This document shows positions 1-39,803 of a stretch of DNA of 39,803 bases, in pieces. Under the pieces are notes generated by a model. It did not search any database, was not told the origin of the DNA, and was given only the letters and a program-made list of their open reading frames with translations. Origin of the DNA: Dolichospermum sp. ST_sed8 (GTDB taxonomy: Bacteria > Cyanobacteriota > Cyanobacteriia > Cyanobacteriales > Nostocaceae). Numbering within the stretch: the stretch's first letter is position 1; the number at the start of each line of letters is the position of its first letter. The stretch spans positions 1-39,803 of the forward strand of contig JAKOGY010000014.1 of assembly GCA_028658405.1 (NCBI GenBank), in the 5' to 3' direction. The position numbers and the translations under genes are program-made.

Positions 1-44
1 CGAGAATTAGACTTTGGGCGTTACCTAAGTTTACTCTGTCCGCA

Positions 45-77
45 GAATCTCAGTCCCTTTAGGGCTGAGAGTGTCAA
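45..77 (+). mobile_element. Right-end hairpin of a TnpB-type (IS200/IS605-like) element
   Basis: Positions 49-69 form a perfect hairpin, CTCAGTCCC-TTT-AGGGCTGAG-like, followed by GAGTGTCAA. The same layout (GAATCTCAG, hairpin, GAGAGTGTCAA) closes the tnpB element at 13505-13538 and appears inverted at 39728-39760. This is therefore the right end of the same element family, with the body lying off the left edge or lost. The bases before it (1-44) may be the 3' end of a tnpB, but are too short to tell. Confidence 0.6.
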
Positions 78-230
78 ACATTTCTTTGTCCGGTTTTCCT
101 CCCTCGTCCCCTAAGTCTTTTCCTCAAGACAATGTAAAATACTTACCCTTGTTATCTGTAGGGGGTTTTGGTGGGCAATGCCCACCCTACGTAAGTATCA
201 AATATTAGTCCCATGGGAATTTGAGTATAA
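78..230. other. Intergenic spacer with a small palindrome
   Basis: No gene is seen. It holds a short palindrome near 171-184 (GTGGGCAATGCCCACC), of the same style as the GGGCNNNGCCCACCCC palindromes in the repeats at 19286 and 37437. The stretch lies downstream of the COP23 gene. Confidence 0.4.
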
Positions 231-929
231 TTACAAACCACCAGATTGATTTTGCACAGCAGGTTTTCTTATGGGTTGTTGAACTAAGCCATTAACATTA
301 TTTTTCAGCAAATCGGTCAATTTAATCTGCACACGACCTTGGGTTTCCCGAATTACACCAGCGCCAGAACCTTCACGACTAATTTGCATAATTTGGGCAA
401 GAATTTTGTCAGCTTGCTTGGCATTTTCTGGTTTCAAGGTAAACAGAGTATTGCGTCCATTACAACCAGTGTCTTTTGCTGAAACTACACAAATAACAGT
501 ATTCTTCTTGAATCGTCCTGTCATTAACACAACATCTTTAAGACGACCACCACTTTCAGCTACAGCTTGATTTAATTTCGGTGTCACGATTTGGCAACGG
601 CCTTGAGGAGTAAATTTCTCACCAAAATACTTTGAAGATGCTGCTGTCCAGATAATTAAAGGGATTGCCTGTCCACCGGGTCGCTGACCAACTGTAGCCA
701 CGCTACCATCATTCTGGGGGACGCAGGTAAATTGAGTCCCTGCATTGGCTTCCTCTGCCGATGGCATAGTGCTACTATCACTATTCTCCACTGGTGGCAC
801 TGTGCTACTGTTACTATTTTCAACTGTAGTATCCACTGGTGGCAAGGCTTGAGCCGTAATGTCTAAAGCCAAAATACTAGATAGAGACAAGGTGGCAGTT
901 AAAATCGCTGTTTTCAATTGATGTTTCAT
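231..929 (-). CDS. COP23-domain secreted protein, copy 1
   Basis: 232 aa. A hydrophobic signal peptide ending near AQA (about residues 1-28) is followed by a low-complexity Ser/Thr/Val/Glu linker with a repeated NSxSSTxP unit (about 35-60). The C-terminal domain has four cysteines (FTCVPQ, GRCQIV, VICVV, TGCNG) and the line TVGQRPGG. This is the pattern of the cyanobacterial COP23 family, named after a circadian oscillating membrane-associated protein of Cyanothece. The molecular function is unknown. A strong Shine-Dalgarno AGGAGG lies 5-6 bases before the ATG. It is a tandem paralog of the gene at 999-1673, with nearly identical signal peptide and domain. Confidence 0.8.
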   Translation of the reverse strand: MKHQLKTAILTATLSLSSILALDITAQALPPVDTTVENSNSSTVPPVENSDSSTMPSAEEANAGTQFTCVPQNDGSVATVGQRPGGQAIPLIIWTAASSKYFGEKFTPQGRCQIVTPKLNQAVAESGGRLKDVVLMTGRFKKNTVICVVSAKDTGCNGRNTLFTLKPENAKQADKILAQIMQISREGSGAGVIRETQGRVQIKLTDLLKNNVNGLVQQPIRKPAVQNQSGGL

Positions 930-998
930 AAGACCTCCTAAATGTTCAAAGTAAAAAGAGTTGAGATTATTCAGTTTTCTGGCTGAGGATATTAATGA

Positions 999-1673
999 TT
1001 ACAAACCACCAGAGTTAGTTTGAATAGCAGGTTTTTTTCTGGTTTGCCTAAGTGGACGATTGGCTTTCCGGCTGAGTAAATCTTTTAATCTAACCTGCAC
1101 ACGGCCTCTTGTTTCCCGGATTACGCCGGCACTAGAACCTTCACGACTGATTTGCACAATTTGGGCAAGAACGTCGTCTGCCTTCTCGGCATTTTTTGGG
1201 TTTAAGGTAAACAGAGTATTACTACCATCACAACCAGTGTCATTGATAGAAACTACACAAATGACAGTTTTATTTCCGACTTTACCATTCATCAACACAA
1301 CATCTTTGAGGCTACCACCACTTTCAACTATGGCATCTGTTAATCTCTGGGTGACGATTTGGCAACGGCCTTGAGGAGTAAATTTCTCACCAAAATACTT
1401 TGCAGATGCCTCAGTCCAGACAATTACAGGAATTGGCTCTCCACCCGGTCGCTGACCAACTGTAGCTACGTTACCATCACCCTGGGGAACGCAGATAAAT
1501 TTAGTTCCTGTGTCAGCTTCCTCGGATAAGTCTGTATCTGCCATTGTGCTACTGTCACTATTTTCAACTGTAGTATCCACTAGTGGTAAGGCTTGAACCT
1601 TAGTTCCTAAAGGTAAAAGACTGGATATTGCTAAGGTGGCAGTTAAAATTGCTGTTTTTAATTGATGTTTCAT
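999..1673 (-). CDS. COP23-domain secreted protein, copy 2
   Basis: 224 aa. Same architecture as its neighbour: signal peptide (MKHQLKTAILTATL is identical in both), acidic Ser/Thr linker that is shorter here, then the COP23-like domain with four conserved cysteines (FICVPQ, GRCQIV, VICVV, TGCDG). The two genes are 69 bp apart on the same strand and clearly arose by duplication. The linker has diverged most, with one copy of the VENSDSST unit here against two related copies in copy 1. The ATG is preceded by CGAGG. The function is not known. Export to the periplasm or outer surface is inferred from the signal peptide. Confidence 0.8.
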   Translation of the reverse strand: MKHQLKTAILTATLAISSLLPLGTKVQALPLVDTTVENSDSSTMADTDLSEEADTGTKFICVPQGDGNVATVGQRPGGEPIPVIVWTEASAKYFGEKFTPQGRCQIVTQRLTDAIVESGGSLKDVVLMNGKVGNKTVICVVSINDTGCDGSNTLFTLNPKNAEKADDVLAQIVQISREGSSAGVIRETRGRVQVRLKDLLSRKANRPLRQTRKKPAIQTNSGGL

Positions 1674-1839
1674 AAAACCTCGGAAATATTCACAGTAAAC
1701 AAGAGTTTAACAAGGTAGAAATTCTAAATACGGAAAGATATGGCAGGAGTCAGAAGTTAGGAGTCAAACCAGGGGCGGTGTTTTATGGCAAATTGATGTG
1801 CTAACACTCCTGTCCGCTGCTATATATGTAGTAGAGATC

Positions 1840-3078
1840 CTATAGCCCGCCTTTCTTTGGAGAATAAGCGCGAACAGGAGAATTTGCTAAGGCTCTAAGT
1901 TTGCCAGTAGCCTGATTGTATTCATAGCTATTAGCTGTTAAGTCAGGGTGGGGTGCAACACAGTATTGTATGCTACCAATAACAATAGTAACTACTGGGC
2001 TGCCAGATGTACAGGAAATAGGTGTTAAGTCCCATTTTTTTAACAAGGCCATGTTAAAATTGCTAGATGATGAATCGTCGTTTTGTAAAGTATTCATCGT
2101 GGATCTTTGGACATTACCTGTACTCACTGAACCAGAAATGCGTGAGGTATCAATATTGTTACCAACAGCAGAAATGGTGTTATTTTTAGTAGCATTGTAA
2201 AGGTTATAACGACCATTATTATTGATTGTATTGCTACCAGGATTGTCGTTAGTACCCAGGTCAGGTGCAGCATTCAGGATGAGGACAATACCATCTCGGA
2301 TATTATTCTGAATTACATTTTTACGGACTAAAGGTTTGGCTGATTCAGAGATGACCATACCATCTTTGTTTTGGACGATTTGGTTTTCTGTAACTACGGC
2401 TGTGGAAGTATCACCAATAGCTAAACCAAAGCCATTATTCTGAAACAGATTATTCCGAATTTCTCCCTGGCTGGATTTAGTCAGAGAAATACCGTTGGCA
2501 GTATTTTGCACAAATTGGTTATTTTCAACTTGAGGATTTCCCGTACCTGTGACAAATACACCTTCTCTGAAGTTTTTGGTGAATGTATTGTTTGTAATTT
2601 TAGGATTAGTTGATTCTACCCATATACCTGTACCCCTTTGATTGGTATTAGTAACTGTGATACCAACAATTGTAGTATCCTGATCTGCCAGAATGGTAAT
2701 ATTTTGTTTAGCGAAAAAGCGACTGATATAAATACCACCACCTTCAATAACCACTGTCCTACCTTTACTTGATTCGTCACCCCGTAATGTTATTCCTGGT
2801 TTGAGTAATATAGGGAATGATTCGCTGTTATAGTTGCCAGGAGCTAACTGAATAGTTGTACCCGGTTTAGTCTGACTCAGCGCAAAAGTAATGGTTTTGT
2901 AAGGGCTTATTGCAGATGTGCCAGCTTCAGCCGTATTTGTACCAGTAACTGGGTTAACATAAATTACTGATGCAGTCGGAGGCAATTGTGCCTGTACGGG
3001 AAATGTGCCGATTAAGGAACTAGATATAGCTAAGTTCATCAATAAAACAGAGGTTTTTAATTTAAACCGACTGCTCAT
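1840..3078 (-). CDS. DUF1565 / right-handed beta-helix exported protein
   Basis: 412 aa with an N-terminal signal peptide (about 1-30, ending PVQAQ). Residues about 35-110 carry the DUF1565-type opening (VNPVTGTNTAEAGTSAISPYKTI, shortened here, then LAPGNY and LLKPGITLRG). Residues about 130-290 contain many Asn-rich repeats of about 22 residues (NNTFTKN, NNQFVQN, NNLFQNN, ENQIVQN, KNVIQNN), the mark of a parallel beta-helix of the pectate-lyase/NosD type. Such proteins often bind or cleave polysaccharides, but no catalytic residues can be assigned. The C-terminal 100 residues have one Cys pair (SCTSG, YCVA). AAGGA lies 8 bases before the ATG. It sits in a run of five exported proteins, which suggests a cell-surface role. 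Confidence 0.8.
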   Translation of the reverse strand: MSSRFKLKTSVLLMNLAISSSLIGTFPVQAQLPPTASVIYVNPVTGTNTAEAGTSAISPYKTITFALSQTKPGTTIQLAPGNYNSESFPILLKPGITLRGDESSKGRTVVIEGGGIYISRFFAKQNITILADQDTTIVGITVTNTNQRGTGIWVESTNPKITNNTFTKNFREGVFVTGTGNPQVENNQFVQNTANGISLTKSSQGEIRNNLFQNNGFGLAIGDTSTAVVTENQIVQNKDGMVISESAKPLVRKNVIQNNIRDGIVLILNAAPDLGTNDNPGSNTINNNGRYNLYNATKNNTISAVGNNIDTSRISGSVSTGNVQRSTMNTLQNDDSSSSNFNMALLKKWDLTPISCTSGSPVVTIVIGSIQYCVAPHPDLTANSYEYNQATGKLRALANSPVRAYSPKKGGL

Positions 3079-3278
3079 AAATAAATCCTTGATTTAATGC
3101 GTGTATCCCTACCTAATATAAATTAAACCATAAATTTTTCTGAAAGACAAATAAAATTTATACATATTTAATCAACACTTACTGCATCTACTTACTATTA
3201 ATTGTGAAACCAACAGTGTAAGCACTGCCTCCAGTCTAAAACAGATACACGGAAGCAGCACTTACAGGATTACAGTTA
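3079..3278. other. AT-rich spacer upstream of the beta-helix gene
   Basis: No ORF, repeat or clear hairpin stands out. It should hold the promoter for the minus-strand gene ending at 1840, but no convincing -35/-10 pair could be fixed. Confidence 0.3.
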
Positions 3279-4184
3279 CTATGGAATCGCGCGTCTTAAT
3301 TCTTGGAGTATTTTACTAATAGTGACGAAATCCTCATCACGATATAGCTTTTTCAGAGTGTCCGGTTTGCTTTGCAGGATAATCCCGTTGTAGGTAACAA
3401 TAGCATTATTCAGTCTATTAACATTGACACTGGGTGCTGCATCAGCTTGAGCAATGAGCGAAATAGGTTTTAAAATTTTATTGCTGGCTACTAACTGTCC
3501 TGATGTTGTTTGAGCTACAGGCAAATTGGGTAAAGAAGCTTGAGGGGAAGCAAACAAACCAGTCAGAGCCGTGACTAGGTCTTGTGCTTGTTCTGGGGAA
3601 ATACCCGCAGTAGTTAGATTGCTGATCAGGGAAGCCGCTGCTGTCTGTGATCCAGTACCACTTGTCAACAGGGAAGAAATAGCGGCTGCACTACCACCAG
3701 GTGCATTGCTAAGACCTTGAACAATAGCAGTAGCCAATTGATTCACACTAACCTGGGCTTCTGGTGAAAGAGTGAGCACAACAGTGCCGCCTCCTGCACC
3801 ATCTGTCACAGTAATGTTAGATGAGGTTGATTCTGTGTTTGCTGCTGTAACTGTAACTGTTGCCGTATTTGCGTCATTTCCCGCACCACCTACTGTCAGA
3901 GTACCTGTTGTGGAAACCCCAGTAGTAATGGTGGCTGAAACACCGGGTATTATAGGGATAGTGATGGAAGTTCCTGTTGATGTTGTTACCGTTGATGTTG
4001 TTCCTGTTGGGGGTAGAGAAACAACGCTAGTTTGTGAAGCACCAGTAGCAGCACCGCTGTCAGTGCCTGCTGTACCTGGACTGGGACTATTACTTTGGGC
4101 TTGGGCTTGGTTTGGTAATTGCCAAATAAGGGATAGTGCAGAACCAAGACTGAGGGCAAAAAGGAGATTTCTAATTTTCAACAT
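3279..4184 (-). CDS. Unrecognised Ala/Thr/Ser-rich secreted protein
   Basis: 301 aa. A signal peptide (about 1-29, ending QAQAQ) is followed by about 100 residues extremely rich in Thr, Gly, Ser, Val and Ala (VSTTGTLTVGGAGN, TATVTVTAANTEST). The second half is helical, with VNQLATAIVQGLSNAPGG, ISSLLTSG and ISPEQAQDLVTALTGLF. The last 50 residues (VNRLNNAIVTYNGIILQSKPD) resemble the tail of other cyanobacterial secreted hypotheticals. No cysteine and no catalytic motif is seen. It lies 26 bp downstream of the barrel-like protein gene on the same strand and may be co-transcribed with it. Function unknown. Confidence 0.65.
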   Translation of the reverse strand: MLKIRNLLFALSLGSALSLIWQLPNQAQAQSNSPSPGTAGTDSGAATGASQTSVVSLPPTGTTSTVTTSTGTSITIPIIPGVSATITTGVSTTGTLTVGGAGNDANTATVTVTAANTESTSSNITVTDGAGGGTVVLTLSPEAQVSVNQLATAIVQGLSNAPGGSAAAISSLLTSGTGSQTAAASLISNLTTAGISPEQAQDLVTALTGLFASPQASLPNLPVAQTTSGQLVASNKILKPISLIAQADAAPSVNVNRLNNAIVTYNGIILQSKPDTLKKLYRDEDFVTISKILQELRRAIP

Positions 4185-4209
4185 GATGATTCTTTAAATA
4201 TTGCAGTGT

Positions 4210-5280
4210 TTATTTGGGCAAGAAATTGAAACCATAACCTACGCTCAACCCAAATACTGTGCCACCGACGCTGTTATGAGTCAGATCCGCAACTTGGGCT
4301 GTAATTGTTAATGGTAGGGTAGGTACAGGAACGTATGAAGCCCCAATATTTAAACCAACTCCACTCCAACCTAGACCGACACCTACTTGGGGATGAACTT
4401 GTACACCGACTCCAGCAAATACACCCGTACTGGCATCACCTTGTCGGAAGTCGCCGCCCCCAGCCCCTAGTGAAAAGGAGATGGGCATTTTATTAACAGG
4501 ATCATTGGGCTTTAAAAGGGAGTAAGTTGTGACCACGCCATAGGCACTGGAAGGTCTAATTTCTTCATTACTAGCTGCGGTCTTATACTGGGCAAAGGTT
4601 TTCCAGCCAGCAGCTACAGCAATTTGATTGGTTCCTTTAGCGTAGACAGTGCGGTGAGCTTTAAGGTCAAAGGTGCCATTACTACCAAAGTTTTTGATAC
4701 TACCGTTGTTGAAGGATAATTCTAGACCAACTGTTTTTTGGGAATTTCCTAAACCAACACCGAGGCTGATGCTTCCGTCTATGTCTTCTAGCCTGTCACC
4801 TCTATTACCGGCGGTTGCTGCTGATGCGCCTACAAAAGCGTCACCCATGTTAGCACCGAAGGCACTCTGACCAGCAAAACTAAGTCCGGGTGGGTAAGTT
4901 GGCTTGGATTTGGGTATCTTAACTTTGAGCAGGGGTTCAACTAATAGCTCTTGGCTGATTTTGTTAACTTCATCAGTGTCATTGTCCGCATTTTGGGCAA
5001 TTACTTGTGCTGGTTTTTGCCCAGGAATAGATTCAACCTTTGGTATTAATTCCGCGACTTTGACTACTAGTTTTATCTCGGCTGAAGAAGTCGCTTTTGC
5101 CCTTTTATCTGTGATTAATTCACTGTTTTGATTTTCAGCTACCATTTCATCTTCTGCAAATGCGACATTAACTGAGATGGCTGTGGTTAGTAAAAAGCTT
5201 GGTAAGGTTAGCGATAAACCCAAGTAGATAAGACGTTTACAATGATTGAATAGTAGAATAGAATGTTTTTTTATTTTCAA
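4210..5280 (-). CDS. Candidate outer-membrane beta-barrel protein
   Basis: About 356 aa. A basic N terminus and hydrophobic signal peptide end at AFA-EDE. An about 80-residue linker follows, then about 220 residues of Gly/aromatic-alternating beta strands (ISLGVGLGN, TVGLELSFNNG, VAAGWKTFAQY, ISFSLGAGGGDF, VFAGVGVQVHPQVGVGLGW). It closes with VGYGFNF near the C terminus, as in barrel proteins. Start: a GTG at 5295 is possible, but GAGGAG (5288-5293) lies 7 bases before the TTG at 5280. That gives MKIKKHSILLF, a typical signal-peptide start, so TTG is preferred. No family name can be given. The signal peptide and barrel-like strands are seen; membrane location is inferred. Confidence 0.65.
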   Translation of the reverse strand: MKIKKHSILLFNHCKRLIYLGLSLTLPSFLLTTAISVNVAFAEDEMVAENQNSELITDKRAKATSSAEIKLVVKVAELIPKVESIPGQKPAQVIAQNADNDTDEVNKISQELLVEPLLKVKIPKSKPTYPPGLSFAGQSAFGANMGDAFVGASAATAGNRGDRLEDIDGSISLGVGLGNSQKTVGLELSFNNGSIKNFGSNGTFDLKAHRTVYAKGTNQIAVAAGWKTFAQYKTAASNEEIRPSSAYGVVTTYSLLKPNDPVNKMPISFSLGAGGGDFRQGDASTGVFAGVGVQVHPQVGVGLGWSGVGLNIGASYVPVPTLPLTITAQVADLTHNSVGGTVFGLSVGYGFNFLPK

Positions 5281-5674
5281 AATATCGCTCCTCACAAGAT
5301 ATTATGCAGTGGCAAAAATCCGTAGGTAAGTATATAAATATACAATATTATCTTTGAACCCGACTGAATTAACATTCAGGTACAATAACTATTTTGCATA
5401 TAAATAGACAAGAACCTAACCACACATTTTCTATTATTGTATAGTAAATGTAACTTTAAAGGCAACATTTACATAAGTAAATATTTTTTATAAATAATCA
5501 AGGATGTTTTAATAAATACAATTTTCTTTGATACTATGGTAAAATACCAGAGTATTTACGGTGAGGTATCTTGGAGAGTTTTTCCCACACTGTATTTGCT
5601 ATGGCTAACGATCCTCTAAGGAATACACAATCACAATTCTGGATAGTTCTCTAGGGAAATACTCTTAAGAATCT
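5281..5674. other. AT-rich intergenic region upstream of the barrel gene
   Basis: About 390 bp, very AT-rich, with no ORF that has coding character. It must contain the promoter for the minus-strand barrel gene. I see no RNA gene or repeat in it. Confidence 0.4.
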
Positions 5675-6655
5675 TTACAATTTAACTTGTGCCAAATGAC
5701 TGCGGGGATTGTAAGTACGAATGGCTCTGATTTTTTCATAGCATTCTCGTTCTTGAGGGGTGAGGTCTTTTGGAGGAGCAATTACTACTTTTACCAATTG
5801 ATCACCCCGTCCACTTTTAGCTAACGGCCAACCTTTACCACGTAAGCGCAGGGATTGACCAGAACGCACTCCCGCCGGTAGCTTAACATTAACATTACCA
5901 TCTGGTGTAGGTACATCTATCGCCGCGCCTAATGTGGCTTCATCTGGTGTAATTAATACTTCGCAAACAAGATTATCCCCTTCTATTTGGAAAAAAGTAT
6001 GGGGTTGTAATCCTACTTTTAAGTATAAATCTCCGCGTTGTTGATTCATGGGGTTAATTTGGCCTTTACCCTTCACCCGTAAACGAGTACCAGTTTTAGC
6101 ACCACCAGGAATACGGACATCAATAGTTTCGTTTCCTAAACTAAACCGTTTTTGAACACCAGAAAATGCTTCTGCGAAAGTTAAAGTAATTACAGCTTCT
6201 GTATCTTGTGTGCTACCAGCAGAGCCATCTTGCAAACCAAAATCGTTAAAACCGCTACCTGCTCTAGCAGTGGAAGTCCGATAAGAGTAACTTTGTCGCC
6301 CGCTGCGGGGTCCTGTACCACCAAATAATTCAGTTAAAAAGTCATTAAAACTGCCGTATTGACCAAAATCAACCCCGCCCATATCTACACCAGAACCACC
6401 ACTGGGGAAACCAGTACCCGCTTGTTTCCAATATTGACCAAATTGATCGTATTTTTTGCGTTTATCTGGGTCAGATAATACCTCGTATGCTTCATTAACT
6501 TCCTTAAACTTGGCTTCAGCCTGTTTGTTATTGGGGTTAACATCAGGATGATATTTACGGGCTAGTTTCCGAAAAGCTTGTTTAATTTCTTCTGAAGTGG
6601 CAATTTTACTAATTCCTAACATTGCATAATAGTCTTTAAAGTCGGTTGCAGCCAT
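5675..6655 (-). CDS. DnaJ-family co-chaperone, CbpA-like (type II, no zinc finger)
   Basis: 326 aa. Residues 1-75 are a J domain with the HPD triad at 36-38 (KYHPDVNP), which stimulates the ATPase of DnaK. A Gly/Phe/Ser-rich linker (about 80-150) follows, then two C-terminal substrate-binding folds (about 155-310: ITLTFAEAFSGVQKRF, IDVRIPGGAKTGTRLRVKGKG, VKLPAGVRSGQSLRLRGKGW). The four CxxCxGxG zinc repeats of DnaJ are absent, so it is the CbpA/DnaJB1-like class. GGAGG lies 8 bases before the ATG. Family assignment is firm. The client and DnaK partner cannot be told from sequence. Confidence 0.92.
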   Translation of the reverse strand: MAATDFKDYYAMLGISKIATSEEIKQAFRKLARKYHPDVNPNNKQAEAKFKEVNEAYEVLSDPDKRKKYDQFGQYWKQAGTGFPSGGSGVDMGGVDFGQYGSFNDFLTELFGGTGPRSGRQSYSYRTSTARAGSGFNDFGLQDGSAGSTQDTEAVITLTFAEAFSGVQKRFSLGNETIDVRIPGGAKTGTRLRVKGKGQINPMNQQRGDLYLKVGLQPHTFFQIEGDNLVCEVLITPDEATLGAAIDVPTPDGNVNVKLPAGVRSGQSLRLRGKGWPLAKSGRGDQLVKVVIAPPKDLTPQERECYEKIRAIRTYNPRSHLAQVKL

Positions 6656-6700
6656 CTACTAGCCTCCTGTAGAAATTTAGGTTATGTTTTTTTCTAAGAT

Positions 6701-6803
6701 ACAGCGCTTCCCGGTGTTATGAGGTACAAGAACCCCACCCCCAACCCACTCATCGCTTGCGGGGAGGGGGCTAAGATGTACCTCATAAGAGCGAAAACCC
6801 TGT
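6701..6803. repeat. MITE-like palindromic repeat, copy 1
   Basis: The ends are imperfect inverted repeats: GTTATGAGGTACA (from 6715) pairs with TGTACCTCATAAG (6777-6789), and the outer bases ACAGCGCTTCCCGG pair loosely with CGAAAACCCTGT. The inside holds an AACCCCACCCCC / GGGGAGGGGG palindrome. A related copy lies at 28502-28607. It sits between the J-protein gene and the kinase gene. No ORF is seen. Confidence 0.6.
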
Positions 6804-6923
6804 TCCCTTTCTTTTGATCTTATGGCAGGCAAAGGATTCTGATATTAAACTAACAAACAATCCCCAAAATCAAGTGTGGTTCTTGCTGAAGGTACCAGCG
6901 CAATTCCCGTACTCTTACCATTA

Positions 6924-7379
6924 TTAAAAGGATATAAGCTCGTCTATTCCTTCTTCTAAGCTGGGGGGAGCATCCCGGATTTGGCGGTGCATTCGGAGAA
7001 TTATATCTTCGGGAACTTGGCGAATCCGTTTTTGATTTCGTGCCAAACACAGCCAAACTGGAGTTTTCACCCAAACGCCCATAATATAACTAAAGCCACA
7101 ATCACGGGCGAGGGTAATCACTTCTCGGCGATTTTTCCTTTGGGCGTGGGTAGCATCGAGAATTACCCCTTGATTTGCGGTTATGGCTTGCTGTAATTGT
7201 CGTTCCAGTTCGCGCCAAATTAGCAGCCAAGGTCCTTGAATTGCTTCTGAACCAAAAAGTTGCCCCCGGATGACATCTGTGGAAATTAGCCGCATCTGGG
7301 GGCATTCTGTCAGTAGTTGTTTTGCTAAAGTTGATTTACCACTACCAGGAAGACCAATTAGCAAAATTAATTTAGTCAT
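6924..7379 (-). CDS. Small P-loop kinase / AAA-type ATPase (polynucleotide-kinase-like)
   Basis: 151 aa. Walker A GLPGSGKS is at residues 9-16, followed by a second-strand acid in LISTDVIRGQLFG (about 32-45). VILDATHAQRKNRREVI (about 70-87) and GVWVKTPVWLCLARNQKR (about 100-118) follow the layout of the T4 PNK-like / zeta-toxin-like ATP-binding kinases. Substrate unknown: a nucleic acid end, nucleoside or small molecule are all possible. The ATG is the last copy of an ATGACTA heptamer array (7373-7440), so no normal Shine-Dalgarno is present. It follows glgC on the same strand, separated only by heptamer repeats. Confidence 0.78.
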   Translation of the reverse strand: MTKLILLIGLPGSGKSTLAKQLLTECPQMRLISTDVIRGQLFGSEAIQGPWLLIWRELERQLQQAITANQGVILDATHAQRKNRREVITLARDCGFSYIMGVWVKTPVWLCLARNQKRIRQVPEDIILRMHRQIRDAPPSLEEGIDELISF

Positions 7380-7486
7380 TAGTCATTAGTCATTAGTCAT
7401 TAGTTATTAGTTATTAGTTATTAGTTATTAGTTATTAGTCGCTAATTAACAAAGGAACAATGACCAATGACCAATGACCAATGACT
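7373..7486. repeat. Heptamer STRR filling the glgC-kinase gap
   Basis: Two arrays: ATTAGTC/ATTAGTT-type heptamers from 7373 to 7440, and ATGACCA-type heptamers from 7458 to 7486. The first supplies the ATG of the kinase gene; the second abuts and reaches the TAG stop of glgC (7485-7487). Short tandemly repeated repetitive heptamers are a known trait of heterocystous cyanobacteria. Confidence 0.85.
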
Positions 7487-8774
7487 AGATAATTGTTCCG
7501 TGAGGAATTGCAGCATTTTTGAGGACGACAACAATGCCACTACGGATGTAGAAGCCTTGCTTTTCGCGTTCTGCTTCTTGGATGTTTTCCTTATTGATGA
7601 TTTTCACATTGTTACCAATGCGGGCATTTTTATCAATGATGGCACGGCGGATAATGGTGTCTGTCCCAATACCAACGGGGATATCATTTTGTTCTAAGCT
7701 GCATTGTCTTTCAACGGATGGTTGGTAATAGTCAGCACCCATGATCAGGGTTTCTTCAATTACAGATCCTGATTCTATCCGCGATCGCACTCCCAAAACT
7801 GAATGTTGAATCCGGCAATCTTTCAAGATACAACCGTCACCAATCATAGATTCTGTGATTTGGCAATTCAACAGTTTAGAGGGGGGTAAGTAACGAGCGC
7901 GAGTATAAATTGGTGCTGCTTCATCGTAGAAGCTAAAGGGAGGAAGCGGTTGCTTTGTTAGGGCTAAATTGGCTTCATAAAAAGATTCAATTGTCCCAAT
8001 ATCTTCCCAGTAGTCATCAAACAAGAAGGCTTGAACGTTGTGGTCTTTAGCAGCTTCGGGAATAATCTCTTTGCCAAAATCAGTTTGTTCTAAAGATTGT
8101 TTCAGCAACTTGATTAAAACATCTTTTTTAAAGACATAAATCCCCATTGAGGCGATATATGGCTGTAATTCGGCTTGTTCTTTTGTCAATCCCAAGATGG
8201 TGGTATCAACACGCATCTGCGCTAAAGCTTCACCTTTGGGTTTTTCGCTAAAGTCAATGACTCTACCGGATTCATTGATTTTCATCAAGCCAAAATCCGA
8301 GGCTCGACGATCATCCATGGGAATTACGGAAAGTGTAATATCCGCATTTGTGTCTCTGTGACGCTGGATAAACTGACGGTAATCCATGCGGTAGAGGTGA
8401 TCACCAGAAAGAATCAGAAATTCCTCTACATCCCAATCTTGTAACATCCAGATGTACTGACGCACAGCATCAGCCGTACCTTGGAACCAGTTGGGGTTTT
8501 CTGGGGTTTGTTGTGCTGCTAACACTTCTACAAACCCATCGCTAAACCCACTAAAGTTGTAAGCACGAGCAATGTGACGATTCAGAGAGGCTGAGTTAAA
8601 TTGAGTAAGGACGTAGATTTTGAATATTTCGGAATTGATGCAGTTGCTAACAGGAATATCTATTAAGCGATACTTCCCAGCCACTGGTACTGCTGGTTTA
8701 GCGCGGAGTTTAGTTAACGGATAAAGCCGAGTACCCGCACCCCCACCCAGAATAATTGCTAAAACTTTTTTCAC
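7485..8774 (-). CDS. glgC: Glucose-1-phosphate adenylyltransferase
   Basis: 429 aa, the usual length for cyanobacterial ADP-glucose pyrophosphorylase. It makes ADP-glucose from ATP and glucose-1-phosphate, the committed step of glycogen synthesis in the cytosol. The N terminus has the nucleotide-binding signature [12 protein letters not shown] (residues about 9-20), then [20 protein letters not shown]. The middle has [11 protein letters not shown], the sugar-nucleotide [11 protein letters not shown] and IEEF-type residues in VEEFLI. The C-terminal third is a left-handed beta-helix of hexapeptides ([20 protein letters not shown] shortened), where 3-phosphoglycerate and Pi act in cyanobacterial and plant enzymes. 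The start is GTG, with GGGAG upstream. Confidence 0.97.
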
Positions 8775-8960
8775 AAATTTTCTCCCAACTACCTTTCAAC
8801 TCTCATCTACAGTTTAGGACTGTATGTAGCAACTGATAAAGACAAGAGCAAAGAATCTTAAGGATGAATTTTTCCTTTACCCAGAAATGGCGATCGCGCC
8901 CAAACTCTTTCTTCTCGATAAATATCCATTTTGTCGAGCGCGAAAAACTGTATTTGGGTC

Positions 8961-8989
8961 TTGACAATTGATTTAAAATTTGTTATCAT
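8961..8989 (+). promoter_or_regulatory. Sigma-70-type promoter for the Uma2 gene
   Basis: A perfect -35 TTGACA (8961-8966) is followed after 17 bases by TATCAT (8984-8989). Transcription would start near 8996 and leave a leader of about 50 nt before the GTG at 9047. Confidence 0.65.
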
Positions 8990-9046
8990 TAAATTGACAA
9001 GGAAGAACTATCTTGAAATAAAAATAATTATTCGTGAGGTTTGATC

Positions 9047-9679
9047 GTGGTTATTACTCAAACCAGTCCCCCCAGTATTACCCAGGATATAACAACAACT
9101 CACTTCACCCCTGAAGAATATCGGGTAATAGAGGAAACCGCCGCAGAAAAACATGAATATCATAACGGAGAAATTATCGCTATGGCTGGAGGTTCAGAAG
9201 TTCATAGCCGTCTTACCGTCAATATTACTACTTTACTTAATGTAGCTCTCAGAGATACTAATTTTCAAACTTATAATGGGGACTTAAGAATCTGGATTTC
9301 TGAGTTTAATCATGGTACTTATGCCGATGTTCTTGTAATTAATGGTGAACCGGAGTTTAATGGTGAGCGCACTGACGAAATTGTCAATCCTTTGGTAATT
9401 GTGGAAGTTTTATCACCCTCTACTGAAGGTTATGACAGAGGCGAAAAATTTAGAAAATATCGCTCACTTCCTAGCTTTTGCGAATATCTACTAGTTAGCC
9501 AAACTGAACCCTATATTGAACAGTATCACAAACTTAATGATAGTAGCGATAGCGAAGCGATGCTGCAAGCAGTTCGCTGGCAATGGCAAGTTTATGATCA
9601 TCTTGATCAGTCTATATTAGTACATAGTTTAAATATAGAAGTCCCCCTTGGTGAAGTTTATCGCCGGATTAATTTCTAA
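9047..9679 (+). CDS. Uma2-family protein (PD-(D/E)XK nuclease fold)
   Basis: About 210 aa. It has the Uma2/DUF820 pattern typical of cyanobacteria: FTPEEYRVIEE near the N terminus, EKHEYHNGEIIAMAGGSEVHSRL, the core acids in NHGTYADVLVINGEPEF (D of YADV), LVIVEVLSPSTEGYDRGEKFRKY (E of VEVLS with downstream K) and YLLVSQTEPYIEQY. Members are predicted nucleases, spread in large families with no settled role. Start: GTG at 9047 has GAGG 7 bases upstream; a TTG at 9041 is too close to it. An in-frame insert-like stretch near residues 165-178 (9541-9578) looks like a small dispersed repeat. Confidence 0.88.
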   Translation: MVITQTSPPSITQDITTTHFTPEEYRVIEETAAEKHEYHNGEIIAMAGGSEVHSRLTVNITTLLNVALRDTNFQTYNGDLRIWISEFNHGTYADVLVINGEPEFNGERTDEIVNPLVIVEVLSPSTEGYDRGEKFRKYRSLPSFCEYLLVSQTEPYIEQYHKLNDSSDSEAMLQAVRWQWQVYDHLDQSILVHSLNIEVPLGEVYRRINF

Positions 9680-9799
9680 AAGCTGATTCACGATTTATAT
9701 AGCAGTAATTTTTAAAGCTGGTTCGTTACAGTTAATTAGGCGTTCAACAAATTCTAATGCTTGACGTTTTCACCTGGTAGTACGGCAATACAATTGTCG

Positions 9800-10270
9800 T
9801 ACATGAGCGATCGCTCTAAACTTAGTGTCAGTAACCCAGCCCTAAAGGGACTGGGCTTGCAAGAGTAATCAAGCAAGCCGTGCTGACCAGACCACCCTGA
9901 GTTTACTCTCATGGTAGCCGTTATTTGAGTCACGACACCCCGGAATGCGAAGCTAGTTCCCTGCTCTGTCGCTTGTGATTAAACAGTTCTAAGGTCACTG
10001 GAACAGTGTTGCTTTTTCTTTCAAGCTCTTATAACAGGTCAAAGCTAACATCACCCCAGAAATGGGAGGCTATGAGTGAGCAAAACATTATGCGTACAGA
10101 GTTGAGAAATTTGAATCGGTAATTGTCCCGTTGAAAGTACATCACAAAAGTACCCCGAATTTCCCAACTCCAAGGCGGTAATGAAAAAGATTCAAAGCGG
10201 TTAAAACCGCCCGTGTCGCTTCCCTCTCAGCCCTAAAGGGACTGAGTTTCCCGCATACCGCGAGGTCTTA
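9800..10270 (+). mobile_element. Internally deleted IscB-type element (putative remnant)
   Basis: This stretch has almost no coding potential but strong structure. It begins with the putative RNA described separately, then GGGAGG at 10064-10069 and an ATG at 10072 opening a 16-codon stub (MSEQNIMRTELRNLNR, stop at 10122). The stub start resembles cyanobacterial IscB N termini; the rest of the protein is missing. From 10123 to 10270 there is possible 3' ORF debris (codons reading NEKDSKRLKPPVS) and a hairpin at 10226-10246. I infer an IscB transposon that lost its ORF by internal deletion. The ends are approximate. The family call rests on memory of IscB/HEARO loci, not on a search. Confidence 0.5.
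9815..10063 (+). ncRNA. Putative omega RNA (HEARO-like) of an IscB element
   Basis: Just upstream of a Shine-Dalgarno and ORF stub, as in HEARO/omega RNAs. Visible elements: hairpin CCCAGCCCTAAAGGGACTGGG (9835-9855, quoted in part: CCCAGCCC / GGGACTGGG), stem CTTGC...GCAAG (about 9856-9880), the runs CACCCTGAG, GTAGCCGTTATTTGAG and GACACCCCGGAATGCGAAGC, and a later stem AGGTCACTGGAACAGTG. These non-coding, GC-richer blocks stand out from the AT-rich surroundings. In intact loci this RNA guides the IscB nickase. A covariance-model search with the Rfam HEARO model would settle it. Confidence 0.5.
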
Positions 10271-10295
10271 TGATTTTGTCTGCATCGAAAAGCAG

Positions 10296-10514
10296 TCATT
10301 CAACAAAACGGCACAAAGGTGTAGATTGTAAAATGTCATAATCATCATCATCTTCCCAGGAAGAAAATCCACCAGCTTCTTTATCTCTTTTCCAACCAGC
10401 TTCACACTCTTTGTCAACAGCGTCCATTGCGTCATCACCCACACGTTCGCCAATTCTTGTAGCAGCGCCAGTTATCACTGCTGTAGCAATTACTGTTAGT
10501 AACTCTTCAGGCAT
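10296..10514 (-). CDS. Small protein of unknown function
   Basis: 72 aa. N-terminal half MPEELLTVIATAVITGAATRIG looks like an amphipathic or membrane-inserting helix. The second half is acidic (VGDDAMDAVDKECEAGW, then SSWEDDDDYDIL). AAGGA stands 7 bases before the ATG, which supports translation. The stop lies about 25 bp from the end of the IscB-type remnant, so the C terminus (QSTPLCRFVE) may have been altered by that insertion. No family recognised. Confidence 0.5.
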   Translation of the reverse strand: MPEELLTVIATAVITGAATRIGERVGDDAMDAVDKECEAGWKRDKEAGGFSSWEDDDDYDILQSTPLCRFVE

Positions 10515-10829
10515 ATTTGTATCCTTTTGGTTTTACACTATATGTAGTGTTGCCTGATTAACTCAGTTTGTCAAATAGTGTAAATACTGAAAAAAGTATA
10601 AAACCTTTCACCCGTGTAGTAAACGAAATCCAGGTTTAATAGCCTCATTAAGCAACGCCAAAGAAGAAATAGATGTAAGAGTAAGAGGTATGGATACAAA
10701 AATTATAGGCGATCGCCCTTTCCATTACCATAGGCGATCATAAATACAAAATACTCGCCCAATTCATTCATACAACCAATAGCGAAAATTCTATCTTTAC
10801 TAGGAATCAGCCCTACTGTATTTCATATA
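10515..10829. other. Intergenic region between small gene and TPR gene
   Basis: About 315 bp. It contains GGCGATCGCC (HIP1, near 10709) followed 20 bp later by GGCGATC again. No ORF or RNA gene is recognised. The promoter of the 72-aa gene should lie at its left side. Confidence 0.35.
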
Positions 10830-11450
10830 TTACTCCCATTTGCGTAACTGCTTATGTACTACGGCTAAATACCACATATAATCATCAATTTTATAATCAT
10901 CAGCAGCTTTAACTATATATTCCTGCGCTAACGCTTCATTATTCTCAACTTCATAATATAAACCCAAATATAGATGACTGTAAAACTTACCTTTTAATCC
11001 TGCCAATTTTCCCACATTCAAAACATCATCTTTTGTGCAATTACCTGCAAATAAATCATATACAGACTTCATTATTTTTCGAGGATCATTTTTCACGGGT
11101 AATAAACAATTGCGGGCTTCTGCAACACCTGATAATTTGGCTATGCAAAGATATCTCCAGACAGTTTCTTCCACATCTTGAGCATTAACAGTTAAATCTA
11201 TTTCAAACTGTTTTGCACCTTCAGCAAATCGTTCTGCATAATAATAAGATAATCCCCTTTGCCAAAGATAAGGAGTAATTTGAAAATCTAACTTTTCTGC
11301 ATGATCAAAATCTTGAATTGATTCGGTAATTTTCCCTAATTTAAAATAAACCATACCTCGACGAACATAGGCATTAACGTTATTTGGCTGATTAATAATG
11401 GTATTGTTACAATCTTGAAGTTGATTTTCTAGGGAATTGGTAAAAAACAT
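10830..11450 (-). CDS. TPR-repeat protein
   Basis: 206 aa. Residues about 12-80 hold two to three tetratricopeptide repeats (NAYVRRGMVYFKLGKITESIQDFDHAEKLD shortened: YVRRGMVYFKLGKITESI; then LWQRGLSYYYAERFAEGAKQF). A less regular helical part follows, and the last 50 residues look like another TPR (FYSHLYLGLYYEVENNEALA). There is no signal peptide, so it is probably cytosolic. It starts 23 bp after the stop of recR on the same strand and is likely co-transcribed with it. TPRs mediate protein contacts; the partner is unknown. Confidence 0.75.
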   Translation of the reverse strand: MFFTNSLENQLQDCNNTIINQPNNVNAYVRRGMVYFKLGKITESIQDFDHAEKLDFQITPYLWQRGLSYYYAERFAEGAKQFEIDLTVNAQDVEETVWRYLCIAKLSGVAEARNCLLPVKNDPRKIMKSVYDLFAGNCTKDDVLNVGKLAGLKGKFYSHLYLGLYYEVENNEALAQEYIVKAADDYKIDDYMWYLAVVHKQLRKWE

Positions 11451-11473
11451 TTTGGTAATGAAATTTGCTAATT

Positions 11474-12073
11474 TTAATCTAGCTCTCTCCGTCCTTCTAA
11501 TGCTCTGGCTAAGGTGAGTTCATCAGCATATTCTAAATCACCACCTACTGGTAAACCAAAGGCAATGCGGGTTACTTTTGTAAATGGTTTTAGTAATTGA
11601 CCTATATATAATGTTGTGGTTTCTCCTTCGATACTGGGACTAATGGCTAAAATAACTTCTTGAGGCTTTTGTTCGCTTACCCGTTTCACTAAAGCTTGAA
11701 TAGTTAGCTGTTCAGGTCCGATACCATCCATTGGGGAAATTACGCCGCATAAAACATGATATTTACCTTTATATTCACGGGTTTTTTCTAAAGCAATCAC
11801 ATCACGGGAATCTGCAACTACGCAAATAGTTGTATTATCTCGCTGAGGGTGACGACAAATTTCACATACTGGATCTGAGGAAAGGTGAAAGCAAACTTTA
11901 CACAAACCTACCTGTTTTTTTGCGTCAACAAGTGCTTGGGCTAAGGCTTCTACCTCTGCTTCTGGTCTTTTTAAGATGTGCAAAGCTAATCGTTGGGCGC
12001 TTTTGGGACCAACTCCAGGGAGCCGTTGCAATTGCTCAATTAATCGAGCTAAGGGGCGTGCGTAAACCGTAAT
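11474..12073 (-). CDS. recR: Recombination mediator RecR, apparent ATT start
   Basis: 199 aa when begun at ATT 12071-12073, matching the usual 198-201 aa. RecR works with RecO/RecF to load RecA on gapped DNA. It shows the N-terminal helix-hairpin-helix ([20 protein letters not shown]), a four-Cys zinc motif ([16 protein letters not shown]), and a Toprim domain ([17 protein letters not shown] ... [13 protein letters not shown]). The conserved start [13 protein letters not shown] is encoded upstream of the first TTG (12031), but no ATG, GTG or TTG precedes it. The codons read ATT-ACG-GTT-TAC where relatives are expected to have Met-Thr-Val-Tyr. GGAGG (12078-12082) lies 4 bases before the ATT. 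A TTG start at 12031 would lose the first 14 residues. Confidence 0.9.
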
Positions 12074-12306
12074 TCTACCTCCGGGATTTTTTTCTATTTT
12101 ACAATTATCTCATGAGAGAATGAAATCTTTAAACGTGCTGAAATTTCTGTTATGTTTACAGCAATATCCGGTAAGCGTAAAGCTCAGTGTCTTTAGACCT
12201 GAGATATAAGCGACACGATAGGTTTTAACCTATTTCAGTCATGCACTACTGAATACCTTGACAATCTTACGCCCGAAACAGTAGTATAAGATTGGAGGTG
12301 AAAGCG
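12074..12306. other. Spacer between recR and tnpB with an RE-like hairpin
   Basis: Holds a hairpin CTCAGTGTC-TTTA-GACCTGAG (12183-12203) that mimics the right-end hairpins of the TnpB elements, and the stem AGGTTTTAACCT near 12219. It may be the element's left end or a relic of another insertion. GGAGGTG before the ATG at 12307 is the ribosome binding site of the tnpB pseudogene. Confidence 0.45.
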
Positions 12307-13522
12307 ATGCTAGTTTTTGAGTTTAAGATTTACGGTAAATCAGTTCAGCTAACAGCAATAGATGATGCAATTCGGACTGCACAATTCATTCGGAATAGCT
12401 GTGTTCGGCTATGGATGGATGTTTTAGATATAGGTAAAAACGACTTGCAGAAATATTGTGCTGTTTTAGCAGCTAATTTTCCATTTGCTAATGAACTCAA
12501 TTCAATGGCTAGACAAGCTAGTGCAGAAAGAGCATGGGCTTCTATCTCTCGGTTTTATGATAATTGCAAGAAGAATATTCCTGGTTTAAAGGGATATCCT
12601 CAATTCCAAAAAGATTGTCGTTGGAGTTGAATACAAAACATCAGGATGGAAGCTTGCTTCGGATTGTAAATCCATTACTTTTACTGACAAAAAAGGTATT
12701 GGTAGATTAAAAATCAAAGGGACTCGTGACCTCCACTTCTACCAAATTAACCAAATTAAACGGGTAAGATTGGTAAAACGGGCTGATGGTTATTATTGTC
12801 AATTTTGTATTGATGTCAACCGTCAAGAGAATATAGAACCATCAGGAAATACAATTGGATTGGATGTAGGATTAAAAGAATACTACACCGATTCCAATGG
12901 CGTAATGATTCAGAATCCTAAGTTTCTTCGTGAAGCGGAAAAGATTCTTAAACGTTCACAACGTCGCGTTTCTAGAAAAGTTAAAGGTTCAAAAAATCGA
13001 GGCAAAGCTAGACGGATTTTAGGGAAACACCATCTCAAAATAAGTAGGAAACGTAAAGACCATGCTGTGAAATTAGCACGGTGCGTAGTTCAGTCTAACG
13101 ACTTGATATCCTACGAAGATTTGAGAATTAAGAATTTGGTGAAAAATCATTGTTTAGCTAAGTCTATCAACGACGCATCTTGGTATCAGTTTCGTGTCTG
13201 GCTTGAATATTTTGGAAAAGTATTCAAGAGAGTCACGGTAGCGGTTAATCCGCAATACACGAGCCAAGAATGCTCTAGCTGTGGTGAAATTGTTAAAAAA
13301 TCTCTATCTACCAGAACGCATATTTGTAAGTGTGGTTGCGTGATGGATAGAGACGAAAACGCCGCTAGAAATATCCTTAGTCGAGGGTTGAGTACCGTAG
13401 GGCATACGGGAACTTTTGCGCTAGACGCAAGCAACGCTTTAGGAGATAAGACCTCTACTCAGGTTGGAGAAATTCTGTCTGAGCAAGTTATATCGTTGAT
13501 TAAAGAATCTCAGCGGCTTTAG
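12307..13522 (+). pseudogene. tnpB: Frameshifted tnpB (RNA-guided nuclease of IS200/IS605-type element)
   Basis: The first part (12307-12630) gives MLVFEFKIYGKSVQLTAIDD... and stops after KDCRWS. In another frame the protein continues without a break from about 12615 (GVEYKTSGWKLASDC) to 13522. One frameshift near 12617 thus splits an otherwise full-length TnpB of about 400 aa. The second part keeps the RuvC residues: Asp in GLDVGLKEYY, Glu in SYEDLRIKNL, zinc finger CSSCG...CKCGC, and Asp in DRDENAARNIL. No tnpA is nearby, so the element depends on a transposase elsewhere. The TnpB is probably inactive unless frameshifting rescues it. The ORF 3' end overlaps the expected guide RNA scaffold. 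Confidence 0.88.
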
Positions 13523-13541
13523 CCGGTGAGAGTGTCAAAAG
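13505..13541 (+). mobile_element. Right end of the frameshifted TnpB element
   Basis: GAATCTCAG, hairpin CGGC-TTTA-GCCG, then GTGAGAGTGTCAA. It follows the tnpB frame and matches the ends at 45-77 and (inverted) 39728-39760. In TnpB systems the scaffold RNA ends here and the guide is the flanking DNA that follows, about AAGCATAACCAATTTG. Confidence 0.65.
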
Positions 13542-13573
13542 CATAACCAATTTGCTATAGCACTAATAACTGA

Positions 13574-14173
13574 CTAACTATGAATTCTTGGTTCAGGGTG
13601 TAAGGTTGATAATAATTGACTTTCCACTTCAGCTAATTCATCTAGTCTATCCATGACTATTTTTCTGTCAAAATAGGTATCTGCTAATACCCAGTAAATG
13701 CCAAAATGTCGGGCTTCCGATGCCATTAAACTGCGATAAAATCCGGCTAATTCTGGTTCTGGACAGTTAGCAGCTAATAACCCTAAACGTTCATGGCTGC
13801 GGGCTTCTATTAAGCCTGTAACTAGCAGAGAATCTAAAAAACGGTGGGGTTCTTGGTTACAGACTTGGGCTTTTAAACCAGCACCGTAGGGTGGTGGAGC
13901 TAATGGTTTGAGGGGAATATTCCGTTTTTCTAACCACTGGTTAACTTGTTCTAAGTGTTCTAATTCTTCTCTAGCGATCGCTGTTAATTCTCTCACCATT
14001 TTAGTATTAGAAGGATAGCGAAACATCATGTTTAACGCGACTCCGGCGGCTTTTTTTTCACAGTGGGAGTGATCTAATAATATAATATCCAGGTTAGCGA
14101 TCGCTTGCTCTACCCAAGCATCACTAGTAGGTTGTTTGAGGGCGTTGATAGTGGGTAAAGGTGAACTCAGCAC
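13574..14173 (-). CDS. miaE: tRNA-(ms2io6A)-hydroxylase
   Basis: 199 aa, GTG start. MiaE is a di-iron monooxygenase that hydroxylates the isopentenyl group of 2-methylthio-isopentenyl-A37 in tRNAs reading UNN codons. The ferritin-like four-helix ligands are visible: Glu39 (HCEKKAAG), Glu70 and His73 (EELEH), Glu123 (GLIEARSHERLG) and Glu153/His156 (SEARHFGIYW). The length fits cyanobacterial MiaE. It ends the long minus-strand run from 19187; the gap to the hydroxylase-family gene upstream is 89 bp. Confidence 0.93.
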   Translation of the reverse strand: MLSSPLPTINALKQPTSDAWVEQAIANLDIILLDHSHCEKKAAGVALNMMFRYPSNTKMVRELTAIAREELEHLEQVNQWLEKRNIPLKPLAPPPYGAGLKAQVCNQEPHRFLDSLLVTGLIEARSHERLGLLAANCPEPELAGFYRSLMASEARHFGIYWVLADTYFDRKIVMDRLDELAEVESQLLSTLHPEPRIHS

Positions 14174-14262
14174 GGGAAAAATAACTCCAAATTGAATAAT
14201 TAATTTTAATTTAGGAAAAAAGAGTCGGTTGCCGAAACATTTCTATAGTACCGTAAATTATC

Positions 14263-15024
14263 CTATTTATGAACAGATACAAAGGGTAATTTTAATAAAC
14301 CGATAACATTAAAATCTCTGGTTTCTTCTGGTACACCGAATTGGATAGTTTCTGGTTGTGGTGGATAATAACGAGATTGAAATATTAGATCCCAGATAGT
14401 TAACAAACTGGTATAATTACTATTGAGATATTTGATTAATTGGCAATGATGAGCGCGATGATAATTAGGTGTGACAATGAAGTAACTCAAGAATTTATCT
14501 ATTTTGAAAGGTAGAGCAAAATTACTGTGATGAAAAACTAATGATACAGCAAATAAAGATTCATATAATATCCAAGCATTTGGTGTAATTCCCAATAGAT
14601 AAATTAAGCCAATTTTGGGAATATTGGAAAAAAATACTTCTACTGTATGAAAGCGGTAAGCTGTGGATATATTCATCCATCTGTCTGTATGATGAACTTT
14701 ATGAAACCGCCAAGCAAAACCCCAATTGTGGATTAATCTATGCCACGTATACATATACAAATCAAGCAATAAAAAAGAGAGGATAAAGTGCAACCAAGGT
14801 AAGTTCAGATTATAAAAAAATCCCTGGGATAAAGTTGGTTTCCAGAATAAATTTAATATTAAAATAACAGTGACATTAATGACTAGAGAATTAATTAAAC
14901 CCAAAATTAAATTGTGAATAAATCTTTTAATGGGATTTTGACGATATTGAAAAAAGGGAACTAAGGTTTCCAGTATTCCAAATGTAACAATACTGCTGAC
15001 AATAGCCAGAGATTTATATTCCAT
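14263..15024 (-). CDS. Fatty acid hydroxylase / sterol desaturase family membrane protein
   Basis: 253 aa with four or more membrane segments (about 5-22, 38-60, 75-92, 135-160). The eight-His di-iron signature is present: H95-RLI-H99, HKVHH (108-112), a further His near 126, and NYHRAHH near the C terminus. These enzymes oxidise lipid-like substrates (sterols, carotenoids, fatty acids, alkylglycerols). The substrate cannot be chosen here; bacterial sterol synthesis is not implied. It lies downstream of the flavoprotein gene on the same strand. Confidence 0.85.
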   Translation of the reverse strand: MEYKSLAIVSSIVTFGILETLVPFFQYRQNPIKRFIHNLILGLINSLVINVTVILILNLFWKPTLSQGFFYNLNLPWLHFILSFLLLDLYMYTWHRLIHNWGFAWRFHKVHHTDRWMNISTAYRFHTVEVFFSNIPKIGLIYLLGITPNAWILYESLFAVSLVFHHSNFALPFKIDKFLSYFIVTPNYHRAHHCQLIKYLNSNYTSLLTIWDLIFQSRYYPPQPETIQFGVPEETRDFNVIGLLKLPFVSVHK

Positions 15025-15150
15025 TTTTTTTATGTCCTGATAATTCTGGCATAGATAGTTATTTCCTCGGCATTTAATAATTCTAACGCCTTGTTGGAGA
15101 TACTAATTAATTAACTCTGATAAACTTAATTTATTCATCCAATCCCTAAC

Positions 15151-16698
15151 TTAGGAAAACTTTGTTAAAAAACTTAATAATCGCTTAGTTTTTGGTGTGA
15201 GTAGAGTCTTGCGATAAGCGTCTGCGGCTTTTTTAATTGCTTCTGCTTGGGTGGGGTAAGGATGAATTACACTACTAAGTTTACTTAAACCAATATTATT
15301 GACAATAGCTGTGGTAATTTCCGAAATCATCTCCCCTGCATGATTAGCAACAATTGTTGCACCCAGGATTTGATCTGATCCTTTTTTGTGATGAATCTTC
15401 AAAAAACCAGATTCTTCATGATCGGCGATCGCTCGATCTACACTAATAAAAGGAATCTTAATAGTTTCTATCTCTATACCCAATTTTTTCACCTCATTTG
15501 CATACATTCCCACATGAGCAATTTCTGGGCTGGTATATGTTACCCAAGGCATTACCAAACTACTGAGTTTAGATCGTCCCCAACTAAAAGGCGAAAATAG
15601 AGTATTTTTAATCACAATCCGCGCCGCAGCATCTGCCGCATGAGTGAATTTCCAATTCATGCAGATATCACCAGCGGCGTATATTTTGGAATTTGTGGTT
15701 TGTAAATAATCATTCACTTTTACACCCAAGCTCTGATCGTATTCTACACCCACTGCGGCTAAATTCAAATTTTCCACATTGGGCGCACGTCCCACCCCAA
15801 CTAATATTTCATCAACTGTCACCGAATCTCGTTCACTATGCACAGAAAAATATAATCGTTTTCCTTCCGTCACAGTCACCACTTCTTCTAACTGACAATT
15901 TAATACTAAACGAATACCTTCATCAATTAAAACTTTTTGCAAAATTTCTGCTGCTTCTGGATCTTCCTGATTTAAAATATGTGAACCTCTATGAAATAAT
16001 GTCACTTCACAACCCAAACGTTGGAATGTTTGTGCTAATTCACAACCGACAGGACCACCACCAATTATTGCTAATTTTTCTGGTTTTTGAGTTAGGGAAA
16101 AAACAGTTTCATTAGTTAAATATCCGGTTTCTTCAATTCCGCGAATTTTCGGTTTAACAGCCCGCGCACCAGTCGCAATTACAGCTTTTTTAAACTTTAG
16201 GTTTGTATTAGCAACTTCTATAGTATTATTACTTGTAAATTTTCCATCACCTAAAAAAACATCAATTCCTAAATTTTTAAATCTTGCCACAGAATCATGA
16301 TGACTAATACTCGCCCGAATCCGCCGCATTCTTTGCATAACTGTGGCAAAATCCACATCAAATTGCTGGGAAATATTAATACCTAAATCCTTAGCTTTTT
16401 TGATTTCTTCTACTACACGAGAAGAACGAATTAAACATTTAGAAGGGATACAACCAAAGTTTAAACAATCTCCTCCCATGAGATTTTTTTCAATTAATGC
16501 TACTTTCAAACCTAAATCTAAACCCGCAGCCCCCGCAGCTATAACTAATCCCGCAGTTCCCCCACCAATTACTACTAAATCATAATAATCAGCGGGTTGG
16601 GGATTTACCCAATTATCTGGATGCACATTTTTAAGTAGTTTTTGATTATACTCATCCATTGGCCGGATTGTAACTCTGTTAAATTCTGATGTTGACAT
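15151..16698 (-). CDS. MerA/Lpd-like FAD-dependent pyridine nucleotide-disulfide oxidoreductase
   Basis: 515 aa. FAD-binding GGGTAG is at 45-50, the redox-active pair Cys78/Cys83 in GGDCLNFGCIPSK, the second Rossmann motif GGGPVGCELAQ near 220, and a C-terminal dimerisation domain. It resembles mercuric reductase/dihydrolipoamide dehydrogenase. It lacks the N-terminal HMA domain and the C-terminal Cys pair of MerA (it ends LSFLTKFS), so mercury reduction is not supported. HPYPTQAEAIKKAAD near the end carries the His-Pro of the Lpd catalytic dyad. In cyanobacteria such proteins are often found next to TVP38-family genes, as here. The substrate is unknown. Confidence 0.85.
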   Translation of the reverse strand: MSTSEFNRVTIRPMDEYNQKLLKNVHPDNWVNPQPADYYDLVVIGGGTAGLVIAAGAAGLDLGLKVALIEKNLMGGDCLNFGCIPSKCLIRSSRVVEEIKKAKDLGINISQQFDVDFATVMQRMRRIRASISHHDSVARFKNLGIDVFLGDGKFTSNNTIEVANTNLKFKKAVIATGARAVKPKIRGIEETGYLTNETVFSLTQKPEKLAIIGGGPVGCELAQTFQRLGCEVTLFHRGSHILNQEDPEAAEILQKVLIDEGIRLVLNCQLEEVVTVTEGKRLYFSVHSERDSVTVDEILVGVGRAPNVENLNLAAVGVEYDQSLGVKVNDYLQTTNSKIYAAGDICMNWKFTHAADAAARIVIKNTLFSPFSWGRSKLSSLVMPWVTYTSPEIAHVGMYANEVKKLGIEIETIKIPFISVDRAIADHEESGFLKIHHKKGSDQILGATIVANHAGEMISEITTAIVNNIGLSKLSSVIHPYPTQAEAIKKAADAYRKTLLTPKTKRLLSFLTKFS

Positions 16699-16979
16699 TA
16701 GTATTACCTCTGGATTATCAAAGTATATTTGTGATTATGTAATCTTTACTTGTAAATATATTATTACTCCCTTCCTACTAGAAGAATATGGATTAAATGA
16801 ACCACGAAGGGACGAAGGACACGAAGGAAGAAGGAAGAAGGAAGAAGGAAGTAGATAGGTAATCTTATACTGGGAAGAGAGGATCAAAAATTTGTCAGTT
16901 TTACATTTAACAAATTTACTCTTATTATATTACCTACCTGGCAACTACACAGATAAAACTCCCTTAAAATCCAGAATTT
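16699..16979. other. Intergenic region with a GAAGGAA STRR
   Basis: About four perfect tandem copies of GAAGGAA occupy 16823-16851, preceded by CGAAGGGACGAAGGACA. No ORF is recognised. The promoter of the flavoprotein gene should lie at the left edge; no clear -10 could be fixed. Confidence 0.65.
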
Positions 16980-17660
16980 TTAAACTTCTTCTTCTAAAGC
17001 TTTCTTGGCTATTTTAGTGACATAAACTGTGACAGCAATTGTCGCTATCAATCCAATAATTTGAATTACCCAGTGTAGGATCATATTCCTAGGTTGATTT
17101 TTACTACCAATTAAGGCTATATCTCCGGCTAAAGATCCAAGATAAACATACATAATTGTTCCAGGAATCATCCCCACTGAACCTAGAAAATAGTCTGAGA
17201 AAGAAACACTAGTAATCCCTAAAGCATAGTTTAATAAGTTAAAGGGAAAGAGGGGAGAAAGTCGCATTAATAAGACAATTTTTAACCCTTTTTTACTTAC
17301 GGCTTGATCAATAGTTGCAAATTTTTTGTAACTCGATATTTTTTCTTTTACCCAACCTTTAGCTAAATAACGTCCTACTAAAAATGCTGCTGTAGCTCCC
17401 AATGTAGCCCCAATAAAGACATATAAAGAACCCCACGTTATACTAAAAATTATCCCAGCCCCCAAGGTGAGAATTGATGCTGGTAAAAAAGCTAAAGTAG
17501 CTATAATATAGATACCAATAAATACTATTCCTCCTACAGCACCTAGGCTATTAATCCACTGTAAAGTATTTTGTGAAAATTCTTGAAGATTGAGAGAAGA
17601 TATGTGAATAAATTCTTGTGCTACAGTAACATCTATTTCTGACAAAAATACAACCATCAT
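16980..17660 (-). CDS. TVP38/TMEM64 (DedA-like, VTT domain) membrane protein
   Basis: 226 aa with about five membrane segments. The VTT-domain core is clear: PASILTLGAGIIFSITWGSLYVFIGATLGA (shortened here to FLPASILTLGAGIIF), then FLVGRYLAKGW, LLMRLSPLFPFNLLNYALGIT and GMIPGTIMYVYLGSLAG. Family members are transporters or lipid scramblases; the substrate here is unknown. It starts 9 bp after the stop of the TIGR04283 glycosyltransferase gene, so it is very likely co-translated with it. Confidence 0.9.
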   Translation of the reverse strand: MMVVFLSEIDVTVAQEFIHISSLNLQEFSQNTLQWINSLGAVGGIVFIGIYIIATLAFLPASILTLGAGIIFSITWGSLYVFIGATLGATAAFLVGRYLAKGWVKEKISSYKKFATIDQAVSKKGLKIVLLMRLSPLFPFNLLNYALGITSVSFSDYFLGSVGMIPGTIMYVYLGSLAGDIALIGSKNQPRNMILHWVIQIIGLIATIAVTVYVTKIAKKALEEEV

Positions 17661-17669
17661 AAAAATTAT

Positions 17670-18386
17670 CTACAATTTTGTGGAGGAATACCAATTACGA
17701 ATTTGCTGGGGGGAAACACCGAGTAAATAAGCAATGACAATAATTTGATTCAAAATGGTGGTTTGGATAATTCCTTTTTTTAACCATCTGCGAGGTGAAG
17801 TAATTACAGGTGTTTGTAATAGATAAATTTTCCCCATAGTTTTTAATTTTCTGATCAGTTCAAAGTCTTCCATAATTGGCATTTGCGGAAAATTACCAAC
17901 TTGCTGAAATACATCTTTAGTTAGGAAAATACCTTGATCACCATAGGGCATTTGCCATAGATGCGATCGCCATTTTACTCCAAATTCGACCAAACGTAAC
18001 CCCAAATTCGGGGCATTTATCCGTAAAGCAAATGCACCAGCCACAATTCCTGGTTTTGCTAAGGTTGTCCGCATCATTTCCTCAAAATTTGTCGGTAAAC
18101 GAGTATCTGCATGAAGAAACAGCAGAATTTCCCCACTAGCAGCCATAGCACCCGCATTCATTTGATTAGCACGTCCAGCAGGAGAAATAATCACTTTAAC
18201 ATTTAAGGATTTAGCTATGAATAATGTTTCATCTTGTGAACCACCATCAACTACAATTATTTCTACATTATTACTAAATTGACTGCTAATAATTGTTTCT
18301 TTAATATTACCCGCTTCATTGAGCGTGGGAATAATAATAGAAATTAAACCGTTGTTAATATTGTGATTTGTAATTTCTGCCATCAT
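17670..18386 (-). CDS. TIGR04283-type family 2 glycosyltransferase
   Basis: 238 aa. GT-A nucleotide-sugar fold: ISIIIPTLNEAGNIKETI near the N terminus, IIVVDGGSQDET (the DGGSxD motif), PAGRANQMNAGA, LLFLHADTRLP (metal-binding D-x-D-like HAD) and YGDQGIFL. The C-terminal PIMEDFELIRKLK carries the ED pair. TIGR04283 is named for a proposed role in arsenosugar synthesis, but no arsS or arsM gene is in this window, so that role is not supported here. It is separated from the gene before it by 5 bp and from TVP38 by 9 bp, an operon arrangement. Confidence 0.88.
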   Translation of the reverse strand: MMAEITNHNINNGLISIIIPTLNEAGNIKETIISSQFSNNVEIIVVDGGSQDETLFIAKSLNVKVIISPAGRANQMNAGAMAASGEILLFLHADTRLPTNFEEMMRTTLAKPGIVAGAFALRINAPNLGLRLVEFGVKWRSHLWQMPYGDQGIFLTKDVFQQVGNFPQMPIMEDFELIRKLKTMGKIYLLQTPVITSPRRWLKKGIIQTTILNQIIVIAYLLGVSPQQIRNWYSSTKL

Positions 18387-18391
18387 AGTGA

Positions 18392-18628
18392 TTAAGGATG
18401 TTTTTCGATATTATCTAAAACACCACTACGAACCATCATTTGTGGCCAAATGAATATAAAAAATCCCATCCAAATTGATAGAGGAATAGCAACTAAAATT
18501 GTCAGCCAAATAATTTTAAATATCAACCAACTACCAGTAATTAATGTGACAGTGGTGAGAATAATTGACCAAGGCTGACACCACCAAGGTTTGAACTCCC
18601 AAGGACTAATTGTTTGTTGTTCAGACAT
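18392..18628 (-). CDS. Small two-helix membrane protein (DUF6737-like)
   Basis: 78 aa from the ATG at 18628 (MSEQQTISPWEFKPWW). An in-frame ATG 17 codons further up would add HKHNFLNTK-type residues that look non-coding. It has a Trp-rich start, then two hydrophobic segments (SIILTTVTLITGSWLIF and WLTILVAIPLSIWMGFFIFIW). It matches my memory of a short conserved cyanobacterial membrane family. Function unknown. It sits 5 bp upstream of the glycosyltransferase gene. Confidence 0.7.
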   Translation of the reverse strand: MSEQQTISPWEFKPWWCQPWSIILTTVTLITGSWLIFKIIWLTILVAIPLSIWMGFFIFIWPQMMVRSGVLDNIEKHP

Positions 18629-18707
18629 CTTTGTGTTTAAAAAATTATGTTTATGAATGCAGGAGTAGAAAGAAAGCAAGAAGTTGAAACAATAATTTAT
18701 CGCGGGT

Positions 18708-19187
18708 TTACCTACCGTCAGGATTCCACTTATTTAGAGGTATATATTGATTTTGAATTAAATCCAAAGCTTCAATGACACCACTAGGACTCAATACACG
18801 AAACCAGTAAATTGGACTGGTACTTTTATCAGAGTGATTCTCAAACACTCTAATTATATAATAAGCTGTATCCGCAGTAGGATAACTCTCAACCACCGAG
18901 GAAACCCTGATGGTTCCTCTGGATAGTCTTTTAATCTCCCGCGCTTTTCGTTGCACTTGTGGTAAATTTTGGACTAAATCTAGAGCTTTTTTTGCATCTA
19001 ATTCAGAACTTTGTAGAAAGTTGGTGTTATTTGCTTGAGCTAGAAATTGAGCAGGAGCAAATGTCTTGTGACTCGGATTTGTAAAACCCTGATCAATAGT
19101 AGAATGTGGTAATAACACTACAACTAATGAAGCTAGTAAAGGGTAATAAGTGATTTTTTTTGTGGAGTTACTTCTAAGTATTTCCAT
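18708..19187 (-). CDS. Secreted protein of unknown function
   Basis: 159 aa with an N-terminal hydrophobic segment (ITYYPLLASLVVVLLPHS, about 12-30), which may be a signal peptide or anchor. The mature part is mainly helical at first (DAKKALDLVQNLPQVQRKAREIKRL shortened: AKKALDLVQNLPQVQRKA), then a beta-rich part with DTAYYIIRVFENH and YWFRVLSPSG. This C-terminal stretch looks like a small cystatin/PepSY-like fold, but that is only an impression. It is the first gene of the minus-strand run down to 16980. Confidence 0.65.
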   Translation of the reverse strand: MEILRSNSTKKITYYPLLASLVVVLLPHSTIDQGFTNPSHKTFAPAQFLAQANNTNFLQSSELDAKKALDLVQNLPQVQRKAREIKRLSRGTIRVSSVVESYPTADTAYYIIRVFENHSDKSTSPIYWFRVLSPSGVIEALDLIQNQYIPLNKWNPDGR

Positions 19188-19285
19188 TTATTTTTTTGAG
19201 CTTTTATCGTGTACATAAGTATTATATCAGTAGTGATCCCCATCTATATCAATTTTTTTAAAATACAACTAGTAGAGCGCAGCGG

Positions 19286-19420
19286 AACAATTAAATATAA
19301 TATGGGCAGGCAGGATGCCCACCCCACAATAAGTATAATATTCTTATGGGGTGGGATTTTAGACCACCAAGAGTCAACAATATTATTTTGATATTTATTT
19401 GGTTCTCATCTACTTACTTA
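19286..19420. repeat. Dispersed palindromic repeat (single copy)
   Basis: AATTAAATATAATATGGGC, then GGATGCCCACCCCACAAT, a short AT centre, and ATGGGGTGGG with AACAATATTATTTTGATATT at its right. The same block with the same right flank occurs twice in tandem at 37424-37640. The GGGTGGG/CCCACCCC arms can fold into a hairpin. It separates the 159-aa gene from the hicB fragment. Confidence 0.75.
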
Positions 19421-19474
19421 ATCAAATTTCTAAATTTTGTATTTCTGACGGGAGCAGTAAGCTCTATTTTGAAT

Positions 19475-19543
19475 TTGTTAGTTTTGAATCAAATTTTACA
19501 TAATAATTATTCTGAGACGATTAACTTTAAATCAACTGAGATA
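19475..19543 (+). pseudogene. Fragment of a hicB-like antitoxin gene
   Basis: The bases TTGAATCAAATTTTACATAA and TTATTCTGAGACGATTAACTTTAA follow nearly the same order as 21399-21445 in the intact hicB (TTGAATCAAATTGTACCTAA, TTATTCTGGTACGATTAACTTTGA). Translated, the fragment keeps LVLNQI-like and NNYSxTINF. Only the C-terminal third remains, and no hicA follows. It is a decayed copy or the remains of an earlier duplication. Confidence 0.7.
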
Positions 19544-19726
19544 TTGCATCATTAAGAACTTTTTTTACCTCTTTTTCCTATTCATTTTTAATAATAACTT
19601 ATTAGTAACTTTGACTACTTTTAGTATTTTTTAAAGAGTTCCAAATAAACGGCAAAACCTATCATAATTTTGTTACATATTTGTTAAGAAAGGTTACACG
19701 ACTCTTAACAAAAGGAAATATTTTTT
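19544..19726. other. NDH-2 upstream region
   Basis: AT-rich leader before the NDH-2 gene. It contains GTTACATATTTGTTAAG and a nearby second GTTACA (near 19672 and 19694), a short direct repeat that could be a regulator site. AAAGGA lies about 10 bases before the ATG. Confidence 0.35.
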
Positions 19727-21082
19727 ATGGTTGTTCCCAGTGAGAAAAATGCACCACATGAGGTTGTCATCATTGGTGGTGGCTTTGGTGGACTGTATGC
19801 AGCAAAGGCTCTTGGTAAAACAAATGTAAATGTTACTCTCATTGATAAACGTAATTTTCACCTATTTCAGCCACTTTTATATCAAGTTGCCACAGGTACG
19901 TTATCACCTTCTGATATTTCCGCACCATTGCGATCTGTATTCAGCAAAAGCAAAAATACAAAAGTGTTATTGGGAGAAGTAAAGAATATTGATCCCAAGG
20001 CACAACAAGTTATTTTGGGTGATGAAATAATACCTTATGATACCTTGATTGTGGCCACAGGTGCGAAGCATTCCTATTTTGGTAAGGATAACTGGAAAGA
20101 ATTTGCTCCTGGTTTAAAAACTGTGGAAGATGCTCTAGAAATGCGTCGGCGGATATTTTCGGCATTTGAATCCGCAGAAAAGGAAACTGATCCTGAAAAA
20201 CGCCGGGCTTTCTTAACTTTTGTGATTGTGGGGGGAGGTCCGACTGGTGTAGAATTATCAGGAGCGATCGCTGAATTAGCATACCAAACTCTCAAGGAAG
20301 ATTTCCGCAACATCGACACTTCAGAAGCGAAAATTATCCTATTGCAAGGGGGCGATCGCATTCTCCCACACATTGCGCCAGTATTATCGAAAGTAGCAAT
20401 AGAATCTTTACAAAAATTGGGTGTGGTTATTCACACTCAAACCAGAGTCACAAATATTGAAAATGACATCGTTACTTTCAAGCAAAACAATGAATTGACA
20501 GAAATTCCCTCAAAAACTATCTTGTGGGCAGCAGGTGTACAAGGTTCGGCTTTGGGGAAAATTCTCGCAGAACGGACAGACGTAGAATGTGATTTCTCTG
20601 CCAGAGTAATTGTAGAACCTGACTTGAGTATCAAGGGTTATAAAAACATTTTTGTAATTGGAGATCTAGCCAATTTCTCCCATCAAAATGACAAACCCTT
20701 ACCTGGTGTTGCACCTGTCGCCAAACAACAAGGAGAGTATGTAGGTAAACTCATTAAACGACGGCTTAAAGGTCATACTTTGCCAGACTTTCGTTATACC
20801 GACGTGGGTAGTTTGGCGATGATTGGGCAAAATTTAGCTGTTGTAGATTTAGGTTTTATTAAACTTACAGGTTTCCTAGCTTGGATATTTTGGTTAATAA
20901 TTCATATCTACTTCTTAATTGAGTTTGACACTAAATTATTAGTAGTAATTCAATGGGCGTGGAATTATACTACTCGTAATCGTCGTTCTCGATTGATTAC
21001 AGGTAAAGCTGTTAGACCAAAAACTGTTAACAATAGCAGTCATTCCCCAACTACAGAAAAGAAGCAGCCAGCCAAACTCTAA
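19727..21082 (+). CDS. Type II NADH dehydrogenase (NDH-2)
   Basis: 451 aa. A single-subunit, non-proton-pumping enzyme passing electrons from NAD(P)H via FAD to quinone at the membrane. FAD-binding GGGFGG is at 17-22; HLFQPLLYQVATGTLSP is the quinone-site signature of NDH-2; the NAD-binding GGGPTGVELSGAIAEL is near 170; a late FAD contact is IFVIGDLAN. The C terminus has an amphipathic or membrane segment (FLAWIFWLIIHIYFLIEF), then a basic tail. Cyanobacteria carry several Ndb paralogs; I cannot say which one this is. Confidence 0.92.
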   Translation: MVVPSEKNAPHEVVIIGGGFGGLYAAKALGKTNVNVTLIDKRNFHLFQPLLYQVATGTLSPSDISAPLRSVFSKSKNTKVLLGEVKNIDPKAQQVILGDEIIPYDTLIVATGAKHSYFGKDNWKEFAPGLKTVEDALEMRRRIFSAFESAEKETDPEKRRAFLTFVIVGGGPTGVELSGAIAELAYQTLKEDFRNIDTSEAKIILLQGGDRILPHIAPVLSKVAIESLQKLGVVIHTQTRVTNIENDIVTFKQNNELTEIPSKTILWAAGVQGSALGKILAERTDVECDFSARVIVEPDLSIKGYKNIFVIGDLANFSHQNDKPLPGVAPVAKQQGEYVGKLIKRRLKGHTLPDFRYTDVGSLAMIGQNLAVVDLGFIKLTGFLAWIFWLIIHIYFLIEFDTKLLVVIQWAWNYTTRNRRSRLITGKAVRPKTVNNSSHSPTTEKKQPAKL

Positions 21083-21243
21083 GATTTGTGGTTTGTAGTA
21101 GCATTGCATCAAATTCCATCTGCAAATCCGCCATTCCTTCAACACTGAATTCAATTAGTGTGAGGTGGCGGTTTTAATTGTGAAAATTGCCATATTTGTG
21201 ATATAATAAATCCAGTTTTATCAATTTACCAAAACTTTTGATA

Positions 21244-21486
21244 ATGACACAAATTACATATAAAGTTGAAGCCTTTTGGGATGGAGAAGCAGAAGTTTGG
21301 GTGGCAACGAGCGAAGATATCCCAGGTTTGGTAACAGAAACTTCTACAATTGATCTTTTAACAGAAAAACTAAGATTAATGATTCCAGAATTATTAGTAT
21401 TGAATCAAATTGTACCTAATAATTATTCTGGTACGATTAACTTTGAGTTAATAAGTCATCGTCAAGAATTGATTCAGGTAGCGTAA
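21244..21486 (+). CDS. hicB: HicB-like antitoxin (DUF1902 type)
   Basis: 80 aa from ATG 21244; a TTG two codons earlier is less likely. The partial RNase-H-like HicB fold is seen: YKVEAFWDGEAEVWVATSED with IPGLVTE, then helix TIDLLTEKLRLMIPELL and the last strand TINFELI. There is no C-terminal DNA-binding domain, as in the DUF1902 subgroup. It probably neutralises the HicA encoded 3 bp downstream. A degraded copy of its 3' third lies at 19475-19543. Confidence 0.85.
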   Translation: MTQITYKVEAFWDGEAEVWVATSEDIPGLVTETSTIDLLTEKLRLMIPELLVLNQIVPNNYSGTINFELISHRQELIQVA

Positions 21487-21489
21487 TAG

Positions 21490-21687
21490 ATGAGTACATC
21501 ATTTACACCTGAATTAAAAAAACTGCTTTCAGACGCAAATTGCTATTTTGAAAGGCAAGGTAAAGGAGATCATGAAATTTGGTATAGTCCAATTACAGAA
21601 CGTCGGTTTGTCGTTGATAGTTGTATCAAGTCCCGGCATACTGCTAATATAGTTTTGAAACAAGCTGGATTATCTAAATATTTTTAA
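21490..21687 (+). CDS. hicA: HicA-like mRNA interferase toxin
   Basis: 65 aa. dsRBD-like fold of HicA with the catalytic His28 in GKGDHEIWYSP, then RRFVVDSCIKSRHTANIVLKQAG. HicA toxins cleave mRNA in the ribosome-independent manner. It is preceded by antitoxin hicB with a 3-bp gap, so they are translationally coupled. All key residues are present and the pair looks functional. Antitoxin-first order is one of the two known arrangements. Confidence 0.88.
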   Translation: MSTSFTPELKKLLSDANCYFERQGKGDHEIWYSPITERRFVVDSCIKSRHTANIVLKQAGLSKYF

Positions 21688-21816
21688 ACTGGAGAAATCA
21701 ACTATTTCTTGGGTTGGGTTGTAGCTTGCTTTCCGTAGGGCATGAAATAGAACTCAGTATTAATGGTATAATACTGATACAATGATTGAGTTTGTTAGAC
21801 ATTAACAGTACCATTA

Positions 21817-22259
21817 TTAAATAAACAATGCTGGAGAAACATTAAAAAATTCTCCTAATGCTTTTCCTTGAGCTTTACTAATTGCTCTTTTCCTATTCAC
21901 AACCATGGCTAACGCCACGCTACGCTATCGGAAACCACACCTTTAGAACCAATAATTCCGACTAAATCAGATTGTTTAATTCCTTTAGCATCCATTAAAT
22001 GTTCTAGCATTGCATGGGGTGATGATGGTTCAATAGGATAGTGTTTATTTTCAAATTCTTCAATGAGTGTAACTAATAATTGTAGTATAGCAGTTTGTTC
22101 TGGTGTCCGTTCTTTACAAGCCATTAATTTCTCAACAGTTTCTAAAGCACGATAGCTTCGCTCGCCGCAGGCATCATATTCTGCTTCTGTTGTAATAACT
22201 TGGGGTTGATATTCCACCAAGAGTTGACTGTAGGTGGTTTTGTCTAAGGAAATAGTCAT
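21817..22259 (-). pseudogene. HigA-like antitoxin gene broken by two small repeats
   Basis: Reads MTISLDKTTYSQLLVEYQPQ, ..., then ENKHYPIEPSSPHAMLEHLMDAKGIKQSDLVGIIGSKGVVS (quoted in pieces), the cyanobacterial HigA/XRE antitoxin layout. At 22150-22173 an in-frame repeat adds about eight residues (ACGERSYR). At about 21907-21930 a second repeat (GATAGCGTAGCG...GCGTTAGCC) breaks the frame and brings a TAG. After it the original frame resumes in another phase as VVNRKRAISKAQGKALGEF and FNVSPALFI, ending at 21817. The helix-turn-helix is thus split; a truncated 116-aa product is possible. No HigB toxin is beside it. Confidence 0.82.
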
Positions 22260-22356
22260 GATTAACTGTGAATTACTCAATTTTGTACACGATACGCATA
22301 CTAATTAAAGACTATGCTATAATCTGCATTAGTGTAAAATTTTACCATAAATAGAG

Positions 22357-22521
22357 ATGAGTAACAACACTCAAGATGTACTCACAGAGGGTAAAACTCA
22401 ATATGGACTACCAATTGCAGAATCAATAACTGATTTACAGGATCAAGAGCGTAGATTTCCAAAAAAGATCCGCCAATTATTTGAAAAAATATCTGATGAT
22501 ATTGGTCTACAAAAGAGATAA
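22357..22521 (+). CDS. Small ORF (54 aa) before the helicase gene
   Basis: ATG at 22357, TAA at 22519-22521. Reads MSNNTQDVLTEGKTQYGLPI, then AESITDLQDQERRFPKKIRQ and LFEKISDDIGLQKR, a hydrophilic, helical peptide. It ends 13 bp before the helicase ATG, so it probably shares its mRNA. A TATAAT at 22318-22323 can be its -10. No homolog family comes to mind; it may be a helicase partner, or a leader. Confidence 0.55.
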   Translation: MSNNTQDVLTEGKTQYGLPIAESITDLQDQERRFPKKIRQLFEKISDDIGLQKR

Positions 22522-22534
22522 AAGGTAATATTAT

Positions 22535-24394
22535 ATGACAATTCATCTTTCGGAAACACAACAAAAAATTGTTCAACATGGTAATGGAGCATTGTTAGTT
22601 ATTGCAGGACCGGGTACAGGTAAAACTCGTGTTTTAACAGAAAGAGTTAGACGTTTACTCACTGAAGATCAAGGACATTTTCGCATCCTAGCTTTAACCT
22701 TTACTAACAAAGCAGCCAACGAGATGAAAGAACGTTTGCGAGAGTTTCCAAATATAAATCAACGTGCTTTTATTGGTACATTACATAGTTTTTGTTTAGA
22801 AGTATTAGCAAATAGAGGTAAAGCTGTAGGAATTGAAGGTCGTCCTAATATTCTCGAATCTAACCAAGATCGTAAACAAATATTATTACAAGCAGTCATG
22901 GATGATCCAGAACTAAAATATGAATTAAAAAATGCTGGTGAACCAAAACAGCAGAATAAGCTGCTCACAAATTGGTTTGAGATAATTGAGAAAGCTAAAA
23001 GGAATTTACAATTTCCTGAAATGCTAACTAATCCAATCGAAAGAAAAGTATATGAAGCTTATAATGAAGTTCTCCGTACATCTAATGCAGTAGATTTTGA
23101 TGATCTATTATTATTGACATACCAACTATTTACAGAACGTCCCAAAATCGCTGATTTTTACCGTCGGTTATACAGATATATTTGTATTGATGAAGCACAA
23201 GATTTAAATGAAGTTCAATATAAGGTACTTCTTGCACTTTGTGGTATTGAATATCGAAATGTAATGATGGTTGGAGATCCTAAACAGGCAATATTCGGTT
23301 GGAATGGAGCAAATCCTCAATATCTGGATAACTTTGAAGAAGATTTTAAAGCACAGAAAATTGAAATGCTAGAAAATTTTCGTTCATCTCAAACAGTTGT
23401 TAATGCAGCTAAGTCCTTAGATTCAAAATATCAAGCAGAAGGAAAATTGCCTATTATTGGAGAATTAAAATTCATAGGAGGCGAGAATGAAAAAGATGAG
23501 GCAATTTTAGTATTAGATTATATTAAAAATCTAATTGATAAGGGACATCCAGACGTTGAAAACCCTATAACTTGGGGAAGTTGTGCATTAATAGGTCGGA
23601 CTCGATATGTACTTTCTTCTGTAGAAAATGAATTAATTAATAGAGGATATCCTTACTACAAAGAAATTTCACCGCAAGATGAAAGTGAATCTGATCTACT
23701 AAAAGATTTTGACCTATGTATGCGAATCATAGCTAATCCTCGCTCTCATCTTCATATTGGAAAACTAATCAACCGTTGGAATATAGATGAACAATTTGCA
23801 TCTTATAAGAATTTCAATAATGGTTTAGAGATTTTGCAGTCAATATCTAAAAAAATCTCTGACGAAAAACAAAAAGCAGTGTTAAAAGCTGTAGAAGTAA
23901 TGAATTGGACTGGACAAAGTTTCGATTTTATTAAGGCAATGAATAGCTTAAAAGAATTTGCCAATACGCTAGAAAATTCAGAAGAAGAACGTGCTTTAAT
24001 TATTAAAGATACTGAAGTATGGCGAAACCATTGGAACATTTTTTTACGTTCAAAACCTGGTGGTAATCCTAGTCTTTCATCATTTCTTAATCATATTGCT
24101 TTAGGCACTACTCAACCAGCAAATCATGAAGGTATCTCATTATTAACGATTGGAAAAGCTAAAGGTTTAGAGTTTGATGTAGTTATTGTTATGGGTATGA
24201 CAGAGGGAACATTTCCTGATTACCGTGCTAAAAATGATGCTGCTTTAGAAGATGAAAAGCATAATATATTTGTTGCTGTTACTCGTTCTAAGAGAATATT
24301 AGGTTTCTCGTATCCAAAAGTAAAAATGATGCCTTGGAAAGAAGAAAAAAGACAACAACAATCCCGATATCTCACGATTCTGAAATCTGTATAA
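22535..24394 (+). CDS. UvrD/PcrA-like superfamily 1A DNA helicase
   Basis: 619 aa, about 100 shorter than housekeeping UvrD/PcrA. All SF1A motifs are present: Q-motif LSETQQKIV, Walker A AGPGTGKT (24-31), Ia LTFTNKAANEM, II DEAQ (219-222), III GDPKQAIFGWNGA (247-259), IV LENFRSS, V GKAKGLEFDVVIVMG and VI VAVTRSKRILGFSYPK. It unwinds DNA 3' to 5' with ATP. The short length and its place among toxin-antitoxin genes suggest an accessory helicase rather than the main UvrD. Gabija GajB is of this type, but no GajA-like nuclease is beside it, so no defence system can be claimed. Confidence 0.9.
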   Translation: MTIHLSETQQKIVQHGNGALLVIAGPGTGKTRVLTERVRRLLTEDQGHFRILALTFTNKAANEMKERLREFPNINQRAFIGTLHSFCLEVLANRGKAVGIEGRPNILESNQDRKQILLQAVMDDPELKYELKNAGEPKQQNKLLTNWFEIIEKAKRNLQFPEMLTNPIERKVYEAYNEVLRTSNAVDFDDLLLLTYQLFTERPKIADFYRRLYRYICIDEAQDLNEVQYKVLLALCGIEYRNVMMVGDPKQAIFGWNGANPQYLDNFEEDFKAQKIEMLENFRSSQTVVNAAKSLDSKYQAEGKLPIIGELKFIGGENEKDEAILVLDYIKNLIDKGHPDVENPITWGSCALIGRTRYVLSSVENELINRGYPYYKEISPQDESESDLLKDFDLCMRIIANPRSHLHIGKLINRWNIDEQFASYKNFNNGLEILQSISKKISDEKQKAVLKAVEVMNWTGQSFDFIKAMNSLKEFANTLENSEEERALIIKDTEVWRNHWNIFLRSKPGGNPSLSSFLNHIALGTTQPANHEGISLLTIGKAKGLEFDVVIVMGMTEGTFPDYRAKNDAALEDEKHNIFVAVTRSKRILGFSYPKVKMMPWKEEKRQQQSRYLTILKSV

Positions 24395-24694
24395 AAACTA
24401 ATTAAAAAACATCATTTCCTTAAAACACTGATAACTGGTGTTCGCTTTCCTTTCTCAACCTAAGACGATAATCATACCATTCCTGTATTAGATGATAATA
24501 TTGGCAACGAGTAGGTTGGGTTGAATAAAATGAATGACATTAGCGCACCACCTGGGCACCTTCCCTGGGTTTGGCTGTACAGGAATGTATGGCATTGCAA
24601 TGAACAAACCAGGACAGCTTATCCAGCCTTGATTCTGAGGGATGATTTAAAGGTTTCTTAACTAAGATTTGACAAAAATATTTGACAATGTTAT
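24395..24694. other. Spacer downstream of the helicase
   Basis: 300 bp between convergent genes. Contains GTAGGTTGGGTTGAAT (near 24511), the mirror of the CAACCCAACCTACG motif at 25522, part of a common cyanobacterial intergenic repeat. No gene is seen. Confidence 0.4.
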
Positions 24695-25150
24695 TCAGTT
24701 TATTTGAATATTTTGCCATAAATCAGCAGTAACAAACCTTGACAAATGACCAACATTAGTTGTGGCGATCGCAACATCTGCAACATTTAAAGTTACAGCT
24801 TGAGCAACTAAAATTATATCTCCATCTATTGTTTTATCACCTGCTGTTGGTTGTCCTTGTTGTCGAGCTTGCGCCCAAAATAAAGCAGCTTGACGCATTG
24901 CATTTGTTGTAATTGGTAGATATTCTACTAGTTGAGTTAATTCATCTAAACGGGCAATACCTTTAAATTTATTTGCTCTTAATAATTCTCGTCGCACTTC
25001 ATAATCAGCAATTTCAGGAATGATAACTCTACTACCTGAAAAAATTAGCATTTGTAGCCATTTAGCACAAGCAAGGCTTTCATCTGATAATTTTGGATTT
25101 GTGACTAAACCTATTGGTCCAGCATCTAATAAAACAACTCGATTTACCAA
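24695..25150 (-). CDS. PIN-domain protein, VapC-like toxin
   Basis: 151 aa. PIN-fold acids: Asp9 (VVLLDAGPIG), Glu51 (YEVRREL), Asp109 and Asp111 (IDGDIILVAQA), and the C-terminal ATTNVGHLSRF, where the TxN motif binds metal. These are Mg-dependent RNases that cut tRNA or rRNA in VapBC systems. The start is a TTG (25148-25150) that overlaps the stop of the antitoxin gene in another phase (ACTTGGTAA), with AAAGG 6 bases before it, a mark of translational coupling. Confidence 0.82.
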   Translation of the reverse strand: MVNRVVLLDAGPIGLVTNPKLSDESLACAKWLQMLIFSGSRVIIPEIADYEVRRELLRANKFKGIARLDELTQLVEYLPITTNAMRQAALFWAQARQQGQPTAGDKTIDGDIILVAQAVTLNVADVAIATTNVGHLSRFVTADLWQNIQIN

Positions 25151-25428
25151 GTTATACCTTTTAATTCAACTGGGAATAATTGACGATTGGATAAACGATT
25201 TTCATCTAAAGCATTAATTAAATATTCCCCTGTTTCCTGCTGTTCCTGTTCATCACTTTCATCTATCCAAGACTGAAGTACATTAACTATTTTCAATTGT
25301 TTTTCTTTTTGTAGAATAGATTTTTGGATAAGATCCAATGTATATATTTCCACAGAAAGTCCTTGCTGTTGTGCTTCCTGTGCTAAATACTGTTCTAATT
25401 CTGGTGGTAAGCTGAGGGTTAGTGTCAT
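25144..25428 (-). CDS. VapB-like antitoxin partner of the PIN protein
   Basis: 94 aa from ATG 25428 (MTLTLSLPPELEQYLAQEA); 20 extra in-frame codons upstream look non-coding. The N terminus is a short beta strand and helix of the ribbon-helix-helix kind (LTLSLPPELEQYLAQEAQQQ), then an acidic, Gln-rich helix (DESDEQEQQETGEYL) likely to wrap the toxin. It overlaps the toxin gene by 7 bp. RHH-type binding of its own promoter is inferred from the family. Confidence 0.72.
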   Translation of the reverse strand: MTLTLSLPPELEQYLAQEAQQQGLSVEIYTLDLIQKSILQKEKQLKIVNVLQSWIDESDEQEQQETGEYLINALDENRLSNRQLFPVELKGITW

Positions 25429-25583
25429 AAGTCTATTGTGGGTGACTTTATATATTGTAAACCTGCAAAAACAAAAAATTAACTCCAAAATACCAATAAG
25501 CGTTGTTGGGTTTCGTTCCTCAACCCAACCTACGATTTATAATTGATCGGATAACCTGCACACCTACATTTAGGCATGAGACT

Positions 25584-28493
25584 GTGACCGAAACTGGAAA
25601 ATACAAAGATACCGTCAACTTACCCAAGACTAACTTCGATATGCGGGCAAACGCAATCAAGCGCGAACCCGAAATCCAACAATTCTGGGCAGAAAACCAC
25701 ATTTATTCTCAATTGGCTGAAAACAACCCCGGCGAATTATTTATACTGCACGATGGACCCCCCTATGCTAACGGTCAGTTGCATATTGGTCATGCCTTAA
25801 ATAAGATTCTCAAAGATATTATTAACCGCTACCAATTGCTAAAAGGTCGTAAAGTTCATTACGTTCCAGGCTGGGATTGTCACGGATTACCCATTGAGTT
25901 GAAAGTTCTGCAAAACATGAAACAAGCAGAACGGCAAAATCTCACACCTTTGCAATTGCGTCAAAAAGCGAAAGAGTTCGCACTAAAAACCGTAGACGAA
26001 CAACGAGAAAGCTTTAAACGCTATGGTGTTTGGGGTGATTGGGAAAATCCTTATTTAACCCTTAAACCAGAATATGAAGCCGCTCAAATTGGCGTATTTG
26101 GGGAAATGTTCCTCAAAGGTTATATTTATCGCGGTTTAAAGCCAGTGCATTGGAGTCCTAGTTCTAAAACAGCTTTAGCAGAAGCAGAGTTAGAATATCC
26201 TGAAGGTCACGTTTCTCGCAGTATTTACGCCACTTTTCCGGTTGTCAAGGTTGCTGAAGGGTTAAAAGCTAGTTTGGATGGCTTCTTGCCTGATTTGGGC
26301 GTAGCTGTGTGGACTACTACTCCCTGGACTATTCCCGGTAATTTGGCTGTAGCTGTGAATGGTGCGTTGGAGTATGCGGTTGTGGAAGTCTCACGCCCAG
26401 ACGCAGAGGCACAGAGAGGATGTAAGTATCTGATTGTTGCGGCTGAGTTGGTGGCACGGTTGGCTGGAATTTTGAATTGCGATTTAACCGTGAAAGCCAA
26501 ATTTCCTGGTCAGGATTTAGAACATACTACTTACCGTCATCCTCTTTTTGACCGTGAAAGTCCGGTGGTTATTGGTGGTGATTATATCACTACTGATTCG
26601 GGGACTGGGTTGGTGCATACTGCTCCTGGTCATGGTCAAGAAGATTATATTGTCGGTCAGCGTTACGGTTTGCCGATTCTTGCCCCTGTTGATGATAGTG
26701 GGAATTTTACGGATGAGGCTGGTAAGTTTTCTGGCTTGAATGTTTTGGGTGATGGGAATCAAGCGATTATTGACGCTTTGCATGAAGCTGGTTCTCTGTT
26801 GAAGGAGGAAGCTTATCCTCACAAGTATCCTTATGATTGGAGAACGAAGAAACCGACGATTTTCCGCGCTACTGAACAATGGTTTGCTTCTGTAGCAGGT
26901 TTTAGAGATGAGGCTTTAAAGGCTATTTCATCTGTGCGTTGGATTCCTGCACAAGGTGAAAACCGCATTACACCAATGGTATCAGAAAGATCCGATTGGT
27001 GTATTTCTCGTCAGCGTTCTTGGGGTGTGCCTATTCCTGTGTTTTATGATGAAGCAACTGGGGAAGTTTTGCTGAATGCGGACATTATTCACCACGTTCA
27101 AGCTATTATTGCCGAAAAGGGTTCTGATGCTTGGTGGGAATTGTCGGTTGCGGAGTTGTTACCGGAAGCTTACCGCAATAATGGCAAGACTTACCGCCGG
27201 GGTACAGATACAATGGATGTGTGGTTTGATTCTGGTTCTTCTTGGGCAGCGGTAGCCAAGCAAAGACCAGAGTTATGCTATCCTGCTGATATGTATTTGG
27301 AAGGTTCTGATCAACATCGCGGCTGGTTTCAATCTTCTTTGTTGACAAGTGTGGCGGTTAATGGTATTGCCCCTTATAAAACTGTACTAACTCATGGTTT
27401 CGTCTTGGATGAAAATGGCCGCAAAATGAGTAAGTCGGTGGGGAATGTGGTAGATCCTCAATTGATGATTCAAGGTGGGACTAACCAAAAACAACAACCT
27501 GCTTATGGTGCTGATGTTTTGCGGTTGTGGGTTTCTTCGGTTGATTATTCTGGTGATGTCCGGTTAGGTGGTAACATCATCAAGCAATTAGCTGATGTAA
27601 GAAATAAGATTCGCAACACAGCACGGTTTTTATTGGGTAGTTTGCATGATTTTGATCCTCTCAAGGATGCTGTAGCTTTTGATGATTTGCCAGATTTGGA
27701 TAAGTATATGCTGCACCGCATTCGTGAGGTGTTTAATGAAGTGACGGAAGCTTTTGATAGTTTCCAGTTTTTCCGCTTTTTCCAAACTGTGCAGAATTTC
27801 TGTGTGGTGGATTTGTCGAACTTTTATTTAGACGTAGCCAAAGATAGATTGTATATCAGTTCGGCTGATAGTTTCCGTCGTCGTAGTTGTCAAACTGTTT
27901 TGCAAATTGCTTTGGAAAATTTAGCCAGAGCGATCGCCCCAGTTTTGTGTCATACTGCGGAAGATATCTGGCAATTTATCCCCTACGAAACGGCTCATAA
28001 ATCAGTTTTTCAAGCTGGTTGGGTGCAACTTGAGGATAAATGGGATAATCCCGAATTAGCAGAATTTTGGAAAACACTGCGACGGATTCGCGGTGATGTT
28101 AATAAGGTTTTAGAACAAGCGCGGACAGAAAAACTGATTGGTTCTTCCTTAGAAGCTATCGCTTTAATTTATCTCAGTGATGAAAAATTACGCGCTGCGA
28201 TTGAATTATTGAATGTTAACGGGAATGGGATTAATGAATTACGCTATTTATTCCTAACTTCTGAAGTGGAATTATTAGATAATCCCGATTCATTAAAAGG
28301 ATTAAAAACTTTGCGGGTTCAAGGTGAAGATAATTGGGATATTGGTGTAGTTAATGCAGCAGAGCAAACCCATGATGGGAAATCTTACACCAAATGCGAT
28401 CGCTGTTGGAATTATTCTACCCATGTTGGTGAATCAGCAGAACATCCATTGTTGTGTGAGCGTTGTATTCCTGCTTTAGCTGGGGAGTTTTAA
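25584..28493 (+). CDS. ileS: Isoleucyl-tRNA synthetase
   Basis: 969 aa from the GTG at 25584 (TETGKYKDTVNLPKTNF), the usual cyanobacterial start; the frame is open up to 25503, but that extra stretch is repeat-like (CAACCCAACCTACG). It charges tRNA-Ile with isoleucine. HIGH is at 67-70 (GQLHIGHALNK), KMSKS at 614-618, a CP1 editing domain between (about 190-400), an anticodon-binding helix domain, and a C-terminal Cys4 zinc site (CDRCWNYSTHVGESAEH...CERC). Odd: an in-frame stretch SRPDAEAQRG at about 269-278 is coded by a dispersed repeat (26390-26420). Confidence 0.97.
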   Translation: MTETGKYKDTVNLPKTNFDMRANAIKREPEIQQFWAENHIYSQLAENNPGELFILHDGPPYANGQLHIGHALNKILKDIINRYQLLKGRKVHYVPGWDCHGLPIELKVLQNMKQAERQNLTPLQLRQKAKEFALKTVDEQRESFKRYGVWGDWENPYLTLKPEYEAAQIGVFGEMFLKGYIYRGLKPVHWSPSSKTALAEAELEYPEGHVSRSIYATFPVVKVAEGLKASLDGFLPDLGVAVWTTTPWTIPGNLAVAVNGALEYAVVEVSRPDAEAQRGCKYLIVAAELVARLAGILNCDLTVKAKFPGQDLEHTTYRHPLFDRESPVVIGGDYITTDSGTGLVHTAPGHGQEDYIVGQRYGLPILAPVDDSGNFTDEAGKFSGLNVLGDGNQAIIDALHEAGSLLKEEAYPHKYPYDWRTKKPTIFRATEQWFASVAGFRDEALKAISSVRWIPAQGENRITPMVSERSDWCISRQRSWGVPIPVFYDEATGEVLLNADIIHHVQAIIAEKGSDAWWELSVAELLPEAYRNNGKTYRRGTDTMDVWFDSGSSWAAVAKQRPELCYPADMYLEGSDQHRGWFQSSLLTSVAVNGIAPYKTVLTHGFVLDENGRKMSKSVGNVVDPQLMIQGGTNQKQQPAYGADVLRLWVSSVDYSGDVRLGGNIIKQLADVRNKIRNTARFLLGSLHDFDPLKDAVAFDDLPDLDKYMLHRIREVFNEVTEAFDSFQFFRFFQTVQNFCVVDLSNFYLDVAKDRLYISSADSFRRRSCQTVLQIALENLARAIAPVLCHTAEDIWQFIPYETAHKSVFQAGWVQLEDKWDNPELAEFWKTLRRIRGDVNKVLEQARTEKLIGSSLEAIALIYLSDEKLRAAIELLNVNGNGINELRYLFLTSEVELLDNPDSLKGLKTLRVQGEDNWDIGVVNAAEQTHDGKSYTKCDRCWNYSTHVGESAEHPLLCERCIPALAGEF
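26390..26420. repeat. Dispersed CGCAGAGGC-type repeat inside ileS
   Basis: TCACGCCCAGACGCAGAGG then CACAGAGAGGA is a variant of the CACGCAGAGGCGCAGAG repeat common between genes in Nostocales. Here it sits in frame inside ileS near the start of the editing domain and adds about 10 residues. Confidence 0.6.
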
Positions 28494-28501
28494 GCGCAAA
28501 T

Positions 28502-28607
28502 TACAGCGATTTTCTGGGGTTATGAGGTACAGTCCAATTTTCTGGCTATCTGACTTATCAGCTTTGCCTTTAAAAAAGTGGGACTCATAACACCGGGAAG
28601 TGCTGTA
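28502..28607. repeat. MITE-like palindromic repeat, copy 2
   Basis: The left arm TACAGCGATTTTCTGGGGTT then ATGAGGTAC mirrors the right arm GGACTCATAACACCGGGAAG then TGCTGTA. Its arms match those of 6701-6803 (ACAGCGCTTCCCGGTGTTAT). It begins 9 bp after the ileS stop and could act as its terminator-like end. It also overlaps the 3' end of the zinc-ribbon gene. Confidence 0.62.
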
Positions 28608-28881
28608 GAATTAGTGGAGACGTTAATAAAACGTCTCTATTGCACTTCATCTCTAGTTTAGCTTGTAAAGGATTGGGCTTTTGTAAGTTAGAAAGATTAA
28701 AACGATGTTCTGGTAAAGCGATTTTTTTAGCCAGGTTTGCTAAAATAGGCTCTGGTACAGCAGCAATACGATGTTGCGTTAATACTGGCATTTCTTGCCA
28801 ACAACTCCGGCAAAACCAGTAATTCTCAGCACCACGGATATGGTGCAAAAGCGAGTCAGAACAGCAAGGACACTGAGGCAT
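28585..28881 (-). CDS. Small zinc-ribbon protein
   Basis: 98 aa. N-terminal zinc ribbon CPCC (4-7) and CRSCWQE (about 24-30), with YWF between, as in a small conserved cyanobacterial family of unknown role. The second half is basic or helical (LAKKIALPEHRFNLSNLQ). The last ten or so residues (LTSPLILQHFPVL) are coded by the MITE-like repeat, so the native C terminus was probably replaced. It is convergent with ileS. Confidence 0.68.
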   Translation of the reverse strand: MPQCPCCSDSLLHHIRGAENYWFCRSCWQEMPVLTQHRIAAVPEPILANLAKKIALPEHRFNLSNLQKPNPLQAKLEMKCNRDVLLTSPLILQHFPVL

Positions 28882-29239
28882 AATAGTTTCAATCCTTTTA
28901 TTAAAAATGGTTGGCTCATGTAATGAATTGAGAGCAATTAAAATTTGTTATATATATTTTTTAAGTTTAACTCCCAAATATAAAGAAGTTGTGAAGACAC
29001 TTACAGGAAAATATATTATGTAATATTTCGCTATCTTACCTCTACATTTTTTTGCACAATTTTCAACAATTCAAAATTCAAAAATTAAAGACGGTATCAG
29101 AGTTAAAAAAATATTGTTCCTGATTTCTCGATATATATCTTCACAAAGTCTGCTTTTTTCCAAAAAATAGGTTAAAAAAGAGAAATCCATGAAAAGCTTC
29201 TGAATTAAATAACAGTAGATATTTAAGGAATTTCAGAAT
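28882..29239. other. ppsA upstream region
   Basis: About 360 bp between divergent genes, very AT-rich (TTATATATATTTTTTAAG near 28948). AAGGA lies 10 bases before the ppsA ATG. No RNA gene, riboswitch fold or repeat is recognised. Confidence 0.4.
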
Positions 29240-32200
29240 ATGCTAGACATTAAACGCAACCAAGAAAATAGCCAAATTACCGAAGAATCTTTAGTATTAC
29301 CCTTTAACTCCGTTGGAATTGCAGATATTCCCTTGGTAGGTGGTAAAAACGCCTCTTTAGGAGAAATGATTCAAAAACTTAGTTCCCAAGGGGTGAAAGT
29401 TCCCACGGGATTTGCGACTACTGCTTATGCTTATAGATACTTTATTACTGCGGCTGGTTTAGAAGCAAAACTGAGAAAGATTTTTGCAGAGTTAGATGTT
29501 GAAGATTTGGATAATCTGCGGGAATGTGGAAAAAAAGCCAGATCATTAATGTTAGAAACTCCATTTCCGCTACAATTACAACAAGCGATCGCTAAATCAT
29601 ATCAAAGTTTATGTCAAGAATACGGTATTAATACTGATGTAGCTGTTCGTTCTAGTGCCACAGCCGAAGATTTACCAGATGCTAGTTTTGCGGGACAACA
29701 AGAAACTTACCTGAATGTCCATGGACTCAAAAGTGTATTAGAATCTTGCCATAAATGCTTTGCTTCTATCTTCACAGACCGCGCTATTTCCTACAGACAA
29801 ATGAGAGGTTTTGATCATTTTGAAGTCGCATTATCAGTCGGTGTCCAAAAAATGGTACGGTCTGATTTAGCATCCTCTGGAGTCATGTTTTCCATTGACA
29901 CAGAAACAGGCTTTAAAAATGCAGCCTTAATTACTGCTGCTTATGGTTTAGGAGAAAACATTGTTCAAGGTGCAGTTAATCCAGATGAATATTTAGTATT
30001 TAAACCCACCTTAAAACAAGGATATAAACCCATTCTCCAAAAACGTTTGGGAACAAAAGAAATTAAAATGGTTTATGATTTGGGTGGATCAAAACTAACC
30101 AAAAATATCTCTGTTCCTCAACTTGAACGTCATCAATTTGCCCTGGATGATCAGGAAATATTACAACTAGCCCAATGGACTTGTATTATCGAAGATCATT
30201 ATTCCCAAGTCCGAGGAATGGACACACCAATGGATATTGAATGGGCAAAAGATGGGATAACTGGTGAATTATTTATTGTCCAAGCTAGACCAGAAACTGT
30301 TCAATCTCAAAAATCAAAAACTGTTCTCAAAACTTATCAACTCAAAGAAAAAAGTAAAGTTTTATTAACAGGTCGTAGCGTTGGCGAAATGATAGGTCAA
30401 GGTAAAGCTAGAGTTATTCTAGATGTACCGGAAATTAATCTCTTTCAAGCTGGAGAAGTGCTAGTTACTAACCGCACAGACCCCGACTGGGAACCGATTA
30501 TGAAAAAAGCTAGTGCGATTGTCACTAACTCTGGGGGACGGACTTGTTTTGATGGAGAGACAAAAATTCTCACCAATCAAGGTTTTATGACCATTCAGCA
30601 GATTTATGAACAAGGATATCAAGGATTATCAACTTTAGCCCTGAACACCAAAACCCATCAAATGGAATGGAAACCCATTACAGATGCCATGAAACGGACA
30701 TCTAAAACAATTGGTGTGAGTGTATCTCAAACTGGGAAAGTCACAGATAATATTCTGCGATTAACTCCTGATCATAAAATGGTTAACCTTCGGAATGGTG
30801 AATATACCAAAACTGAGATTCAAGAAATGTTAGATACTCAGGAAATGGTGCTTGTATCTCAGAATATTCCCACATTAGGTGACAACAAAAATCAAGAAGC
30901 TGATTTAGCTTATCTAATTGGGGGAATCATCACAGACGGTTCAATTTACACTAGTCGAACTCGTGGGGAAGTCCAGTTTATCCAAAAATGTTTACCAGAA
31001 AAACAAGCATTCATAACTACTATGAATGACAAAATGAATGCTGTTTATGGTAAATCTTTTACTGCTTGTGAGAAACCAGTATCTTCAGGTTATATCCGAG
31101 GAAAACAGGTAAAAGGACAAGCTACAGCTTATCGTGTTTATTCTAAAGCCATAGCTTACGACTTAAAAGAAAAAGAACAACAGATTACCCAAATTCTCCT
31201 GGAAAACACTTCAGAAGTTTCCTATCACTTTTTAGGGGGTGTAATTGATGGTGATGGTTGCTATGCTAGTAATCGCATTAATATCTATATCTCTGAAGAG
31301 AACTTACTACAAGCTGTGATTATTGCTTGTTTGAAAATCAATACAGTTCCTCAAGTTACCAGAAATCGTCATATCTACAATGTGCAAATTGTCGAAAAAT
31401 TAGAGCAAATTTTACAATATACCCAACGAGTTAAGGGAGAAGTTACTCCAAGAACTATTCAAACTCGGTTTTTCGCTGCTAATCAACTATTTGGTGACAA
31501 TGTAATCGGTCAAATTAAACTTAGAAAAGATAAAAACTTACTTATTTCCGATAAACAACTGCGGGAAACAGATCAATTTGAGGAACTTCTAAAAGGTGAT
31601 CTGCGGATGCAACGAGTTTTTAAAGTTGCAGATGCAGTAGAATCTGAAGTTTATAACATTACTGTTGCAGATCATCATAATTATCTAGTGTTTACGAGTA
31701 AATATACTCCTGTAGTTGTTTGTAACTGTCACGCGGCAATTATCGCTAGAGAAATGGGAATTCCGGCATTAGTTGGTTGTGGAAATGCAACTACAGTTTT
31801 AGAAACTGAACAGGAAATTACTGTTAGCTGTGCGGAAGGGGAAACAGGTCAAGTTTACTCAGGTTTATTAAACTTTGAAATTCAAGAATTACCATTAGAT
31901 AACTTGCCTCGTACCCGCACTAAAATCATGATGAATGTGGGTAATCCTGAAGAAGCACTAGGTTTAACCGCAATTCCTAATGATGGTGTTGGTTTAGCGA
32001 GAATGGAATTTATCATTGCTAATCATATTAAGGCACATCCTTTAGCATTATTACATTTTGATGAATTAGAAGACGAACTCGCTAAATATAAAATTAGTGA
32101 ATTAACGGCACAATATGAAGATAAGTCCGAATTTTTCATCTCTAAATTAGCACAAGGTATTGGCACAATTGCCGCAGCTTTTTATCCCAAACCTGTAATT

Positions 32201-32857
32201 GTGCGGTTGTCAGATTTCAAATCTAATGAATATGCAAACCTCTTAGGAGGTAGACAATTTGAACCTAAAGAAGAGAATCCCATGATAGGTTGGCGTGGTG
32301 CTTCTCGTTATTATGATCCTCGTTATCGGGAAGGTTTTGCGTTGGAATGTCAGGCCATGAAACGGGTACGGGAGGAAATGGGTTTAACTAATATGATTCT
32401 CATGGTTCCCTTCTGTCGCACTCCCGAAGAAGGCAAACGGGTATTAGCAGAAATGGCAAAAAATGGCTTAGTTAAGGGTGAAAATGGCTTAGAAGTTTAT
32501 GTAATGTGCGAGTTACCCAGTAACGTCTTACTAGCTGATGAATTTAGCCAAATCTTTGACGGTTTTTCCATTGGTTCTAATGATTTGACCCAATTAACGT
32601 TAGGATTAGATCGAGATTCTGAATTAGTGGCACATTTATTTGATGAACGCAATGAAGCTGTAAAACGAACAATTGCCAAAGCCATAACTACTGTCAAACA
32701 ACATGGTCGTAAAATTGGTATTTGTGGACAAGCACCCAGCGATTATCCAGAATTTGCCCGTTTCCTCGTTGAACAAGGCATAGATTCTATTAGTCTCAAC
32801 CCTGACTCTGTCATCAAGACAATGTTAGAAATTGCCGCAGCAGAAACAGGAGAATAG
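29240..32857 (+). CDS. ppsA: Phosphoenolpyruvate synthase precursor with intein
   Basis: 1205 aa as translated; 811 aa after removal of the intein (residues 436-829), which fits PpsA. It makes PEP from pyruvate and ATP (gluconeogenesis). Domains: N-terminal ATP-grasp (about 25-355: VGGKNASLGEM, VAVRSSATAEDLPDASFAGQ shortened), the phospho-His swivel domain with NSGGRT-CHAAIIAREMG, where His831 takes the phosphate, and the C-terminal PEP/pyruvate TIM barrel (VIVRLSDFKSNEYANLLGG, GSNDLTQLTLGLDRD, and Cys in GICGQAPSD). The intein interrupts the motif right before the Cys-His of the active site, so the enzyme must splice to work. A pyruvate-kinase-like gene follows. Confidence 0.96.
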   Translation: MLDIKRNQENSQITEESLVLPFNSVGIADIPLVGGKNASLGEMIQKLSSQGVKVPTGFATTAYAYRYFITAAGLEAKLRKIFAELDVEDLDNLRECGKKARSLMLETPFPLQLQQAIAKSYQSLCQEYGINTDVAVRSSATAEDLPDASFAGQQETYLNVHGLKSVLESCHKCFASIFTDRAISYRQMRGFDHFEVALSVGVQKMVRSDLASSGVMFSIDTETGFKNAALITAAYGLGENIVQGAVNPDEYLVFKPTLKQGYKPILQKRLGTKEIKMVYDLGGSKLTKNISVPQLERHQFALDDQEILQLAQWTCIIEDHYSQVRGMDTPMDIEWAKDGITGELFIVQARPETVQSQKSKTVLKTYQLKEKSKVLLTGRSVGEMIGQGKARVILDVPEINLFQAGEVLVTNRTDPDWEPIMKKASAIVTNSGGRTCFDGETKILTNQGFMTIQQIYEQGYQGLSTLALNTKTHQMEWKPITDAMKRTSKTIGVSVSQTGKVTDNILRLTPDHKMVNLRNGEYTKTEIQEMLDTQEMVLVSQNIPTLGDNKNQEADLAYLIGGIITDGSIYTSRTRGEVQFIQKCLPEKQAFITTMNDKMNAVYGKSFTACEKPVSSGYIRGKQVKGQATAYRVYSKAIAYDLKEKEQQITQILLENTSEVSYHFLGGVIDGDGCYASNRINIYISEENLLQAVIIACLKINTVPQVTRNRHIYNVQIVEKLEQILQYTQRVKGEVTPRTIQTRFFAANQLFGDNVIGQIKLRKDKNLLISDKQLRETDQFEELLKGDLRMQRVFKVADAVESEVYNITVADHHNYLVFTSKYTPVVVCNCHAAIIAREMGIPALVGCGNATTVLETEQEITVSCAEGETGQVYSGLLNFEIQELPLDNLPRTRTKIMMNVGNPEEALGLTAIPNDGVGLARMEFIIANHIKAHPLALLHFDELEDELAKYKISELTAQYEDKSEFFISKLAQGIGTIAAAFYPKPVIVRLSDFKSNEYANLLGGRQFEPKEENPMIGWRGASRYYDPRYREGFALECQAMKRVREEMGLTNMILMVPFCRTPEEGKRVLAEMAKNGLVKGENGLEVYVMCELPSNVLLADEFSQIFDGFSIGSNDLTQLTLGLDRDSELVAHLFDERNEAVKRTIAKAITTVKQHGRKIGICGQAPSDYPEFARFLVEQGIDSISLNPDSVIKTMLEIAAAETGE
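30545..31726 (+). mobile_element. Intein with LAGLIDADG endonuclease in ppsA
   Basis: 394 aa (precursor residues 436-829). Block A starts at Cys436 (CFDGETKILTNQGFMTI). Block B has TPDH (509-512). Two LAGLIDADG-type motifs are LAYLIGGIITDGS (556-568) and HFLGGVIDGDGC (663-674), both keeping the Asp. Block F is VYNITVADHHNYLVFTS, and block G is VVVCN, followed by +1 Cys830. Self-splicing joins T435 to C830 and restores SGGRTCHAAI. The residue before the terminal Asn is Cys828 rather than the usual His. It is probably a mobile homing intein; the site is in the most conserved part of the host gene. Confidence 0.93.
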
Positions 32858-32870
32858 GTAATATAGGACT

Positions 32871-33050
32871 AATATTTGATTTTGAAAAGATATGTAGGGT
32901 GTGTTAGCGACAGCGTAACGCACCGTAAAAATTGATGATACGTTACGGCTTTGCCTAACGAATATTTGATTTTGAAAAGATATGTAGGGTGTGTTAGCGA
33001 CAGCGTAACGCACCGTAAAAATTAATGGTGCGTTACGGCTTTGCCTAACG
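32871..33050. repeat. Two 90-bp tandem repeats after ppsA
   Basis: Units 32871-32960 and 32961-33050 start with AATATTTGATTTTGAAAAGA and are nearly identical; the main changes are TTGATGATA against TTAATGGTG. Inside each, GTGTTAGCGACAGCGTAACG and CGTTACGGCTTTGCCTAACG form a long imperfect hairpin. The repeats fill the gap between ppsA and the pyk-like gene. Confidence 0.9.
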
Positions 33051-33083
33051 CACCCTACGGCATCTAATTTGGAATTTACTAAT

Positions 33084-34607
33084 ATGCAATCTACTAATGT
33101 AGAGACAAAAAATACAGAATTGGATCTATCTGATTCTAATGTTTTACTTACCACATTACAACAGCTTCGTCAATCTGTTGATGAGGAAGGGAAGGTAATA
33201 TTTGAGCAGTGGAAAAAACAAATTCACCGTCAATCTTTTATTAATAGCAGTCTCAATCTTGCCTATTATCTAGCACTGAGAAGACATGATTTACGAGAAC
33301 TTCAGGCTGCTTTAATGCCTTGGGGTTTATCGTCATTAGGAAGAATAGAGGCTAAAGTTTTACCTACTTTAGATGCAGTGATTGCGACTTTAACAGCAGT
33401 TTGTCGCCCAGAACAATATTCTACCATTGTCCATCCACCAATAGAAGCATTTTTTGCAGGCGATCGCATCCTCAAACAAAATACCGAAGATTTATTTGGC
33501 AACACTCTTGATCAACGGAGAGTGAGAATTATGGTAACATTGCCAAATGAAGCCGCTACTAATTACGAATTTCTACGAGACATAATTCAGCAAGGGACAA
33601 ATTGTGTCAGAATTAATTGCGCCCATGATACCGCTGTTGAATGGTTAGCAATGATTAATCATGTTAAACAAGCAGAATTAGAATTAGGAGTTTCCTGCAA
33701 AATTCTTATGGATTTAAGTGGTCCAAAAACCCGAATTAAATTTGTGCTTACTCCCAGTTCCAAACAACGAATATTTAAAGGTGAATCTCTCTTACTTACC
33801 CATGATTTACCCCAGAATATTGATTCTGAATGTTTCCAAGCCAGTTGCACAATTCCAGAAGTATTAACAAAACTCAAAATTGGCACAATAGTTTGGATTG
33901 ATGATGGTAAAATTGGGGCTTGTGTTGAGTCAATTACATCGGAGGGAGTGTGGTTGAAAATCACCCATGCCCGGATTAAAGGTGAAAAACTCTTACCAGA
34001 AAAAGGCATCAATTTTCCTGACACTGATTTACATCTGAGTTCCCTAACTACAAAAGATCAACAGGATTTAGACTTTATTATCAATCATGCAGAACAAGTT
34101 GATATTATTGGCTATTCTTATGTACAAACTGCCCAAGATATTCAGCTTTTACAACAAGAATTAACCACAAAATTACCAGAAAATTTTCCCACACCTGCCA
34201 TAGTTGCGAAAATAGAAACACCCCTAGCTGTTAGTAATCTGCCAGAATTAATTATTCAAGCCGCAGGTAAACAACCCTTTGGGATTATGATTGCCAGAGG
34301 AGATTTGGCACTGGAAATTGGTTATCAACGTCTGGCAGAAATTCAAGAGGAAATATTATGGTTATGTGAAGCTGCCCATATACCTGTAATTTGGGCAACT
34401 CAAGTATTAGAAAATCTCGTTAAACATGGAATGCCGTCACGGGCAGAAATCACCGATGCGGCTATGTCAGAACGAGCAGAATGTGTCATGCTCAATAAGG
34501 GTGATTATATTATCGAAGCGATCGGTATTTTAGATGATGTCCTCACCAGAATGCAAGCCCATCAAGTCAAAAAAACTCCTCAGCTACGGGCTTTACATTC
34601 TTGGTAA
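33084..34607 (+). CDS. Pyruvate kinase-family protein, divergent
   Basis: 507 aa from ATG 33084 (a TTG five codons upstream is possible). Residues 1-150 form a helical extension absent in classical PK (LLTTLQQLRQSVDEEG, YLALRRHDLRELQAAL). The TIM barrel follows: RIMVTLPNEAATNYEFL, CVRINCAHDTAVEW (usual SHG replaced by AHD), ILMDLSGPKTRI, a B-domain-like insert, KDQQDLDFIINHAEQVDIIG, IVAKIETPLAV (active-site Lys), MIARGDLALEIGYQRL and PVIWATQVLENLV. The C-terminal allosteric domain is lost. It may convert PEP to pyruvate, but activity is not certain. Adjacent to ppsA, which does the opposite. Confidence 0.82.
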   Translation: MQSTNVETKNTELDLSDSNVLLTTLQQLRQSVDEEGKVIFEQWKKQIHRQSFINSSLNLAYYLALRRHDLRELQAALMPWGLSSLGRIEAKVLPTLDAVIATLTAVCRPEQYSTIVHPPIEAFFAGDRILKQNTEDLFGNTLDQRRVRIMVTLPNEAATNYEFLRDIIQQGTNCVRINCAHDTAVEWLAMINHVKQAELELGVSCKILMDLSGPKTRIKFVLTPSSKQRIFKGESLLLTHDLPQNIDSECFQASCTIPEVLTKLKIGTIVWIDDGKIGACVESITSEGVWLKITHARIKGEKLLPEKGINFPDTDLHLSSLTTKDQQDLDFIINHAEQVDIIGYSYVQTAQDIQLLQQELTTKLPENFPTPAIVAKIETPLAVSNLPELIIQAAGKQPFGIMIARGDLALEIGYQRLAEIQEEILWLCEAAHIPVIWATQVLENLVKHGMPSRAEITDAAMSERAECVMLNKGDYIIEAIGILDDVLTRMQAHQVKKTPQLRALHSW

Positions 34608-34633
34608 CTGTTTTTTACCAAAAAACTGGGTTT

Positions 34634-34663
34634 AAAGCCCCGTCCTTCTAGGACGGCTTTTGT
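34634..34663 (+). terminator. Terminator-like hairpin at pyk end / TnpB element start
   Basis: CCGTCCT-TCT-AGGACGG (34640-34656) is a 7-bp perfect stem, followed by CTTTTGTTT. It can end the pyk-like transcript. The same CCGTCCTTCTAGGACGG core is common at the ends of cyanobacterial TnpB elements, so it may instead be the left end of the element at 34805. Confidence 0.55.
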
Positions 34664-34792
34664 TTAACTTCCGGATCAACTCTCACAAGTACATCATTTT
34701 GAGTACGACTTGTTTCCGTGCAATATTCCACAAGTATCTCGTGCATCTAATTGTTAATTTTTTCACGCCATCATATTGCCGTTGCTTTGTGA

Positions 34793-34798
34793 TATAAT
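34793..34798 (+). promoter_or_regulatory. tnpB: -10 box right before tnpB
   Basis: TATAAT, 6 bases before the ATG at 34805, with no Shine-Dalgarno in the gap. A transcript started from it would be leaderless or nearly so. No good -35 is seen. Confidence 0.4.
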
Positions 34799-34804
34799 AT
34801 TAGC

Positions 34805-35929
34805 ATGAAAACACTGAAGTTTAAGCTGTACGAACACAGAAGAAATAGATACCTCAAACGGATGATTAATGCTGCTGGGGTGATCTATAACCATTGTATT
34901 GCTCTACATAAACGGTACTACCGCATCTGGAGTAAACACTTAAACTGTGCAAAACTACAGTCTCATATTGCCAAATTAAGAAAACGCAATTCTTTCTGGC
35001 AATCAATAGGTTCTCAAGCAGTGCAAGATATTTGTCAACGGATTGAGAAAGCCTACCAATTATTTTTTAAACACAATAAGAAAGGAGTTAGACCACCAGG
35101 TTTCAAGAAGGTTAAAAAATACAAATCATTCACCCTTAAACAAGCAGGTTATAAATTCTTATGTGGTAACAGAGTCAAGCTAGGAAATCGAGTTTATCAA
35201 TTTTGGAAATCTAGGGAAATAGAAGGAAAAATCAAAACATTAACGATTAAGCGCACCGCATTGGGTGAGTTATTCATGGTTGTTGTGGTTGATGATGAGT
35301 CAGAGCCAGAAATTAAATCAACGACTGGTAAAATAGCGGGGTTTGATTTTGGACTTAAAACATTTTTAACTTGCTCTGATGGAACTTTAATTGATTCTCC
35401 ACAGTTTCTTAAACAGTCTCTGAATGCTATCAAAAAAGCTAATAGAAGCCACTCTAAAAAACTAAAAGGGTCAAATAATCGTGAACGAGCTAGAAAGAAT
35501 TTAGTTCGTAAACATGAAGATATTTGCAACACAAGACGTGATTGGTTTTGGAAATTAGCCCATCAATTGACAGATAAGTTTGATGTACTATGTTTTGAAA
35601 CCTTAAACCTTAAAGGTATGCAACGTCTTTGGGGTAGAAAAATATCAGACTTAGCTTTTTGTGAATTTCTACAAATAGTAGAATGGGTAGCTAAAAAGGA
35701 ACAAAAACAAGTCATTTTTGTAGATAAGTGGTATCCATCTAGTAAAACTTGTTCTGGCTGTGGTCATGTCTTAGAAAAACTGGATTTATCGGTAAGAGAG
35801 TGGCGTTGTCCGTCTTGTCAATCAATTAATGGACGTGATGAAAACGCTGCTAAAAATATTAAAATGGTTGGGGCATCAACCATTGGCTTAGGTGATGTTA
35901 GACTGGCTACGCCAGCAATTGCTGTTTGA
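34805..35929 (+). CDS. tnpB: TnpB, RNA-guided nuclease (intact)
   Basis: 374 aa, full length. Helix-turn-helix-like N-terminal domain, WED-like beta part, then RuvC: Asp181 (GKIAGFDFGLKTF), Glu265 (VLCFETLNLKGM), zinc finger Cys316/319/335/338 (CSGCG...CPSC), and Asp345 (GRDENAAKNI). All catalytic residues are kept. TnpB cuts DNA guided by an RNA made from the element's right end, thereby keeping the element in place. No tnpA is present. It belongs to a different subgroup from the frameshifted copy at 12307-13522, as the N terminus and right-end hairpin differ. It is co-directional with rpsN, 109 bp downstream. Confidence 0.92.
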   Translation: MKTLKFKLYEHRRNRYLKRMINAAGVIYNHCIALHKRYYRIWSKHLNCAKLQSHIAKLRKRNSFWQSIGSQAVQDICQRIEKAYQLFFKHNKKGVRPPGFKKVKKYKSFTLKQAGYKFLCGNRVKLGNRVYQFWKSREIEGKIKTLTIKRTALGELFMVVVVDDESEPEIKSTTGKIAGFDFGLKTFLTCSDGTLIDSPQFLKQSLNAIKKANRSHSKKLKGSNNRERARKNLVRKHEDICNTRRDWFWKLAHQLTDKFDVLCFETLNLKGMQRLWGRKISDLAFCEFLQIVEWVAKKEQKQVIFVDKWYPSSKTCSGCGHVLEKLDLSVREWRCPSCQSINGRDENAAKNIKMVGASTIGLGDVRLATPAIAV

Positions 35930-35930
35930 T

Positions 35931-35968
35931 CCCAGAATCCCCATGCCTTTAGGCTGGGAAGTATGTCA
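35931..35968 (+). mobile_element. Right end of the intact TnpB element / guide RNA scaffold end
   Basis: CCCAGAATCCCCATGCCTTT then AGGCTGGG folds with CCCAG/CTGGG and GCC-TTTA-GGC. It is followed by AAGTATGTCAA, the expected end. The predicted guide is the next 16-20 bases of flanking DNA, TAATTTCTCGATAATTGCGA. Confidence 0.6.
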
Positions 35969-36038
35969 ATAATTTCTCGATAATTGCGAGGAAGGGTGTA
36001 CAATAAAAAATGCTGTCTTTTATTAGATTAAAGAATTC

Positions 36039-36341
36039 ATGGCGAAGAAGAGTATGATTGAGCGCGAGAAGAAACGCGCCAGAATGGTAGCTAAGTATGC
36101 TGATAAGCGCGAAGCACTACTAGAAGAGTTCAAAGCAGCAGAAACTCCGTTGCTGAAGTTAGAAGTTCACCGTAAAATTCAACAATTACCTCGCAACAGT
36201 GCGCCTACTCGTAAGCACAACCGTTGCTGGTTAACTGGTCGTCCTAGAGGCTTTTACCGTGATTTCGGACTATCTCGGAACGTACTCCGGGAATGGGCCC
36301 ATGAGGGTCTTTTACCCGGTGTTGTTAAGTCTAGCTGGTAG
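36039..36341 (+). CDS. rpsN: 30S ribosomal protein S14
   Basis: 100 aa, the zinc-free long S14 form (no CxxC pairs). It opens [20 protein letters not shown] and ends with the conserved [20 protein letters not shown] and [17 protein letters not shown]. It binds 16S rRNA in the head of the small subunit. It stands alone here, as usual in cyanobacteria, and outside the main ribosomal operon. Only 70 bp separate it from the end of a TnpB element, so its promoter lies in, or next to, inserted DNA. TACAAT at 35999-36004 is a possible -10. Confidence 0.97.
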
Positions 36342-36424
36342 TTAGTTGTCAATGGTCAGTTGTCAGTTGTTTTTATTTGCTACTGACTAGTAACTAATGA
36401 CCACTGGGCGCAGGCCCTGCGCCC
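36342..36424. repeat. Degenerate STRR and palindrome after rpsN
   Basis: GTCAATGGTCAGTTGTCAGT-type heptamers (36348-36370), then a perfect palindrome GGGCGCAGG-CCCTGCGCCC (36407-36424), which could act as a terminator shared by the two convergent genes. Confidence 0.55.
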
Positions 36425-36754
36425 CTACTGACCACAACAATGATCAATTCCCAGGCTATCTAAGAGTAGATCGCTAACGGCGTTGGCGATCGCAAACTCT
36501 CCAAAAAAGCTTTTAGAAAAATCGAATGATTGCATTTCTGTGACAATGGCAATTACCAGAGAACCTAAATCATTTTCTCCTTCCATGCGTTGTCTAACAA
36601 AAATCTGTGATGCCCGCTTGGCAATATTTTGATTAATTGCTTCGGGAATAAATTCTCTATCAAGCCAATTTAACAAGTTTTGTTGTAACCATTCTCCTTC
36701 TTGCAGGGGATTTTCGGAAGGAGGTAGGGTAATGGGTGGAATTGCTTGAGTCAT
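36425..36754 (-). CDS. Cyanobacterial hypothetical protein
   Basis: 109 aa from the ATG at 36754 (MTQAIPPITLPPSENPLQEG); a much longer in-frame start upstream would encode non-coding-looking residues. A Pro-rich opening is followed by helices (EWLQQNLLNWLDREFIPEAI, ASQIFVRQRMEGENDLGSLV). The stop lies by the palindrome at 36407. It is divergent from aat with 84 bp between. No domain recognised. Confidence 0.68.
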   Translation of the reverse strand: MTQAIPPITLPPSENPLQEGEWLQQNLLNWLDREFIPEAINQNIAKRASQIFVRQRMEGENDLGSLVIAIVTEMQSFDFSKSFFGEFAIANAVSDLLLDSLGIDHCCGQ

Positions 36755-36838
36755 GTTTGTATATTTTAAATAGATTTTGTTTACCAATATAATCTCAGAC
36801 GAATACATCTGAGAGGTTGTTTGATGATTCACTAAACT

Positions 36839-37414
36839 ATGGAATATGATGTTGCTGCTATTATTCAGGGTTATACCCAAGGTTATTTTCTCATGGCTGA
36901 TGACAGTAATAACCTGGGATGGTATGGAAGTAACGAACGGACTCTAATCCCCTTGGATGAACGTTTTCGCTATCCTCAGTCATTACAGCGCGTTCTCAAC
37001 CAGGAACGGTTCACAGTAGCCGTTAATCGGGACTTTTTGGGTGTGGTTGCTGGCTGTGCTAACCGCGAAATAACTTGGATTTCTCCAGAATTAGAAAAGA
37101 TTTATTGGTTACTTTACCAAGCTGGTTATGCTTATAGTTTTGAAACTTGGCAAGGTGACAAACTCGCAGGGGGAATTTTAGGAATTGTCATTGGTGGCGC
37201 TTTTATTGGTGAATCTATGTTTTTTAATATTTCTGAAGGTTCTAAAGTGGCCATGGTGAAATTGGTAGAAAGATTGCGTCAACGGAAATTTTTACTATTT
37301 GACGCGCAAATGATGAATCCTCATTTAGCCAGATTTGGGGCGTATCACGTTGATGGGGAAGAATATGAAGTTTTATTAAAAAAAGCATTATTAACTCCTT
37401 GTGCGTTGATTTAA
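36839..37414 (+). CDS. aat: Leucyl/phenylalanyl-tRNA--protein transferase
   Basis: 191 aa. Transfers Leu or Phe from tRNA to proteins with N-terminal Lys or Arg (N-end rule, feeding ClpAP/ClpS). Markers: [11 protein letters not shown] near the N terminus, [55 protein letters not shown] (shown here: [17 protein letters not shown]) and [17 protein letters not shown]. The length is slightly short against E. coli (234 aa), but is normal for cyanobacteria. The TGA-less end lies just before the tandem repeats at 37424. Confidence 0.95.
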
Positions 37415-37423
37415 GTAGGTAGG

Positions 37424-37640
37424 CACAATTAAATATAGTATGGGCGCTCATGTTGCCCACCCCACAATAAATATAATATTCTTGTGGGGTGGGCTTCTAG
37501 CCCGCCCTAATCAACAATATTATTAGTATGGGCGCTCATGTTGCCCACCCCACAATAAATATAATATTCTTGTGGGGTGGGCTTCTAGCCCGCCCTAATC
37601 AACAATATTATTTTGATATTTATTTCGGACCATCTACTTA
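37424..37640. repeat. Palindromic dispersed repeat, two 88-bp tandem copies
   Basis: Units at 37437-37524 and 37525-37612 begin AGTATGGGCGCTCATGTTGC. Each contains CCACCCCACAA and TTGTGGGGTGG as hairpin arms around an AT centre. They differ by almost nothing. The left and right flanks match those of the single copy at 19286-19420 (right flank ATTTTGATATTTATTT), so the tandem arose after insertion. Confidence 0.9.
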
Positions 37641-37659
37641 ATTGATAATTGTCAATTGA

Positions 37660-38559
37660 TCATTTAGCAACTCTACGCACAGCGAATAAACTACCCATTA
37701 ATCCGACTGTTGAACCGAAACCTAAGAGAATTAGGGGTAAAAGTAAGGTTTGGGAAGTAGTGAGTTGTAAACCATGACGGAGAAATTGGATAAAATCGGG
37801 TTGATTAACCAGTAAGCGGTTGAGAAATTGTTGAGTCAGAGAAATGAAACTCCAAGCGATTGCACCACCCAATAAACCAAAGGAAATTCCTTGTATGATA
37901 AATGGTAGATAAATCCAGGTGGCAGTTGCTCCTACTAATTGCATAATTTCAATTTCTTGACGACGGGACATGACAATTAAGCGGATGGTAGTAGTGGTGA
38001 CAGCGATCGCCGTTAAAGTTAAAATAATTGTAATTGTTAAAGTGATCCAGTTTAAACCTCGATGCAACTGTGCCACCCGTTTTACAGCTTCATCAACATA
38101 TTGCACCACCTCCACCCCCGGTAATTTTGCCAACTGTGTCGCTAGATTTTGGACAACTTGGGGACTTAGTGCTTTAACCTTCATTTCATCAACCAGAGGA
38201 TTACCTCCTAACTGTTGGGTAGCACCATCAATATCAGTTAAACCAAATTCTTTAACTAATTTTGTCCAAGCTTTTTCCTTAGTAATTACCTCCACTGTAG
38301 CAACGTCGGGCATTTTTGCCATGACTACTTCGAGATCAAAAGCTTGTATACCTGGTTCTAAATAAACTGACAATTCCAACTGACTACCAAATTGGTTCAA
38401 CAGAGTTTCTACTTGCCAAGATACTTGCAGACTTAAGCCAAATAGAAACAGTAGCACTGTTACTGTACTAATAGCAGCCCAATTCATCCATCCTCCTCGT
38501 TTTAACCCCAAGAAGGTTTCTTTTAAGAGGTAATCTAGTTTCGTGAAATATTTAAACAT
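37660..38559 (-). CDS. ftsX: Cell division protein FtsX (ABC permease-like)
   Basis: 299 aa from ATG 38559 (MFKYFTKLDYLLKETFLGLK). A longer in-frame start exists, but its extra 30 residues are only the translation of heptamer repeats (TYYLLPI twice over). Four membrane segments: about 20-42, 165-190, 215-240 and 260-285. A large periplasmic loop lies between the first two, as in FtsX, which would signal to peptidoglycan hydrolases during division. TTTIRLIVMSRRQEIEIMQLVGAT (shown: SRRQEIEIMQLVGAT) is the FtsX signature. FtsE is not encoded beside it here. Confidence 0.93.
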   Translation of the reverse strand: MFKYFTKLDYLLKETFLGLKRGGWMNWAAISTVTVLLFLFGLSLQVSWQVETLLNQFGSQLELSVYLEPGIQAFDLEVVMAKMPDVATVEVITKEKAWTKLVKEFGLTDIDGATQQLGGNPLVDEMKVKALSPQVVQNLATQLAKLPGVEVVQYVDEAVKRVAQLHRGLNWITLTITIILTLTAIAVTTTTIRLIVMSRRQEIEIMQLVGATATWIYLPFIIQGISFGLLGGAIAWSFISLTQQFLNRLLVNQPDFIQFLRHGLQLTTSQTLLLPLILLGFGSTVGLMGSLFAVRRVAK

Positions 38560-38566
38560 TGAAAAT

Positions 38567-38715
38567 AATAGGTAATAGGTAATAGGTAATAGGTAATAGG
38601 TAATAGGTAATAGGTAATAGGTAAAAATTCTTGTCCCACAACTGACCACTGACCACTAACAACTGACAACTGACAACTGACAACTAACAACTGACAACTG
38701 ACAACTGACAACTAA
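38567..38715. repeat. Two heptamer STRR arrays between ftsX and def
   Basis: First array: seven perfect copies plus a part of GGTAATA (38571-38624, with related bases from 38567). Second array: ACTGACA/ACTAACA-type heptamers from 38639 to 38715. These lie in the shared upstream region of ftsX and def, which are divergent, and the first array extends the ftsX frame upstream artificially. Confidence 0.9.
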
Positions 38716-38760
38716 CGATAGAATTAAATTAGATTATTCATCATTAAGCCATCAAAAACC

Positions 38761-39324
38761 ATGCCCTCTGATATTGCTGTCGAGAAGAAAAAGTTAAAAA
38801 ATCCACCCTTACAAATGCACTATTTGGGCGATCGCGTTTTGCGTCAAGCTGCAAAGCGTGTGACTAAAATAGATGACGAACTCCGTCAACTAGTGCGCGA
38901 AATGTTACAAACTATGTATAGCTCAGATGGCATTGGTTTGGCTGCACCTCAAGTTGGTATTAATAAACAACTTATTGTTATTGATTGCAAACCAGATGAG
39001 CCAGATCATCTCCCATTAGTCTTGATTAACCCCACCATTAAACAAGTTAGCACTAAGCTCTGTGTGGCTCAGGAAGGCTGTTTGAGTATTCCCAACGTAT
39101 TTCTTGATGTCAAACGTCCAGAAGTGGTAACAATCGCCTACAAAGACGAGTATGGCCGTCCCCAAACATTAAAAGCTGATGATATCCTAGCTCGCTGTAT
39201 TCTTCACGAACTAGATCACCTTAATGGTGTGGTATTTGTAGATCGTGTGGAAAATTCCTTGAATTTAGCCCAGGAGCTATCTAAAAATGGCTTTTCATAT
39301 CAAGCAGTAAAACCAGTAGCGTAG
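38761..39324 (+). CDS. def: Peptide deformylase
   Basis: 187 aa. Removes the formyl group from the N-terminal Met of new proteins. The three motifs are complete: GIGLAAPQVG (57-66), EGCLSIP (with metal ligand Cys107) and HELDH (149-153; His149 and His153 bind metal, Glu150 is catalytic). The start ATG 38761 gives an N-terminal extension of about 15 residues (MPSDIAVEKKKLKNPPLQMH) as in other cyanobacterial copies. It lies 12 bp upstream of a small membrane-protein gene. Confidence 0.97.
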   Translation: MPSDIAVEKKKLKNPPLQMHYLGDRVLRQAAKRVTKIDDELRQLVREMLQTMYSSDGIGLAAPQVGINKQLIVIDCKPDEPDHLPLVLINPTIKQVSTKLCVAQEGCLSIPNVFLDVKRPEVVTIAYKDEYGRPQTLKADDILARCILHELDHLNGVVFVDRVENSLNLAQELSKNGFSYQAVKPVA

Positions 39325-39336
39325 GGTGGTCTAGTA

Positions 39337-39540
39337 ATGTATTTAACTCCAAAAACCGGTTTGTTTTTAGGTGGTGCTTGTGTAGCAGCGATCGCGGCTG
39401 TTGGTTCGATTTTTGAACTCAGTTATGGACAACCAGATTTTGGTGTCCCTACCACTGCCATTATCCTAGTTTTAAGCATTCCTCTCACCGGATTCTTTTT
39501 TATTGCCGCAGTTAAGGATGCACGGGCTAATATGAAATAA
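39337..39540 (+). CDS. Small two-helix membrane protein
   Basis: 67 aa. Two hydrophobic segments (GLFLGGACVAAIAAVGSIF, about 8-26, and TAIILVLSIPLTGFFFIAAV, about 40-60) joined by ELSYGQPDFGVPT, and a short basic tail (KDARANMK). It starts 12 bp after def, so the two are probably co-transcribed. It looks like a conserved cyanobacterial small protein; function unknown. Confidence 0.7.
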   Translation: MYLTPKTGLFLGGACVAAIAAVGSIFELSYGQPDFGVPTTAIILVLSIPLTGFFFIAAVKDARANMK

Positions 39541-39646
39541 GCATCAGGTATATGAATAAAGGTAAGAGGATGAACGAGGAATAAACACTCACCCTTTTAC
39601 CTTTTATTTTTTACTAAGTAATTGATAATGAGTGATGGTACAACTA

Positions 39647-39727
39647 ATGAGTAATAGCTATCAAGAATGGGAACAAGAAACACGCAAAAAATTGGCCGTA
39701 GGACTTGCCCAAATTGAAAGAGGTGAG
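39647..39727 (+). pseudogene. ParD/antitoxin-like gene cut by a TnpB element end
   Basis: MSNSYQEWEQETRKKLAVGL then AQIERGE, typical of the opening of small cyanobacterial antitoxins. After GE the frame runs straight into TTGACACTCTGCG, the inverted right end of a TnpB-type element (39728 on). The rest of the gene, if it exists, lies beyond the window on the far side of the element. Confidence 0.6.
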
Positions 39728-39803
39728 TTGACACTCTGCGCTCTAAAGAGACGCAGATTCTATAGAGAGTTTCAGTCTATATCCCTCAGTTATCCCAGTT
39801 TCA
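39728..39803 (-). mobile_element. Right end of a TnpB-type element, inverted (runs off window)
   Basis: TTGACACTCT, then the hairpin GCGCTC-TAAA-GAGACGC-like, then AGATTC: the reverse complement of the GAATCT...AGAGTGTCAA ends at 45-77 and 13505-13538. The element body (on the minus strand) continues past 39803. Its guide would be the flanking antitoxin sequence read from 39727 leftwards. Confidence 0.62.

Follow-up and report, generated by a model that had tools for sequence, protein, structure and literature searches.

The ppsA gene of Dolichospermum sp. ST_sed8 carries an intein of 394 residues inside the phospho-histidine motif of its PEP synthase (PpsA). Judging from the sequences, we consider it likely that this is a selfish class 1 homing intein from a family bound to this one site, that it splices constitutively, and that it has dispensed with the penultimate histidine. 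The story of a redox switch, which the initial annotation had raised, gives way to a family picture, in which inteins of one kind are directed at the phospho-His of dikinases that use PEP. The PpsA-site family is common to cyanobacteria, DPANN archaea and candidate-phyla bacteria, and a penultimate His was present in none of the 67 distinct members that we compared. By the window we mean the whole stretch of DNA that was analysed, 39,803 nucleotides of contig JAKOGY010000014.1; ppsA and all features of its intein lie on the forward strand.

Host gene and confirmation of the insert

The ppsA open reading frame (29240-32857) encodes 1205 aa, and the intein, from C1 to N394, occupies 30545..31726 without a stop codon. 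We confirmed the host as PEP synthase with TIGR01418 (PEP_synth), which gave 1221.1 bits against a cut-off of 739.75 in a match that the insert splits in two. The N-extein of 435 aa (29240..30544), ending in GGRT, covers positions 1-415 of the match, and the C-extein of 376 aa plus stop (31727..32857), beginning CHAAIIAR, covers positions 413-783. The borders are T435|C436 and C828-N829|C830-H831, within the phospho-His motif. When we joined the exteins in silico, the resulting protein of 811 aa regained GGRTCHAAIIAR, which matches the phosphorylation-site pattern of PEP utilisers. This pattern, PROSITE PS00370, has no match in the unspliced frame.

Within the genus of ST_sed8, the intein is present in 10 of 16 genomes and the remaining 6 have a precise empty site, GGRTCHA. 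The initial annotation had proposed a homing-type class 1 intein with exactly these borders, and both points held up, given the open frame, the family models described below, the same borders in relatives and the empty sites. It had also placed a +1 Cys directly before the catalytic His, which is what C830-H831 is in the sequence and in the motif restored on joining. Its claim that unspliced PpsA cannot work is a sound inference, and the question that it left about other PEP synthase inteins at this exact site can be answered with yes, as we found them in relatives.

The penultimate Cys is real. Its codon is TGT (31721-31723), and Cys is found at this position in all 39 distinct cyanobacterial PpsA inteins of the set used for the trees, usually as TGT and in two inteins (L020 = L056 and L025 = L061) as TGC. 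Because Cys recurs 39 times and with two codons, a sequencing error is excluded.

Intein architecture

Scored alone against curated cut-offs, the intein passed Pfam Intein_splicing (39.0 vs 35.8), LAGLIDADG_3 (26.6 vs 22.5) and TIGR01445 intein_Nterm (27.2 vs 24.5). The N-terminal splicing region, approximately residues 1-108 (30545..30868), has the nucleophile Cys1 in block A; TIGR01445 covers residues 1-79 and C1 is invariant in 18 aligned rows. Block B reads TPDH (T74 to H77, 30764..30775), with T74 and H77 invariant in the same 18 rows, and so has the TxxH of class 1, whose role we take from the excerpted text of PMC4031507.

The LAGLIDADG homing endonuclease domain spans approximately residues 115-350 (30887..31594), with PF14528 above its cut-off at residues 228-284. 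We read two LAGLIDADG-type motifs from the sequence, LAYLIGGIITDGS at residues 121-133 (30905..30943) and SYHFLGGVIDGDG at residues 226-238 (31220..31258). Both carry acidic residues (GGIITDG and GGVIDGDG), and D131 and G132 in the one and D235, G236 and G238 in the other are invariant in the 18 rows.

In the C-terminal splicing region, approximately residues 351-394 (31595..31726), blocks F and G were read from the alignment. Block F, VYNITVADHHNYLV (31649..31690), was assigned by eye and holds Asn371 as F:4, an extra His377, and His378 as F:13. The penultimate Cys393 (31721..31723) is followed by the C-terminal Asn394, the +1 Cys830 and the +2 His831, which is the phospho-His of PpsA (31724..31732).

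These features place the intein in class 1. C1 and N394 are invariant in the 18 rows, C1, N394 and the +1 Cys are invariant in a set of 32 rows, and at +1 the 67 family rows have Cys 63 times and Ser 4 times. The penultimate His that is usual in class 1 is absent, Cys393 standing there, and F:4 is Asn rather than the usual residues, which are Asp most commonly, then Cys and Trp; neither feature is required (for the penultimate His, PMC4031507). With F:4 located by a constant offset from the intein's end, it is Asn in 62 of the 67 rows; in the remaining five block F is longer, and by eye four of them show Asn and L108 shows Asp. F:13 is His in 64 of the 67 rows, and His377 is present in 38 of the 39 cyanobacterial rows. 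A class 3 intein, which is marked by Trp at B:12, Cys at F:4 and Thr at G:5 and lacks a nucleophile at position 1, was ruled out by M79, N371, V392 and C1 at these places, located by eye.

Predicted splicing

Following the rules for intein families in the excerpted text of PMC4031507, we would assign the roles as follows. Cys1 would form the N-terminal thioester together with T74 and H77 of block B, and Cys+1 would receive the N-extein. Asn394 would then cyclise, helped mainly by His378 of block F and perhaps by His377 too, and ligation of the exteins would yield the 811-aa PpsA with its phospho-His motif restored. In this scheme the penultimate position would be non-catalytic: His may have been lost, or never present, at the base of the family, after which the position would have drifted, mostly to Asn and later to Cys. 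In three relatives with Ser at +1 (L113-L115), Lys stands at F:13, so the F:13 His is not essential across the whole family, and if these three splice, some members manage without either His.

The initial annotation expected that splicing might be slow without the penultimate His. This does not follow from the residue by itself, as inteins without this His do splice. Among functional inteins about 5% are without it, and putting it back aids some and impairs others (PMC4031507, excerpted text). The RDF intein of a phage has Gly there, and its change to His led to a build-up of precursor (PMC5050341, excerpted text).

Mobility and selection

From the window's family we took 14 genomes with the intein and compared them in 91 pairs. 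Synonymous differences per site were 0.38 before and 0.42 after the insertion, counted over ten codons on each side, and inside the intein they were 0.18 in the first 50 codons and 0.16 in the last 44. Inner windows of the intein ranged from 0.12 to 0.38, with codons 200-250 (0.33) and 300-350 (0.38) near the level of the exteins. Overall, dS was 0.18-0.33 in the intein vs 0.67-0.78 in the exteins, and from these values the intein most likely moved among these hosts after the hosts had diverged, taking little flanking DNA with it. With dN/dS at 0.15-0.23 in the intein, 0.153 in the endonuclease domain (91 pairs) and 0.04-0.09 in the exteins, the ratios argue that the endonuclease is kept under selection.

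Sporadic presence, empty sites and horizontal spread are thus all found here, as expected of a LAGLIDADG homing intein. The spread itself is seen in the comparisons, and the endonuclease would account for it by copying the intein into empty ppsA alleles.

Among more distant relatives, the inteins of L070 (57 vs 44) and of a pyruvate phosphate dikinase, L113 (41 vs 27-30), are closer in identity than the exteins. In most DPANN relatives it is the exteins that are closer, so whole-gene transfer is possible there. The inteins of cyanobacteria probably go back to a single entry from an archaeal-type donor, which would make them a probable example of the transfer of archaeal-type inteins into cyanobacteria.

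Distribution of the PpsA-site family

A full-length PpsA intein was found in 30 of 388 genomes of the order, at identities of 64-100%. A related intein in RtcB was found in 11 of the 388, with one genome carrying both, so that 40 genomes had a match overall. Among 291 genomes drawn from the phylum there was one further carrier, outside the order (L091). A scan covering 84,980 species, each represented by a single genome, gave 41 loci: 26 were cyanobacterial and 15 came from DPANN and other archaea, a betaproteobacterium, Buchananbacteria and two other bacteria. Within the phyla of four of the relatives, matches were found in 15 of 279 genomes for L068 (a Nanoarchaeota MAG), 1 of 194 for L077 (Thermoplasmatota), 5 of 145 for L078 (Aenigmatarchaeota) and 2 of 239 for L079 (Buchananbacteria). 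When viral contigs were searched with two patterns, 31 stretches matched a pattern and none of them encodes a relative.

The scan patterns omit the penultimate residue, so they did not select for Cys. All searches were seeded with cyanobacterial inteins, and the sequences retrieved include no methanogen PpsA intein; distant or methanogen members, or groups outside the searches, may differ from the family picture. Identical inteins were counted once. We left out L109, which is broken into frames, and kept L077, where the contig end cuts the locus and the C-terminal border alone is visible. L127 and L133, from the genus survey and both VVCN|CHAA, were found after the tree set was made and are not in the counts.

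Insertion at GGxT|CHAA is common to the 67 distinct inteins, one of them at the homologous site of PPDK. This one, L113, belongs to the phylum of L078 (Aenigmatarchaeota) and lies in a gene at 154-4005 for pyruvate phosphate dikinase (TIGR01828, 1333 bits); its intein is of the PpsA family, sits at the homologous phospho-His site, ends VSN|SHAA and has no block-F His. Some archaeal PpsA genes appear to have a further insertion site, within the ATP-binding domain (L109 with HN|SASFAGQQ; L083 with two TIGR01445 matches). Some relatives are decaying: L109 is split among frames, and L115 has a shortened endonuclease which by eye lacks the usual acidic motifs.

The penultimate residue and the direction of change

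The penultimate residue in the 67 distinct PpsA-site inteins is Cys in 40, Asn in 17, Ser in 5, Glu in 2 and Gly, Trp and Lys in one each. The position is Cys in all 39 cyanobacterial rows, and 27 of the 28 non-cyanobacterial inteins do not have Cys. Since every PpsA-site member examined is without a penultimate His, Cys is one value of a His-less position. A control of 120 other parsed inteins had His in 115, Ser in 4 and Lys in 1, although this control is biased to His: 60 rows are the best-scoring matches of a model that rewards His-Asn, and 60 were picked by hand from listed rows.

Two trees were built, a quick one with 78 rows and a careful one with 52, and the last two intein columns were omitted from both. 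The 26 rows dropped for the careful tree are L077, the long-branch L108 and L115, and others removed to thin near relatives. In both trees the cyanobacterial inteins form one clade next to seven DPANN rows; in the careful tree the clade has a support of 100/99 and the node that joins it to these rows 100/100. Six of the seven have Asn and one has Cys, and the other archaeal and remaining rows fall outside. DPANN here means records titled Nanoarchaeota, Woesearchaeota, Pacearchaeota or Forterrea; the NCBI kingdom Nanobdellati contains Forterrea and Woesearchaeota. A tree with the non-cyanobacterial rows as a single clade was rejected, marginally (p-AU 0.037). As the cyanobacterial clade lies within archaeal diversity, Asn most likely changed to Cys at the base of this clade, and again in the Woesearchaeote L073. 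The initial annotation spoke of Cys in place of His, and this direction is probably wrong: no PpsA-site intein has His, and with Asn in most neighbours of the cyanobacterial clade a change from His to Cys in this lineage is not favoured.

There is also little that is unusual in the fixation of Cys. Over the section of the quick tree that holds the PpsA-site inteins, the penultimate position changed 9 times, and not once within cyanobacteria, where 1.9-2.3 changes were expected, giving P(0) of about 0.10-0.15. Outside cyanobacteria 235 columns change at least 8 times, and 31 of these likewise show no change within them. A special constraint on Cys393 is therefore not shown, and as its fixation is statistically unremarkable the result does not call for a dedicated function such as the sensing of redox state. 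Nor is the Cys tightly compensated by the extra His377, as L031 (FHNY) and L073 (DNHTY) have Cys without it.

The absence of catalytic histidines in this family is interesting and, as far as the literature searched reaches, little described. With Asn, Cys, Ser, Glu, Lys, Gly or Trp at the penultimate position, and with or without the block-F His, its members form a natural series for studying how Asn cyclises in the absence of its customary histidines.

Alternative readings

Three cysteines lie near the splice junction (1, 393 and +1), and their oxidation is chemically possible. The initial annotation proposed redox-sensitive splicing through a disulfide with the +1 Cys. In such a switch a disulfide of Cys393 with Cys+1 or Cys1 would halt splicing under oxidation and couple the supply of PpsA to the redox state. 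The Cys is present in every distinct cyanobacterial intein compared, and disulfide control is known from DnaBi1 of M. smegmatis, between the catalytic Cys118 and Cys48 (PMC6195587, excerpted text). However, beyond the presence of the Cys nothing supports the proposal: its fixation is not statistically unusual, nearly all non-cyanobacterial relatives do without it, and CNC leaves one residue between the cysteines. We regard such a switch as very improbable. A disulfide across one intervening residue has strained geometry.

Another reading has the host assist, with the +2 phospho-His, which PpsA cannot do without, replacing the penultimate His in Asn cyclisation. This His is present in 67 of 67 rows. 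Most of the rows were extracted with a pattern in which it is obligatory, but its absence did not lead to the omission of any complete locus. In L113, L114 and L115, without F:13 His and penultimate His, it is the sole His near the C-terminal bond in the sequence, and it has been suggested that a polarizable adjacent C-extein residue makes the scissile bond less stable (PMC4031507, excerpted text). Asn (AAT/AAC) is also one base from His, and still there is no His among the 67. On the other side, the +2 His is invariable in PpsA and hence offers no internal test, and in the control 33 of 120 other inteins have a +2 His and all 33 keep the penultimate His. The +2 His alone therefore does not free the position, and a general rule to this effect is not borne out, with the reservation that the control is biased and that its 33 rows are in effect two cases, 32 of the CH[MQS]L type (one member, L134, is DnaX by family search) and L250. 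We think assistance by the host unlikely. That the penultimate His, and in L113-L115 the block-F His, were given up because the host's phospho-His aids the intein's exit is a speculative extension to which we give little credence; if true, the intein uses the very residue whose function its presence blocks.

Splicing might also be slow or partly defective, with a poor third step that is tolerated as PpsA is rarely needed. The genome does hold a divergent PpsA-like gene without an intein (L086; 385 bits against the TIGR01418 cut-off of 739.75), on contig C199 and with GGLTSHGAIL. Against this stand the purifying selection on host and intein, seen in the dN/dS values above, and a reading frame without interruption in the 30 genomes of the order that carry the PpsA intein, and we doubt that splicing is impaired. 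The reading that we prefer is that this is probably an ordinary mobile intein, with constitutive splicing, in a striking place.

Comparison with known inteins

Two named inteins share the host enzyme. The PEP synthase intein of Methanocaldococcus jannaschii, which we take to be Mja PEP, presumably has Phe as its penultimate residue, vs Cys in the present intein. The intein of Crocosphaera watsonii WH 8501 (L053), which we assume to be the InBase entry 'Cwa PEP', is 75% identical, sits at the same site and ends VVVCN|CHAA, so that ordinary sequence divergence alone separates the two.

The nearest other family that we found is that of the RtcB RNA-ligase inteins of Cyanobacteriales (L032-L042), which are 25-29% identical over the full length. 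Like the present intein, they have Asn at F:4 (11 of 11) and a +1 Cys near a host histidine; unlike it, they have the penultimate His (11 of 11), Ser or Ala at +2, and another host and site. The flanking motif is C|CSHGAG, or C|CAHGSG in L040, and we presume that its histidine is the guanylylated His of RtcB. L032 matches PF01139 (RtcB) and scores 795 bits with NF052663, an NCBIfam model of intein-containing RtcB proteins, below the cut-off of 1050; as this model exists and matches, RtcB inteins are already known. In L033, L037 and L040 there is another intein as well, inserted at a GVDIGC site that lies further upstream.

The split DnaE inteins are also cyanobacterial, and 4 control rows, which read CFN at +1 to +3 and which we take to be DnaE, have a penultimate Ser. 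They differ in being split, in having no endonuclease and in their host. The Ssp DnaE intein is reportedly described as 'without the penultimate histidine' in the title of Sun 2005. The RDF intein of mycobacteriophage Bethlehem is of class 1 and splices well with a penultimate Gly, and it differs in host, residue and lineage (PMC5050341, excerpted text). DnaBi1 of M. smegmatis resembles the present intein in its extra Cys that is able to pair with a catalytic Cys (PMC6195587, excerpted text), but it is of class 3 and its redox control is shown experimentally.

In the literature searched we found no account of this ppsA intein, a weak result as most subscription journals were outside the coverage. 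The genome of Nostoc strain N6 is reported to have 5 genes with inteins; the excerpted text of PMC5987646 does not name the hosts, so the present intein may be among them.

Neighbourhood and own genome

Directly downstream of ppsA is a pyruvate kinase-like gene (33069-34607; PRK14725, 572.5 bits, cut-off 642), so two enzymes of opposite direction are neighbours. Between the two genes, at 32880-33065, we saw by eye two near-identical direct repeats (tgtagggtgtgttagcgacagcgtaacgcaccgtaaaaatt). Two frames in the window (12770-13522 and 34805-35929) by eye resemble TnpB of the IS200/IS605 type. TIGR01443 has 8 matches in the window's genome, and the same genome has another intein on contig C405 (L002), in PurL (PRK01213, 537 bits, cut-off 648, in a locus that is cut short), which ends THN|C.
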